Shown in pieces: positions 1 to 49,674 of a stretch of DNA of 49,674 bases. How positions within the stretch are numbered: the stretch's first letter is position 1; every line of letters starts with the position of its first letter. The DNA comes from Campylobacterota bacterium (GTDB lineage: Bacteria; Campylobacterota; Campylobacteria; Campylobacterales; Nitratiruptoraceae): the NCBI GenBank assembly GCA_013153715.1, contig JAADDW010000009.1, positions 1 through 49,674 on the forward strand, given 5' to 3'. The position numbers were made by a program, and so were the translations under genes. The notes under the pieces are model-generated. The model did not search any database. It worked only from the letters and a program-made list of their open reading frames with translations, and was not told the DNA's origin.

Positions 1-527
1 GGGGAGGAAAGATAGCGGGAGATAAGATCTCCCATCTCCTCGATTTCACCCGCCGTATTACGGTGATCTCCCCCCACTGTACCCCCAGGGTTACCCAGTT
101 TATAGAGCAGTTTGGGCTCACCTATATTCCCCGTCCCTACAGAAAGGGGGATATAGAGGGGTTCGCCATGGCCATTGTAGCCGTCGACAGTATCGAACTC
201 CAGAAGGCGATCTATGAGGAGAGCCGCCACTCCAGGACTCTAATCAACAGTGTGGACAGCGCCCAGTACTGCGATTTCATCTTCCCCTCCTACATCAAGC
301 GGGGCGATCTGGTGGTCGCCTTCTCGACAGGGGGAGCCTCACCATCACTGGCCAAATATCTCCGGAGGGCTGTGGAGAGGCTCCTCCCCCCAGATATTGG
401 AGAGTTCGTCTCCTCACTCAAGAGATTACGCCAGACCCTTCCCAAGGGGAGGGAGCGTATGGAGCTCCTCGACAGAAAGGCGAAGGAGTATATAGATTTC
501 CACTTCAGGAGAGATAATGTTCAGTAG
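1..527 (+). CDS. Siroheme synthase, precorrin-2 dehydrogenase domain (5' truncated by window)
   Basis: The frame is open from base 3, so the gene begins outside the window. The first visible residues, GGKIAGDKISHLL, followed by RRITVISP, look like the end of the glycine-rich Rossmann turn and second beta strand of the CysG N-terminal/Met8 family. These enzymes oxidise precorrin-2 to sirohydrochlorin with NAD and may insert iron to give siroheme. Further family signs are the ATDS-like segment AVDSIELQKAIYEESR, the 'FIFPSYIKRGDLVVAFSTGGASPSLAKYLR' region (split here: FIFPSYIKRGDLVV, AFSTGGASPSLAKYLR) and the helical C-terminal dimerisation part. A GTG at 63 is only an internal codon. Siroheme is the precursor of heme d1 needed by nirS at 15924-17579, so the location fits, but the gene faces away from that cluster. 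Confidence 0.85.
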   Translation, partial: GGKIAGDKISHLLDFTRRITVISPHCTPRVTQFIEQFGLTYIPRPYRKGDIEGFAMAIVAVDSIELQKAIYEESRHSRTLINSVDSAQYCDFIFPSYIKRGDLVVAFSTGGASPSLAKYLRRAVERLLPPDIGEFVSSLKRLRQTLPKGRERMELLDRKAKEYIDFHFRRDNVQ

Positions 528-912
528 AAAACTGCTCTGGGGCTTCGCCTTCATCTTCATCTTTCTCAGTGTGGTAGCCCTCTTGACCAATATGCCTGAA
601 TCCAAGAATATGCGGGTTTACAAGGCCCTCCTCCCCTATTTCCCCTATAAGATCGAAAAGGAGTTTGGGGGACTCGATATAGTCGATAAGAGGACGGGGG
701 AGGATCTCGATGTGGCCAATGCCCAGGTTTACATTGTCTATGATGAACTCCTCAAGAAGTGGGGGAAGAACCACCTCAAACTGGAGGGAGATACCCTCTA
801 TATTCTCGATGAGAAGGGGAAAAATCTCTCCTCTCTCCAACTCCAGAATGAGAAGGAGAGGAGGTGGGTCGAGGAGTTTTTCAATCTCAAGGGGCGTCTA
901 GATACTCGATGA
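517..912 (+). CDS. Small membrane-anchored protein of unknown function
   Basis: 131 residues. One hydrophobic segment at about residues 5-24 looks like an uncleaved signal anchor, with a hydrophilic domain of about 105 residues outside the membrane. The start ATG overlaps the siroheme synthase stop by 11 bases and is preceded by AGGAGAGATA, so translation is probably coupled. I do not recognise the family. The soluble part (YFPYKIEKEFGGLDIVDK, then a VANAQVYIVYDELLKKWG stretch) has no Cys or His motif. The last 26 bases overlap the 3' end of a nosL-like gene on the other strand. Confidence 0.65.
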   Translation: MFSRKLLWGFAFIFIFLSVVALLTNMPESKNMRVYKALLPYFPYKIEKEFGGLDIVDKRTGEDLDVANAQVYIVYDELLKKWGKNHLKLEGDTLYILDEKGKNLSSLQLQNEKERRWVEEFFNLKGRLDTR

Positions 913-1381
913 GCCCCATGCCTTTGTGGACAATTTCCGGAAAGGTGAGAACCCTACTCCCCCCATATTTGAGGCGGAAGATGTTGAGGGCGTCCTGGTT
1001 ACGGACCGGGATGAGATCGTCCCCCTTGGGCCCCACTAGGGTACTCCCGAAGACATAGAGGGCCCCCTCAGCCTTGATCCACTTGCCGCTCAGGTAATCT
1101 TTGACCAGGAGCTCTTTGAAGTCCAATTCACTCTTGATCTTATACTCTGGATAGAGATAGGGACGGAGATAGAAGGCGAACATCGCCTTGGGACAGCAGA
1201 AGAGAATCTCCTGACCGCTCCTCAAGACGATCTTTGCCTGAAAACGGGGGTGTTTATCGACGGGGAGGTGGTAGATGGGGTCCCGCAGAGTCTGGGATTG
1301 GGAGCTCTGGGAGCTCTTCTCCTCTCCTCCCCAGAGGAGGAGTGCTGTCGCAACGAGAACTATCAGAATGGGCCGTACCAT
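887..1381 (-). CDS. NosL-family protein without lipobox (second NosL)
   Basis: 164 residues with an N-terminal hydrophobic segment (about 4-18), so exported or anchored. The central block (FCCPKAMF, then YLSGKWIKAEGALYVFGS and LIPVRNQDAL) follows the NosL fold. NosL proteins bind copper(I) and help deliver it to the Cu sites of nitrous oxide reductase. The other NosL of this cluster (2219-2656) has a lipobox and a CxxCxM motif. This copy has no Cys after its signal segment and carries a CC...M motif instead. It is the last gene of the nos cluster, 13 bases after nosY. The ATG follows GGAGGGACT. Its role may be a second copper chaperone; family assignment is good, division of labour is unknown. 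Confidence 0.75.
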   Translation of the reverse strand: MVRPILIVLVATALLLWGGEEKSSQSSQSQTLRDPIYHLPVDKHPRFQAKIVLRSGQEILFCCPKAMFAFYLRPYLYPEYKIKSELDFKELLVKDYLSGKWIKAEGALYVFGSTLVGPKGDDLIPVRNQDALNIFRLKYGGSRVLTFPEIVHKGMGLIEYLDAP

Positions 1382-1394
1382 AGTCCCTCCTTAT

Positions 1395-2222
1395 CTACAA
1401 GAGATCTCTCTTCTTGAAGAAGAGGTAGCCTGCAACTGCAAAGAGAAGACCTAGAGAGATGGGATAGATTACTGCGTAGAGGAGGATCATCTCCCGTCCA
1501 AAGGTGTCGAGGAGGAAGTAGGCCACAGGCCCCATCACCGTCAGTTCCGGATCGAAGAGGGTGATAGCTCCGACCCGGAAGACCTCAAGGGGGTTGAGCA
1601 TTGCTATGGAGATGACCACCTCATCACTCCACCTGTTCTGGAGCATGAGGCCGATGAGGGCTATATCGAGGAAGGCCAAAAGGGTGATCCAGACAACGAA
1701 ACTGCTCCCCAGGGCCATATCGTGGCTCTTGACAATAGTAGAGATGAAGAAGGCTATTCCGAGGAAGAGGGCTGAGAGGGCGAAGAGAAAGGCGCTGTAG
1801 ATAAAGAAGACGGCCCACGGAATCTCCGCCCCTTTGACCACTCCCCAGACGATCCCTACCAGGAGGGCGAGGAAGACAGGGGTGAAGGTGATGAGGAACC
1901 TCCCCACCATCTTTCCCCAGTAGTAGTCGCTGAGAGAGACGGGGAAGGAGAGCATATACTCCAGAATGGCACTCTCCCTGTCGGCGGAGATCGACTTGAC
2001 AGTTGTAATCAGTATGAAGATGGGGAGGATGACTATTGTCACCTGGATATAGACCAGGAGGAGGCGGCTCAACCCCGTAAATCCCATAACGACGCTATCG
2101 GTAATCCCCGTTATGAAGAAGAGGGCCATGAGACCGCCGAAGACCAGGAGATAGACCAAGAACCAACGGCTCCTCAGGGACTCCTTTATGTCCAGTTTGG
2201 CCACCAAGGCAAGATTACTCAT
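1395..2222 (-). CDS. nosY: NosY, ABC-2 type membrane permease for NosZ maturation
   Basis: 275 residues with about six hydrophobic segments and the usual NosY beginning (LVAKLDIKESLRSRWFLVY). The family forms the membrane part of the NosFY(D) ABC complex, which with NosD and NosL is needed to assemble the Cu centres of N2O reductase, probably by moving a sulfur species or driving copper transfer. The characteristic SADRESAILEYMLSFPVS segment between helices 2 and 3 is present. The start overlaps the nosL stop by ATGA, so the two are translationally coupled. Interposition of nosL between nosF and nosY is unusual, since most clusters have F-Y-L. Confidence 0.92.
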   Translation of the reverse strand: MSNLALVAKLDIKESLRSRWFLVYLLVFGGLMALFFITGITDSVVMGFTGLSRLLLVYIQVTIVILPIFILITTVKSISADRESAILEYMLSFPVSLSDYYWGKMVGRFLITFTPVFLALLVGIVWGVVKGAEIPWAVFFIYSAFLFALSALFLGIAFFISTIVKSHDMALGSSFVVWITLLAFLDIALIGLMLQNRWSDEVVISIAMLNPLEVFRVGAITLFDPELTVMGPVAYFLLDTFGREMILLYAVIYPISLGLLFAVAGYLFFKKRDLL

Positions 2223-2656
2223 CGTCCAATCCTCTCAATCTCTCTCCGAACCTCCTCAAATGTGAGGCACCCCTCTCCCCCCTTCTCCAAGGCTCCATAT
2301 CCGTAACCCATGGGGGTTATAAAGCCCCCCTTGTAACAGGCTCTCTCTCCATCTATCCACTTACCGCTCTTGGCATCGGTGATCCAGATCTTCTTCAGAG
2401 TGATCTCGGGGTGCTCCTCCTTCTGCCAGAGAATGAGACACCCAATGTCGTCGAACCGATAGACCTTTCCCTTCCCGTCGACGGCGGCCACAGCAAATTT
2501 ACGGTCGCTGATGGCCATTTTACACCTCTCGCACATATCCCGATCCCAGTGGATCGGAGGGGGCTCCTTGGTGAAATCCCTCTTCTCACACCCGCCGACT
2601 CCCCAGAGGAGGGAGAGGAGGAAGAGAAGGGGGAAGAGCCTCCTAGAGATACTCAT
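2219..2656 (-). CDS. nosL: NosL, copper-binding lipoprotein
   Basis: 145 residues from the ATG at 2656. A TTG nine bases further upstream is also in frame but has no better ribosome site. The signal segment LLFLLSLLWGVGGC has a lipobox with Cys as likely lipid anchor. It is followed by the NosL metal motif MCERCKMAISDRKFA and the family block FDDIGCLILWQ, then WITDAKSGKWIDGERACY. NosL binds Cu(I) and delivers it to apo-NosZ in the periplasm. The gene overlaps nosF by 14 bases and nosY by 4. Confidence 0.92.
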   Translation of the reverse strand: MSISRRLFPLLFLLSLLWGVGGCEKRDFTKEPPPIHWDRDMCERCKMAISDRKFAVAAVDGKGKVYRFDDIGCLILWQKEEHPEITLKKIWITDAKSGKWIDGERACYKGGFITPMGYGYGALEKGGEGCLTFEEVRREIERIGR

Positions 2657-3281
2657 CTTCCACAACCTTTCCCAGATCCATATAGACCTTTCGGTTCACC
2701 AGTCCGGCTATCTCCTCGATCCTGTGGGTGATGAAGATGGTGGCCACCCGCTCTGGAAGCTCCTCAAGGAGGGAGTAGAAATGTTCCCGAGCCTTGGGGT
2801 CCAGGTTTGCCGTAGGCTCGTCGAAGATGAGGTAGCTCCCCTCCTTGGCCAGGGCAATAGCTATGAGGAGCTTCTGCTTCATCCCTCCACTCAACTTGAA
2901 AAAGGGTTTCTGGAGGTTCCGCTCTATATCGAGCTCCATTCTGAGGGCCTCCCTCTTAATCGCCTCCCTATCGACACCACTACTCTGGGAGACATACTCC
3001 ATCAACTCTTCCAGGGAGAGTTTGATGGGGGGGGGAGTCTGGGGTATGAAACCGATCCGCTCCAGTACCCGGACCCGTTCCTCCGTTGGAGTGTAGCCAT
3101 CGACGGTAATCCTCCCTCCATCCAGATGGTAGAACCCGAGAATAGCTCGGACGAGGGTGGTCTTGCCGGCCCCGTTGGGTCCCATAAGGGCCACCCTCTC
3201 CCCCTCTCCGATGGTCAAGGTGACCCCGTCAAGGACAAAGGTATCGGAAAACCGCTTCCGTGCTTCTCGTACCTCTATCAT
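2643..3281 (-). CDS. nosF: NosF, ABC transporter ATPase
   Basis: 212 residues, a compact ABC ATPase. Walker A is GPNGAGKTT (about residues 34-42), the Q-loop lies in RIGFIPQTPPP, the signature is LSGGMKQK, Walker B with the catalytic Glu is LIFDEPTANLD, and the switch His is in TIFITHR. It energises NosY in maturation of the NosZ copper centres. It starts with an ATGA overlap on nosH and is short compared with the roughly 300-residue NosF of proteobacterial denitrifiers, having no C-terminal extension. Confidence 0.92.
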   Translation of the reverse strand: MIEVREARKRFSDTFVLDGVTLTIGEGERVALMGPNGAGKTTLVRAILGFYHLDGGRITVDGYTPTEERVRVLERIGFIPQTPPPIKLSLEELMEYVSQSSGVDREAIKREALRMELDIERNLQKPFFKLSGGMKQKLLIAIALAKEGSYLIFDEPTANLDPKAREHFYSLLEELPERVATIFITHRIEEIAGLVNRKVYMDLGKVVEDEYL

Positions 3282-4189
3282 ATCAGATTCTTGAGCCTGA
3301 ATTCAAATGTATAGGCATCTTCGTGGCAGACATCGAAACAGCGGGCACACATGATACAGTCCCCATCCTTGACAAACTCCTTGGTAATTCCCTTCTCCTT
3401 CCGCTCCTCATCATATTTGGCCTTGAACCGCTCAAGGACATGGTCTTCGGGACAGGCTATGAAACAGGCGGCACAGTGGTCGCACTTCTCCATATCCCAC
3501 TGGACCTTCATGGGGCTCACCCAGCCGATGAAACTGTAGGTGGTGCCGATGGGGCAGACATATTTGCACCATCCCCGTCGGGAGTAGAAGATCTCAAAGA
3601 GGAGGATGAGGAGAACCCAGACAATGGCGAGACTCCAGCCATAGACAATGACCCGACTCAGAATTCCGACAGGGTTGATCATCTCGAAGACCAGATAGCC
3701 ATCGATGGCGGCGGCGGCCAGGAAGATAACCCAGAAGAGGTAACGGATCCTGGGGTTGAATTTGTGCTCCTTGATAATCTTCTTAGCCACCAACTTCATA
3801 TGGAAATACTCTCCAATCTCGCTGAGGAGCCCGTAGGGACAGACCCAGCCGCAGAAGGCTTTACCCCCCACAAGGAAGTAGAAACCGACAATAGTGGCGA
3901 CTCCGATGATGATATTGGTATGGATATGGTGCTCGGCGGCAAGGATCTCCAGGGCTACGAAGGGGTCGATAAGGTGGAAACCGAGGAGCCTCGATCCTGT
4001 CAGGGTCCCTTCGAGGAACTGGATGTCGATATGGTAGGAGAGGAAAAAGGCGAGGTTGATAATGAGAATGGACAACCATCTCCAAAACCGCCAGGTAGGG
4101 CGGATCTTACCCTCCCGAGTTCTGTAGTAGAGGGTTGAGAGGAGGGGAGCATAGACCAGCTCCCGAACACTCCAGCTATACTTATCCAT
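3278..4189 (-). CDS. nosH: NosH, NapH-like polyferredoxin quinol dehydrogenase
   Basis: 303 residues with about five membrane helices. It has two CxxxCP motifs (FCGWVCPYG and WCKYVCPIG) on the cytoplasmic side of helices and two C-terminal ferredoxin motifs (CDHCAACFIACP and CIMCARCFDVCH) for 4Fe-4S clusters. By homology to NapH it takes electrons from menaquinol and passes them, with NosG, to the cytochromes NosC1/C2 and on to NosZ. No nosR is present in the window; clade II clusters of this type use NosGH in its place. It lies 9 bases after nosC2 and overlaps nosF. Confidence 0.9.
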   Translation of the reverse strand: MDKYSWSVRELVYAPLLSTLYYRTREGKIRPTWRFWRWLSILIINLAFFLSYHIDIQFLEGTLTGSRLLGFHLIDPFVALEILAAEHHIHTNIIIGVATIVGFYFLVGGKAFCGWVCPYGLLSEIGEYFHMKLVAKKIIKEHKFNPRIRYLFWVIFLAAAAIDGYLVFEMINPVGILSRVIVYGWSLAIVWVLLILLFEIFYSRRGWCKYVCPIGTTYSFIGWVSPMKVQWDMEKCDHCAACFIACPEDHVLERFKAKYDEERKEKGITKEFVKDGDCIMCARCFDVCHEDAYTFEFRLKNLI

Positions 4190-4198
4190 AGATGATCC

Positions 4199-4708
4199 TT
4201 ACTGAGAGGCTTTGAGCTTCTGGGCGAAGGAGGCGATCTCCTGGGAGAGCTGGGTCAACTGCTCCTCCTTCATATTCTGGAGCAGACCGTACATGACATA
4301 GTTCTTCCTCTTCCCACTCTTGAAGTCGAGGAGAGCCTGGTGGATATACTCCTCGCTCTTCCCAATCAGTTTGGGGCCGATTCCCCCCTCTCCGTTGATT
4401 CCGTGGCAGGAAGCACAGTTCCTACGGTAGAGGGGGCTCACATCGAAGGCACTCATACGGCCGGCCTTCTCCTTGAGAACCTTCAACTTCTTCTCAGCCT
4501 CACTCTCTTCCTTCTGGGCCACCCCTCCCGCAGATTGGGGTTGCTGACTGGCGGTCTGCCCCTTGGCGACAGGGACCTCAAGCTTCGATTTCTCTATAAC
4601 TTCATGGATTCTCTGGAGCTTGTGGACCTCTCTATCCAGTTGCGCCATATAGACAATCGCCCAGACTGCCAGCAGGCCGGCGATAGCGGCTATGATATGT
4701 CGTACCAT
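4199..4708 (-). CDS. nosC2: NosC2, membrane-anchored monoheme cytochrome c
   Basis: 169 residues with an N-terminal anchor (about 4-22), then a charged, Ala/Gln-rich linker to about residue 85, then one cytochrome c domain with CASCH. An axial Met is probably in the NYVMYGLLQNM region. The C-terminal half is closely similar to that of its neighbour (KSGKRKN motif in both), indicating duplication. It probably relays electrons from NosGH toward the heme c domain of NosZ. The start ATG is 3 bases from the nosC1 stop. Confidence 0.88.
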   Translation of the reverse strand: MVRHIIAAIAGLLAVWAIVYMAQLDREVHKLQRIHEVIEKSKLEVPVAKGQTASQQPQSAGGVAQKEESEAEKKLKVLKEKAGRMSAFDVSPLYRRNCASCHGINGEGGIGPKLIGKSEEYIHQALLDFKSGKRKNYVMYGLLQNMKEEQLTQLSQEIASFAQKLKASQ

Positions 4709-4711
4709 CTT

Positions 4712-5299
4712 CTATCCTTTGAGTCGATTTTGGGCTTTGATCTTCTCTACCTTCCTATTGAACTCGGCGATCTCATCTGCCAAGGCCTTCAATGTAGTAT
4801 CGGGGAGTCGGCGGACAAGCTGGACCATGAGGACATTCTTCCGCTTTCCGCTCTTGAACTCCTGGAGCTGGTTGTAGATATACTCCCCACTCTTCCCGAG
4901 GAGGGAGGGACCGATGACTCCGTTGGCATAGTCATCGTGGCAGGCCGAACAGTAGATGAGAAAATCTTTGCTCAACTTATTGGCCAAAAGGGAGATCTGG
5001 ACACTCTCGTAGTTCTTGATATAGCGGTAGGCTCCCAGCTGGGTATACCGCCCCTCATCACTGAGATTCTCCTCCCTCTTCTCCCCCTTCTTGTTGTAGG
5101 AGTAGTAGAACTCTCCCTTGTCTAGACTCTTGGCCGAGGAGCTTTCCCGCTGGACTACAGCATTTTCGGTAATCTTGATCTCACTGGGGAGCGCCTCCCG
5201 CTGGGACTGCCCCTTTCCCTCTCTCTGATCCTTGGAGTCGCACCCTCCCAAGAGGAGGAGGGCTCCTATCAACAGGAGTTCATACTGTCTTCTTGCCAT
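4712..5299 (-). CDS. nosC1: NosC1, lipoprotein monoheme cytochrome c
   Basis: 195 residues from the ATG at 5299. This start gives a clean lipoprotein signal (LLLIGALLLLGGC), whereas upstream in-frame starts run 64 residues into nosG. One heme site, CSACH, lies in the C-terminal domain. That domain ends with the same KSGKRKN segment as NosC2, followed by VLMVQLVRRL. The N-terminal 100 residues are charged and probably a flexible spacer. The role is electron transfer between the NosGH quinol dehydrogenase and NosZ. It overlaps nosG by 20 bases. Confidence 0.88.
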   Translation of the reverse strand: MARRQYELLLIGALLLLGGCDSKDQREGKGQSQREALPSEIKITENAVVQRESSSAKSLDKGEFYYSYNKKGEKREENLSDEGRYTQLGAYRYIKNYESVQISLLANKLSKDFLIYCSACHDDYANGVIGPSLLGKSGEYIYNQLQEFKSGKRKNVLMVQLVRRLPDTTLKALADEIAEFNRKVEKIKAQNRLKG

Positions 5300-6080
5300 T
5301 TTTACCCTCTCTCTTTCCGTAGATCTCTTCATAGGTTGCCCGAGGGACGATATTGAGAACCTGGGTGGGGCAGAGTTCCACACAGGCGCCACACCCGACA
5401 CACTTCTCCCTAATTTCCGGAATGTACCCTCCCCCCTTGGCAACCATGCCGATAGCCTCTTCAGGCTTCTCATAGGGGCAGAGATCGGCACAGATTGTAC
5501 ACTCTTTCCCCCGAAACTTCTCCAGTTTCAGGAGGAGATCGACCTGGAGTTGCCGCTTCTCACTCTCATTGGGGAGGTGTTGAACCTTTCGGGACCGCCT
5601 CTCCTCTTCAGTTAGAACTGTGGTATGGTCGTAGATCCGATCTATTGCGCTGTCTGGAACAGGTTTATTGTAGAGGGCGAGGCAGGCACTCTCATTGACG
5701 ATAACCGCCATCCCCATATGGACCAGCTTAATATCGGCCTTCTCATGGTCCAGGGCGCCGCTGGGACAGGCAAGGATACAGGGGAAGAGGCGACAGAGGT
5801 AACACCCCCTGAGGAAGGGATCGATATAGGCTGTCCCGACCCCATCTTTCCCATCAATATCTTCCAAAAGGATGGAATCGTAGGGACAGACCTGGAGACA
5901 CTGGCCACACTTGATACAGAGGGCGGTGAAATCCTCCTCCGGAACGGCTCCCGGGGGACGGAGCTTCAATTTTGTATCCCGGAGATAGCGGGCTCCGTAG
6001 ATACCACCGGCTGCGGCGAGGCCGAGGACCCCAAGCCCCGCCATCTGCTTGATAAATTTTCTCCTGCTACCATCTTTCAT
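5280..6080 (-). CDS. nosG: NosG, NapG-like iron-sulfur protein
   Basis: 266 residues. The Tat-type start SRRKFIK (residues 5-11) and hydrophobic stretch predict periplasmic export after cofactor insertion. Four Cys clusters are seen: CIKCGQCLQVCP (55-66), CYLCRLFPCILACP (93-106), CTICADLCP (194-202) and CVGCGACVELCP (227-238), consistent with four 4Fe-4S centres. It works with NosH as menaquinol dehydrogenase for N2O reduction. It closely resembles NapG at 26200-27003, with the same LRPPGA segment after the signal. The start overlaps nosD by ATGA. Confidence 0.92.
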   Translation of the reverse strand: MKDGSRRKFIKQMAGLGVLGLAAAGGIYGARYLRDTKLKLRPPGAVPEEDFTALCIKCGQCLQVCPYDSILLEDIDGKDGVGTAYIDPFLRGCYLCRLFPCILACPSGALDHEKADIKLVHMGMAVIVNESACLALYNKPVPDSAIDRIYDHTTVLTEEERRSRKVQHLPNESEKRQLQVDLLLKLEKFRGKECTICADLCPYEKPEEAIGMVAKGGGYIPEIREKCVGCGACVELCPTQVLNIVPRATYEEIYGKREGKNGKKTV

Positions 6081-7291
6081 TCTATCTCCTCGTAGATCAA
6101 AGGTTTGGGATCGGTCAGCAACTTGACAGGTTCACTGAGGGGGGCCAGCTTGGCTATAAAATTGAGGAGGGAGATGACAGGGGAGCCGTAGAAAAACCGG
6201 ACATTGGGATTGAGGAGCCAGACCTTGTCGGCATAGTAGTAGAGGGTGTAGGGGATGTCGCCGATCCCATCTCCATCTCGATCTATCCCCTCATAGTCGT
6301 CCCAGTAATTCATCTCCCACCTGTTCATGACCGAGTGGATCCGTCCACTATCGTCATAGACCTGTTCCATATTCCCCTTGAAGATGTTCTTCCTAATCAC
6401 ATTGTCCACACTGAGGGAGTGGAAGTGGATCCCGATAGAGTTATAGAGGATCCTGTTCCCCTCTATTCTGTTGGTGCTCTCGGGTTCGAAGGGGCTCCGA
6501 TCTATGTAGAGTCCCTTGGCACAGTAGAGAATAGTATTTCCCCGAATTGTGAAGTTGGAGGCATCCTTGAGCCCTATTCCGATCCCCGTAGTTCCAAGGG
6601 AACTCTCAATGGTATTCCCCTCAGCCACCGTATCTTTGGAGTACATGAAGAAGATTCCGACGCTGTTCCGTCGGTAGGTGTTGTTCCGGACCCTATTCTT
6701 TCCGGCATACATGAAGTGGAGGCTATACCTCCCGTACTCCCCGATATTCTCCTCGATCAGATTTCCATGGCTGTACCAGACCACAAAGTCCCGGGATTTG
6801 TAGAGATGGTTCCTCCTCAGAACATTGTCATTACTATACCACAACCTGATACCGTCCCCCCGTATTCCGAGGGGAAAGGGTTTAGAAGTGATGAAGTTCC
6901 CCTCAATTCGGGAGTTATCTACACTCTCTAGATCGATGCCGAAGAGGGTATCCCTAATGGTACACCCCCTCACTGTACAGAATTTGGCCTTTTTGATGGC
7001 AATTCCTGCATCGATCCGCTCATGTTCGCTCCCGCTGTTCTCGATGGTGAGATTTTCCACCGTCACATGGGAGCTCTTGATGGTGATGACAGTTCCATTC
7101 CCATCGCCTCTAATGATGGTCTTCCCCCTCTTTCCCGTCAAGATGAGGGGTTTATCGATGACAATATTCCCCTGGAAAACCCCTCCGGGGAGCTCTATCT
7201 TCGATCCGGCCGGGGTGCGGTCGATGACCGACTGCAGATTGACCCCCCAACCTGTACAGACCGCCACTACCAGCCAGATCGCTACTCTCAT
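6077..7291 (-). CDS. nosD: NosD, periplasmic beta-helix maturation protein
   Basis: 404 residues with a signal peptide of about 16 residues and then many short repeats of the CASH/parallel beta-helix type (for example NSVGIFFMYSKDTVAEGN and NSIGIHFHSLSVDNVI). A conserved C-terminal segment, NRWEMNYWDDYEGIDRDGDGIGD, follows. NosD works with NosF and NosY in building the copper-sulfur centre of NosZ. The gene sits between nosB and nosG with ATGA overlaps at both ends, so it is clearly part of a single transcript. Confidence 0.95.
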   Translation of the reverse strand: MRVAIWLVVAVCTGWGVNLQSVIDRTPAGSKIELPGGVFQGNIVIDKPLILTGKRGKTIIRGDGNGTVITIKSSHVTVENLTIENSGSEHERIDAGIAIKKAKFCTVRGCTIRDTLFGIDLESVDNSRIEGNFITSKPFPLGIRGDGIRLWYSNDNVLRRNHLYKSRDFVVWYSHGNLIEENIGEYGRYSLHFMYAGKNRVRNNTYRRNSVGIFFMYSKDTVAEGNTIESSLGTTGIGIGLKDASNFTIRGNTILYCAKGLYIDRSPFEPESTNRIEGNRILYNSIGIHFHSLSVDNVIRKNIFKGNMEQVYDDSGRIHSVMNRWEMNYWDDYEGIDRDGDGIGDIPYTLYYYADKVWLLNPNVRFFYGSPVISLLNFIAKLAPLSEPVKLLTDPKPLIYEEIE

Positions 7292-8070
7292 TGTCCACTT
7301 TTCTCTCTGAGATACCTATTCTTGGAGATAATGGCGATTAGGGTTAAGAGACTGATGGCGAGGAGGAGCCAGAACCCTGTGGTCGGATAGGAGTGGGTAG
7401 TGAACTGGGCCACCTTCCCATCTCCAAAGACGGTGGGCATGAAGGGTTTGATCTTGAAGGCTCCCCAATCGTGCATGTGGTGGCCAAACCAGTAGAGCCA
7501 GTAGGCGTAGAAGCCGAGGAAGATGACGGGGAGGAGGACGGCGATCCACATAATGTAGTTGAGCCACTTCCAATCATAGAGGATGAAGAGGACATAGGCG
7601 AAGGCCAGGAGGACCAGTACATAGGGGGCTATCGCCCGAAGATAGGGGGCTCCCCTCTCCATCGGATCCATACCGATAAAGTGGTTGATGGTGTTCATCT
7701 CATGGACATCTCCGCTGAAGCCGTCAAAGTGGTAGTAGACCGGGATCCCCTCTGGAAAGGCATCCTTGGGGTAGTTGGGAGCCTCAAGGGAGACATACCA
7801 GATGGGAGCGCTGGCCACCCCTATTTCGGCGTTGTACTCTACCATCTTCTCCAGCTTCGGATTCTTCTCTTTGTCCAGAGCCTCCGGGGGTGTATTGGGG
7901 CTCACATACCGTCCCGCCATATAGTAATCCCAGACCTTATAGGCGATTTTGGGGATAGGTTTTCCCTCTTTGGCAAGTTCTGGGACATTGTGGGTGAGGA
8001 CCGCAGGGATCACAAACCAGTAGAGGAGTATCGCCAGAGCGATGAGGGCGTAGATCTGATACTTCTTCAT
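7288..8070 (-). CDS. nosB: NosB, integral membrane protein of clade II nos clusters
   Basis: 260 residues. One N-terminal helix (about 6-26) leads to a periplasmic domain of about 110 residues (HFDGFSGDVHEMNTINHFIGM is conserved in the family). About four helices follow, including the His-rich WFGHHMHDWGAF loop. NosB occurs next to clade II nosZ genes and is needed for N2O respiration in Wolinella; its biochemical role is not settled. It has a good ribosome site (AAGGAAGAGT-ATG) and its own promoter with an Fnr-type box at 8126-8139, so it can be expressed apart from nosZ, which ends 207 bases upstream. Confidence 0.9.
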   Translation of the reverse strand: MKKYQIYALIALAILLYWFVIPAVLTHNVPELAKEGKPIPKIAYKVWDYYMAGRYVSPNTPPEALDKEKNPKLEKMVEYNAEIGVASAPIWYVSLEAPNYPKDAFPEGIPVYYHFDGFSGDVHEMNTINHFIGMDPMERGAPYLRAIAPYVLVLLAFAYVLFILYDWKWLNYIMWIAVLLPVIFLGFYAYWLYWFGHHMHDWGAFKIKPFMPTVFGDGKVAQFTTHSYPTTGFWLLLAISLLTLIAIISKNRYLREKSGQ

Positions 8071-8125
8071 ACTCTTCCTTTGTGAGGTTGTTGTCTATAA
8101 TAAGCTATTTCCAAAAATAAAAACC

Positions 8126-8139
8126 ATGATCAAGATCAA
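8126..8139 (-). promoter_or_regulatory. Fnr/Nss-type box and promoter of nosB
   Basis: On the minus strand this reads TTGATCTTGATCAT, one mismatch from TTGAT-N4-ATCAA. A TATTAT hexamer (minus strand) lies at 8102-8097, which places the likely transcription start near 8090 and the box centre near -42. This is class II activator spacing. The candidate regulator is encoded at 20444-21082. Confidence 0.7.
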
Positions 8140-8253
8140 TTATTAACTGCGATTATCATTTTGATTTGGTTACATTATATTATAGTATAAATGAGTGACA
8201 TAGGAGGGACTTTTTATCAAAAATTGTCAAAGTGGTCTGGTGAATCGGAAATA

Positions 8254-8272
8254 GGGGGGAGGAGATCCCCCC
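8254..8272 (-). terminator. Stem-loop just after nosZ
   Basis: A 7-bp perfect stem (GGGGGGA / TCCCCCC) with a 5-base loop begins five bases past the nosZ stop and is followed by TATTTCC on the minus strand. It has a strong GC stem but only a short T-tract. It probably ends or thins nosZ transcripts before nosB, which has its own promoter, or protects the nosZ mRNA 3' end. Confidence 0.55.
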
Positions 8273-8277
8273 AACAA

Positions 8278-10878
8278 TTAGAAGAGGTGAGCGTTTTCGT
8301 CCACCCACTTGAGGTATTCGATAATATCTTTGATCTCCTGATCGCTCATATGCTGGTTGGGCATACGGAGGTTGAAGTAGTCGATCATCGCTTTGACATA
8401 AGGATCGTTGTAGTACTTCTCTGGGTTCTTGATGAAGTCTGCCACCCACTGTTCACCATTTTCATGGCGTTGCAAGACTCCCACAAGGTCTGGTCCAGAG
8501 CTCACCTTACCGATAACATGGCAACCGCTACAACCTCCCTCTGCAAAGGCGGCTTCACCTCTCTTGGCGGCTTCACTCATAGGAGTCGCCAACTTCTTGA
8601 CGAGGAGATCTTTAGCCCGAATACCGACATCTGCGGCCTTGACGAGGTACTGCCATGCTTGATATTGGAAGTTAATGGCTGTCTCAATATCCCCCTTCTT
8701 GAGGGCCTCTTCAGCCTTCTTCTCTTCAGCTTCAACTTTGCTGTACTGATCGAGAGCGTCTTCAACAAGTTGCTTCACAACAGGATATTTTTCGTAGTGG
8801 TTCTCTTTGAGGAACTTCACGACACTCTGGATAACCTTCTTGGTCGCCTCGTTGAGGGCCACAGTCTTCTCATACTCTTTCATGAGCTCTTCTTTGCTCA
8901 TCTTCTTGAGTTTGATCTTCTTCACAGATTTATACTGCTTGTTGGGATCTTTGACCAAGAGGTATCCCATCATTTCGAGGTGGAGTGCCGAACAGAACTC
9001 TGTACAGTAGTAGGGGAAGACACCTTCTCGATCGGCTTTGAAGGTGACGGCAACCGTTTTACCCGGTTCGAGGGAGGCGTGGACATTGTACCAGTCTACA
9101 GTAAATCCGTGGGTTTCGTCCTCCGCCCTCTCCAAGTTGGTGAGGTAGAATGTGACAATATCCCCTTTGTTCACCGTCACATGTTCTGGGTTGATATGGC
9201 TCCGTACAAGGGTTCCATAGACATAGACATGGTTCCCCTCACGCACAATTCTCTCCTGTCCCGCCAAGGTCTTCCCTTTGTGGGGTTTTCCTGTAAATGG
9301 GTTTGTACCCATGGGGTAGCGGACCTCTGTATGGAGCTTGCTGGCTCTGATGGCGACAGCTTGGTGAGGCTCTCCCAAGGGGACAGGCATATCGTAGAGG
9401 AGCTTCATCTTCTTGCCGCTAATATCTATGAGCTGGTGGTTCTGTGGATGGAGGGGCCCAATGGGGTTGAAGCGGTCGATGGCCAATTTGTTGAGGGCGA
9501 TAATATATTCACCCTGGGGATCTCTGGTCTTCCCTTCCATTCCACAGAGGTGACCGATGTTGTAGTTGACATTGACCCGATCCTTCACCTTACAGGTCAG
9601 GTAGTCCCACTTAACAACCTGGCTATCAACATAGAGAGAGGTATAGATCTCCCCTTCTGTCTGCCACTTGGGACCGTACTGGTTGTGGAGAGGCCCCAGA
9701 CCGAGTTCGGCTTGGCAGTGCATCGCCTTCTTCATATCGAGAATGGGGATACCGTAGGGGTCCTTCCCTGCGTAATCTTTATTCTTGATGAGTTCCTGGA
9801 TCTTCTTGAAATCATAGACTGTCGCATGGGTGTCCAGTTTACCACAGACGACGATATACCGTCCATCCGGGCTCACATCGACTCCGTGGGGCGACTTGGG
9901 CTCGGGAATGAGGAAGAGGCAGTCATTCTTGACAGCTACCTCGATAGGGATCACCTTTATACCGTTGATCACTTTGACATTCTTGGGATCTTTGGCCAGT
10001 TCAGCCAGCTTCTTCCAGTTATAGACATGGAGATAGTCGGTATCGTTTCGGCTCATACCGGCCTCAAATGGTGGGAGACCCTTTTCGATACCCCCTGTAT
10101 AGAGTTCGGAGTTAAAGGAGTTGGTAAATCCCCACCCATAGCTCAACTCTTTTCCTGCATCGCTGAGGTCCTGCATGTAGGGGGGCATTTCAATGACAAA
10201 GGACTCCTCGGGAATGATCCGCCCATTCTCATGGTCAAATTTCCAGACTGTGACCCCACCCCGATAGACATCGGCATACTCTTCCATAGGGTGGTACTCT
10301 AGATCGTAGGGGGCTCCATACTGGCAGGCCTCAAGGATATACTCACTATTGGGTGTGAAGAAGGCCCCACCGTGGTCGGACTTGAAGACCGGGTTGACGA
10401 CGATCTGCTTCGTTACAAAATCTTTGAGATCGATGACAGCCAACCGTGGGTTTGCCTTATCATTGATGACCAACCACTTCCCATCATACTTTCCATCGGT
10501 CTCACTGATGGCTGGGTGGTGGGTATCTCCCCATGTAATCTTCTTCCCAAACCAGTACCCCTGTTCCAGAACCTTCTTGGTATCATCATCGTAACCCCAA
10601 CCCTGCCACGGTTCGGGGGTGAAGACACCGATGAACTTGAGGATACGCATGGAGGGGACCCCATAGACCATGATCTGACCGGACTGTCCTCCGGAGCTGA
10701 AGACAATATATTTGTCTCTCCCTCCCGATGGGGTGTAGGTCTTGGCCGCGGCCAAGATGTCATCTTGGGTGAGACCCCTCTCTTTCATGATCTTTTCTAG
10801 CTCGCTCTGAGCATAACCGAAGGTACTGACCAGACCGACAGCGGCGACGACACTGAGCCATCTTCTCAGTCGCTTCAT
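8278..10878 (-). CDS. nosZ: NosZ, clade II nitrous oxide reductase with C-terminal cytochrome c domain
   Basis: 866 residues from the ATG at 10878. The ATG at 10881 is only two bases from AAAGGAG, and the upstream TTG is unlikely. The signal KRLRRWLSVVAAVGLVSTFGYA is Sec-like, as in clade II, rather than Tat. The beta-propeller carries the His residues for the CuZ site (WGDTHHPAISE, KSDHGGAFFT, EPKSPHGVDVSPDG, plus later ones). The cupredoxin domain at about residue 625 has the CuA ligands CTEFCSALHLEMMG. A linker is followed by heme motif CSGCH about 83 residues from the end and a Met in LRMPNQHM. It reduces N2O to N2 in the periplasm. The heme tail is the probable electron entry from NosC1/C2. 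Confidence 0.97.
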   Translation of the reverse strand: MKRLRRWLSVVAAVGLVSTFGYAQSELEKIMKERGLTQDDILAAAKTYTPSGGRDKYIVFSSGGQSGQIMVYGVPSMRILKFIGVFTPEPWQGWGYDDDTKKVLEQGYWFGKKITWGDTHHPAISETDGKYDGKWLVINDKANPRLAVIDLKDFVTKQIVVNPVFKSDHGGAFFTPNSEYILEACQYGAPYDLEYHPMEEYADVYRGGVTVWKFDHENGRIIPEESFVIEMPPYMQDLSDAGKELSYGWGFTNSFNSELYTGGIEKGLPPFEAGMSRNDTDYLHVYNWKKLAELAKDPKNVKVINGIKVIPIEVAVKNDCLFLIPEPKSPHGVDVSPDGRYIVVCGKLDTHATVYDFKKIQELIKNKDYAGKDPYGIPILDMKKAMHCQAELGLGPLHNQYGPKWQTEGEIYTSLYVDSQVVKWDYLTCKVKDRVNVNYNIGHLCGMEGKTRDPQGEYIIALNKLAIDRFNPIGPLHPQNHQLIDISGKKMKLLYDMPVPLGEPHQAVAIRASKLHTEVRYPMGTNPFTGKPHKGKTLAGQERIVREGNHVYVYGTLVRSHINPEHVTVNKGDIVTFYLTNLERAEDETHGFTVDWYNVHASLEPGKTVAVTFKADREGVFPYYCTEFCSALHLEMMGYLLVKDPNKQYKSVKKIKLKKMSKEELMKEYEKTVALNEATKKVIQSVVKFLKENHYEKYPVVKQLVEDALDQYSKVEAEEKKAEEALKKGDIETAINFQYQAWQYLVKAADVGIRAKDLLVKKLATPMSEAAKRGEAAFAEGGCSGCHVIGKVSSGPDLVGVLQRHENGEQWVADFIKNPEKYYNDPYVKAMIDYFNLRMPNQHMSDQEIKDIIEYLKWVDENAHLF

Positions 10879-10915
10879 CATAGCTCCTTTCAAAAGTTAA
10901 ATGGCTGTTAATAAT

Positions 10916-10991
10916 ATTATAGGGGAATATTTCTTATTAGAGGCTTAAAATTTAAGGAGATCATAATTTTATCCCTTTAGATCTCCTTAAA
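10916..10991 (-). promoter_or_regulatory. nosZ promoter region with 12-bp perfect inverted repeat
   Basis: On the minus strand a perfect TATAAT is at 10921-10916, with GCCTCT where a -35 would be, so the promoter should need an activator. Just upstream is TTTAAGGAGATC, 17 bases, GATCTCCTTAAA (10991-10980 and 10962-10951), a perfect 12-bp inverted repeat. It could be an operator. Alternatively it is a hairpin terminator of the upstream cobA transcript, since TTTT follows the second arm. No TTGAT-N4-ATCAA box is present here. Confidence 0.5.
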
Positions 10992-11024
10992 GAGCTTTCC
11001 AAGGGGGGGATCCCTTCAGCTCTG

Positions 11025-11085
11025 TGTGACATAATTGGGTCTCCAGAGCTCCGATGGAAAGGGAATTGTGACATTTTTGTGACAT
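11025..11085 (+). repeat. Three TGTGACAT repeats between cobA and nosZ
   Basis: TGTGACAT occurs at 11025-11032, 11067-11074 and 11078-11085 in the same orientation. The last two are 11 bp apart and the first is 42 bp from the second, close to whole helical turns. This suggests protein binding on one DNA face upstream of nosZ. Function is inferred. Confidence 0.45.
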
Positions 11086-11108
11086 TTTAAGGGAAACCCA
11101 AGCTTAAA

Positions 11109-11852
11109 TCAGGAATCTAACTCTTCAAACCAGCGGAGTTGATCCCTCAACTCCACAACCTTCCCTACAACGATGAGGGCTGGAGTCGGGAGATCCTTGG
11201 CCTGCTGGTAGATATTCTCCAGAGTTCCGATAACCACCTTCTGCTGGGGAGTGGTCCCCCTGGAGATGACAGCTACAGGACACTCCTTGGGTTTTCCTAT
11301 CTCAATGAGCTTCTTGGCTATCTCCTGGAGGTTGTGGAGTCCCATGAGGAAGATGATGGTCTCCTCTGTCTTGAAATTCTCCCAGACTATCTGACTCTTG
11401 GGTTTATTGGGGTCCTCATGGCCTGTGACCACCCGAAAGCCGACGCTGATCCCCCTATGGGTCACAGGGATACCTGCGTAGGCCGGAACACTGATGGCTG
11501 AGGTGATACCCGGAATGACCTCAAACTCTATCCCCCTCTCGGCAAGGTAGGCCCCTTCCTCACCCCCCCGTCCAAAGACAAAGGGGTCTCCCCCCTTCAG
11601 TCGGACAACGGTCTCATACTGGAGGGCCATTCTGTAGATGGTCTCATTGATCTGATCTTGGGGGAGAATATGTCTCCCATCCTCCTTTCCCACATAGATA
11701 AACTTGCACCCGTTCCGGGCCATCTCCAAGATTTTTGGGTTGGCCAGCCTGTCGTAGATGATCACATCTGCCTCCCCGATGACCCGGGCGGCTTTGAGGG
11801 TGAGGAGCTCTATATCTCCCGGTCCCGCCCCTGTCAGATAGACCTTCCCCAT
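11109..11852 (-). CDS. cobA: Uroporphyrinogen-III C-methyltransferase (CobA/NirE)
   Basis: 247 residues from the ATG at 11852, where the family start MGKVYLTGAGPGD begins; upstream codons run into nirF. The SAM-dependent SUMT motifs are present: GAGPGDIELLTLKA, VRLKGGDPFVFGRGGEE, and the VIPGITSAISVPAYAGIPVTHR active-site stretch. It adds two methyl groups to uroporphyrinogen III, giving precorrin-2, the entry to siroheme and heme d1. Its location at the end of the nir operon suggests it acts as NirE for heme d1, while the precorrin-2 dehydrogenase lies at 1-527. It begins 8 bases after the nirF stop. Confidence 0.93.
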   Translation of the reverse strand: MGKVYLTGAGPGDIELLTLKAARVIGEADVIIYDRLANPKILEMARNGCKFIYVGKEDGRHILPQDQINETIYRMALQYETVVRLKGGDPFVFGRGGEEGAYLAERGIEFEVIPGITSAISVPAYAGIPVTHRGISVGFRVVTGHEDPNKPKSQIVWENFKTEETIIFLMGLHNLQEIAKKLIEIGKPKECPVAVISRGTTPQQKVVIGTLENIYQQAKDLPTPALIVVGKVVELRDQLRWFEELDS

Positions 11853-11860
11853 CCTCTCCC

Positions 11861-13009
11861 CTAGGGCTTTCTGAAGATGAAGAGGCCGCTCGGTTTGGGG
11901 ACGGCCACCTTGAAAATGGGCTTCCACCCCTTGGTCTCCACCCCGACGACCTCACTATTCCCGTTGTTGGAGACATAGAGGAGGGGCTCCTCACTGCTCC
12001 AGCGGACATGGAGGACCATACCTCCAAAGTCAAATCTTTTGATCTGGCGGAAACTCTCCGTATCGATGATCTCCACTATCGGAAATTCCTTTCCGCTAAA
12101 TGTGACCGCTATATACTTCCTATCGGGGGAGAGGACTGTGAAGACAGGGTTCCCCGCCACCTCTATTGTCTTGACCAGTCTGAAGTTCCTATCGAAGACG
12201 AAGACCCTATTCTCACCGACGGCCGGAATGAAGAACTTATCCTCCGTTACAGACCAGAAGCCGAAATGGGGGACCTTCAGGACCGGCCTCCGCTTTTCCA
12301 ACTGAAGGGGGAGACGGCGGTAGTCGAAGGTATCGAGATTGAGGACCCCCACAGTGGGGGAGTTGAAGAAGCCCACTATGTAGAGATTGCCGTTGAGCAT
12401 GGCATCAAAGGGCATCTCTCCGGCATCTTCCACCACATGGACCTTATGGAAACGGAACATCGGCTTCCCGTTGGGGGCTATACACTTGAGGAGCTCCTTC
12501 TTCATGACCCAGATCTGATCGAGATCCATGAGGGAGAAGACCAGATAGGTCGTACAGGGGCGGACAAGGTTGTCACCCACCACATATCCCTTGGAACCAC
12601 ACCTCTTGTAGACTTTGATCCCCACATTCCGAGACCCTGTATCGATGGTCTGGATGTGGCGGAGGTCCCGATCGTAGATCTCTACAGTCTTGTCGGCGTA
12701 ATTGGCTACCGCTACAAAATCCCTATCCAGTGTGAAACCGATGGCACTCTTGCTCGCCCGTACCTCTTTGATCTTCCTCTCTTTGACAGGGTCAAATTTG
12801 ATGAGGTAGCCGTCCCGTGTAATGAGATAACCATCTTCCTCTATAAACTTGACAACCCCGTGGTTGAGGTTGTGCATCTCAGGTATCTCACCTTTAAACC
12901 GGTGGTCCTCTATAATTGCAAGAGCGCTCTCCTCCCGTTCGACCACAAAGAGCTTTTCATGGGCCAGGAGTCCCAAGAGTATAGCCAAGAGTAACAGGAT
13001 CTTCCTCAT
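11861..13009 (-). CDS. nirF: NirF, heme d1 biosynthesis protein
   Basis: 382 residues with a Sec-type signal (about residues 1-16) and an eight-bladed propeller related to the d1 domain of NirS but with no cytochrome c domain. The family motif HGVVKFIEEDGYLITRDGY, followed by LIKFDP, is clear, as is MPFDAMLNGNLYIVGFF. NirF is needed for a late step of heme d1 formation, probably handling dihydro-heme d12 in the periplasm. It is 12 bases downstream of nirJ. The start ATG follows AAAAGGGTAAAT. Confidence 0.93.
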   Translation of the reverse strand: MRKILLLLAILLGLLAHEKLFVVEREESALAIIEDHRFKGEIPEMHNLNHGVVKFIEEDGYLITRDGYLIKFDPVKERKIKEVRASKSAIGFTLDRDFVAVANYADKTVEIYDRDLRHIQTIDTGSRNVGIKVYKRCGSKGYVVGDNLVRPCTTYLVFSLMDLDQIWVMKKELLKCIAPNGKPMFRFHKVHVVEDAGEMPFDAMLNGNLYIVGFFNSPTVGVLNLDTFDYRRLPLQLEKRRPVLKVPHFGFWSVTEDKFFIPAVGENRVFVFDRNFRLVKTIEVAGNPVFTVLSPDRKYIAVTFSGKEFPIVEIIDTESFRQIKRFDFGGMVLHVRWSSEEPLLYVSNNGNSEVVGVETKGWKPIFKVAVPKPSGLFIFRKP

Positions 13010-13021
13010 ATTTACCCTTTT

Positions 13022-14134
13022 CTAGTGAGTATCTTCTATGTAGCAACTTGGATCTTCGGCCCAGAGATCTCCATAGATGGCCCACGCCCTCGGTCTCGAT
13101 CCTCCATTGCAGATCTCCAACCAGGGGCACTCTCCACACTTTCCACCTATCTTCCTCGGGTGTTCCCGGAGCCGGCGGAGGAGAGGGTTCTCCCCATCTT
13201 CCCAGATCTCATGGAAGGGGCGCTCCAGAATATTTCCAAGGGTGACAGGGAAGAAGGGGTCCGGTTTCACATTTCCATCGCTATCGATATTCACAAGGTT
13301 CCGTCCAGCGCTATTTCCTCCCCACTCCCTCAATCTCTGGAGGAGTCTCTCTCCGGCTTCTGGATCGACCTCCCACAACCTCTTGTAGAGGAGAATGGCA
13401 TCCATCTCCATATTTCCCGTCACTATGTCGATCTCCCGCCCCTCTCTGTAGAATTCCAAGGCCTTGTCGATGATGGAGTGGACAATCTCCCTCCGCCTCT
13501 CCTTGGTGAGATCCATCTTGAGATTTTCAAGCCCCCTGCCTGAGTAAACAAGGTGGGAGATGTAGAGCTTGTCGATCCCTCTCTCCTCGACGAGATGGAA
13601 AATATGGGGGAGGGAAGCTTCGGTCTCTCTGGTGAGGGTGAACCGAATTCCAACTTTTCCTCCCGCCCTCTGGATCCTCTCCACCGCCTGGAGACTCATT
13701 CTGTAACTCCCCTGGAGCCCCCGGAAGCGGTCATGGATCTCCTCATCTCCATCGATACTGATGCCGATATAGTCAAATGTCTCCACGATCCTCTCCACAT
13801 TGTCCCTGTGGATATAGAGACCATTGGTGGAGAGGTAGGTGAGAATACCCTCCTCCCCCATCTTTTCGGCAATTTCAAATATATCCTTCCGGGTCAGAGG
13901 TTCCCCGCCACTGAAGATGACAAATCGGATACCGGCCCTCTTCAACTCCCCGATGGTCTCGAAGACCTTCTCTTTCCCTATTTTCTCCTCCGAATCGAGA
14001 CTGGCCTTGGAGTAGCAGTGGAGACAGGAGAGGTTACATCTGTTTGTAAAGTTCCAGATGGCTATGGAGCCCCGGAGCCGCCGTTGGGGGAGATCCTCTA
14101 TGCTACTCCTGATGAGGTTGGAGAGGCGGAACAT
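13022..14134 (-). CDS. nirJ: NirJ, radical SAM enzyme of heme d1 synthesis
   Basis: 370 residues. The radical-SAM cluster motif CNLSCLHC is at residues 33-40, followed by FSGGEPLTRKDIF and LSTNG. The C-terminal SPASM-like part has CGECPWLEIC and a final Cys, giving an auxiliary Fe-S site. NirJ replaces the propionate groups on rings A and B of didecarboxysiroheme with keto groups. It overlaps the NirN-like gene by one base (TAATG), indicating translational coupling. Confidence 0.94.
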   Translation of the reverse strand: MFRLSNLIRSSIEDLPQRRLRGSIAIWNFTNRCNLSCLHCYSKASLDSEEKIGKEKVFETIGELKRAGIRFVIFSGGEPLTRKDIFEIAEKMGEEGILTYLSTNGLYIHRDNVERIVETFDYIGISIDGDEEIHDRFRGLQGSYRMSLQAVERIQRAGGKVGIRFTLTRETEASLPHIFHLVEERGIDKLYISHLVYSGRGLENLKMDLTKERRREIVHSIIDKALEFYREGREIDIVTGNMEMDAILLYKRLWEVDPEAGERLLQRLREWGGNSAGRNLVNIDSDGNVKPDPFFPVTLGNILERPFHEIWEDGENPLLRRLREHPRKIGGKCGECPWLEICNGGSRPRAWAIYGDLWAEDPSCYIEDTH

Positions 14135-15813
14135 TACTTTCCTCTCCAGGAGTAGATATAGTCCACAATACTCTTGAGCTCCCGGGGAGAGAGTTTGAAG
14201 GGGGGCATGGCGTTCCGTCTGTAACCTAGATGGCGGTAGGTGTGGTCTGGGTCGAGGATCTGGGCGATAATCTCATCTTCCTTCCGCTGGGCCGCAATCT
14301 GGTTGAAGGGGGGACCGAAGGCCATGGCTGTCTGGTGGTGACATCCCCAGCACTTCTCTTTGAAGATGGAGAGGCCGAAGAGGCGGGGATAAAATTTCCT
14401 GTTCTTGTTGATGAAATTGTACTTGCCGACAGGGACATTGGCCTTATAGTCATCGATCTCCTTGAATGTATCGCTCTGCCAGATCAGGAGATCCCCATCC
14501 GGTTCATAGATACTGAGGTAGGCATACCTTCCATCTCCGCTAAATTCTGTGTGGATATACCTCTTCCCCCTCCTCGGAACGATCTTTTTGAGGGAGTAAT
14601 TCCCCTTATCCACCAGGACCAGCTGATCACTTCCATTGTCAACCCAGAGATAGTTGGTGGCAGGGTGGGTTTTGACGAAGAAGCCATCTCCCCCCACATC
14701 GATCTTTTTCACCAGTTTCCAATCGTACATCTGCCACACTGTTATGTAGGGGCTCCTGAGGTGGGGGGTAGCGAAGTAGAATTTCCCATCTCTGTACCAG
14801 TAGGTGGCGCTGAAGAGGTGGGGCATACCCGAAATCTGGGCCTGGAAAATCTCCTTCAAGGAGTTGAGCTCATAGACATTGAGACTCCTCCCCTTCCGAG
14901 AGGTGCCGATGATATACTCCTCAAAGGGATCGATGAAAAAGTCCTCAATGGGGCGCTTCAGTTGGTACTCCTCCACCTCCAGACTTCGGGTATTGATCTT
15001 GTAGAGGAGAGGTCTATTTCTGAGGGTGAAGAGGGCTTCATCTCGGCTGTAGAGCTCATAGAGGGCACTGATCTTCCCCTGAACAGGGAAGAGTTTGACC
15101 GGCTCCAGGGTAGAGCGTTCCAGAACGACCACCATCTCTGGAAGGAGGCAGGTGGCAAAGAGATACCGCCCCTCTCGGCTCAGAGAGATATTTCTCAAAT
15201 TGATACAGGTTCTCACCCTACTCTTGAGGCGACCCTCTTTGAGGGAGTACTCCCCTACCCACCCATCTCTTGTGGGGATGTAGAAGTACTCTCCATCCAG
15301 GGTAAATTTCAACCCCCCGTGGACATTGCGGAAGGTGAAACGGTCCAGGACCCGATCATCTTCCATCACCCACACCTTGTCGGCACCCCGCTCCACAACG
15401 AGGGTCACATTTTCGATATTGGTAATGTTGAGCTCTTTGGGAGGGGCTTTAAAGGAGACCCGGGACCGCTCTATATCCCTCTTTTCCCATCTGATCTTCT
15501 GGGCAGGGCTCCGGAGATAGTCGATGATCTTCCCAATCTCCCTCTCACTGAGAAAGTCAAACTTCGGCATGAGGGTCTGGGGGAGGGACTCCCTGATTAC
15601 TTTCGCCAGCTCCTCATCGCTCATTCCCCGAAGGAATGGGGGGAGGAGGGGGGGAGCACTCACTCCCTCCCGCTCTTTGCCATGACACATGGAACAATAT
15701 TTGTAGTAGAGATTGTAACTCTCCGACCCCTTTCCCCGTGCCTCCAGCTCGTGGACTAGAATGGTAGCGGAGAGGGAGAGGTGTAGGAGTAGCAGTATAA
15801 CGATCTTTCCCAT
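14134..15813 (-). CDS. nirN: NirN-like d1-propeller protein with two cytochrome c domains
   Basis: 559 residues from the ATG at 15813, preceded by AGGAGGAAAA; it begins with a signal peptide. An N-terminal cytochrome c domain has CSMCH (40-44) and a Met in QTLMPKFDF. A cd1-type beta-propeller follows, with VGGDGFFVKTHPATNYLWVD keeping the NirS-like His. A second heme site, CWGCH (488-492), lies in a C-terminal cytochrome c domain with Met in AMPPFKL. Classical NirN, which dehydrogenates dihydro-heme d1 and passes it to NirS, has only the N-terminal heme. Thus this protein looks like NirN fused to a NirC- or NirM-like cytochrome. It sits directly downstream of nirS. It could also be a divergent NirS paralogue. 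Confidence 0.85.
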   Translation of the reverse strand: MGKIVILLLLHLSLSATILVHELEARGKGSESYNLYYKYCSMCHGKEREGVSAPPLLPPFLRGMSDEELAKVIRESLPQTLMPKFDFLSEREIGKIIDYLRSPAQKIRWEKRDIERSRVSFKAPPKELNITNIENVTLVVERGADKVWVMEDDRVLDRFTFRNVHGGLKFTLDGEYFYIPTRDGWVGEYSLKEGRLKSRVRTCINLRNISLSREGRYLFATCLLPEMVVVLERSTLEPVKLFPVQGKISALYELYSRDEALFTLRNRPLLYKINTRSLEVEEYQLKRPIEDFFIDPFEEYIIGTSRKGRSLNVYELNSLKEIFQAQISGMPHLFSATYWYRDGKFYFATPHLRSPYITVWQMYDWKLVKKIDVGGDGFFVKTHPATNYLWVDNGSDQLVLVDKGNYSLKKIVPRRGKRYIHTEFSGDGRYAYLSIYEPDGDLLIWQSDTFKEIDDYKANVPVGKYNFINKNRKFYPRLFGLSIFKEKCWGCHHQTAMAFGPPFNQIAAQRKEDEIIAQILDPDHTYRHLGYRRNAMPPFKLSPRELKSIVDYIYSWRGK

Positions 15814-15833
15814 TTTTCCTCCTCTCTGAGGAG

Positions 15834-15864
15834 CAAGCAGTAACAAGAACCTTATCACTGCTTG
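15834..15864 (-). other. Inverted repeat in the nirN leader
   Basis: CAAGCAGT and ACTGCTTG are separated by 15 bases (15834-15841, 15857-15864), forming a possible 8-bp stem between nirS and nirN. It may modulate expression or RNA stability. No regulator is known. Confidence 0.35.
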
Positions 15865-15895
15865 ACCCTCCGAAATGGTAACAAAGCTTTCTTTA

Positions 15896-15916
15896 GCCGA
15901 CCCTGAGAGGGCCGGC
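15896..15916 (-). terminator. Stem-loop after nirS
   Basis: Eight bases past the nirS stop a 9-bp stem with one mismatch (GCCGGCCCT / AGGGTCGGC) surrounds a short loop. There is no T-run after it, so full termination is unlikely. It could act as a partial terminator or 3' barrier that keeps nirS more abundant than the biosynthesis genes downstream. Confidence 0.45.
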
Positions 15917-15923
15917 CTAGATC

Positions 15924-17579
15924 TTAATAGATGTCGTACATTGTGTTGTAGACATTAAACTTACCGGTCGGAGTGCGGACCCAGTCACCCTCAATGGCGT
16001 TTTTGAGTTTAAGGGTTTTAGCATCATAGACGAGGATAGCAGATGGAACAAGTTTGTTCCCCCAGATGCTGACCCAGAACTCATCACCCTTCTTGTTGAA
16101 CTCTATGTGGACAGGTCCTCTCGGTTTGACTTCAACAGTTTTGCCATTAACCTCAACTTTGCGGGGTTTGACATATTTTTCAGGAACTTTGATAGTCTTG
16201 ACAACCTCAAGTTTCTTCTTGTCGATAACATAGAGTTGGGTCTGGAGATCCCTATCTGGGTTGACAGGTCTATCTGCAATGATATATCGAGATTTGGGAT
16301 GGGTTTTGATGAAGAGGTTTCCTCCACCATCGCCGGGGAGTTTGATATTCTTCACAACTTTCCACGCATACTTCTTATGGTGTTTTGGATCTGTACCGAT
16401 ACAGACAATATCATTGGATCCGATATGGCCTGTACACCAGATGGGTCCATACTTAGGATGTTTCACATTGGCTCCCCGTCCAGGGTGGGGTTTTGTACCG
16501 CCAGTCGGGATAATCGCCTCAACTTTCCCCTTGAGGGTATCGACAGCGACCACTTTGTTTCGAGCGTTGGCGGCGACGAGGAAGTACCGTTTGCTGAGGT
16601 CCCAACCTCCGTCATGGAGATAGCGCTCAGCCATGAGCATATGGATTTTGGGGTTTCGAGGATCTGCATAGTTGTAGAGCCAGACCTGTCCTGTCTCCTT
16701 GACATTGATGACCCACTCAGGCTTATGGTGGTTAGCAACGATAGAGGCTACCCGAGCTTCTCTCGTGAACTCGCCTGTATCGTAGGTGTAGCTGGCTGTG
16801 GAGACAACTTGGATAGGCTCAAGGGTATCACCTTTGAGGGTGACAATAGATGGAGGCCAGTAGCATCCGACAACGGCATACTCATCTTCGTAGCCCTGGG
16901 CCTTGGATGTATCGATACTTCGAGCATCGTTACAGACTCGGATTTCCGCCACATTCTGGGGTTTCTCCATCCAGAGATCGATGACGCTCGCCTTTCCGTC
17001 CCGTCCGATAGCATACATATAGCGGCCCGATTTGGAGGTTCTCAAGATGTGGGTCGCAAATCCAGATGGGACGATGCTCACCAACTCCTTAGTGTCTCCA
17101 TCGACAATGGCCACTTTACCCACATCTCTCAAGACAACTCCAAAGTAGTTACGCCAATTTCTCTTGGTTTCAGGTTTGGTAGGTCGATCTTCAGGTGGAA
17201 CGAGGACTTTCCAACTTCTCTTCATATCGGCGATAGATTTCTCAGGTGGAGCAACAGGGGGAAGCTGGATAAATTTTGCCATGAGCTCAGTCTCAGCCTT
17301 TGTGAGCTCTCCACTAGCTCCCCAGTCTGGCATACCACCCGGTGTTCCGTTATAGATAATGTATTCGAGTGTCTCTGTCCCCATGGCCCTTGTCTTTTTG
17401 GGGAGTAGATTGGGTCCCAAAGCTCCCTTTCGGAGCATTCCGTGACATCCTGCACATCTGTCGAAGTAGATCTGGGTCGCCTTCTTCATCTCCTCTTCGG
17501 AGAGTTTAATATCATCTGCCGCAAAGGCAACGGTAGCCAATCCGAGAGCCAGAGCAGCGCTCATCCCGATCCTTAGCAT
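15924..17579 (-). CDS. nirS: NirS, cytochrome cd1 nitrite reductase
   Basis: 551 residues. Signal peptide to AFA-AD at about residue 20, heme c motif CAGCH (42-46), and a Met-containing GGMPDWG segment. An eight-bladed d1-heme propeller follows, with the active-site histidines in TKPHPGRGAN and LFIKTHPKS. The family C-terminus, GKFNVYNTMYDIY, is complete. It reduces nitrite to NO in the periplasm. The start follows AGAAAGGAGTGAACG. No Fnr box or promoter is evident directly upstream, so it is probably co-transcribed from norX through norCB and the 54-residue gene. Confidence 0.97.
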   Translation of the reverse strand: MLRIGMSAALALGLATVAFAADDIKLSEEEMKKATQIYFDRCAGCHGMLRKGALGPNLLPKKTRAMGTETLEYIIYNGTPGGMPDWGASGELTKAETELMAKFIQLPPVAPPEKSIADMKRSWKVLVPPEDRPTKPETKRNWRNYFGVVLRDVGKVAIVDGDTKELVSIVPSGFATHILRTSKSGRYMYAIGRDGKASVIDLWMEKPQNVAEIRVCNDARSIDTSKAQGYEDEYAVVGCYWPPSIVTLKGDTLEPIQVVSTASYTYDTGEFTREARVASIVANHHKPEWVINVKETGQVWLYNYADPRNPKIHMLMAERYLHDGGWDLSKRYFLVAANARNKVVAVDTLKGKVEAIIPTGGTKPHPGRGANVKHPKYGPIWCTGHIGSNDIVCIGTDPKHHKKYAWKVVKNIKLPGDGGGNLFIKTHPKSRYIIADRPVNPDRDLQTQLYVIDKKKLEVVKTIKVPEKYVKPRKVEVNGKTVEVKPRGPVHIEFNKKGDEFWVSIWGNKLVPSAILVYDAKTLKLKNAIEGDWVRTPTGKFNVYNTMYDIY

Positions 17580-17627
17580 CGTTCACTCCTTTCTAAAGTT
17601 TATTTTCCCCTCCCACTCTCTACAACT

Positions 17628-17792
17628 CTACTCGTTGGGGAGATCTCCCCTCTCTAGCCGTTTTTTCTCATCGAAGTAGATCCAGATCATCGGCAAAACA
17701 ATGAGTGTATGCAAGATAATCGTCAAAGTCATAGGTCCTTGGTTGAGATAGGACCAGAAACTGCAGACCACATCATGACAAGGCTCAATCAT
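17628..17792 (-). CDS. 54-residue single-helix membrane protein between norB and nirS
   Basis: A short ORF reads MIEPCHDVVCSFWSYLNQGP, then MTLTIILHTLIVLPMIWIYF, then DEKKRLERGDLPNE. It has an ideal ribosome site, AAAAGGAGCGACA-ATG. There is one membrane helix (about residues 20-40), a Cys-His...Cys pattern at 5-10 on the likely periplasmic side, and a charged cytoplasmic tail. It lies 64 bases after norB and 48 before nirS on the same strand. Its position suggests a small subunit or assembly factor of the NO or nitrite reductase, by analogy with small helices such as CcoQ in oxidases. The function is not known. Confidence 0.7.
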   Translation of the reverse strand: MIEPCHDVVCSFWSYLNQGPMTLTIILHTLIVLPMIWIYFDEKKRLERGDLPNE

Positions 17793-17856
17793 TGTCGCTC
17801 CTTTTCGATTTTACTTATTTCTCCATTAAGATTGGCTTATGAGGCAGGGAAGCGGC

Positions 17857-19287
17857 TTACGCTGCCGCCGCCGCTACCTCTTTCTCTCCCTCCTCTACAG
17901 GTTGTTTTTTGGCACAGGTGAGGAGATCGTAGACAAGGAAACCGTATCCGACAATGACTGCCAATCCAGCGGCCAACCTCCATCCCATACCTTGGACGAA
18001 CCATCGATTAGCTTGGGCAATGAAGTAACCTTCCCAAGTGGCTCCGTGCATACCCCTCTCTACCATGGTCTGGGTATAGGCGGCCACTGTGAGGGAGACA
18101 GTCATCAAGAGAACCCCAACGCTGATGAGGCTGATGGCCCACCATCCTGCCTTTGTCATGCGGAGTCTCTCAAGTCCAGCCTTTCCTTGGACAGCGAGAT
18201 ACATGGCACTGATCATAATGGCCACATAGGCACCGAAGAAGGCAAGGTGACCGTGGGCCGCAGGCCACTGGGTTCCATGGGTGTAGAGGTTGATTTGGGG
18301 AAGGGTATGCATAAATCCCCAAACTCCAGCACCGAGGAAGTTTCCAAATGTTTCGACTGTGAGCCATGCAAATGCAGGGGTGTTTTTAATCTCATTCCCC
18401 TTTCCTCTCTCTTTACCCCAGTCATAGAGGACATGGACAAAGAGACCGACAAGGGGTACAGGCTCTAGAGCACTGAAGAGTGCACCGATCTCCCACCAAT
18501 ATTCGGGAGTACCGATCCAGAAGTAGTGGTGACCGAGACCGAGGATACCGGAACCGAACATCATGGCGACCTCGATCCAGAGCCACATTTCGACCACTTT
18601 TCTATTGGCGTTGAGAGTTTTGATGAGGATGTAACCACCGACTGCGGCTACATAGACCTCCCAGGTAGCCTCAACCCAGAGGTGGACAACCCACCACCAC
18701 CAGTACTGGTCGACAGCGATATTATCGGTGTAAAACATTCCGGCAAGATAGAGGCCTGCAAGAGCGATGAGGTCAGCCATCAAGACGACGAGAATCCCTG
18801 TATGTCTCCCCTTCATAACGGTAGCGTAAACATTGTAGAGGAAGACGAGGACGACAGCGACGATACCTATATCGGCCCACCGTGGTGCCTCAATGTACTC
18901 CCGTCCCTCTGTGATGAACCAGATTGTGCTCTCCTTTCCAGGACCGATCTGGACGAAGAGGTAGACGAGGACAACGATGGCCACGGCGGCTGTCAAGATA
19001 TAGAAGGCTATGTTAGCCAGCTTGATCCCGACAACTTCGATGCCCGCTTCATCCGGCAGGAGCCAATAGACCGCACCGATCATAGCGTAGAGCAACCAGA
19101 CCACGAGGGCGTTGATGTGGAGCATCCTCGCTATAGAGAAATCCAGGGTATTGAAGAGAAAGTTAGGATAGAGAAACTGGATGGCGGCTACAAGCCCGAA
19201 CAGCAGTTGGGCACCAAAGAGAATAATAGCGACCGTGAAATACTTGATCGCCAGCTCTTGGGACTGGTAGAGTTTACTTCCTTGCAT
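17857..19287 (-). CDS. norB: NorB, cytochrome c-dependent nitric oxide reductase large subunit
   Basis: 476 residues with about twelve helices. Heme ligand candidates are RMLHINALVVW (helix II) and HGHLAFFGAY (helix X, two His). The non-heme iron ligands are in VVHLWVEATWE and GLGHHYFWIG. The Glu residues typical of cNOR (WVEATWE, WWEIGALFSALEPVP) are present. It reduces 2 NO to N2O in the membrane using electrons from NorC. There is no N-terminal quinol-oxidase extension, so it is not qNOR. The end is an Ala-rich tail (EVAAAAA). The start overlaps norC by 14 bases. Confidence 0.96.
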   Translation of the reverse strand: MQGSKLYQSQELAIKYFTVAIILFGAQLLFGLVAAIQFLYPNFLFNTLDFSIARMLHINALVVWLLYAMIGAVYWLLPDEAGIEVVGIKLANIAFYILTAAVAIVVLVYLFVQIGPGKESTIWFITEGREYIEAPRWADIGIVAVVLVFLYNVYATVMKGRHTGILVVLMADLIALAGLYLAGMFYTDNIAVDQYWWWWVVHLWVEATWEVYVAAVGGYILIKTLNANRKVVEMWLWIEVAMMFGSGILGLGHHYFWIGTPEYWWEIGALFSALEPVPLVGLFVHVLYDWGKERGKGNEIKNTPAFAWLTVETFGNFLGAGVWGFMHTLPQINLYTHGTQWPAAHGHLAFFGAYVAIMISAMYLAVQGKAGLERLRMTKAGWWAISLISVGVLLMTVSLTVAAYTQTMVERGMHGATWEGYFIAQANRWFVQGMGWRLAAGLAVIVGYGFLVYDLLTCAKKQPVEEGEKEVAAAAA

Positions 19288-19963
19288 CGACAGCTCCTTT
19301 TATCTTACCGAAGTTTCGAGGGAATCCGTTGGTATCGATCGCAGACATAAACTTCAGATAGGCAACAACGGCCTTTGCCTCCTCCTTGGTAATTCCGAGA
19401 TTGGGCATTTTTCGCTCATGCATAGCCATCTTTGGAGGATCTTGAAGAAAAGCGGCAATGGCATACTCTTTTCCATTGTAGGCTGGAGCAAGGGTCTCCC
19501 ATGTGGGATCGAGCCACGCCTTTGTCAGATCGGGAGCGTAGTAGGCTCCGTTTCCTAGGAGTGTGTGGCAGTCCATACAGTTTTTGGCCTGGATAGTCAA
19601 TTTCCCTTTATGGATAAGCTCGCGAGCCTCTTTCTCGCTGTAATCGTCCCGCCCGAAGAATTTCTCCTTCTTTTCGTAGGCACTCTTAATTCCACCCTCA
19701 GGTCGGCGCATCTCTCCGCCGATAATGGGAATCTCATGGCCTCGATAGGGGTCGAGTTTGTAGTCTATGGTGTAGTTGATGACCACAGGGGAGGGGATCC
19801 GCCTATCGATCTTCTTCTCTATATCCTTGGCACTCCCCATCTTCATCTGTGCCATGGAATCAAATGTCAAGAAGATCAGCAGGACAGAGGCGACCCCTGT
19901 CACCCATGTCGCCGATCTACGCCAGAACCTGTTTGATGTCCAAACAGAGACCTTCTCTTCCAT
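19274..19963 (-). CDS. norC: NorC, cytochrome c subunit of nitric oxide reductase
   Basis: 229 residues. A membrane anchor lies at about residues 18-36 and a heme c motif CMDCH at 129-133, with an axial Met probably in ERKMPNLGIT. It feeds electrons to NorB. It is longer than the typical NorC of about 150 residues because of an inserted region of about 70 residues between anchor and heme (DYKLDPYRGHEIPIIGGEM and following). It is followed by norB with a 14-base overlap and preceded by a small membrane protein gene 12 bases upstream. Confidence 0.95.
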   Translation of the reverse strand: MEEKVSVWTSNRFWRRSATWVTGVASVLLIFLTFDSMAQMKMGSAKDIEKKIDRRIPSPVVINYTIDYKLDPYRGHEIPIIGGEMRRPEGGIKSAYEKKEKFFGRDDYSEKEARELIHKGKLTIQAKNCMDCHTLLGNGAYYAPDLTKAWLDPTWETLAPAYNGKEYAIAAFLQDPPKMAMHERKMPNLGITKEEAKAVVAYLKFMSAIDTNGFPRNFGKIKGAVDARK

Positions 19964-19975
19964 CTCTCCTCCTTT

Positions 19976-20308
19976 TTATGGTTTGGTTGGCTCTCTCTCG
20001 AAGCGGTTATGGACCCGATCGAGGAGAAAATAGACAATATGGGGAAATATGAGGTATCCCACCATCGCTCCAATGAGCACCTTCTGGGTGTAAGGCTCTA
20101 CCCTCAAGAGCTCTCCAAGGTAGTACATCAATCCCACCAGTACCAGCCATGAACCGTAGGCGAAGAGCATATAGAAACGCTTGAGGAGTTTGAGCTTTAC
20201 CAGAGTGAAGAAGCCGGCATAGGCCATTCCGAAGAGAATGATGAGCGCCGAAACGACGAAGATTGAGAGGAAGTCACTCGATGGAATATCCTGTATATAG
20301 TACTCCAT
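19976..20308 (-). CDS. Small multi-helix membrane protein leading the nor-nir operon
   Basis: 110 residues from the ATG at 20308, directly after GGAAGGAGGAGAG. A TTG five codons upstream is less likely because it overlaps that ribosome site. Three predicted helices (about 14-36, 43-65 and 75-97), with a conserved-looking LVKLKLLKRFYML loop. It is the first gene after the Fnr-type box at 20365-20378 and only 12 bases from norC. It is therefore probably part of NO reductase function or assembly. I do not recognise it as NorD, NorE or NorF; size alone would allow a NorF-like or oxidase subunit IV-like role. Confidence 0.75.
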   Translation of the reverse strand: MEYYIQDIPSSDFLSIFVVSALIILFGMAYAGFFTLVKLKLLKRFYMLFAYGSWLVLVGLMYYLGELLRVEPYTQKVLIGAMVGYLIFPHIVYFLLDRVHNRFEREPTKP

Positions 20309-20364
20309 CTCTCCTCCTTCCAACTTTTTCAGAATTAGTTTATTACTAAATGGGAAAAATAGCT

Positions 20365-20378
20365 TTGATATAGGTCAA
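20365..20378. promoter_or_regulatory. Fnr/Nss-type box between nor-nir operon and crp gene
   Basis: TTGATATAGGTCAA, matching TTGAT-N4-RTCAA. For the minus-strand operon a TAAACT hexamer at 20342-20337 puts the box centre near -41.5. For the plus-strand regulator a perfect TATAAT at 20412-20417 puts it near -52. The same site could therefore activate nor-nir and autoregulate the regulator. Confidence 0.72.
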
Positions 20379-20443
20379 GAATGTTTTATATCTTTTTAAA
20401 ACCCTAAAAAGTATAATTCAACTATCCCACAGAGAGGCAGAAG

Positions 20444-21082
20444 ATGGAAAGACTAAAATCCTTTTATATGTTTAAAAATCTATCCCAAGCTCAGTTTAAG
20501 AGACTTAAAGAGATTTCTAAGGTTAAGGAGTACAAGAAGGGAAATATTCTCTTCTATGAGGGAGACAGGCCGGAGCACCTCATCGTCTTGACAGAGGGGA
20601 TACTCCAGATCTACAAGAGCGATCCCAAGGGGAATAAGATCATCCTCCACTCCTTCTTTCAACCCAGTCTCATAGCGGAGATAGCCAACTTTGAAAGGAT
20701 GCGGTACCCAGCTACTGCCGAATTTATTACCGATGGGAAGGTGGTCTTCATCGACTACGATATATTTGAGAAGGAGTTTCTCAAGAACCCTGAAGTCGCT
20801 TTCACCATCATTAAATCCCTCTCCGACAAGGTACGGCTCCTGGAGAATGTGATCACCTACGATATAGTCCTCTCCTCAACGGGGAGGGTAGCCAAATTTA
20901 TCTACGACCATGAAGAGGATTTCCTCAGGTTGAAGAAGAGTGAGATCGCTTCCATTATGAACATTACCCCCGAAACTCTCTCCCGAATCATCTCTAAGTT
21001 CAAGAAATTGGGGCTTCTCATCAAGGAGGGAAGTGGATATAAGGTGGTCGATAAAGAGGGGCTCAAATCTTTTTTTGAGTAG
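20444..21082 (+). CDS. Crp/Fnr-family regulator without cysteines (Nss/Dnr-like)
   Basis: 212 residues. A cyclic-nucleotide-type sensor barrel occupies about 12-115, a dimer helix about 115-140, and a winged HTH about 155-205. The recognition helix ITPETLSRIISKF keeps the Glu...Ser-Arg arrangement with which FNR and DNR read TTGAT. There is not a single Cys, so it cannot be a 4Fe-4S FNR. Comparable regulators (NssA/B/C in Wolinella, DNR in Pseudomonas) respond to NO or nitrogen oxides. It lies divergently to the nor-nir operon with a shared box and is the obvious candidate for the four boxes in this window. The ATG at 20444 follows a weak AGAGGCAGAAG. Confidence 0.88.
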   Translation: MERLKSFYMFKNLSQAQFKRLKEISKVKEYKKGNILFYEGDRPEHLIVLTEGILQIYKSDPKGNKIILHSFFQPSLIAEIANFERMRYPATAEFITDGKVVFIDYDIFEKEFLKNPEVAFTIIKSLSDKVRLLENVITYDIVLSSTGRVAKFIYDHEEDFLRLKKSEIASIMNITPETLSRIISKFKKLGLLIKEGSGYKVVDKEGLKSFFE

Positions 21083-21147
21083 GCAGCGCAAAGGAGAGAG
21101 AGACTGGCAAGAACTACTTTCTTTGCCTTTGCGCTGCTTGCTCAAAA
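21073..21147. terminator. Bidirectional terminator between regulator and porin
   Basis: The arms are at 21073-21094 and 21126-21147. They are complementary over 22 bases with two mismatches (core GGCAGCGCAAAGG / CCTTTGCGCTGC) and each is bordered by T or A runs. The left arm includes the regulator stop codon. The long stem with A/T flanks suits termination from both sides. Confidence 0.7.
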
Positions 21148-21165
21148 ACTCCCCCAGAGGGGGAG
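21144..21165 (-). terminator. Intrinsic terminator of the porin gene
   Basis: On the minus strand CTCCCCC-TCT-GGGGGAG is followed at once by TTTTT. This is a 7-bp perfect GC-rich stem, three-base loop and U-run, 10 bases after the porin stop. Confidence 0.85.
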
Positions 21166-21174
21166 AGAGCTCTT

Positions 21175-22398
21175 TTAGAGTCCTGCAGAGAATTTGTAGT
21201 CGAGCTGTACCCAATACTTCGTTACATCGTGGGTCCAGAGAGGTTTGCCAGGCTTATCTGCATCGGTTCTATAGCGTGCATATTTGAGGAGGAGTCCCAG
21301 ACCTTTATCGATCTTATATTTGTAGACAGCATCAAACTCTTTTCCGTAGTCTGTGCTCCCTTTATCGCTCTCAAATTTGTGATAGATACCGATCAGCTTT
21401 CCGTATGGGCCAAAGTTGTATCCCAGTTTGGCGCTCAAATCACAGAGACCTGCATCGGGAGTCCCTTTGAGGAAGACATCGGCCCAACCGTTGAACTTGT
21501 GGAGAGTTGCAAGGGGAGTATAGAAAGCGCTATCTCCATCTCCCTTCTCTCCGAGAACCTCATATCCGATTCCGGCGATGAAGCCTTGATAGCCGAGACC
21601 GAGACTCAGGTTGTAGTAATCTGCATCTTGCTCTAGACCACTTGTCTTGTCATCGAGACTCGGATCTGTCTGCTTCGCATATTCAGCCGCATAGCTCACC
21701 TTAGCATCTCCCAACCCGGCCTTTCCGCTCAATCGGATACCGATATGGTCTGCAAAATCCTCAATGAGATAGCCGTAGGCGGCTACAGAGAGCTCTGGCA
21801 TAAATTTATAGGCCGCGTGGAGGAGAACAGAGCCCGTACTGAGGGATTTATTAATAACTTTATGGACACGGGTCACATAGGCTCCCAACAGGCTCAGATT
21901 GGGTACTCCGTTGAACATAACGGCGTAGAGATCATAGGTTTGGGGCATCTGTCTCCAACCGACATTACCGATAAAACGGGCGTTATCGAGGACCACCATC
22001 TTTCGTCCAGCAACGGCTGTAAAACCGTTGGCGCTGAAGCTCACATTGGCTTGAGTTACCCGTGTCTGCGATGGGTCTGCAATAACATCGTAGCCAGCTT
22101 GCTCGGGAACATATTTATCGACCCATCCAAAGTTGGCCACATTCATAGCTTCAAATTGGGCTCCCAATCCCTCAATACCGAAGAGTTGGGCATTCAATCC
22201 CAAAGCTGTCCGTACTGTGAAACCTTTTGCTGTCTTCGCTCCGTTATCTTTAACATTGGCATGTTCGTAGCGGGGCCGAATTTCTAGATTGATTTTAGGA
22301 TTGGAGATAATATTTTCCAACGCCCCCGCAGTTGCGCTACTGGTTATTCCTGCCGCTAGAACCATAGCTGAAACAAGACTCAAACTAATTTTTTTCAT
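21175..22398 (-). CDS. Outer-membrane porin
   Basis: 407 residues. A signal peptide ends at about SATAGA (residues 23-26). The mature part consists of alternating amphipathic strands and ends with an aromatic-rich strand (TKYWVQLDYKFSAGL). EIRPRYEHANV near the start and AGRKMVVLDNARFIGNVGWRQ resemble the OprD/alginate-export type porins common in Campylobacterota. It is preceded by a perfect Fnr-type box at 22482-22495, so it is probably induced with denitrification. It may admit nitrate, nitrite or small substrates; specificity cannot be read from sequence. It has a strong terminator. Confidence 0.85.
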   Translation of the reverse strand: MKKISLSLVSAMVLAAGITSSATAGALENIISNPKINLEIRPRYEHANVKDNGAKTAKGFTVRTALGLNAQLFGIEGLGAQFEAMNVANFGWVDKYVPEQAGYDVIADPSQTRVTQANVSFSANGFTAVAGRKMVVLDNARFIGNVGWRQMPQTYDLYAVMFNGVPNLSLLGAYVTRVHKVINKSLSTGSVLLHAAYKFMPELSVAAYGYLIEDFADHIGIRLSGKAGLGDAKVSYAAEYAKQTDPSLDDKTSGLEQDADYYNLSLGLGYQGFIAGIGYEVLGEKGDGDSAFYTPLATLHKFNGWADVFLKGTPDAGLCDLSAKLGYNFGPYGKLIGIYHKFESDKGSTDYGKEFDAVYKYKIDKGLGLLLKYARYRTDADKPGKPLWTHDVTKYWVQLDYKFSAGL

Positions 22399-22481
22399 TT
22401 TCTCTCCTTTTTGAGATTCGCCGTTAACCTTTTGTTAACAAAGCTTTATAAGAATAATATAATATTTTAAGTTTTTAAAAA

Positions 22482-22495
22482 TTGATTTAGATCAA
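22482..22495 (-). promoter_or_regulatory. Fnr/Nss-type box of the porin promoter
   Basis: TTGATTTAGATCAA, a perfect TTGAT-N4-ATCAA palindrome. A TATTAT hexamer (minus strand) is at 22459-22454, giving class II spacing (centre about -41.5). The box overlaps the last codons and stop of the PAS gene. Confidence 0.78.
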
Positions 22496-23008
22496 TTTTT
22501 TGAGTAACTCCTCTGGTGAAACCCCCTCTTTTCGGCTTCTCTCTAACCATCTCTCATAGAGGTCTACACCGATATAGGAGACTGCCCTCACCTTCTCCCT
22601 ATCCTCCATCCGCATCTCATCATAGAGATTCTGCATCTCTATCCGTTTCTCCTTGGGGACCCAGCTCCTCATCGATTTGTACTCTACCAGTCGGCCGTCT
22701 CGATAGACACCGCTGATTTCGGCATAGACCCAGTAGAACCCCCTATCCTTCCGAAGGTTCTTGACATATCCACTCCAACTCTCCCCTGCCTCAATGGTCT
22801 CCCAGAGCTCTTTGAAGACCCTTTTAGGCATATCGGGATGGCGGAGAATGTTATGGGGCTTACCGATGAGCTCCTCTACCCTGTAGCCACTTATCCGGGC
22901 AAATGTCTCATTGGCGTAGGTGATAATTCCTTTGAGATCGGTCCGTGAAATGATGAGCTCATCCCTAGGAATCTCCGTCTCTATAAACATATCCCACCGG
23001 ATATCCAT
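22487..23008 (-). CDS. Stand-alone PAS-domain redox sensor (CetB/Aer-like)
   Basis: 173 residues. A single PAS domain occupies about residues 10-125, with the Aer-type signature ISRTDLKGIITYANETFARI and GKPHNILRHPDMPKRVFKELW. This is a pattern linked to FAD binding in Aer and in Campylobacter CetB. There is no kinase, methyl-accepting or output domain. CetB works with a separate receptor, CetA, in energy taxis; no partner is visible here. It follows napD by 24 bases on the same strand, so its expression probably follows nitrate respiration. A C-terminal helix pair (VDLYERWLERSRKEG) may be the interaction surface. Confidence 0.8.
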   Translation of the reverse strand: MDIRWDMFIETEIPRDELIISRTDLKGIITYANETFARISGYRVEELIGKPHNILRHPDMPKRVFKELWETIEAGESWSGYVKNLRKDRGFYWVYAEISGVYRDGRLVEYKSMRSWVPKEKRIEMQNLYDEMRMEDREKVRAVSYIGVDLYERWLERSRKEGVSPEELLKKLI

Positions 23009-23032
23009 CTCCTCTCCTCCCCCTACTCTGAG

Positions 23033-23380
23033 CTATATGTACTTCTTCTTCAGATCTCCATGGTAAACAATCTGCTCTGCAGGAACATCTTTTTCCAAGA
23101 TCTCAGGGACGGGATCCTGGATCTCCAGATCCTCCCGGAGGGCATCAAGTTGGTCCTCGCTATAACTATAGACCATCTCCGCAGAGAGAACTCCCTCCAA
23201 AAACTGGAGGGTCTTCAGCTTCTGAATCTCCTCCTCAATTCCCTCTCCCTCTATTGTGACAATGATGTACCCCTGATCATCGACAAGATGGATTTCGCAG
23301 ACTCCACTCTCCTCGACCCTCTTTTTGACAGCTTCCAGCTCCTCTGGAAGACAGCGGATTACACAGCTACTGAGTGTCAT
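23033..23380 (-). CDS. napD: NapD, chaperone for NapA maturation
   Basis: 115 residues from the ATG at 23380, which overlaps the napL stop as ATGA; an ATG four codons earlier is possible. The family start MTLSSCVIRCLPEELEAVKKRVEE and the ferredoxin-like fold pattern (VTIEGEGIEEEIQKLKTLQFLEGVLSAEMVY, given as two blocks: VTIEGEGIEEEIQK and LEGVLSAEMVY) fit NapD. NapD binds the Tat signal of NapA in the cytoplasm and controls export until the cofactor is in place. It has a C-terminal acidic tail of about 30 residues beyond the core. Confidence 0.9.
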   Translation of the reverse strand: MTLSSCVIRCLPEELEAVKKRVEESGVCEIHLVDDQGYIIVTIEGEGIEEEIQKLKTLQFLEGVLSAEMVYSYSEDQLDALREDLEIQDPVPEILEKDVPAEQIVYHGDLKKKYI

Positions 23381-24333
23381 GGTAGCTCCCATTTCATGAT
23401 CTCCCCGGTTTCGCCCCCGGTGATTATCGTATCTTTGTCGAGAAAGTTTACGACATTGACAATGTGGCTATGGCCCACCAATCTATGGCGCACTTCCACC
23501 ATCTCTGTATCGACAACTTTGAGAATGTATTTCTCATTATCTCCATAGACGGCATACTTCTGGTCGGGGGAGATACCGGTCACATAGACGAAGAAATCGG
23601 GATTTTTAACCTTTTTAGCCTTCCCCGTCGAGATATGGTAGAGGGCAAAGGTCTTATCGGCCCTGCTCCCAGCGGCGATGAGATCCCCGGCGACGCTGAT
23701 GGCCAAGATCTTATCCTTGTTAATATCCTTGAAGATATGGGCTACTCTGAAGGGTTTGGTCTCTATAACGGAGACCTCTCCCCCCTCATCTCCAACGACA
23801 ATATGTTTCCGCTCCCCATCGATGGCCATAGCCGAATAGAAATACTCTCCCGCTTTGACAGTTTTGACCACCTTTTGGTTCTTGAGATCGTAGAGAATGA
23901 CTTCATCGCTCATGAGAGCTAGGGCCGCATGATCTCTATCGATAAATTTGGCGGCTTTGGCATAGACCCCCTTCGATTTGTCCAATACTTTGGTCCCATT
24001 GCCATCGTGGAAGAGAAAGAGCTCTGCATACCCATCTTCGGCTTGGGCCAGATAGAGAACAACTCCATCGAGTACATCGACAGAGTAGATATCGGCATCG
24101 TTGAGCTCTCCCATAAAGTCCTTAATTTGGCGAACTTTGATGGTCTGGAGAGGCTCTAAACTCTTCTCATCGAGGATAACGACTTTGCTAGCGTCAGTGG
24201 CCACATAGAGTTTCCCATCTTCATGGACTATATCGAGTATGGCCGCCTGGAGATCTCTCTTTTCCACCGGTTTGAGATCGGCGGCACAGAGGAAGATGGA
24301 CAGGAGGCTCAGAACAGCGATAACTCTTTTCAC
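23377..24333 (-). CDS. napL: NapL, periplasmic beta-propeller protein
   Basis: 318 residues. It starts at a GTG (24333) that overlaps the napF stop as GTGA, and has a Sec signal (about residues 1-18). WD40-like repeats follow (KLYVATDASKVVILDEKSLE, HIVVGDEGGEVSVIETKPF, and the last VVNFLDKDTIITGGETGEI). NapL is specific to the nap clusters of Campylobacterota. In Wolinella and Campylobacter its loss lowers nitrate reductase activity only modestly, and its exact job is unclear. It is cotranscribed within napAGHBFLD. Confidence 0.88.
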   Translation of the reverse strand: MKRVIAVLSLLSIFLCAADLKPVEKRDLQAAILDIVHEDGKLYVATDASKVVILDEKSLEPLQTIKVRQIKDFMGELNDADIYSVDVLDGVVLYLAQAEDGYAELFLFHDGNGTKVLDKSKGVYAKAAKFIDRDHAALALMSDEVILYDLKNQKVVKTVKAGEYFYSAMAIDGERKHIVVGDEGGEVSVIETKPFRVAHIFKDINKDKILAISVAGDLIAAGSRADKTFALYHISTGKAKKVKNPDFFVYVTGISPDQKYAVYGDNEKYILKVVDTEMVEVRHRLVGHSHIVNVVNFLDKDTIITGGETGEIMKWELP

Positions 24334-24806
24334 TCAACCCTCCCCACACTTATTGCACCGGTAGGGCAGACCCCTACACAGAAACCACACCCTGTACAGT
24401 TCCCCTTTATCTCTGGCCTGAAGAGACCGACAAATTCTATAGCTCGATCCAAGCAAGCGTCTCGACAGCTACTACAGATGGTCCCATGCCACGCAAGACA
24501 CTCGATTGGGTCGATGACCATGGCAGGGAGGAACCTTTTCTCTTCTACCTTGAGAACGGCAAGTTCGCAGGCCCGGGCACACTCATCACAGAAGGTGCAA
24601 CCGGAACGGGAGAAATTGAGGATAGGGATCCCATCAACAATCTCTATGATCCCCTCTTCACATACCTTTTCACAACTCTTGTCGGAGCAGTCGAGACATC
24701 TCTCAAAATCTTCTCTGCTATGGAAGTAGGGAGGATAGATAGGAGTTCTCCTCTCCTCCCTTCTGAATGGTCGGGTGAAGGAAGAGAAAAACTCTCTTCT
24801 CTCCAC
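24330..24806 (-). CDS. napF: NapF, cytoplasmic iron-sulfur protein
   Basis: 158 residues from the GTG at 24806. This start shares one base with the napB stop and has GGAGGGAG about eight bases upstream; the longer reading would lie inside napB. Three Cys clusters are visible: CLDCSDKSCEKVC, CTFCDECARAC plus CSSCRDAC, and C-terminal CTGCGFCVGVCP. NapF is thought to act in the cytoplasm with NapA before export, perhaps in cofactor maturation or electron supply. The ERREFF start is typical. Confidence 0.88.
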   Translation of the reverse strand: MERREFFSSFTRPFRREERRTPIYPPYFHSREDFERCLDCSDKSCEKVCEEGIIEIVDGIPILNFSRSGCTFCDECARACELAVLKVEEKRFLPAMVIDPIECLAWHGTICSSCRDACLDRAIEFVGLFRPEIKGNCTGCGFCVGVCPTGAISVGRVE

Positions 24807-25390
24807 TACTGGACTCCCTCCATGAGGGTCTCGTTGAGATTGGATCGGTGTTTCGCATCTGGATTGCGGTAATCCGGTCTGAAAGTATTTTCTACTAGTG
24901 GCTTGGCGTTGGCTTGGGGCACATGGCACTGGCTACAGTTGTAGCGTTGGGGTGCAATGTCCTCTTTCTTGGCCAACTTAGCCAATCTCGCCTTATATGC
25001 CGCTTTATCCTCATAGATCCCCTGCTTAATGAGTTTTTCCTTGGTCTTGAAGAAGAAATCTTTAAAGTGGGTGGGTGGCATAGGTGTTGCCCCCATGGCT
25101 TGGGCTACACTGGGCATATGACAGCCGAGGCAGGCGTTATTCTTCAAGGTGATGGGGAGGAGACCATCGACAGAGTGGGGAATGAGGGGAGGAGCGTTCT
25201 CATAACTCCTTGGTAGTTTCTGGGCGGTACCGGGAGCCGCTTTACTGTATTCGACTTTAGGTGGCGTACCTCGATCAGAGTATCCCAACTCACTCTCATT
25301 GACCACTTTGGCTTTCTGTGCGGCGCCACATCCGGCAACAAAGAGAAGGGCCAATACAGTAGATACTCCCAGTAATTTTTTAAGATACAT
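24806..25390 (-). CDS. napB: NapB, diheme cytochrome c subunit of nitrate reductase
   Basis: 194 residues from the ATG at 25390 (GGAGAGAAAG just before it). Two heme c sites are seen, CLGCH (87-91) and CSQCH (152-156). The conserved LVENTFRPDY end and distal His residues (THF, PHSVDG) are as in other NapB proteins. It passes electrons from NapGH to NapA. Odd point: the signal ends LALLFVAGC (Cys21), a good lipobox, so this NapB may be lipid-anchored instead of soluble. It overlaps napH by 11 bases and napF by one. Confidence 0.93.
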   Translation of the reverse strand: MYLKKLLGVSTVLALLFVAGCGAAQKAKVVNESELGYSDRGTPPKVEYSKAAPGTAQKLPRSYENAPPLIPHSVDGLLPITLKNNACLGCHMPSVAQAMGATPMPPTHFKDFFFKTKEKLIKQGIYEDKAAYKARLAKLAKKEDIAPQRYNCSQCHVPQANAKPLVENTFRPDYRNPDAKHRSNLNETLMEGVQ

Positions 25391-26207
25391 CTTTCTCTCC
25401 TTTTGCAAAATCTCGCAGGCGGAAATGGAGAGCATCGTCATCACACACTTCGACACACCGTCCGCAGAGTGTGCACTCTCCCATTTTGACCTGCATGCTC
25501 TTCTTTCCTATCATGAAGAGGACCTCCTTCTCAGGACAGACCTCCTTGCACTTCATACAGAGGGTGCAGTTGGGCTGATTGTGCTCCACTCTGACAATAT
25601 TGTACTTTCCGATAATCGAGTAGAACCCCCCCAAGGGACAGATGTGACCACACCATCCGTTCTTTAGAATGAAGAGATCGAAGAGGAAGATGGTCACAAT
25701 CATAGCCCAACCAAAACCCATACCGAAGATGATACCCCTATGGGTAATAGATACGGGACTCACCATTTCAAAGGCGGCTGTTCCCAAAATGAATGAGAGG
25801 ACAAAGCTCAATCCCATTACCCAATACCGTATATTACGGCTCGCCCACCACTTCTTCTCATATTTGTCTAGCTTGAACTTCCGTCTCAAGTAGTTGGCGA
25901 GATCGGTAACCATATTGAGAGGACAGACCCAGCTACAGAAGGCTCGCCCCCCCACGACCATGTAGAAGAGGGCGACGATAATAGCTCCCAGGAGGGCGTC
26001 GAAGGCTACAATGGAGCCTGTGGCAAATATTTGGAGCACAGCATAGGGATCGGCGAGAGGTACGGTATCGAAGAGTTTAGAGGAGCTAAGGTTTCCCTGG
26101 AGTACCTTCCACCCCAGGTAGTTTCCAGCCAAGTAGAGACCGAGGAGGGAGATCTGGGTAAAGCGTCTCAGAATGAGGTATCTGTACTTTTTCCATACTC
26201 TACTCAA
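25380..26207 (-). CDS. napH: NapH, membrane quinol dehydrogenase subunit
   Basis: 275 residues starting at a TTG (26207), which follows AAGGAATAGAT inside the napG end; no ATG fits the N-terminus. Four to five helices, two CxxxCP motifs (FCSWVCPLN, WCGHICPLG) and two ferredoxin motifs (CTLCMKCKEVCP, CTLCGRCVEVC). With NapG it oxidises menaquinol and passes electrons to NapB. No napC is present, as usual in Campylobacterota. The weak start codon with overlap may set a low level of this membrane subunit. Confidence 0.92.
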   Translation of the reverse strand: MSRVWKKYRYLILRRFTQISLLGLYLAGNYLGWKVLQGNLSSSKLFDTVPLADPYAVLQIFATGSIVAFDALLGAIIVALFYMVVGGRAFCSWVCPLNMVTDLANYLRRKFKLDKYEKKWWASRNIRYWVMGLSFVLSFILGTAAFEMVSPVSITHRGIIFGMGFGWAMIVTIFLFDLFILKNGWCGHICPLGGFYSIIGKYNIVRVEHNQPNCTLCMKCKEVCPEKEVLFMIGKKSMQVKMGECTLCGRCVEVCDDDALHFRLRDFAKGEKDVS

Positions 26208-27003
26208 AATCTATTCCTTCGTTGAGAGATTCCTCAGGACTCTTATTACTCCTCGGCGTCACCGTTGTCTCGATACCCTTGCTCCCCTTCAATCGTGCCT
26301 CGTCGCTCTTCTCCCATCCTTTGACATAGTGCTCCCCTACCTTTCCAAGGGCCACATCCCGAGGTAGGACCTTGATAGCCGCTATCTCCGTTACACAGGC
26401 GTGTTCGCAGAGACCACATCCTGTACAGTAGTCCGGATCGACAACTGGGAGCAGTTTGGCGTGTTTCCCCGTCCTCTCATTCTGGCGATACTCCATGAAG
26501 ATCGCCTTATCCAAAAGGGGACAGGCTCTGTAACATGCATCACACTGGATTCCCCAGTAGGCGATGCAGTTTTTAATATCGACGATCGCCACGCCCATCC
26601 GCATCTTTGTAATGTCAAAGACCCGTTCTCCTCCCTTCACCTCAGAGACACTCTCTATATCGAGGGCCCCTGTGGGACAGGGTGGAACACACGGGATGTC
26701 ATCACACATATAGCATGGAATATCCCGTGGTATGAAGTAGGGAGTTCCCAGGGGCTTATGGTCCCCCGGTTTGGCCAGCATCAATGTATCATAGGGACAC
26801 GCTTCGACACAGAGCCCACATTTGATACAGAGGCCGATGAACTCCTCTTCCTTCCGTGCCCCTGGTGGACGGAGCACCAGAGGGGCGGCCTTCGCCTCGT
26901 CCACATAGGCACTCCAGAGGAAAGCGCCTACACTGGCGATGGCCACATTCTGAGCCATGGAGACGATAAATCGGCGTCTCCCCTCATCTGTTCTCTTCTC
27001 CAT
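26200..27003 (-). CDS. napG: NapG, periplasmic iron-sulfur protein
   Basis: 267 residues with a Tat-type signal (GRRRFIVSM) and the LRPPGARKEEEFIGLC junction shared with NosG. Four 4Fe-4S motifs: CIKCGLCVEACP, CYMCDDIPCVPPCP, CDACYRACP and CTGCGLCEHAC. It partners NapH in the menaquinol to NapB pathway. It begins 18 bases after napA. The tail after the last cluster (about 60 residues) is charged and longer than in many NapG proteins. Confidence 0.93.
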   Translation of the reverse strand: MEKRTDEGRRRFIVSMAQNVAIASVGAFLWSAYVDEAKAAPLVLRPPGARKEEEFIGLCIKCGLCVEACPYDTLMLAKPGDHKPLGTPYFIPRDIPCYMCDDIPCVPPCPTGALDIESVSEVKGGERVFDITKMRMGVAIVDIKNCIAYWGIQCDACYRACPLLDKAIFMEYRQNERTGKHAKLLPVVDPDYCTGCGLCEHACVTEIAAIKVLPRDVALGKVGEHYVKGWEKSDEARLKGSKGIETTVTPRSNKSPEESLNEGIDFE

Positions 27004-27021
27004 ATCCCCTCCCCCTCGGGA

Positions 27022-29832
27022 CTACGCCTTATAGATCTTCACAGCACACTTTTTGTAGTCTGTCTGTTTGGAGATCGGACAGGTCGCATCGAGAGTAACC
27101 TTGTTGATATAGACCCTCTCATCGAACCAGGGCACAAATACAAGACCCCTCGGTGGCCTGTTACGACCTCTCGTCTCGACCCGAGCTTTCACCTTACCTC
27201 GTCGGCTCTCAATCCAGACAAGATCGCCCCGTTTGACTCCCCGCTTCTTGGCATCTTCTGGGTGCATATAGCAGAGAGCTTCTGGAACGGCTCGGTAGAG
27301 CTCTGGCACCCTCATAGTCATCGTACCGCTATGCCAATGTTCGAGGACCCGTCCTGTACAGAGCCATGTATCATACTCACTATCGGGAGTTTCAGGCGGC
27401 TCCATATAGGGTCGGGCGAAGATCTTCGCTTTGTTGGGGAGGTGGACCTTCGGTTTGCTCTTGTCGGGTCCCTTCAAGTTTCCTTGAGGAATGGTCTTGA
27501 GAGCGTGTCCGTAGAATGCAAACTCCCCTTTCACATGGCCAAGCTCTTTCTCTCTCTTGGCGTAGGGATCGTAGTTGACATTGAACCGCCACGGTGTATC
27601 TTTTCCATTGACAACAGGCCAGCGGAGTCCCCGTACTTTGTGGTAGACATCGAATGGAGCGTAGTCATGGGCCCGGCCTGCACCAAATTTTCTATACTCT
27701 TCCCACATCGCTTTCTGAATGAAGAAACCATACCCTTTCCACGGCTTTCCATCGGCACCAATGACATTTCGCTTATCACCTTCAGCTTCAGTGTTGGGGA
27801 AGCCTGCACCGATGGGATCGGGCCACTTGAAGCTTCTGTAGTAGTCGTTGGCAAAGAGAACATCGTAGAGGGTGTCATCGGGGCTGTACCCCATCTTTTT
27901 GGCCTCTTCGAGCACATCTGGAAGCACCGTACCATCAGGGAGTTTGTGCTCTTTCCAGACCTCTTTGAGTTTGAACCGCTTGGAGAACTCCACATACTGC
28001 CAGACATCGGGCATAGCATCACCAACAGGAGTGACCTGCTGTCTCCAGTGCTGTGTTCGGCGCTCGGCGTTTCCATAGGCGCCCCATTTCTCATAGATCA
28101 TCGCACTTGGGAGGATGAGGTCTGCCACCTTGGCGCTGATACCGGGATAACCATCGCTGACAACGATGAAGTTATCCATGGTTCGGGCCGCTTTGATCCA
28201 GTGGTTGGCGTTGGCGGTATCCTGCCATGGGTTACAGACATGGACCCAAGCGAACTTGATCTTACCATCTTCGAGATCCCTCATGATCTTGACAATGTGG
28301 CTTCCAACCTTTGGATTGAGGGTTCCCTTGGGAAGTTTCCAGATCTTCTCGCTGATGGCTCGGTGTTTCGGATTGAAGACAACCATATCGGCAGGGAGGC
28401 GGTGGGCAAATGTACCAACTTCTCGGGCTGTACCACAGGCGCTAGGCTGTCCTGTAAGGGAGAAAGCACCGTCGCCAGGCTTCGCCTGCTTTCCGAGGAG
28501 GAAGTGGATAACATAGCTGAGCTCGTTGTCCCAGGTACCTCGGGTGTGCTGGTTCATACCCATGGTCCAGAAGCTCACAACCTTACGGCCCTTTTCGATA
28601 TAGAGGTCTTTGAGGCGCTTCAACTTAGCCTTGAAGCTCTCAAGACTCTCATCGGGATCACCTTTGGCCACTTTAGCTACATAATCAAGTGTATATGGTT
28701 CAAGGGATTTCTTAAACTCTTCAAAACTGATGGCCCAATGCTTTCCAGCGGCCTTGGCATGCTTCATCTTCATCACATCGGTATTGCCGTAACCGAAGGG
28801 AGCGAGGGCCTTCTTCTCATCTTCGGAGAGTTTCTTATGGTCCTGCTTCCAGACAGTCTCCATCTCTTTACTGCTGTATCCCAATTTCTCAGCATGTTTC
28901 GGATTGCGCATACCGTAACCGATGTCGGGATACCCTGTGGCGAAGACCGTATACTCCTTGACAAAATCCCAATCGATGGCATCTGGATGGTCATAGACAA
29001 TACTTCTAGCGATGTAGTTCCAGATGGCCAGGTCTGTATTGGGTTTGAAGATGATCACATCGTCAGCCAGGTCACAGCTTCGGTGGGTATAGGTTGAGAG
29101 GACAACCACCTTTACCTTATCGGGGTTGGAGAGTTTGCGGTCGGTACAGCGAGCCCAGAGGATGGGGTGCATCTCCGCCATGTTGGAACCCCAGAGAATA
29201 ATGGTATCTGTCAACTCTATGTCGTCGTAACACCCTGCAGGCTCGTCGATACCGAAGGTCTGGATAAACCCTGCAACTGCACTAGCCATACAGTGGCGGG
29301 CGTTGGGATCGATGTTGTTGCTCCTGAAACCGGCCTTCATCAACTTGGCCGCCGCATACCCCTCTTGGACGGTATACTGACCAGATCCGAAGAAGGCGAC
29401 TCCTGTCGGTCCCAACTCATTGTAGGCCCTCTTGAACTGCTTCTCCATCTCGTCGAAGGCCCGCTTCCAGCTGACCGGGCGGAATTTCCCTTTCTTGTCA
29501 AACTCGCCCTTCTCATTTACACGGAGGAGAGGTGTCTTGAGTCGGTCGGCACCGTACATAATCTTGGCAGTAAAGTACCCCTTGATACAGTTGAGTCCCC
29601 GGTTGACCGGAGCGAGGGGGTCACCCTTCACCGCAACGATGCGGTCATCCTTGGTTGCGATCATAATTCCACAACCTGTACCGCAGAAACGGCAGACCGC
29701 CTTGTCCCAGCGCCACCCTTTCTCAGCCTCTTTGCTGGCGGCTTCCATCTCCTTTGGAACAGATAGGCCAACTGCACTGGCCGCTGCGGCGGCGGCTGTG
29801 CTCTTGAGGAAGTCCCTTCTACTCAGTGCCAT
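27022..29832 (-). CDS. napA: NapA, periplasmic nitrate reductase catalytic subunit
   Basis: 936 residues, normal for the epsilon type. The Tat signal is [20 protein letters not shown]. An N-terminal 4Fe-4S site [12 protein letters not shown], plus the Cys in [10 protein letters not shown], contacts the pterin. The molybdenum ligand Cys is in [13 protein letters not shown]. Mo-bisMGD binding blocks include [16 protein letters not shown] and [21 protein letters not shown], and the C-terminal barrel is complete. It reduces nitrate to nitrite in the periplasm. It is first gene of an operon with an Fnr-type box 82 bases upstream. Confidence 0.97.
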
Positions 29833-29885
29833 ACAAGCCTCCTATTTTATTGCTTATACAATAAGCATAGTTTTGCAACATTCCT

Positions 29886-29927
29886 ATTTTACTTTTTTCA
29901 ACCCACCCAAACATTGACATAAATCAA
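29886..29927 (-). promoter_or_regulatory. Fnr/Nss-type box and -10 of the nap operon
   Basis: TTGACATAAATCAA at 29914-29927 (minus strand TTGATTTATGTCAA) matches TTGAY-N4-RTCAA. A TAAAAT hexamer (minus strand) lies at 29891-29886, so the predicted start near 29879 puts the box centre at -41.5, exact class II spacing. Confidence 0.75.
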
Positions 29928-29980
29928 ATTTAAATCTGGAAGAGAAGGAAGAATTAAGATAAAATTACTCCTAATTTCAG

Positions 29981-30808
29981 CTAGAGATCGCCCCCCGCCC
30001 TCCGCCTATACTCCTCAATTGTTGTGAAGACCTCTTCCTTCGATTCGACGGCCTTGGAGAGGTCCTGCTTCTCGACAATCCGTTCAAACTCCTCCCGACT
30101 CTCTATCTCACCCTCTCTGTACTTCCCGAGGAGGAGGTTTGTGGAGCCTATGATGACTAGATAGTTGACCCCTTTGTAGGAGATGAGGGCTATCCTATTA
30201 TTTTCGTCGAGGGGCTTCTCAAAGAGGATCCGGAACTCCTCTAGCTCCGGACTCTCTATGACAATCCTCTTGCTCTTCTTCACTCTGGGGCCTTTGGGAA
30301 TGAGGGTGAAGAGGAGCCATCCCCCCAGGAGGAGCCCAATTCCCCCTCCGACCCAGAGGAGGATCTCTCCCCACTCCTCCCATCCCTGCCAGGAGTCTCC
30401 CTTCTCCCCCCCCTTCTCCCCTTGGGCCGCAGGGCGGAGTTCAATTTTCAGGCTGTACCCATCTTTGGAGCGGGCCGCAACTAGTCTAGGTTCAGAGGTT
30501 GTGTAGAAAGAGATGAGGGTTCCACTTTTTAGGGGTTTGGCGTCAATTTGATAGACCAGTTTCGATGAGAGCTTCCTCTGCCACGGGGCCAGGAGAGTTA
30601 CCTTTTTTAATATAATATCGATACGGTCTCTCTCCCTCTTCTTCACGAGGGCACCCGTATAGGGGAGATCAAAATTGAGTACCAGCTCGACTCGGTCCGG
30701 AGCCTCCTTGACATTGAGGTTGAGGATCATCGTTGCAGACAGGTGGAGTACAGAGAGTAAAAGAGCGATCAGGTAGCGCAAAGCCTCTCCTCTGTCGATT
30801 TTGCTCAT
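29981..30808 (-). CDS. Exported single-pass protein with AMIN-like N-domain and FliO-like C-domain
   Basis: 275 residues. Signal sequence at about 9-25, then a beta-rich domain (about 28-128: NLNVKEAPDRVELVLNFDLP, KLVYQIDAKPLKSGTLISF) resembling AMIN domains. A Gly/Lys linker, a membrane helix at about 148-170, and a cytoplasmic part follow, in which RIALISYKGVNYLVIIGS then LLLGKYREGE resembles FliO/ribosome-hibernation-like short beta motifs. FliO assembles the flagellar export gate; epsilon FliO can have a periplasmic N-domain. No other flagellar gene is here, so the assignment is tentative. It is separated from napA by 148 bases containing the nap promoter. Confidence 0.5.
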   Translation of the reverse strand: MSKIDRGEALRYLIALLLSVLHLSATMILNLNVKEAPDRVELVLNFDLPYTGALVKKRERDRIDIILKKVTLLAPWQRKLSSKLVYQIDAKPLKSGTLISFYTTSEPRLVAARSKDGYSLKIELRPAAQGEKGGEKGDSWQGWEEWGEILLWVGGGIGLLLGGWLLFTLIPKGPRVKKSKRIVIESPELEEFRILFEKPLDENNRIALISYKGVNYLVIIGSTNLLLGKYREGEIESREEFERIVEKQDLSKAVESKEEVFTTIEEYRRRAGGDL

Positions 30809-30859
30809 TATATTCAGTTTTTTCTTAAATACTAATACTCTCCCAGAGAGGGGGTCACC

Positions 30860-31597
30860 ATGGAGTTACTCCTCGCCTTGGTAGGGATAGGGGTAGGTTT
30901 TCTCTCAGGTTTTTTTGGTATTGGAGGGGGGACCATACTGGTACCAATTCTCCTCTACCTCGGATTTGGTATAAAGGAGGCTGTCGGTATCAGCGTTACC
31001 CAGATGGTCTTCTCCTCCCTCTACGGCTCCTTCCTCAATCTACGGAAGGCCGTCTTCCAGATGGGGGAGGGAATTGCCATCGGGATGGGGGGAGCAGTGG
31101 GAGCCCTCCTCAGTGGCTACTTCCTCAAGGTTGTTCCCGAGAAGGTCCTGGAATATATCTTCCTGGCCATAGTCCTCTTCGCCTTTATCCGCTTCTTTAC
31201 GAAACGGGTCGATGATGGAATGGAAGAGCGGGAACCCTCTCCCCCGCTCCTCTTCGTTCTGGGGCTCTTCGTAGGGCTCATAGCCATCAGTGTCGGGGTC
31301 GGGGGGTCCATTCTCATCACTCCGGTCCTGGTCGGCATCTTCCACCTCAATGTGAAGAAGGCCGCCGCCATGGGGCTCTTCTTCGTCATCTTCTCATCTC
31401 TCAGTGGATTCCTCAGCCTCTCCCTCTTCGGCCATATAGACTATCTCCACGGCTTCATTGTGGGGGCCAGCTCCCTCATTGGAGTCCATTTCGGTATCAG
31501 ACTGGCCCATCGGGTCGGAAAGGGGAGTTTCAAGAGGGCCCTTGTCGCCATGTACGGAGTGATCCTCCTCATGACAATCAGAAAGATCTTCTTCTAG
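30860..31597 (+). CDS. TauE/SafE family sulfite or sulfur-compound exporter
   Basis: 245 residues, about eight helices in two repeats. The first half has FLSGFFGIGGGTILVPILLYLG and the second has LIAISVGVGGSILITPVLVG, the paired GxGGG-type motifs of the family. It probably moves small anions such as sulfite or sulfoacetate out of, or into, the cytoplasm. The start ATG follows GAGAGGGGGTCACC. It is divergent from the FliO-like gene (51-base gap). Substrate cannot be fixed from sequence. Confidence 0.88.
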   Translation: MELLLALVGIGVGFLSGFFGIGGGTILVPILLYLGFGIKEAVGISVTQMVFSSLYGSFLNLRKAVFQMGEGIAIGMGGAVGALLSGYFLKVVPEKVLEYIFLAIVLFAFIRFFTKRVDDGMEEREPSPPLLFVLGLFVGLIAISVGVGGSILITPVLVGIFHLNVKKAAAMGLFFVIFSSLSGFLSLSLFGHIDYLHGFIVGASSLIGVHFGIRLAHRVGKGSFKRALVAMYGVILLMTIRKIFF

Positions 31598-31602
31598 CGA
31601 GA

Positions 31603-33771
31603 TCAAGAGATCCTCTTGATCCCGCCGATGAAATAGACCACTCCACTCCTGTTATCGACGAGGAGGAAGAGGAAGTTGTGATCTACAATGAAGAAGTAGG
31701 GGTTCTGGGAGGAGGGAGGGGCGGCTGTTACCCAGGTGACGACAGCGGCCGTTCCAGCACTCCCTTCACTCCCCTTCCGATCCACCCGGAACTGGGCCTC
31801 GTGGTAGAGTCCGCTGACATAGAGGCGCCCCTCTGAATTCTGGTCCCTCCCTATGAGGGAGAGGTTGGCCCTCTCGGGATTGAAGAGGGTGGTGAGACCG
31901 ATCCTCTCCAGATTCTCCTTGAGGTTTTGGACCCCCCATTGAATGTCGAACTGGGGCATGGTGAGCCGAACCCTCTCCCTGTACTCCATCTCCCGTCGGA
32001 GTTTCCGGAGCCCCTCCCTCTTGAGGAAGGCCAACATATCGCATATACACCGATCTCCTTTGGGGAGGAGGATGATCATGGAGAGCTCTCCATCTCTGTA
32101 GGGAATGTCGATGGCCTGGAGTTCACCATTCTCATAGACGGAGAAGGGGGCTTCCACAGAGAGCATATCCACCTCCTCATCTCCCCCCTCTCCATGGAAT
32201 ACCCCCTTCATCACCTCTTCAAAGATATATTTCCACTCTCCCCGGAAGGAGATGGTATTGACGAGAACCCCCCTTGTTGAAGCATTTACCGAGTTTGGAG
32301 GGAGGAGCTCTTCGATCTCTGTCCGTTGGGCCACCCAGTCGTTAATCTCCCGACGGACCTCCTCCGCCCTGTGGAGGAAGTCAACGGAAAAGATCTCACT
32401 ACCGGTGAAATCTCTCACCTTGAGAAGGTAGCTGGGGTAGAGTTGGAAACTCTTTTCAAACCAGGCCGAATTGGCCTCTTGGAGTCTGTTGCTCCTCAGA
32501 TGGGGTTCTATCTCTTTGAACCCCTTGGCCAACTCCAACCCCCTTCCAAAGAGCTCCTCAATCTCCTCCTTCGTCACGCCGTCACTTCCGAGATAGACGG
32601 TCTGGAGGACCTTGGTTATGCTGTAGGGGGAGATAACGATATTCCCCTTTCCCTGATAAATATCACTTGCCAGGTCGTAGCCGAAGCCGTTGATATGGGC
32701 TACCAGCTCTGTTGTGTTGAGCTCCCTAGGTTCACTGCACGGTCCATCGTGGAGATAGGTTCCCCCCTCCTTTTTGAGGGTACAGTAGTTTTTGAAGGTC
32801 TCCCTCTGGGGGGGACAGGGGGCTTGAATACATTGGACCACCCGCTCCCCACAAACAGGGGCCTCCTCCTCTTCACAGGAGAGCTGGGAGCTGGATTTGA
32901 GAGAGACAATATCCTCCTTCCCATCGAGGTCGAAGATGACCCGCTCTACGCTCTCACTCAAGAGATAGCCCACCATGTAGTAGGCCATATCGGCTGTCAT
33001 CCCCCCTGAGGGGCGATCGACATGGAAGGAGACCTTGAAAACATGGGGAGCTATAAACCGCTCCTCCTCCCTCTTGACGGTGATGGAGCTACTAGGCATG
33101 GAGAAGGGGTAGAAGAGGAGAACTGCACCCTCCAGCTCTATCCCGTCTAGGGTGGCGAGAAACTCCTTCTTCCTATTCCACCCTCGGGAGGAGGCCTCCA
33201 CCCTCTCCTTGAAGCGGGCGAGATCATAGTTATTGGTGATGATAATGGGGTTCCGGAACTCATTGTATCCATTCTCTCTCCACGGAATTTCGACTCTGAC
33301 GGCAAAGTCCTCCCCTATGGAGATCTTCTCCCCATCAAATCTATTCTCCATGAGATAGGGGCCGTCATAACGGAGATAGTGCTCCTCTGGGGTCACCTCC
33401 CGAAGTTTATAGATGGTCTGGTCCCCACCCTGGGCAGGGGTGAGTATCCAGTCGAAACGGCTATCCCCATCTCCATCTATATCCCCCAGATAGAAGAAAT
33501 ACCAGAGGGGGTTGCCCAGGGAGAGTCCATGGACCTCCTTCCAACCGAAGACATTGGAGGGAGAGGGTTCTGTCCCCATCAATTGGAAGAGCCGCCTATC
33601 TCTGGTCTCGAAGACCCAGTTAAAGGGAGCCCTCGGATCATCCTTCGGATAGAAGGGATAGTAGTAGTATCTCCCAGAGAGGTCAAATGTACGGTTGACC
33701 AGAAGTTGGGGGGAGAAGTGACCTCCCACCAAGAGCGTCATGAGGGATAAGAAGATGAGTAATAGTTTCAT
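31603..33771 (-). CDS. Exported Kazal-serpin fusion protease inhibitor
   Basis: 722 residues from the ATG at 33771 (GGAGAAATT upstream). Signal peptide about 1-17. A unique N-domain (about 20-290) carries an LGDIDGDGDSRFDW acidic loop. A six-Cys Kazal-like module lies at about 298-345 (APVCGERVVQCIQAPCPP, then NYCTLKKEGG and HDGPC). A full serpin domain runs from about 355 to the end: NIVISPYSITKVLQ, GVLVNTISFRGEW, hinge GSEGSAGTAAVV, then FFIVDHNFLFLLVDN. The small-residue hinge indicates an inhibitory serpin; the P1 site is probably in the WVTAAPP segment. Serpins trap serine or cysteine proteases irreversibly. Bacterial serpins are scattered and may guard against foreign proteases. Location is periplasm or surface. 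Confidence 0.85.
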   Translation of the reverse strand: MKLLLIFLSLMTLLVGGHFSPQLLVNRTFDLSGRYYYYPFYPKDDPRAPFNWVFETRDRRLFQLMGTEPSPSNVFGWKEVHGLSLGNPLWYFFYLGDIDGDGDSRFDWILTPAQGGDQTIYKLREVTPEEHYLRYDGPYLMENRFDGEKISIGEDFAVRVEIPWRENGYNEFRNPIIITNNYDLARFKERVEASSRGWNRKKEFLATLDGIELEGAVLLFYPFSMPSSSITVKREEERFIAPHVFKVSFHVDRPSGGMTADMAYYMVGYLLSESVERVIFDLDGKEDIVSLKSSSQLSCEEEEAPVCGERVVQCIQAPCPPQRETFKNYCTLKKEGGTYLHDGPCSEPRELNTTELVAHINGFGYDLASDIYQGKGNIVISPYSITKVLQTVYLGSDGVTKEEIEELFGRGLELAKGFKEIEPHLRSNRLQEANSAWFEKSFQLYPSYLLKVRDFTGSEIFSVDFLHRAEEVRREINDWVAQRTEIEELLPPNSVNASTRGVLVNTISFRGEWKYIFEEVMKGVFHGEGGDEEVDMLSVEAPFSVYENGELQAIDIPYRDGELSMIILLPKGDRCICDMLAFLKREGLRKLRREMEYRERVRLTMPQFDIQWGVQNLKENLERIGLTTLFNPERANLSLIGRDQNSEGRLYVSGLYHEAQFRVDRKGSEGSAGTAAVVTWVTAAPPSSQNPYFFIVDHNFLFLLVDNRSGVVYFIGGIKRIS

Positions 33772-34035
33772 AATTTCTCCTTTTTTCCTTCCATTATCGA
33801 TCAAAATCCCTTCCTCCCCTCCCATAAATTGGAAATAGAGGAAGCTGGAGAGGGGCCTCTATTATTAATTCTACTACTTTTTTCTCCCTCCGTCCAATTC
33901 CGTAGAGAATTTAGGGGGCCCTCCCTTCAAAGGGAGAGGAAGGGGCAGTCACCCCAAATCCATCTCGAAAAGGGGGGTGTTGACCAACCCGTGCTACAAT
34001 ATCTCTCATAACCGCTGGAGAGAGGAAGGAGATCG
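33772..34035. promoter_or_regulatory. Divergent intergenic region, serpin / mshM-like
   Basis: 264 bases with no gene seen. On the plus strand an extended -10, TGCTACAAT (33992-34000), lies 35 bases before the mshM-like ATG and is followed by AGGAAGGAGATCG. No -35 fits at 17 bases. No Fnr-type box is present. On the minus strand the serpin ribosome site GGAGAAATT is seen, but its promoter is not obvious. Confidence 0.4.
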
Positions 34036-34830
34036 ATGAGCGACTACAGGAAAATTGCCCTCCTCTTTGAAGATAGGGTGACTGGAGTCGAATATTATGA
34101 GACCAGGGCTACTATGAAGTTGAAACATCAGTTCCTCTCCATTCTGGAGGGGGAGTCGAAACAGATGATCTTCCTCATCGGAGAGCCAGGCTCCGGAAAG
34201 ACCATGTTCCTCAACAGGGTCCCCTCCATCGTTCCAAAGGGGTTTCGGGTCATCCAGTTCAAGACCCCCTTCTTTGAGCCTAAAGAGTTTCTCCTCCACC
34301 TTCTGGAAGAAGATGAGCTCCCTCCCATCAGCGACACTATAGAGGAGCTCATCGAACAGGTGGCCTTCTACTATAAATCTATTCCCTCCCTTGTCACAAT
34401 AGATGAGGCCCAGCTCCTCAATAAGAAGATGTTGGAGCTCCTCCGCATCCTCGCCGATACCAAGGCTTTCTGGTTTCTTCTGGCTATGCACCGCCACGAA
34501 TCCCAACAGATCTTGGCCCAGCCCCAGTTTCGGTCGAGGCCCCATAGAATTCTGGAACTGGGGGCCCTGGAGGAGGATGAGGTCCATGAGTATCTCTCCA
34601 AGGAGCTCCTCAGGGCGGGGTCCTACTCCCTCCAAGAGCAGTTTTCCCGAAACTCGGCCCGCCTCATCCACTCCTTTGCCCGGGGGAATTTCCGTGACAC
34701 CAAAAAGCTTCTCAACCGTCTCTTCCTCCTCCTAGAGTATGCCACCAAGGAGGGCAAGAAGGAGTACCAGAATATCGATCGGTGCCTCATAACCATGGCC
34801 GCCATCGATGCGACACTTTTGGAGGTTTAA
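34036..34830 (+). CDS. mshM: MshM/ExeA-like AAA ATPase
   Basis: 264 residues. Walker A GEPGSGKT (about 48-55), Walker B SLVTIDEAQLL, and a sensor-like arginine region QFRSRPHRILELGALEEDEV, as in ExeA/MshM. Relatives with the helical lid help assemble the secretin through the cell wall and are found in MSHA pilus operons. This one lacks a peptidoglycan-binding tail. The ATG follows AAGGAG. It leads a two-gene plus-strand unit that converges on the long pilus operon. Confidence 0.85.
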   Translation: MSDYRKIALLFEDRVTGVEYYETRATMKLKHQFLSILEGESKQMIFLIGEPGSGKTMFLNRVPSIVPKGFRVIQFKTPFFEPKEFLLHLLEEDELPPISDTIEELIEQVAFYYKSIPSLVTIDEAQLLNKKMLELLRILADTKAFWFLLAMHRHESQQILAQPQFRSRPHRILELGALEEDEVHEYLSKELLRAGSYSLQEQFSRNSARLIHSFARGNFRDTKKLLNRLFLLLEYATKEGKKEYQNIDRCLITMAAIDATLLEV

Positions 34831-34838
34831 GGATCGCC

Positions 34839-35621
34839 ATGCAGTTTGAGGAATTGGAAAAGAAGTGTAAGAAGTACTATCGGCGGAAGCGGCTCAAGAA
34901 GGTATTTCTCTTCCTCCTCTTCACCCTCCCCCTCCTCTCCCTTTTTCTCCCCGAAAGGGTGGGGAGTCTCCTCTCCCTCTCCAGTGGAGTCCCGGGGAAA
35001 GAGTCCTCCTCCCCCCCTCCCCTCTCCTCTTCCTCTTCCAGCTCCTCCTCTTCTCTCCCCTCCCAATGTTACCTCCTCCAACTCTTCTACGCCCACGACA
35101 CTTTCCGACACGAGGTGGAGCGGTACCAGAAGAGGTTGGAGAAGTTGGGGTTCCAAAACTGCTTCATCTCCCAGGGGAAGACCCTCTCCAACGGGACCCG
35201 CCAACTCTTTCTCTACTGCAACATGGTGGAGGAGAGGAGGGATCTGAGGCCGGCTATTCGACTGGCCAAATACCACAATCTGGACTATCTGGTCCAGAAA
35301 CTCCCCTGTGACAGAGAGAAGATTGTACGGACTCCAGAGAGGAGTAATCCCCCCAGGAGGAAGAGAGGGGTGGATCCCTACCAGCAGGCCTACCAGAAGG
35401 CCCTCGACTACTTCTACAAGGAGAACTACCAGAAGGCTATGGAGTGGGCCGAAAGGGCCAACAACATAGATAAGAGCAAGGAGGAGGCGTGGCTCCTCTA
35501 CGCCCAGAGCCTCTACCTTCTGGGGAGGGTCGAAGAGGCCATCTACCTCCTCGAAACCTACCTAAAATATAGGGACTCCTCCAAGGCGAGGAAGCTCTTG
35601 AAGAGCTTCTCAGAGGGTTAG
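34839..35621 (+). CDS. MshN-like membrane protein with TPR repeats
   Basis: 260 residues from the ATG at 34839, eight bases after the preceding stop. A basic N-terminus (KKCKKYYRRKRLKK) leads to a helix (about 21-40) and a Ser/Pro-rich linker with a run of ten Ser. Then a SPOR-like beta-alpha domain (QCYLLQLFYAHDTF to LVQKL, about 88-165) and two TPR units at the end (YQQAYQKALDYFYKENYQKA; AWLLYAQSLYLLGRVEEAIY). In MSHA operons MshN is a TPR protein following MshM. Its TAG overlaps the opposite-strand stop of the mshG-like gene (TTAG), leaving no intergenic terminator. Confidence 0.75.
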   Translation: MQFEELEKKCKKYYRRKRLKKVFLFLLFTLPLLSLFLPERVGSLLSLSSGVPGKESSSPPPLSSSSSSSSSSLPSQCYLLQLFYAHDTFRHEVERYQKRLEKLGFQNCFISQGKTLSNGTRQLFLYCNMVEERRDLRPAIRLAKYHNLDYLVQKLPCDREKIVRTPERSNPPRRKRGVDPYQQAYQKALDYFYKENYQKAMEWAERANNIDKSKEEAWLLYAQSLYLLGRVEEAIYLLETYLKYRDSSKARKLLKSFSEG

Positions 35622-36835
35622 CCCCCCAGATTGGTGATGATCTCGTAGATCGGCATGAGGACTCCCGCCGCCACGAGCCCCAATATCCCTCCCAAGATGA
35701 CTTGGAGGGCGGGTTCGATCATGGTGGTCAGCCTCTCCAGTGTATTCCGTATCTCCTCTTCATAGACCTCGATAGCCCTCTGAAGGGATTCATCCAGTTT
35801 CCCCGTACTCTCCCCAATAGTTATGGTCCTCAGGATCAGTTTGGAGAAGATGCCGCTCCGCTGGAAGGCTTCGGAGAGAGAGTAACCGTTGTTGATAGAC
35901 CTATAGATCTCGTCGAACCGCTCCCGAATGTAGAGGTTCTGCTCCAGCTCCTTACAGATGAGCTCTATCCCCTTGACCAGGGAGGAGCCGGTCCTGTACA
36001 TGTCCCGAATTGTCTTGAGGTTCTCCACAAGGTGGTTGAGGAAGATGAGCCTCCCGAAGATGGGAAGGTTGAGGATATACTTATCCCGGAGGTAGCGGAA
36101 ATCTTCCCTCCACCAGACCAGGATTTTTATTGTGAAGAGGGTGGCGATTATGGTGAGGATAAAATAGACAAAGATGATCTTGTGGTTGGTCACATAGATG
36201 AGGATTTTGGTGGGGAGGGGCATCTCTGGAAGTTTGAGGGAGTTGAAGACCTCTAGAATTTTGGGAAGGACCCAGAAGAGCATGACCGAGATGGTGATGC
36301 TCATGACAATAACGACTATGATCGGATAGGTGAGGGCCTTCTTAATGGAGGCCCTCAACTTCAGGAGCCAACGGATATAGTCGGCATACTCGATAAGTGT
36401 CTGGCTCAGGGTTCCGGTCATCTCACTCACCTCGGTCATGGCTACCAAGTTCCTCGGAAAGTCTCTGTACTTCTTGATGGAGTTGCTGAAACTGGTTCCA
36501 TTCTCCAGGTCCTGGACAATCTTCTTCAGGAGGTAGCGCATCTTCTGGGAGGAGGCGTGTTCGGCAAAGTCATCTATAGCCTGGACAATATCGATACCGA
36601 TCTCTATGGACTTTCCCACATGGAAACAGAAGTCCTCCAACTCCTTGAGGTTGATTCTCTGGAAGGTGAGGAAGAGCCCCCGAAGTTTTCCTCTCTGGCG
36701 GATGTCGAGGAGGACCAGGTTCTTCTTGTACCTGAGAATTTCGGTGATGATCTCCTCTTCGCTCTCAGCCTCGATCTCGTCGAAGTCGATAACTCCGTTT
36801 CGGGTGTCGTAATATTTGACGACAAATATCCCCAT
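35618..36835 (-). CDS. mshG: MshG/GspF/PilC inner-membrane platform protein
   Basis: 405 residues. Two T2SSF domains (about 70-190 and 275-395) with membrane helices at about 168-190, 222-243 and 377-398. Typical motifs are NGTSFSNSIKKYRDFPRNLVAMTEVSEMTGTL and, in the repeat, NNGYSLSEAFQRSGIFSKLIL then GESTGKLDESL (given as separate blocks). It forms the platform turned by the MshE ATPase when pilins are added. The start overlaps the mshE-like stop (TGATG). It is last in the operon. Confidence 0.9.
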   Translation of the reverse strand: MGIFVVKYYDTRNGVIDFDEIEAESEEEIITEILRYKKNLVLLDIRQRGKLRGLFLTFQRINLKELEDFCFHVGKSIEIGIDIVQAIDDFAEHASSQKMRYLLKKIVQDLENGTSFSNSIKKYRDFPRNLVAMTEVSEMTGTLSQTLIEYADYIRWLLKLRASIKKALTYPIIVVIVMSITISVMLFWVLPKILEVFNSLKLPEMPLPTKILIYVTNHKIIFVYFILTIIATLFTIKILVWWREDFRYLRDKYILNLPIFGRLIFLNHLVENLKTIRDMYRTGSSLVKGIELICKELEQNLYIRERFDEIYRSINNGYSLSEAFQRSGIFSKLILRTITIGESTGKLDESLQRAIEVYEEEIRNTLERLTTMIEPALQVILGGILGLVAAGVLMPIYEIITNLGG

Positions 36836-38511
36836 CAGGCGAGCCCCTTGTTGGTTCTGAGGACCCTCACCAGTTCATCGACAGTGGTGATCTTGGAGAG
36901 AACCTTCTCCACCGCATCTTTATACATCGGCTTCATTCCCCGCTGGATCGCCTTTTTCCTCAAATCGATGGCCGAGATGGAGCGGAGGTTGACAATGTCA
37001 TTCTGGAGCTCCTGGTCCGGAATGAAGATCTCTCCGACCACAACCCTCCCCTTGTATCCGGTGAAGTTACACTCCATACACCCTCTCCCCTTGGCCAGAA
37101 TGACAGGCTCTGTCGAATCGAGGCCCAGGACCTGTCTCTCCTCCTCATCGGCCTCATACTCATACTTACAGGCGGGGCAGATCTTCCTCAGGAGCCGCTG
37201 GCCGATAATCCCCAGGAGGGCAGGGCCGAGGGAGGCGGTCTCAACCCCCATATTGGCCAGACGGTAGGGGGCGTCTGTGGAGATATTGCTGTGGAGGGTT
37301 GAGAGGACCAGGTGGCCGGTCTCGGCGGCCTTGATGGCTATGTCTGCCGTCGTCAAATCCCGAATCTCCCCGATGAGAATAATGTCCGGGTCTTGACGGA
37401 GAATGGAGCGGAGGGCCTTCTCAAAGGTGAGTCCCGCCCGCTCGTTGACCGCTATCTGTCGGATCAGGTCCCACTTGATCTCCGGGGGATCTTCGATGGT
37501 GACAATACACTTCTTGAGGGAGAAGACATGGTCCAGCATGGCGTAGAGGGTCGTCGTCTTCCCGCTCCCTGTCGGTCCCGTAGCCAGGATAATCCCGTAG
37601 GGTTGTTTGGCGACAGCCGAGAGCTTCTGGAGCTCCTTCTGGGAGTAACCCAATTTCGAGAGGACCGGAAGCTCCCCTCCAATGTTGAGGAGACGCATGA
37701 CGGCGATCTCTCCATAGACGGCCGGGGAGGTGGCGAGGCGGACATCGATCTCCCGCTTGCCATATTTGATGGCAAAGTGGCCGTCCAAGGGGATACGGGA
37801 TTCGGAGATGTCCAGGTTGGCCATGATTTTGAGCCGTACAATAATGGAGTTGTGGATCTTCTTGGGGAGGACAAGTCTCACCCTCAAAATCCCATCTATC
37901 CTGAATTTGATCCGGGTCACACTCTTCCCCGTCTCCACATGGACATCGCTGGCGTTCTCCTCAATGGCCTTGTAGAGGATATGGTTGACCAGGTCGATAA
38001 TGGAGCGGTCCTCACCCACATTGATATTTCGGTCGATCCGCTTCAGAATATCGTTGACGATCTGATCTATGTTGTACCGAGCACCAAAATACTTTTTGAA
38101 GAGCTCTTCAAAGTCGTTCTCTCCAACCTTTACAATCTCTATCCTGTAGTTCCCGTAATACTTTCGGACAATGGGGAGGATCTCCGGCAGGGAGACCCCT
38201 TTATGGGAGGCGATGTAGAGGGTATCATCTTCGATCCGCATTGGGATAATGGAGAAGCGGAGGGCGTACTCTTTGGGGAGCTTTTTGACAATCTCCTCAT
38301 CGACTTGGTACCGTTCGGACTCTTCGTCCTCCCCCATCTGCCTCGCTAGGGCTTTGAGGAGAACATTCTCCGAGACAAATCCCAATCTGAGGAGGACCTC
38401 CCCCAGCATCTCTCCGGTATGTTTCTGCTCCTTCAGGGCCAGTTCGAGGAGCTCATCTGTAATGGCTCCCTCCTCTTTCAGGAGCTCTCCCAGCCGTTTC
38501 TGTTCAGCCAT
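36835..38511 (-). CDS. mshE: MshE/GspE/PilB assembly ATPase
   Basis: 558 residues. N-terminal MshEN-type domain (LGELLKEEGAITDELLELAL, then GEMLLRLGF-like GEVLLRLGFVSENVLL), which in Vibrio MshE binds c-di-GMP. Catalytic core with Walker A GPTGSGKTTT, an Asp box in VTIEDPPEI, Walker B DIILIGEIRD and His box GHLVLSTLHSN. A tetra-Cys zinc site (CPACKYEY... CMECNFTGY) marks an extension ATPase rather than PilT. No retraction ATPase gene is seen in the window. Overlaps: 8 bases with the PilO-like gene, 1 base with mshG. Confidence 0.93.
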   Translation of the reverse strand: MAEQKRLGELLKEEGAITDELLELALKEQKHTGEMLGEVLLRLGFVSENVLLKALARQMGEDEESERYQVDEEIVKKLPKEYALRFSIIPMRIEDDTLYIASHKGVSLPEILPIVRKYYGNYRIEIVKVGENDFEELFKKYFGARYNIDQIVNDILKRIDRNINVGEDRSIIDLVNHILYKAIEENASDVHVETGKSVTRIKFRIDGILRVRLVLPKKIHNSIIVRLKIMANLDISESRIPLDGHFAIKYGKREIDVRLATSPAVYGEIAVMRLLNIGGELPVLSKLGYSQKELQKLSAVAKQPYGIILATGPTGSGKTTTLYAMLDHVFSLKKCIVTIEDPPEIKWDLIRQIAVNERAGLTFEKALRSILRQDPDIILIGEIRDLTTADIAIKAAETGHLVLSTLHSNISTDAPYRLANMGVETASLGPALLGIIGQRLLRKICPACKYEYEADEEERQVLGLDSTEPVILAKGRGCMECNFTGYKGRVVVGEIFIPDQELQNDIVNLRSISAIDLRKKAIQRGMKPMYKDAVEKVLSKITTVDELVRVLRTNKGLA

Positions 38512-39121
38512 GGTTCACCACCTTCATCTTTTTCAATCTCTTCAGATCCTTTTTCTCCATTATGGGAAAGGTGAGGGTCGCTTTGAGAAACCCCTTCTGG
38601 AGTACAAATTTTTCGGGCTCGTCGATGGAGTAGATGGTCCCCCTCTTCAAGTGGATGAGGTAGAGATAGAGGTGTCTCTTGGAGGGCCCCTTGACCACCA
38701 GATCCACCTTGACCAGGGAGTTACGGGAGTTGCTCTTCTTCTTCCGCCTCTTCTTTTTGCCGCTCTCCTCCCTCTTCATCTTCGCTACAACCAGCTCCAC
38801 ACCGCTCCTCTGGGCCTCCTGGAGGAGAAAGGCGTATATCTCATTCTCCTGGGTGAAGATCCTCTTCCCCTGGAGGAGCTCCCTCACCTTCTGGATCCCC
38901 TTCCTCTCCCTCTCCAACTTCCCTTTGAGGGAGTCGAGATCCCCCCTCTTCCGTTCCAACTCCTCGGAGAGGGTTCTGTACCTCTCCTGGAGCCCCACAT
39001 AGGATTTCACCATGTAGATACCGAGGCCCAGGACCCCCCCAAAGAGGAGCATGAGGGTGACGAAGATAAAGAAGTACCGCTTCTCCAGCTCCATCGCAAA
39101 GGAGCGGACCTTAAGTAGCAT
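38504..39121 (-). CDS. PilO/MshJ-like alignment protein
   Basis: 205 residues. One helix at about 15-37, a coiled coil at about 40-90 (YRTLSEELERKRGDLDSLKG), then a ferredoxin-like domain interrupted by a Lys/Arg-rich stretch (KREESGKKKRRKKKSNSRN, about 118-136). That basic insert is unusual and is mirrored in the neighbouring PilMN protein. The role is to link the platform to the secretin with PilM and PilN. The first ATG (39121) has AAAAGGG upstream; another at 39094 is possible. Confidence 0.8.
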   Translation of the reverse strand: MLLKVRSFAMELEKRYFFIFVTLMLLFGGVLGLGIYMVKSYVGLQERYRTLSEELERKRGDLDSLKGKLERERKGIQKVRELLQGKRIFTQENEIYAFLLQEAQRSGVELVVAKMKREESGKKKRRKKKSNSRNSLVKVDLVVKGPSKRHLYLYLIHLKRGTIYSIDEPEKFVLQKGFLKATLTFPIMEKKDLKRLKKMKVVNHG

Positions 39122-40454
39122 AGAGGACCCTTTTGAGCGCTATTTTATAGAAGGCTATGTAGGCATCTCCGTACCGAACGATAACCTCCTTGTCGAAACC
39201 CTGGAAGAAGGGGATCTCCCCCAACCACTCTTCAAAGTTCCCCATATGGTCCTTTTTGTGGAAGGCCGCAACGACCCAGAAATGGTAGCTCTCCCCCTTT
39301 TTCTTCCGTCTCTTGCTCCTCTTCTTACTCCCCCCCTCATCACTCTTGATCTGGATATGGATCAACTCCTCTCCCAGCTTCTGGAGCTCCTTCTCAATGG
39401 CAAACATACCTTCGACAAAGAGGGGGTAGGGCATGGAGCGGAGGGTCTTGATATAGCTGAGGGAGGAGATGGCGCTCCTGTTGTAGGTGGCCTTACTCCT
39501 GTTCAGCTTCATCTGGACCTCTTCCAGCTGGTTATTGAGAACCTGGATCTCCTGGGAGAGTTTGTAATACTCCATATAACCCCAGGAGAGGACAAAGGCA
39601 CCTATGAGAACGATGGAGGAGACCGCATAGATGATTCTCCTGTTGTCTTCAGGAGAGAGGTAGTGGCGGATAATCTCCTTCTGGATAATGGGTTTCGGCT
39701 GGAGAACCAGGGGGAAGAGGAGGGCTATGTTGATCTGGGGGTAGTTTTTGTGGAGCTTGAGGAGTTGCTTTCCCACCTTGGCCTGTTTGATGAATTCAAA
39801 ATACTCCATAGGGAACCGATCTTCCTGGAAGGAGAAGATCTGCTCCTCTTTGAGGTCGATACCCAGTTTGTCCTGGACCAGCTCCCTGAGCATACCGTTG
39901 TCAAAGGGGAGGTTCCTGTAGGAGATATTGAGGACCTGCATCTCCCGCTTGTGGAAGACCATGGCGGTTACCAGATCGTAGCCGTGGTGGACAACGGCGT
40001 AGAGATCTTCATTGGAGGAGCGCTCCCCCAACTCTACGAAGAAGTCGTAGAGGAGGTAGAGCTCATTGATGGCCAGATCGTGTTCCACAACCCTCTTAGG
40101 GAGAATGTAGAGGTAAACTGTGATGAACCCCTTCTTCTCCCTGTGGGGGTACTCCTTGAAAAAGAAGAGATACTCCTGGGAGCTGAGGCCGCTCTCTTCG
40201 AGGCGGCTAATGAAGAAGTTCTCTATCTGGATATATTTGAGGTTCTCCTTGAGGGATTTGGGGAATTCCAATTTATAGAAGAGGGTCTCTTCACTATTGA
40301 TGATACCGACCACATAGTTGCTCTCCAGCCGGTGCATATTTTCGAGGAACTCGTTGACATCGAGTCGGAGGAGGTGTCTCTTGCTCCAGCTCCTCTTATA
40401 GACGATCGCCTCTACAATCCGATCGTTCTCCTGTAAGAAGTTGTAAAAACGCAT
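39111..40454 (-). CDS. Fused PilM-PilN (GspL/MshI-like) assembly protein
   Basis: 447 residues. The first 265 residues form a degenerate actin-like fold (LYAVVHHGYDLVTAMVFHKREMQVLNISY in two parts: LYAVVHHGYDLVTAMVFHKR and MQVLNISYRNLP) without a clear nucleotide loop. A helix (about 275-297), a coiled coil (about 300-330) and a C-terminal ferredoxin-like domain follow. This corresponds to PilM joined to PilN, as in GspL and MshI. A basic insert GGSKKRSKRRKKKGES lies in the last domain, like the one in the PilO-like partner. The ATG is preceded by AGGAGGGGAGA. Confidence 0.8.
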   Translation of the reverse strand: MRFYNFLQENDRIVEAIVYKRSWSKRHLLRLDVNEFLENMHRLESNYVVGIINSEETLFYKLEFPKSLKENLKYIQIENFFISRLEESGLSSQEYLFFFKEYPHREKKGFITVYLYILPKRVVEHDLAINELYLLYDFFVELGERSSNEDLYAVVHHGYDLVTAMVFHKREMQVLNISYRNLPFDNGMLRELVQDKLGIDLKEEQIFSFQEDRFPMEYFEFIKQAKVGKQLLKLHKNYPQINIALLFPLVLQPKPIIQKEIIRHYLSPEDNRRIIYAVSSIVLIGAFVLSWGYMEYYKLSQEIQVLNNQLEEVQMKLNRSKATYNRSAISSLSYIKTLRSMPYPLFVEGMFAIEKELQKLGEELIHIQIKSDEGGSKKRSKRRKKKGESYHFWVVAAFHKKDHMGNFEEWLGEIPFFQGFDKEVIVRYGDAYIAFYKIALKRVLYAT

Positions 40455-40463
40455 TCTCCCCTC

Positions 40464-42068
40464 CTAGAGACTACAGTCCAGTTTCTCCCCCTTTTTGAGG
40501 AGGCAGTGGCCATCATTTTTCTCCTTCAAGGAGGTGGCCACTATGTCGTTGAGGAGGTAGTGGTCATCTCCGGAACACTCCTCCTTGGGGAAGAGGAGAA
40601 AGGGGTTGGAGAAGAGGGTGAGCTCCACCACCTTTCCACTTCCATCCTCCACTGTGTGACACCCATCACCATCTAGATAGGAGACTCCCTCTCCCAAGAG
40701 GAGGACAATTTTGGAGAACCCGTTATCCCGAGGTCCATCTCCACTCAAGAGGAGGAGACGATCCCTATTTTTATCGTCGCTATTCCAGAGGGTGGCGAGG
40801 GTCCTTATCCTATCCCTATTCTCCTTGCAATCCTCTACCGATTTATAGAAGCCGATCTCCCCAACCCGTGCATCTATGGGGTAGATCACCGATCTATATT
40901 GGGAGAGATCCTCGCAGACCAGGTCTCCCTCCTCATCCTCTACATGGCCGGCCAGCTCCCCGTCGATGAAGATCTCCATAAAGGGACCTCCCACCAGCTC
41001 TCCATCTCGGGTGATGGCGCTCCCATCTTGGTTGACCAGAATGGCATCTCCAAACCGCCAACTCTCCCCCTGACACTCCTCTTCGGGGTAGAATTTGACA
41101 CTCTCCTTACTCCGGGTCTCGAAGCTGAAGGAGAGTCCCGCCCCCTCTTCGTAACCCAAATCTTTCCAGTTGTAACAGACCCACTCCTTCCCATCGAAGA
41201 GCTCTATAGAGCCATCTTTCCCATTGATGTAGAAGGGGATTTTCTTGGGGTAGTCGATCTGACAGCTCCCCTTCAGAAGATCGAGGAGGGTCAGTTCCCC
41301 AACAATATCGGAGTAGGTATCGGGCATACAGCTATCCTGAATGGAGAGGGCCTCTTCAGCCATGGCATACTCCCGATTGGACCCTCTGTTCTTCCCACTC
41401 ACACCGGGACACTCTCCCTGGGAGATGAAGAGGGCCGCTACGGTGTAGCCCGCCTTATTCTCAATGAGTTCATCGTCCAGAGTATCCTTGGAACCGGTCA
41501 CTATGGGGAGGAAGAAGGTACTGTTTATCTCCCTATTGGTGTTTATGGAGCTCTTGGAGCTCAGATAGTCGACGAGGGAGCAGAGCCTCTCCAGATCTCC
41601 TGTCTGGGCGAGTTTGTAGTTGACATCGTAGCGGACAGGCTTCTGGAAGGCGTCGCTCTTCTTCTCTCCCAAGGTAGCGTAGGGGAGGAGATAGGGGGGG
41701 AGGTTCTCTCCCCTGGAGAAGTCTATATCACCGCACCGATCGTTGACAGGCCTCTTCCCTGTGGTGTAGTAGTAGTCGGCATAGCAGACTCCGTAGGCTA
41801 TATCCTCCTCACCATCTCCATCTATATCGCACCACTCCTCCTCACACCTATCCTCATAGCCGTCGCAGTCCAGATCGGGACAGGGGAGCCGTCCGTTGGC
41901 CATGGCGAAGTTGATGGTGCTGGTGCCCAGTTTCTGGAGGTAGAGCTTCGTCACTTTGTACCGCTCCCCTTGGGACATCTTCCCTAGGGAGGTGACTCCC
42001 AAGGCGATGATGATGGAGACGATGAAGAGGACAATAGCTATCTCGACTAGGGTAAAGGCTCGTCTCAT
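40464..42068 (-). CDS. Very large type IV prepilin-like protein (534 residues)
   Basis: Begins MRRAFTLVEIAIVLFIVSII, a class III prepilin signal with almost no leader: two Arg before the A-FTLVE cleavage site, where the -1 residue is Ala rather than Gly. A pilin helix follows to about residue 60. The globular part is huge and Cys-rich, with an Asp-rich loop (CPDLDCDGYEDRCEEEWC, DIDGDGEEDIAYG) that looks calcium-binding. Ordinary pseudopilins have 120-250 residues. It is probably a tip or adhesive minor pilin, comparable in position to MshO/P/Q. It overlaps the ABC permease gene by ATGA. Confidence 0.8.
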   Translation of the reverse strand: MRRAFTLVEIAIVLFIVSIIIALGVTSLGKMSQGERYKVTKLYLQKLGTSTINFAMANGRLPCPDLDCDGYEDRCEEEWCDIDGDGEEDIAYGVCYADYYYTTGKRPVNDRCGDIDFSRGENLPPYLLPYATLGEKKSDAFQKPVRYDVNYKLAQTGDLERLCSLVDYLSSKSSINTNREINSTFFLPIVTGSKDTLDDELIENKAGYTVAALFISQGECPGVSGKNRGSNREYAMAEEALSIQDSCMPDTYSDIVGELTLLDLLKGSCQIDYPKKIPFYINGKDGSIELFDGKEWVCYNWKDLGYEEGAGLSFSFETRSKESVKFYPEEECQGESWRFGDAILVNQDGSAITRDGELVGGPFMEIFIDGELAGHVEDEEGDLVCEDLSQYRSVIYPIDARVGEIGFYKSVEDCKENRDRIRTLATLWNSDDKNRDRLLLLSGDGPRDNGFSKIVLLLGEGVSYLDGDGCHTVEDGSGKVVELTLFSNPFLLFPKEECSGDDHYLLNDIVATSLKEKNDGHCLLKKGEKLDCSL

Positions 42069-42805
42069 AACTCCCTCCTTCTGTAGAGTAGGGCGGCCAA
42101 GGAGAGGATGAGAAGGGTATAGATGAGACTATAGAGACCCAGGCGCCAGAGGGGAACGGTTGGAGCGATCCCGTAAACCACCAGGGGGGAGAGGTCATAG
42201 AAATCGTAGCTGGGGAAGAGGGTGTAGAAAAATTGGCTGAGGAGCTGGACAACTCCGTTATCTGAAGCCACCTTGGCAAACTCATAGGTTGTATGGGCGA
42301 GAAAATAGAACATAAATGTCAGGAGGACCGCCACACTCTGGGAGGCGTAGAGGCCGAAGAGGATGGCGGCGGAGAGGGTGATAAACTGCTCAAAGAGGAG
42401 GGCCGAGAAGTAGGAGGCTACAGGTATAGGTTTATGGATGAAGATGAGGGTGAGAATGAAGAGGAAGATGACCGAGAGGGAGAGGAGAGCCCCGTAACCC
42501 AGAAACTTTCCGAAGACAAACTCCCAGGGGGAGAGAGGTTTGGAGCGGTAGATGAGGGCCATGTTCTGGGACATCTCGAAACTTATTTTCAACGGAACGA
42601 AGAAGATGGTGAAGAAGGTGACCAGATAGTAGAAGAGGGAGATGAGGTTGATCCAGAAGGCGACCCTCTCCTTGACAGCGCTGAAAAGGGAGAGGTAGTA
42701 GGCGGAACCCACAATAACCAGGGCGAGAATCAGAAAGGCCACCATAAATCGGTCCCTCACCCCCTCTTTGAAGGCAAAGAGGGCTATCACTCTACTTTTT
42801 CTCAT
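42065..42805 (-). CDS. ABC-2 type transporter permease within the pilus operon
   Basis: 246 residues from the ATG at 42805, where MRKSRVIALFAFKEGVRDRF gives a normal ABC-2 start; an upstream frame lies inside the TPR gene. Six helices are predicted, with SFEMSQNMALIYRSKPLSPWEFVFGKF as the cytoplasmic loop after helix 2 (shown by its parts SFEMSQNMALIYRSKPLS and PWEFVFGKF). Its natural partner is the orphan ATPase at 46325-47020 in the same operon. Myxococcus PilGHI is a known ABC transporter required for type IV pili, so a pilus role is plausible. Substrate unknown. Confidence 0.85.
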   Translation of the reverse strand: MRKSRVIALFAFKEGVRDRFMVAFLILALVIVGSAYYLSLFSAVKERVAFWINLISLFYYLVTFFTIFFVPLKISFEMSQNMALIYRSKPLSPWEFVFGKFLGYGALLSLSVIFLFILTLIFIHKPIPVASYFSALLFEQFITLSAAILFGLYASQSVAVLLTFMFYFLAHTTYEFAKVASDNGVVQLLSQFFYTLFPSYDFYDLSPLVVYGIAPTVPLWRLGLYSLIYTLLILSLAALLYRRREL

Positions 42806-43463
42806 TGCGGAGCTCCTGAATCTGTTGGAGTAACCATCTCCGTTCCCCTTCGTCATCTGTATGTTCCATGAGTATGGAGTAGAATTTGGCCGCCTTCTCT
42901 CTCTCATCCATCTTGGAGAGGAGAATGGGATAACTCTCCCGAGCCACCAGGGCGGCTTCAGGGTTGTTGTAGATCGCTTTGGCGTAGGGTTCAGCCCCTT
43001 TCAAATTCTTGAGGCGAAACTGCCACCAGTACCCCATGACCATCATGAGGCGCCAATCCTGCTGGGCGAGGGAGAAGTAGTCGTGCATCAATTTATCCAC
43101 CTTATAGAAGTTGGTCCAGTCCCCCTCTCTCCTGGGGGCCATATATTGATAGGCCGCTATCTCCAAGGGGTTGATGTTGTTGGGGTCCAGCTTGAGGGAG
43201 GTCCTCGTTATCTCCTCCCACTGATCGCTCCTGAGGAGAAAGACCCTGTTGGTAATGGAGAGGCTATCTAAAAAACGGGCAAAGAAGAGTTTCCTGTCAA
43301 AACTCAGAATCTCACTTCCCAATAGGGAGGGAACAATGAAGGTATTGGTATATTCTCGCTTTTTAAAGAGCCTCTTGCTCTCTTCCGGATCGAAGAGCTT
43401 GGGGAAGAGGAGGAGCTTTGCCGCCAGGACGGCGGCAAAGAGGAGGAGAACCACTGCTTTCAT
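42792..43463 (-). CDS. Exported TPR-like protein of the pilus operon
   Basis: 223 residues from the ATG at 43463, which shares one base with the prepilin stop (TGATG); a GTG one codon earlier is possible. N-terminal anchor at about 2-18. The rest is helical, with repeat-like units (KLDPNNINPLEIAAYQYMAP; WRLMMVMGYWWQFRLKNLKG; ESYPILLSKMDEREKAAKFY), suggesting three or four degenerate TPRs facing the periplasm. It overlaps the permease gene by 14 bases, so it may be a partner of the ABC transporter or of the prepilins. No family recognised. Confidence 0.7.
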   Translation of the reverse strand: MKAVVLLLFAAVLAAKLLLFPKLFDPEESKRLFKKREYTNTFIVPSLLGSEILSFDRKLFFARFLDSLSITNRVFLLRSDQWEEITRTSLKLDPNNINPLEIAAYQYMAPRREGDWTNFYKVDKLMHDYFSLAQQDWRLMMVMGYWWQFRLKNLKGAEPYAKAIYNNPEAALVARESYPILLSKMDEREKAAKFYSILMEHTDDEGERRWLLQQIQELRNEKK

Positions 43464-44362
43464 CACCAGATCTTATAGGCCACAAAGTTTCGGTTACGGG
43501 TGTTGTCACCATAGGTCATTTTGGCCGCTATGACCTCTGGCCGTTTATCCTCGTCGCTGTCGGCCAATTCGTCATTGAGGCGGTAGTACTTATCGTTCTC
43601 CATATCGTAGCGGAGAGCTGTCCTCATATCTCCATAGTACCAGCTGTAACCGTTGTCCACTTTGAGGTCGAGTCGATAGGCGTTCTGATCGGCGGGACCG
43701 TTTCGGACACTTGTGGGCTGGTAGTAGGTGAAGGTATCTACACAGTCTCCGTCGTTGTTCATATCACAGAGACCGTCAGAGCAGTCTCGGTCACATGTTC
43801 CATCTTCATCACCCTCTTCTCGGGTATCCTCTTTGACCTCCACTCTTGTATTGTCATACTGGGCGAGGACAAGGGATGTAAAGGGTCCGCTTCCGAAATC
43901 CATGGATTCGACAACATCTCCTCCATTCCAGACCTTTCCTGGATCGAAGTAGTAGACAGTTTTCCAGTCCGTTCCATCCTCTTTATCGATACCGACCCAT
44001 CCTGAAGAGGAGAAGAACCAGGGTGTCTCAAGGATTTTGAGATCCTCATTATCGAGGAGCCCCTGATGGACCAATCTCCACCGCACAGTTCCACTCTCCC
44101 AGAACTGGATGACACCATCCCTCGGTGTGCGGACATATTTTCCCGCCTCCTGGGAGTACTTTCCATACCACCCATCTCCTGGAATTCCACCAAACTTGTT
44201 GTAGGCGGTACCGATGGCGGCCGAGATCTTCTTGAATTTGTAGGCCTCTTTCTGGAGCTGGGCCGACTTAATGAGCTCGGTCCCCTTGACACCCATGGCG
44301 ATCAGGAAGCCGACGATGACCAGGACGATCGCCAACTCAACTAAGGTAAAACCCCGTCGCAT
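43463..44362 (-). CDS. Type IV prepilin-like protein with Asp/Cys-rich loop
   Basis: 299 residues. The class III signal is MRRG-FTLVELAIVLVIVGFL, with cleavage after Gly4 and the Glu at +5. A long helix runs to about residue 50, then a globular domain containing DGTCDRDCSDGLCDMNNDGD and DCVDTFTYY. This is a tight cluster of four or five Cys with alternating Asp/Asn, as in calcium-binding loops. It is larger than MshA (about 175 residues) but the best candidate for a main pilin in this operon. An unassigned 55-base gap separates it from the secretin. Confidence 0.85.
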   Translation of the reverse strand: MRRGFTLVELAIVLVIVGFLIAMGVKGTELIKSAQLQKEAYKFKKISAAIGTAYNKFGGIPGDGWYGKYSQEAGKYVRTPRDGVIQFWESGTVRWRLVHQGLLDNEDLKILETPWFFSSSGWVGIDKEDGTDWKTVYYFDPGKVWNGGDVVESMDFGSGPFTSLVLAQYDNTRVEVKEDTREEGDEDGTCDRDCSDGLCDMNNDGDCVDTFTYYQPTSVRNGPADQNAYRLDLKVDNGYSWYYGDMRTALRYDMENDKYYRLNDELADSDEDKRPEVIAAKMTYGDNTRNRNFVAYKIW

Positions 44363-44417
44363 CTAAACCTCCTTACTGCAATTTTCCACATTGGGGCCCG
44401 ATTATTATCGGAGGTAT

Positions 44418-46328
44418 TCAGAAATACTTAACACGGAGGAGGAGAATGAGGTAGCTCTTGACCTTGGAGAGCTTCTTCTGGCGGAAGAGGTTCTGGAGGA
44501 TCGGTATCTCCGAGAGGAGGGGAACCCCTTGGGCGGAGTCATCATCTATCTCCGAAGAGATCCCTCCCAGAACCAGCACCTCATCCTCCTTCAGTTTCGC
44601 TATGGCGTTGAGCTGTTTGGTCTCAATGGTGAGGGGGACAGGTTTGGTCTGGAAGCGGGAGGGGTCGGCGATAACCATATTGGAGAGTTGCTGATCCAGC
44701 TCTGTAGAGCTCTTTCCCTGGAGTTTCTGGAGAATGGGGATGATATTGAGGATCACCTCCCGACTCTCCTCATTGTATCGGGGGAGGACATAGAGGGTGA
44801 GCCCCTCGGAGATGATAGGCATCTTCTGGACATCTACGGAGCTTACGGTATTGCTCACATTCTGGGTCGTTGTACTCTCATACTGGACCTTGTTGTAGAT
44901 GAGGATCCGATCACTCCCCACTTTGATGACGGCCGGTTGGTTGTTGAGGGTCGTGATCCGGGGGGAGGAGATAACTCGGGTATAGCCTTGGGCTGAAAGG
45001 GCTGTGAGGAAGGCTTGGAAATCGGCTCCTCTGAAGGTGAGCTCTACCATCCCTGTATCTGGAGCTGTCTTTTGGGATATTTTCATGATGCCGTCGCTGT
45101 CCAGGAGCTGGACATCATCTATCAACTTCTTCCAATCGACCCCCATTGTGAAGTTCTTGGTGTTGATGAATTCGACAATCTCCAGATCGACCATAATCTC
45201 CCTATTGAGGAGTTTATTGAGCGTCTGGACATACTCCTCTATCTTTTCGATCGTCTTGGGACGGGCCTTCACGACGATGAGACCACTGAGCCGATCTACC
45301 TCAACGAAGGGTTTGTAGTCGAGGGAGCGGCTCACACTGACCCGTTCTACGGAGTTGGAGCTCTCCTGCTCCTGTTTCTGCCTATTTTTGGAGAAGTTTC
45401 TCATGACGGAGGAGATGGAGGAGAGTTCACTACTCTTGGACTCCATGCTCCCCCACCGCTCTGCGGCTCGGGAACTGTCGCTCTCACTCTTTTTGGGGAG
45501 GATCTTATTGAAGTCGATCTCTTTGGAGGCCTTTTTCAGAGGGTTCCCCTCTTCCTTACTGAAGCTCTTTCCGCTCTGGGAGCCTATACTCTTACCGAAG
45601 CTGTCTGCCTCCCCCTGGGAGTAGCTCTTCTGACGCTGGTTCTCTTGGGCTCCCTTCTGCTCCTGGGAGGCTGTCTGGGAGAGGCTCTTCGATATGGAGC
45701 GGGTGAAGGCTATCTGGACAGAGGTCCTCTCCTCATCTGCAATAATTCTCTGGAGCGTGTTCTTCACCCCTTCCCAAATATCTATCTTCAACTGGTTGTT
45801 AATACTGAGCTGGGCCTCCCCAGACTGGGTACTATCCCCTGTAGCCGCGGCTGAGGTAACCAGGGAGGAGACACTCCTCATGGAGGCGGGAACGAAGAGT
45901 TTGAGGATGGCCGTCTTGTAGGTGACTATCTTGACGCTCTTCCCTTTAATCTCATAGGAGAAGCCGAACTGGTCACAGAGGGCATCCAGGGCCTCCTTGA
46001 GGGTGGCATCCACGAGGAAGAGATCGGCCCGAAGTTCTATATCCCGATCGAGATAGATATTGGTATTGGTCAGGTAGGTAAGGGTCTTGACAGCATCTTT
46101 GAGGGGGACCTTGTGGAGGTTGATACTCACCCTCTTTTTCAAGAAGTCGGGCTCCTCTCTGGGAGGGAGGGGTTTGGGTTTCTGGGGAGGGGGGGGAGTC
46201 CTCCTCTCCATGGAGACAATTCTCTTATATTTCTGGAGTTCCTTCTGGACTTGGAGCTCCCTCTCTTTGACTGCACCGCATCCCCAGAGGAGGAAGATGA
46301 GGAGAAGAGGAGGGAGGTAGTGGATCAT
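44418..46328 (-). CDS. mshL: MshL/PilQ-type secretin lipoprotein
   Basis: 636 residues. Signal with Cys17 (LLLIFLLWGC) as probable lipid site. A Pro-rich stretch (about 44-58) leads to an STN-like domain (about 66-130, NLHKVPLKDAVKTLTYLTNT) and secretin N-domains. A low-complexity Ser/Gln/Lys insert lies at about 205-330. The C-terminal secretin barrel includes VISSPRITTLNNQPAVIKVG and the hallmark EDEVLVLGGISSE region, ending LSKVKSYLILLLRVKYF. It forms the outer-membrane pore for the pilus. It overlaps the ABC ATPase stop by ATGA. Confidence 0.92.
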   Translation of the reverse strand: MIHYLPPLLLIFLLWGCGAVKERELQVQKELQKYKRIVSMERRTPPPPQKPKPLPPREEPDFLKKRVSINLHKVPLKDAVKTLTYLTNTNIYLDRDIELRADLFLVDATLKEALDALCDQFGFSYEIKGKSVKIVTYKTAILKLFVPASMRSVSSLVTSAAATGDSTQSGEAQLSINNQLKIDIWEGVKNTLQRIIADEERTSVQIAFTRSISKSLSQTASQEQKGAQENQRQKSYSQGEADSFGKSIGSQSGKSFSKEEGNPLKKASKEIDFNKILPKKSESDSSRAAERWGSMESKSSELSSISSVMRNFSKNRQKQEQESSNSVERVSVSRSLDYKPFVEVDRLSGLIVVKARPKTIEKIEEYVQTLNKLLNREIMVDLEIVEFINTKNFTMGVDWKKLIDDVQLLDSDGIMKISQKTAPDTGMVELTFRGADFQAFLTALSAQGYTRVISSPRITTLNNQPAVIKVGSDRILIYNKVQYESTTTQNVSNTVSSVDVQKMPIISEGLTLYVLPRYNEESREVILNIIPILQKLQGKSSTELDQQLSNMVIADPSRFQTKPVPLTIETKQLNAIAKLKEDEVLVLGGISSEIDDDSAQGVPLLSEIPILQNLFRQKKLSKVKSYLILLLRVKYF

Positions 46329-47020
46329 CGAACGGCCCTCATGAAAGCCTCTTCAAGGGTTGCGCTCCGATAGTGTTCCTTGAGCTCTTCAGGTCTCCCT
46401 CTATCGATGATGGTTCCCCTGTCGATAATGGCCACCTCCTGGGCCAGCTCCTCCACATCTGCCAAAATGTGGCTGGCAAAGAAGATCCCCCTCTTCCCCT
46501 GGAGTTGGGAGAAGATCTCCTTCAGAGCCCGCCGTGCAATGGGATCGAGGCCGCTCATGGGTTCGTCCAAGATCATCCACGGAGTATCACAGAGAATGGT
46601 GGCGATGAGGGAGAGTTTCTGGCGCATCCCCTTGGAGTAGCTCCTGATCTGGCGGTCCAGTCCTTCAAATTCCAACATCGCCGTCAGGGTCTCCAATCTC
46701 TCCTGATCCACCTCCTTATCGGAGAGGGCCACTATGAACTCTATATACTCGATCCCTTTCAGATAGAGGGGAGGTTCCACCACTTCGGGGAGGTAACTTA
46801 TCAACCTTTTGGCCTCGATGGTCCTCGCATCTCTTCCGTCGATGGTAATCTCCCCTTCAAAGGTGTTGATAGCCCCCACGAGACATTTGAGGAGGGTACT
46901 CTTCCCAGCTCCGTTGGCTCCCACCAGGGCGAAGGTGGTATGGGACTCCACCTGGAGATCGATATTGAAAATTCCCTTCCCGTTTTTATAGACCTTCGTC
47001 ACATTTTTGAACTCGATCAT
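46325..47020 (-). CDS. ABC transporter ATPase within the pilus operon
   Basis: 231 residues from the ATG at 47020, which shares one base with the preceding stop. Walker A GANGAGKST, Q-loop region ISYLPEVVEPP, signature YSKGMRQKL (a SKGMRQ variant common in ABC-2 exporters), Walker B WMILDEPMSGLD, switch His in FFASHILADVEE. The family matches CcmA/DrrA-like exporters. The permease partner is at 42065-42805 in the same operon, four genes away. Compare PilH of Myxococcus PilGHI. The tight overlap with the secretin gene argues against chance neighbourhood. Confidence 0.9.
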   Translation of the reverse strand: MIEFKNVTKVYKNGKGIFNIDLQVESHTTFALVGANGAGKSTLLKCLVGAINTFEGEITIDGRDARTIEAKRLISYLPEVVEPPLYLKGIEYIEFIVALSDKEVDQERLETLTAMLEFEGLDRQIRSYSKGMRQKLSLIATILCDTPWMILDEPMSGLDPIARRALKEIFSQLQGKRGIFFASHILADVEELAQEVAIIDRGTIIDRGRPEELKEHYRSATLEEAFMRAVR

Positions 47021-47613
47021 CACTCTCCCACTTTCACAATATACCGCCTCTTGCCGCAACGCAGTTCTACCTTCAACAGAGAGATCTCCTCCACCAGACA
47101 CCCCCTGTACTCCTCCCGCTCCCTGAGGAGCTCTCCATCCTCCGTAAGGGCGACCCTCTTCCCCCCTTCTCCGACAAAGGAGGCGATGAAGCGGTAGTTC
47201 CCCTCCCCTCCAGAGGGGGAGGCTTCCACCTCGGGAGCCCTCTCTACTCTCCTCTCCCTCCCCTTTCCCCGTCGGAGGGTCTTGGGAGGGGGGGAACTCC
47301 TCTCCCTCCCTTGGAAATGGACTTTCAACTCGGCGATGGAGGGGAGTTGGGAGGGAGGGGGAGAGGAGGGGGAAGGGGTCTCCCTCTCCGTTGAGACTCT
47401 CTTCTCCGAGGAGCAGTTATCCTCCTCCTTGGGGGAGGTCGTCCCATTTCTCTCTTGAGGGAGGGCCGTTATGTTGACCTCCTCCAGAATCATCTGATCT
47501 ATTCGATCTATGTAGGTGTGGATATTCTCCTTCCCTCCACTCAAAAGGGGGAGGGAGAAGAGGGAGAGTAGGAGAGTTGCCTTATGGAGCAAACTCAAAG
47601 AGGACTCCTCCAT
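47020..47613 (-). CDS. PilP/MshK/GspC-like periplasmic linker protein
   Basis: 197 residues. Anchor at about 8-25, helix IDRIDQMILEEV, then a Ser/Pro/Arg-rich linker (about 55-145). A small C-terminal beta domain (YRFIASFVGEGGKRVALTED, then CLVEEISLLKVELRCGKRRY) fits the homology-region domain of GspC/PilP that contacts the secretin. A Cys pair (CLVE... LRC) may form a disulfide. The start overlaps the adhesin stop by 32 bases. The assignment rests on size, order and domain pattern rather than strong motifs. Confidence 0.65.
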   Translation of the reverse strand: MEESSLSLLHKATLLLSLFSLPLLSGGKENIHTYIDRIDQMILEEVNITALPQERNGTTSPKEEDNCSSEKRVSTERETPSPSSPPPSQLPSIAELKVHFQGRERSSPPPKTLRRGKGRERRVERAPEVEASPSGGEGNYRFIASFVGEGGKRVALTEDGELLREREEYRGCLVEEISLLKVELRCGKRRYIVKVGE

Positions 47614-49674
47614 TCCATCTCACCGGACAGACCGTTTCGGGAGCCGCATCGACACTGACTACCACTATCCCACTACAATCTGTCCAGTTGTCCAGAATCT
47701 GGATACGACACTTGTCCATCACTTTGGGATCGTCAACAACAAAGTCACTCACCTCTACATTCTTAACGATCAGCTCTGGATTGTCCTTGGAGACAATGGT
47801 GAAACGGAGCTGACACCGCTTTGTCCTATTCCCCTCGCTGTTATCGCACTGGAGGACCTCCTCCCTGGTTGTGAGCCCTGTCCCCCCAAAGAGGGTTGAC
47901 CTCTTGGTGGCTCCGACCCGTACCTCTTCTCGGGAGTTGGCGTAGAGGAAGATGGTCTTCCCGAGCATATAGGGGGGATAGAGGAGTCTCGTCGTCGTAA
48001 TCCCCCCCTCCTGGAGGGTATAGGTCTGATCCTGGTGGTCGAAGAGGAGGGTCGCCGTATTGTTGGAGCAGGTATCAACCCTCTTCTCATTTCCTATCAC
48101 ATAGGTGAGTCCGCTGGTGGGCCACCCCTCATACTTCTTGTAGAGTTTAAGGGTGTAGTCATCGATACGGCTCACAATATCCCACTCTCCCAGATAGAGG
48201 TTGTCTGCCCGATCCTCATCGGCCAGTATGACGAGGCGGTCGAGGAGGGGCTCCACATTGACAAAGTCGTAGAGCTGGTCGGTACTCTCAAAGATGGTTC
48301 CCTGGGACTGGGTATACCGAATGGCTCCCCCCTTTCGGACATAGAGGAAGCGGCCATTGGAACTCTTCTTCAGTCCGGCGACAGCCCCGAAGGAGACCTT
48401 ACTCCCCGCCTTGGCTGGGTTCCCATATTTATCGGTCGCCAAAATTGTGTAGAGGTGCTCAAAGAGACCGTGTTCCACATCGTACCTGGTGTGGGCTAGG
48501 GAGATGGAGATGGTGTTGACCGGACCTGAAACTATTGTAATGGGGATGTTCTGTTTGAACCTCTCCTCCCTTCCCTTCTGATCGAGGAGTACCACCTCGA
48601 CTTGGAGAATGTCAACTCCGGAGTGGAAGAGGGTGAAGAATTTGACCTCCACAGGGTTCGATGGAGCCCTCCCGATCTCTTTCTCAAAGAGCTCCTCTCC
48701 CTTCTGGAAGGTGATGAGATGGTTGAGGGAACGGAGGGTTATGGATTGGATTACCTCTTTGGGTGCCAGCTGTCCCTCATCATCTTCATAGACGACGGCC
48801 AAGAGGAAGCGGCCGAGGGAATCGACCTCGACGGAATCGGGAAGCTGGGAGGGGAGAACCTTATAGAGCCGTCTCTCTTGGCTGTGGAGAATCTTCAGAT
48901 GGAGGGTGGCCTGGGCCTCTTCAGCTGTAAAGTGGACATCGAGGGAGATCTCCTTACCTCCCCGATCGCTCACTATACCAGCGGGAGCCGAGTAGATGAG
49001 CCTCCTGTGGCCCTGGTTATCTGTCTGGAAACTGTTCCCAATGATGTTCCCCTCCTCATCTCGGAAATACCCGAGCTGGAGACCGCTCTCTTCATCTATC
49101 AGGGCGCTCACCTGGACTCTCCCAGAGATGTAGTGGTTGGCCCCATCTAGGGTATAAATATCGATGGTGCCACTCTCCCCCTCCCGTACCTCCAGGAGAT
49201 CACTGCTCAAGACGATCTTCTTCACCCTCCTCACCTCAGGGAAGATGAGTTGGACCTCTTGGAAGACCCCTCCACTCTTCACCTGGAAGATATAGATCCG
49301 TCCGGAGAGGCTCTCCAGATCTTTAGGAGCTGTATAGGTGAAGGTGGCCTTCCCGTTCTCATCGGTGTAGAGGGTGGTGGGGCTCACCTCTCCGTAGAAT
49401 CTCCCCTGTCCATCGACGAGGACCGGGATCTCAACCTTGGCCGGAAGGGGGCGGTTCTCGTTGTCCAGAGTGATAACTGTGATGGTGTAGCTCTCTCCGG
49501 GCTGGACATGGATAACGGAGGGATCGACAACGATCCGGGCCACCTCTTTTTTCCCCTCTTTGGGGAAGATGAGCTGGACCTCCTGGGAGACCCCTTCACT
49601 CTCGACCCTGATGGAGAAGACCTTGCCGATGAAATTCTCCAAATCCTTGGGAGCTCTATAGGTGAAGGTGGCCT
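47582..49674 (-). CDS. Large Ig-repeat adhesin-like protein (5' end beyond window)
   Basis: At least 697 residues are visible and the frame continues past base 49674. Tandem Ig-like (Big-1/invasin type) modules: PSVIHVQPGESYTITVITLD, TTLYTDENGKATFTYTAPKDLE and FQEVQLIFPE recur with a period of 108 residues, then diverge. A later part has further beta domains and about six Cys near the C-terminus (DTCSNN, LQCDNSEG, KRCQL, DKCRIQ, DCSG, ETVCPV). No membrane anchor is seen at the end. Being first in the pilus operon, it is a candidate surface or tip adhesin, in the way MshQ is associated with MSHA. Confidence 0.75.
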   Translation of the reverse strand, partial: ATFTYRAPKDLENFIGKVFSIRVESEGVSQEVQLIFPKEGKKEVARIVVDPSVIHVQPGESYTITVITLDNENRPLPAKVEIPVLVDGQGRFYGEVSPTTLYTDENGKATFTYTAPKDLESLSGRIYIFQVKSGGVFQEVQLIFPEVRRVKKIVLSSDLLEVREGESGTIDIYTLDGANHYISGRVQVSALIDEESGLQLGYFRDEEGNIIGNSFQTDNQGHRRLIYSAPAGIVSDRGGKEISLDVHFTAEEAQATLHLKILHSQERRLYKVLPSQLPDSVEVDSLGRFLLAVVYEDDEGQLAPKEVIQSITLRSLNHLITFQKGEELFEKEIGRAPSNPVEVKFFTLFHSGVDILQVEVVLLDQKGREERFKQNIPITIVSGPVNTISISLAHTRYDVEHGLFEHLYTILATDKYGNPAKAGSKVSFGAVAGLKKSSNGRFLYVRKGGAIRYTQSQGTIFESTDQLYDFVNVEPLLDRLVILADEDRADNLYLGEWDIVSRIDDYTLKLYKKYEGWPTSGLTYVIGNEKRVDTCSNNTATLLFDHQDQTYTLQEGGITTTRLLYPPYMLGKTIFLYANSREEVRVGATKRSTLFGGTGLTTREEVLQCDNSEGNRTKRCQLRFTIVSKDNPELIVKNVEVSDFVVDDPKVMDKCRIQILDNWTDCSGIVVVSVDAAPETVCPVRWNGGVLFEFAP
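49241..49674 (-). repeat. 324-bp tandem repeat in adhesin gene (two partial units)
   Basis: Bases 49241-49350 and 49565-49674 are clearly similar along 110 bases. Both begin GAAGATGAG and end TAGGTGAAGGTGGCCT on the plus strand, at a spacing of exactly 324 bases (108 codons). The window edge cuts the array, so copy number is unknown. Confidence 0.8.

Follow-up and report, generated by a model that had tools for sequence, protein, structure and literature searches.

Does one exported bacterial protein join two unrelated protease inhibitors, as a sequence-only reading had proposed for the gene at positions 31603 to 33771 of the 49,674-nucleotide stretch of Campylobacterota DNA analysed here (the window), and what would such a protein hold in check? 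The roles of prokaryotic serpins have been called enigmatic (PMC8233489). The genus concerned is one recorded at hydrothermal vents. It retains a single serpin, always within the same four-part protein, and so provides a tractable case for asking what a bacterial serpin protects against. The presence of a Kazal-like module beside the serpin would also make this protein a natural test of the cooperation of two inhibitor mechanisms in one chain; if the double-inhibitor proposal were true, two unrelated mechanisms would act together in a single bacterial polypeptide.

The open reading frame lies on the minus strand and codes for 722 amino acids from an ATG at 33771, with a ribosome-binding site (AAGGAG, 33777–33782) five bases 5' of it. 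An alternative in-frame ATG further upstream would add 18 residues, and the signal peptide would then not stand at the N-terminus. From the N- to the C-terminus the protein is composed of a signal peptide, a module of about 112 residues, a domain of about 155 residues, a six-cysteine segment and a complete serpin. The full-length model was obtained with AlphaFold2 (mean pLDDT 81, pTM 0.60), and the front part (residues 18–348) was predicted separately. Both the sequence and a model helix at residues 2–14 indicate a hydrophobic, helical, signal-peptide-like N-terminus that lacks a lipobox cysteine; the putative signal peptide covers residues ~1–17 (33721–33771). As had been proposed, we infer that the protein is exported, with a secreted or periplasmic location.

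The window belongs most likely to the genus Nitratiruptor, 16 genomes of which were compared. The serpin was detected in 11 of these, in a single copy each and always with the four-part architecture, and among the 22 genomes of the family that were searched full-length relatives were confined to this one genus. A contig scan with the single protein as query yielded no orthologue; an alignment-based scan recovered them. The 11 sequences, two of which are N-terminally incomplete owing to contig ends, align end to end and show 34–43% identity to the window protein, and the maintenance of the architecture at this level of identity in 10 other genomes rules out a chance open reading frame. Class-wide, a serpin match is present in seven of 397 sampled genomes (four of 68 genera); outside the genus, two intact serpins are found (L061 and L062). 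In a small serpin tree, the serpin domains of the orthologues form one group (SH-aLRT 97), outside which L061 and L062 fall. A separate modular bacterial serpin was observed in a MAG of the Oscillospiraceae (L042:5649–9116), where a 1156-residue frame carries a long front part and a serpin domain at its end.

Serpin (PF00079, MEROPS I4) is the single Pfam family found in the 722-residue protein. The match spans residues 360–717 and positions 3–366 of the 370-position profile, with a score of 248.6 bits against a cut-off of 27 (E 1.5e-73), and E-values go down to 1e-104 in the orthologues. The modelled domain (residues 350–722, 31606–32724) superposes on antithrombin (1e04) over 366 residues with a Z of 47.8 and an rmsd of 2.1, and a broad range of serpins of solved structure matches it in the PDB comparison. 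Family search and predicted structure thus both bear out the complete serpin of the earlier proposal; it is the sole serpin in its own genome.

The hinge, GSEGSAGTAAVV at residues 667–678, forms part of a reactive centre loop reaching from P17 to P6' (residues 665–687, 31711–31779), which reads RKGSEGSAGT AAVVTWV up to the predicted P1 and TAAPPS beyond it. Between P15 and P8 (G-S-E-G-S-A-G-T) all residues are small except the usual Glu at P13, and consequently insertion of the loop is not obviously blocked; the loop is also longer than those of the orthologues. The earlier claim is upheld in the form of a permissive hinge, and the loop is of adequate length. Identity among the 11 orthologues reaches 83% in the hinge as against 44% in the serpin body, which is the pattern of an inhibitory serpin. 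The 17-residue rule predicts P1–P1' to be Val681–Thr682 in the window serpin; for the other species it predicts Thr or Ile at P1 and Ala, Ser, Thr or Glu at P1'. These predicted residues are compatible with elastase- or subtilisin-like targets.

The window copy departs, however, from the strict inhibitory consensus (Glu at P17, Ala-rich P12–P9) to which the orthologues conform. Most of them carry the canonical hinge E-x-G-S-E-A-A-A-A-T, whereas the window copy has R-K-G-S-E-G-S-A-G-T. P17 (residue 665, codon 31777–31779) is Arg in place of the Glu present in all 10 orthologues; P12, P11 and P9 are Gly, Ser and Gly where these mostly have Ala, giving G-S-A-G from P12 to P9; and residue 607 is Gln where they have Lys or Arg. 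We take the P17/residue 607 pair to be the equivalent of Glu342–Lys290 of alpha-1-antitrypsin, the loss of which, as in the Z variant, favours polymerisation of that protein. Judged from the residues concerned, these changes at the breach could weaken inhibition or raise polymerisation in the window copy, and we regard them as a warning rather than as proof of loss. Since they occur solely in this copy, they speak for a serpin that is non-inhibitory or impaired in this species, its scaffold being kept for binding or structure while the trap decayed in the lineage. Such a decay nevertheless appears improbable, because the hinge residues are still small, the Pfam score still amounts to 249 bits, the reading frame is intact and the other species have canonical hinges.

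The segment preceding the serpin had been described as a six-cysteine Kazal-like module. Its cysteines, at residues 299, 307, 314, 319, 330 and 345 (32737–32877), are all invariant in the 11 orthologous sequences. The Pfam search for Kazal domains (PF00050/PF07648, MEROPS I1) gave no match in the window protein itself and none above the cut-off in any of the 11 orthologues, where the sub-threshold matches were to Kazal_2 in four members (at best 13.5 bits, in G009, against a cut-off of 22.8) and to Kazal_CFAI in one. When the profile of the module was compared with the PDB, the best two matches were both Kazal inhibitors (E 0.42 and 0.8, neither significant singly). Profile–profile comparison with 13 Kazal sequences (hhalign) gave a probability of 86%; in that alignment cysteines fall on cysteines, and the three motifs PVCG, T-Y-x-N-x-C-x-L and G-x-C coincide. 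Within this set, GmSPI-2 was confirmed against the PDB and the other sequences came from the alignments of that same comparison, apart from the C-terminus of ovomucoid domain 3, which was supplied separately. Cysteines 2, 3, 4 and 6 of Kazal domains are aligned, neither Cys1 nor Cys5 has a counterpart, and two cysteines lie in an insert of ~12 residues, so that the module does not have the classical six-cysteine spacing with its Cys1–Cys5 bridge. The model displays a beta2-alpha-beta arrangement (strands 306–310 and 322–326, helix 329–334, strand 338–342), and the best of 996 chains aligned to the model of residues 18–348 is GmSPI-2 (4hgu), which falls on residues 295–346 (Z 5.3, modest, for a small domain; rmsd 3.7; 40 of 40 residues; 35% identity).

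We assign the window module to the Kazal fold because relatives, profile comparison and predicted fold agree: the segment is very probably a non-classical Kazal-like domain of the two-disulphide type, with an extra cysteine pair in its insert. The description as Kazal-like is therefore retained, and that of a classical Kazal domain is not. The failure to pass the Pfam cut-off, the E-values of 0.42 and 0.8 at best in the PDB profile search and the two additional cysteines in the insert speak for a disulphide knot of other origin, similar to Kazal domains in spacing only. We think this unlikely in view of the sub-threshold Kazal_2 and Kazal_CFAI matches in the relatives, the Kazal nature of both best PDB matches, the superposition of Cys on Cys by hhalign and the first rank of GmSPI-2, aligned over its full 40 residues. 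In the 397 genomes of the class, no match to the module was detected outside the orthologues, and matches on plasmids were at chance level only.

Does this module inhibit? A true double inhibitor would use the canonical loop of the Kazal-like module, with its acidic P1, as a reversible inhibitor of Glu/Asp-cleaving or other proteases, and the serpin, with Val or Thr at P1, as an irreversible trap for a second protease; the loop might perhaps dock the enzyme for the serpin. The Kazal-like fold and the C-x7-C loop of the window protein agree with this proposal, being shared with GmSPI-2, an inhibitor of subtilisin and proteinase K, but the loop between the first two cysteines is of seven residues only here and in L003 and of eight residues in the other nine of the 11 sequences. 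The Glu directly after the first cysteine is nearly invariant and PVCG is kept. The would-be P1, two residues after the first cysteine, differs between species, a variability often seen at P1 of inhibitors. It is Glu here, and the orthologues have Asp, Gly, Gln or Asn; none of these five residues is a usual strong P1, and in this respect the module is unlike common Kazal inhibitors. An acidic P1 can nonetheless serve Glu-specific proteases. Mean pairwise identity is 60% in the Kazal-like module, 54% in the N-module, 44% in the serpin body and 36% in domain 2, and the invariant columns of the module are situated mostly in the insert and the C-terminal half, not in the loop. A structural or exosite function agrees with this conservation pattern no less well than one as a reactive site, and Kazal-like folds are also employed as non-inhibitory spacers, for instance in follistatin and agrin. 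We consequently hold the heterotypic double inhibitor to be doubtful. The half of that claim that stands is the serpin with its permissive hinge; the Kazal half is weakened by a P1 position that is acidic, amide or Gly and by a loop of variable length.

The N-terminal ~270 residues had been presented as one unknown domain. They indeed have no assigned family, but they consist of two parts, a multi-copy module (residues 24–135, 33367–33702) and a domain found in the orthologues only (residues 136–292, 32896–33366). The N-module is present in 11 copies in its own genome, in most other searched genomes of the genus and in one further genus of the 68 in the class. Besides the window copy, those of its own genome (G000) are located at C19:8114, C40:931, C36:7140, C26:16014, C7:12073, C10:323, C7:25719, C20:13982, C20:5029 and C42:35641; outside the genus, four copies were seen in G370, a member of another family. 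The partners of the module are LVIVD propellers, RCC1 repeats, multihaem cytochrome-like proteins and MORN-repeat proteins. It precedes the partner domains, and follows them in L020 and L026. Being common to exported proteins of these kinds, this mobile module is not specific to inhibition. Pfam gave no family for it (FG-GAP_3 was sub-threshold, E 0.05). It carries DIDGDGDSRFDW, a motif resembling a calcium-binding loop, and its D-x-D-x-D-G-like loops suggest that it may act in calcium binding and in the display or assembly of exported proteins.

Domain 2 is a beta-rich mixed beta/alpha domain, modelled with a pLDDT of about 90. Residues 136–292 matched no known family, and their relatives were found only among the orthologues. 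A PrcB-like identity, suspected by eye, was discarded, as PF14343 gives no match at the locus. For the fold of residues 18–292, Foldseek returned no E below 0.001 and VIA-align no Z above 4.5, values that do not imply novelty of the fold.

Proximity to a pilus locus had led the sequence-only reading to suggest defence of surface structures. The window gene is flanked by a TauE/SafE permease gene and by an AAA-TPR gene pair adjoining type IV pilus/T2SS genes. None of the 10 orthologue loci (6–20 kb each) contains a match to any other gene of the window; the neighbourhood is thus not conserved, genomic context gives pilus protection no support, and the link was abandoned. Eight of the 10 orthologues (L064, L066 and L068–L073) adjoin PqiA/PqiB-like genes, recognized by eye, together with a gene of 113 residues, and most of these eight loci have a further neighbour gene of ~640–780 residues; this set is absent near the window copy.

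A subtilase of the host itself was likewise rejected as the target. The search of the genome of the window revealed no S8 subtilase, and across the genus such enzymes occur in six of the 16 genomes, in no clear co-occurrence with the serpin. Consequently, an external protease or one of a different class would have to be the target. G009 (C2:4389–5249) and G015 (C2:7255–8115), both near-complete genomes of two contigs, carry their S8 subtilases on the second contig, which may be a plasmid.

We therefore favour, as the probable answer, a modular inhibitory serpin, secreted or periplasmic, whose front parts would position it, and trapping of elastase- or subtilisin-like proteases as its likely function. 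The reactive centre loop, with its predicted Val–Thr bond, would serve as the bait, and a serine protease of elastase- or subtilisin-like type would cleave it; the loop would then insert into sheet A, leaving the enzyme trapped and inactive in a covalent complex. Ahead of the serpin, the N-module, the unassigned beta-rich domain and the Kazal-like module would place it. The last of these, braced by disulphides and directly before the serpin, could be a rigid spacer or an exosite, and may itself bind protease.

Modular bacterial serpins are a kind already known, of which this protein is a variant. In PinA, the accessory part is a dockerin. PinA of Clostridium thermocellum, a modular bacterial serpin that inhibits subtilisin-like proteases (reviewed in PMC12484212), resembles the window protein in being bacterial, exported and modular, with an accessory part that places the serpin among secreted proteins. 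It differs in that its accessory part is cellulosomal, in coming from another phylum and in having no Kazal-like module. The combination of a Kazal-like module and a serpin in a bacterial protein was not found described in the literature searched, which does not prove its absence. The Campylobacterota serpins L061 and L062 belong to the same class but are stand-alone proteins of 444–454 residues without front modules, outside the orthologue group. To our knowledge, the serpins of groups T and U are serpin domains without such fused modules. These serpins (miropin, siropins, tengpin and thermopin; PMC8233489) share with the window protein the serpin fold, frequent export signals and an inhibitory hinge. 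For the Kazal-like module, the nearest relative is GmSPI-2 of the moth Galleria (4hgu), a non-classical Kazal inhibitor of subtilisin and proteinase K with two disulphides, seven loop residues and a P1 two residues after the first cysteine (PMC4169406). Both lack the Cys1–Cys5 bridge and keep the other four cysteines in register; the beta2-alpha-beta fold of GmSPI-2 is predicted here too, and its C-x7-C loop recurs in the window protein itself, whereas the module described here has an insert of ~12 residues with an extra pair of cysteines, an acidic residue instead of Thr at the P1 position and a place within a larger protein.
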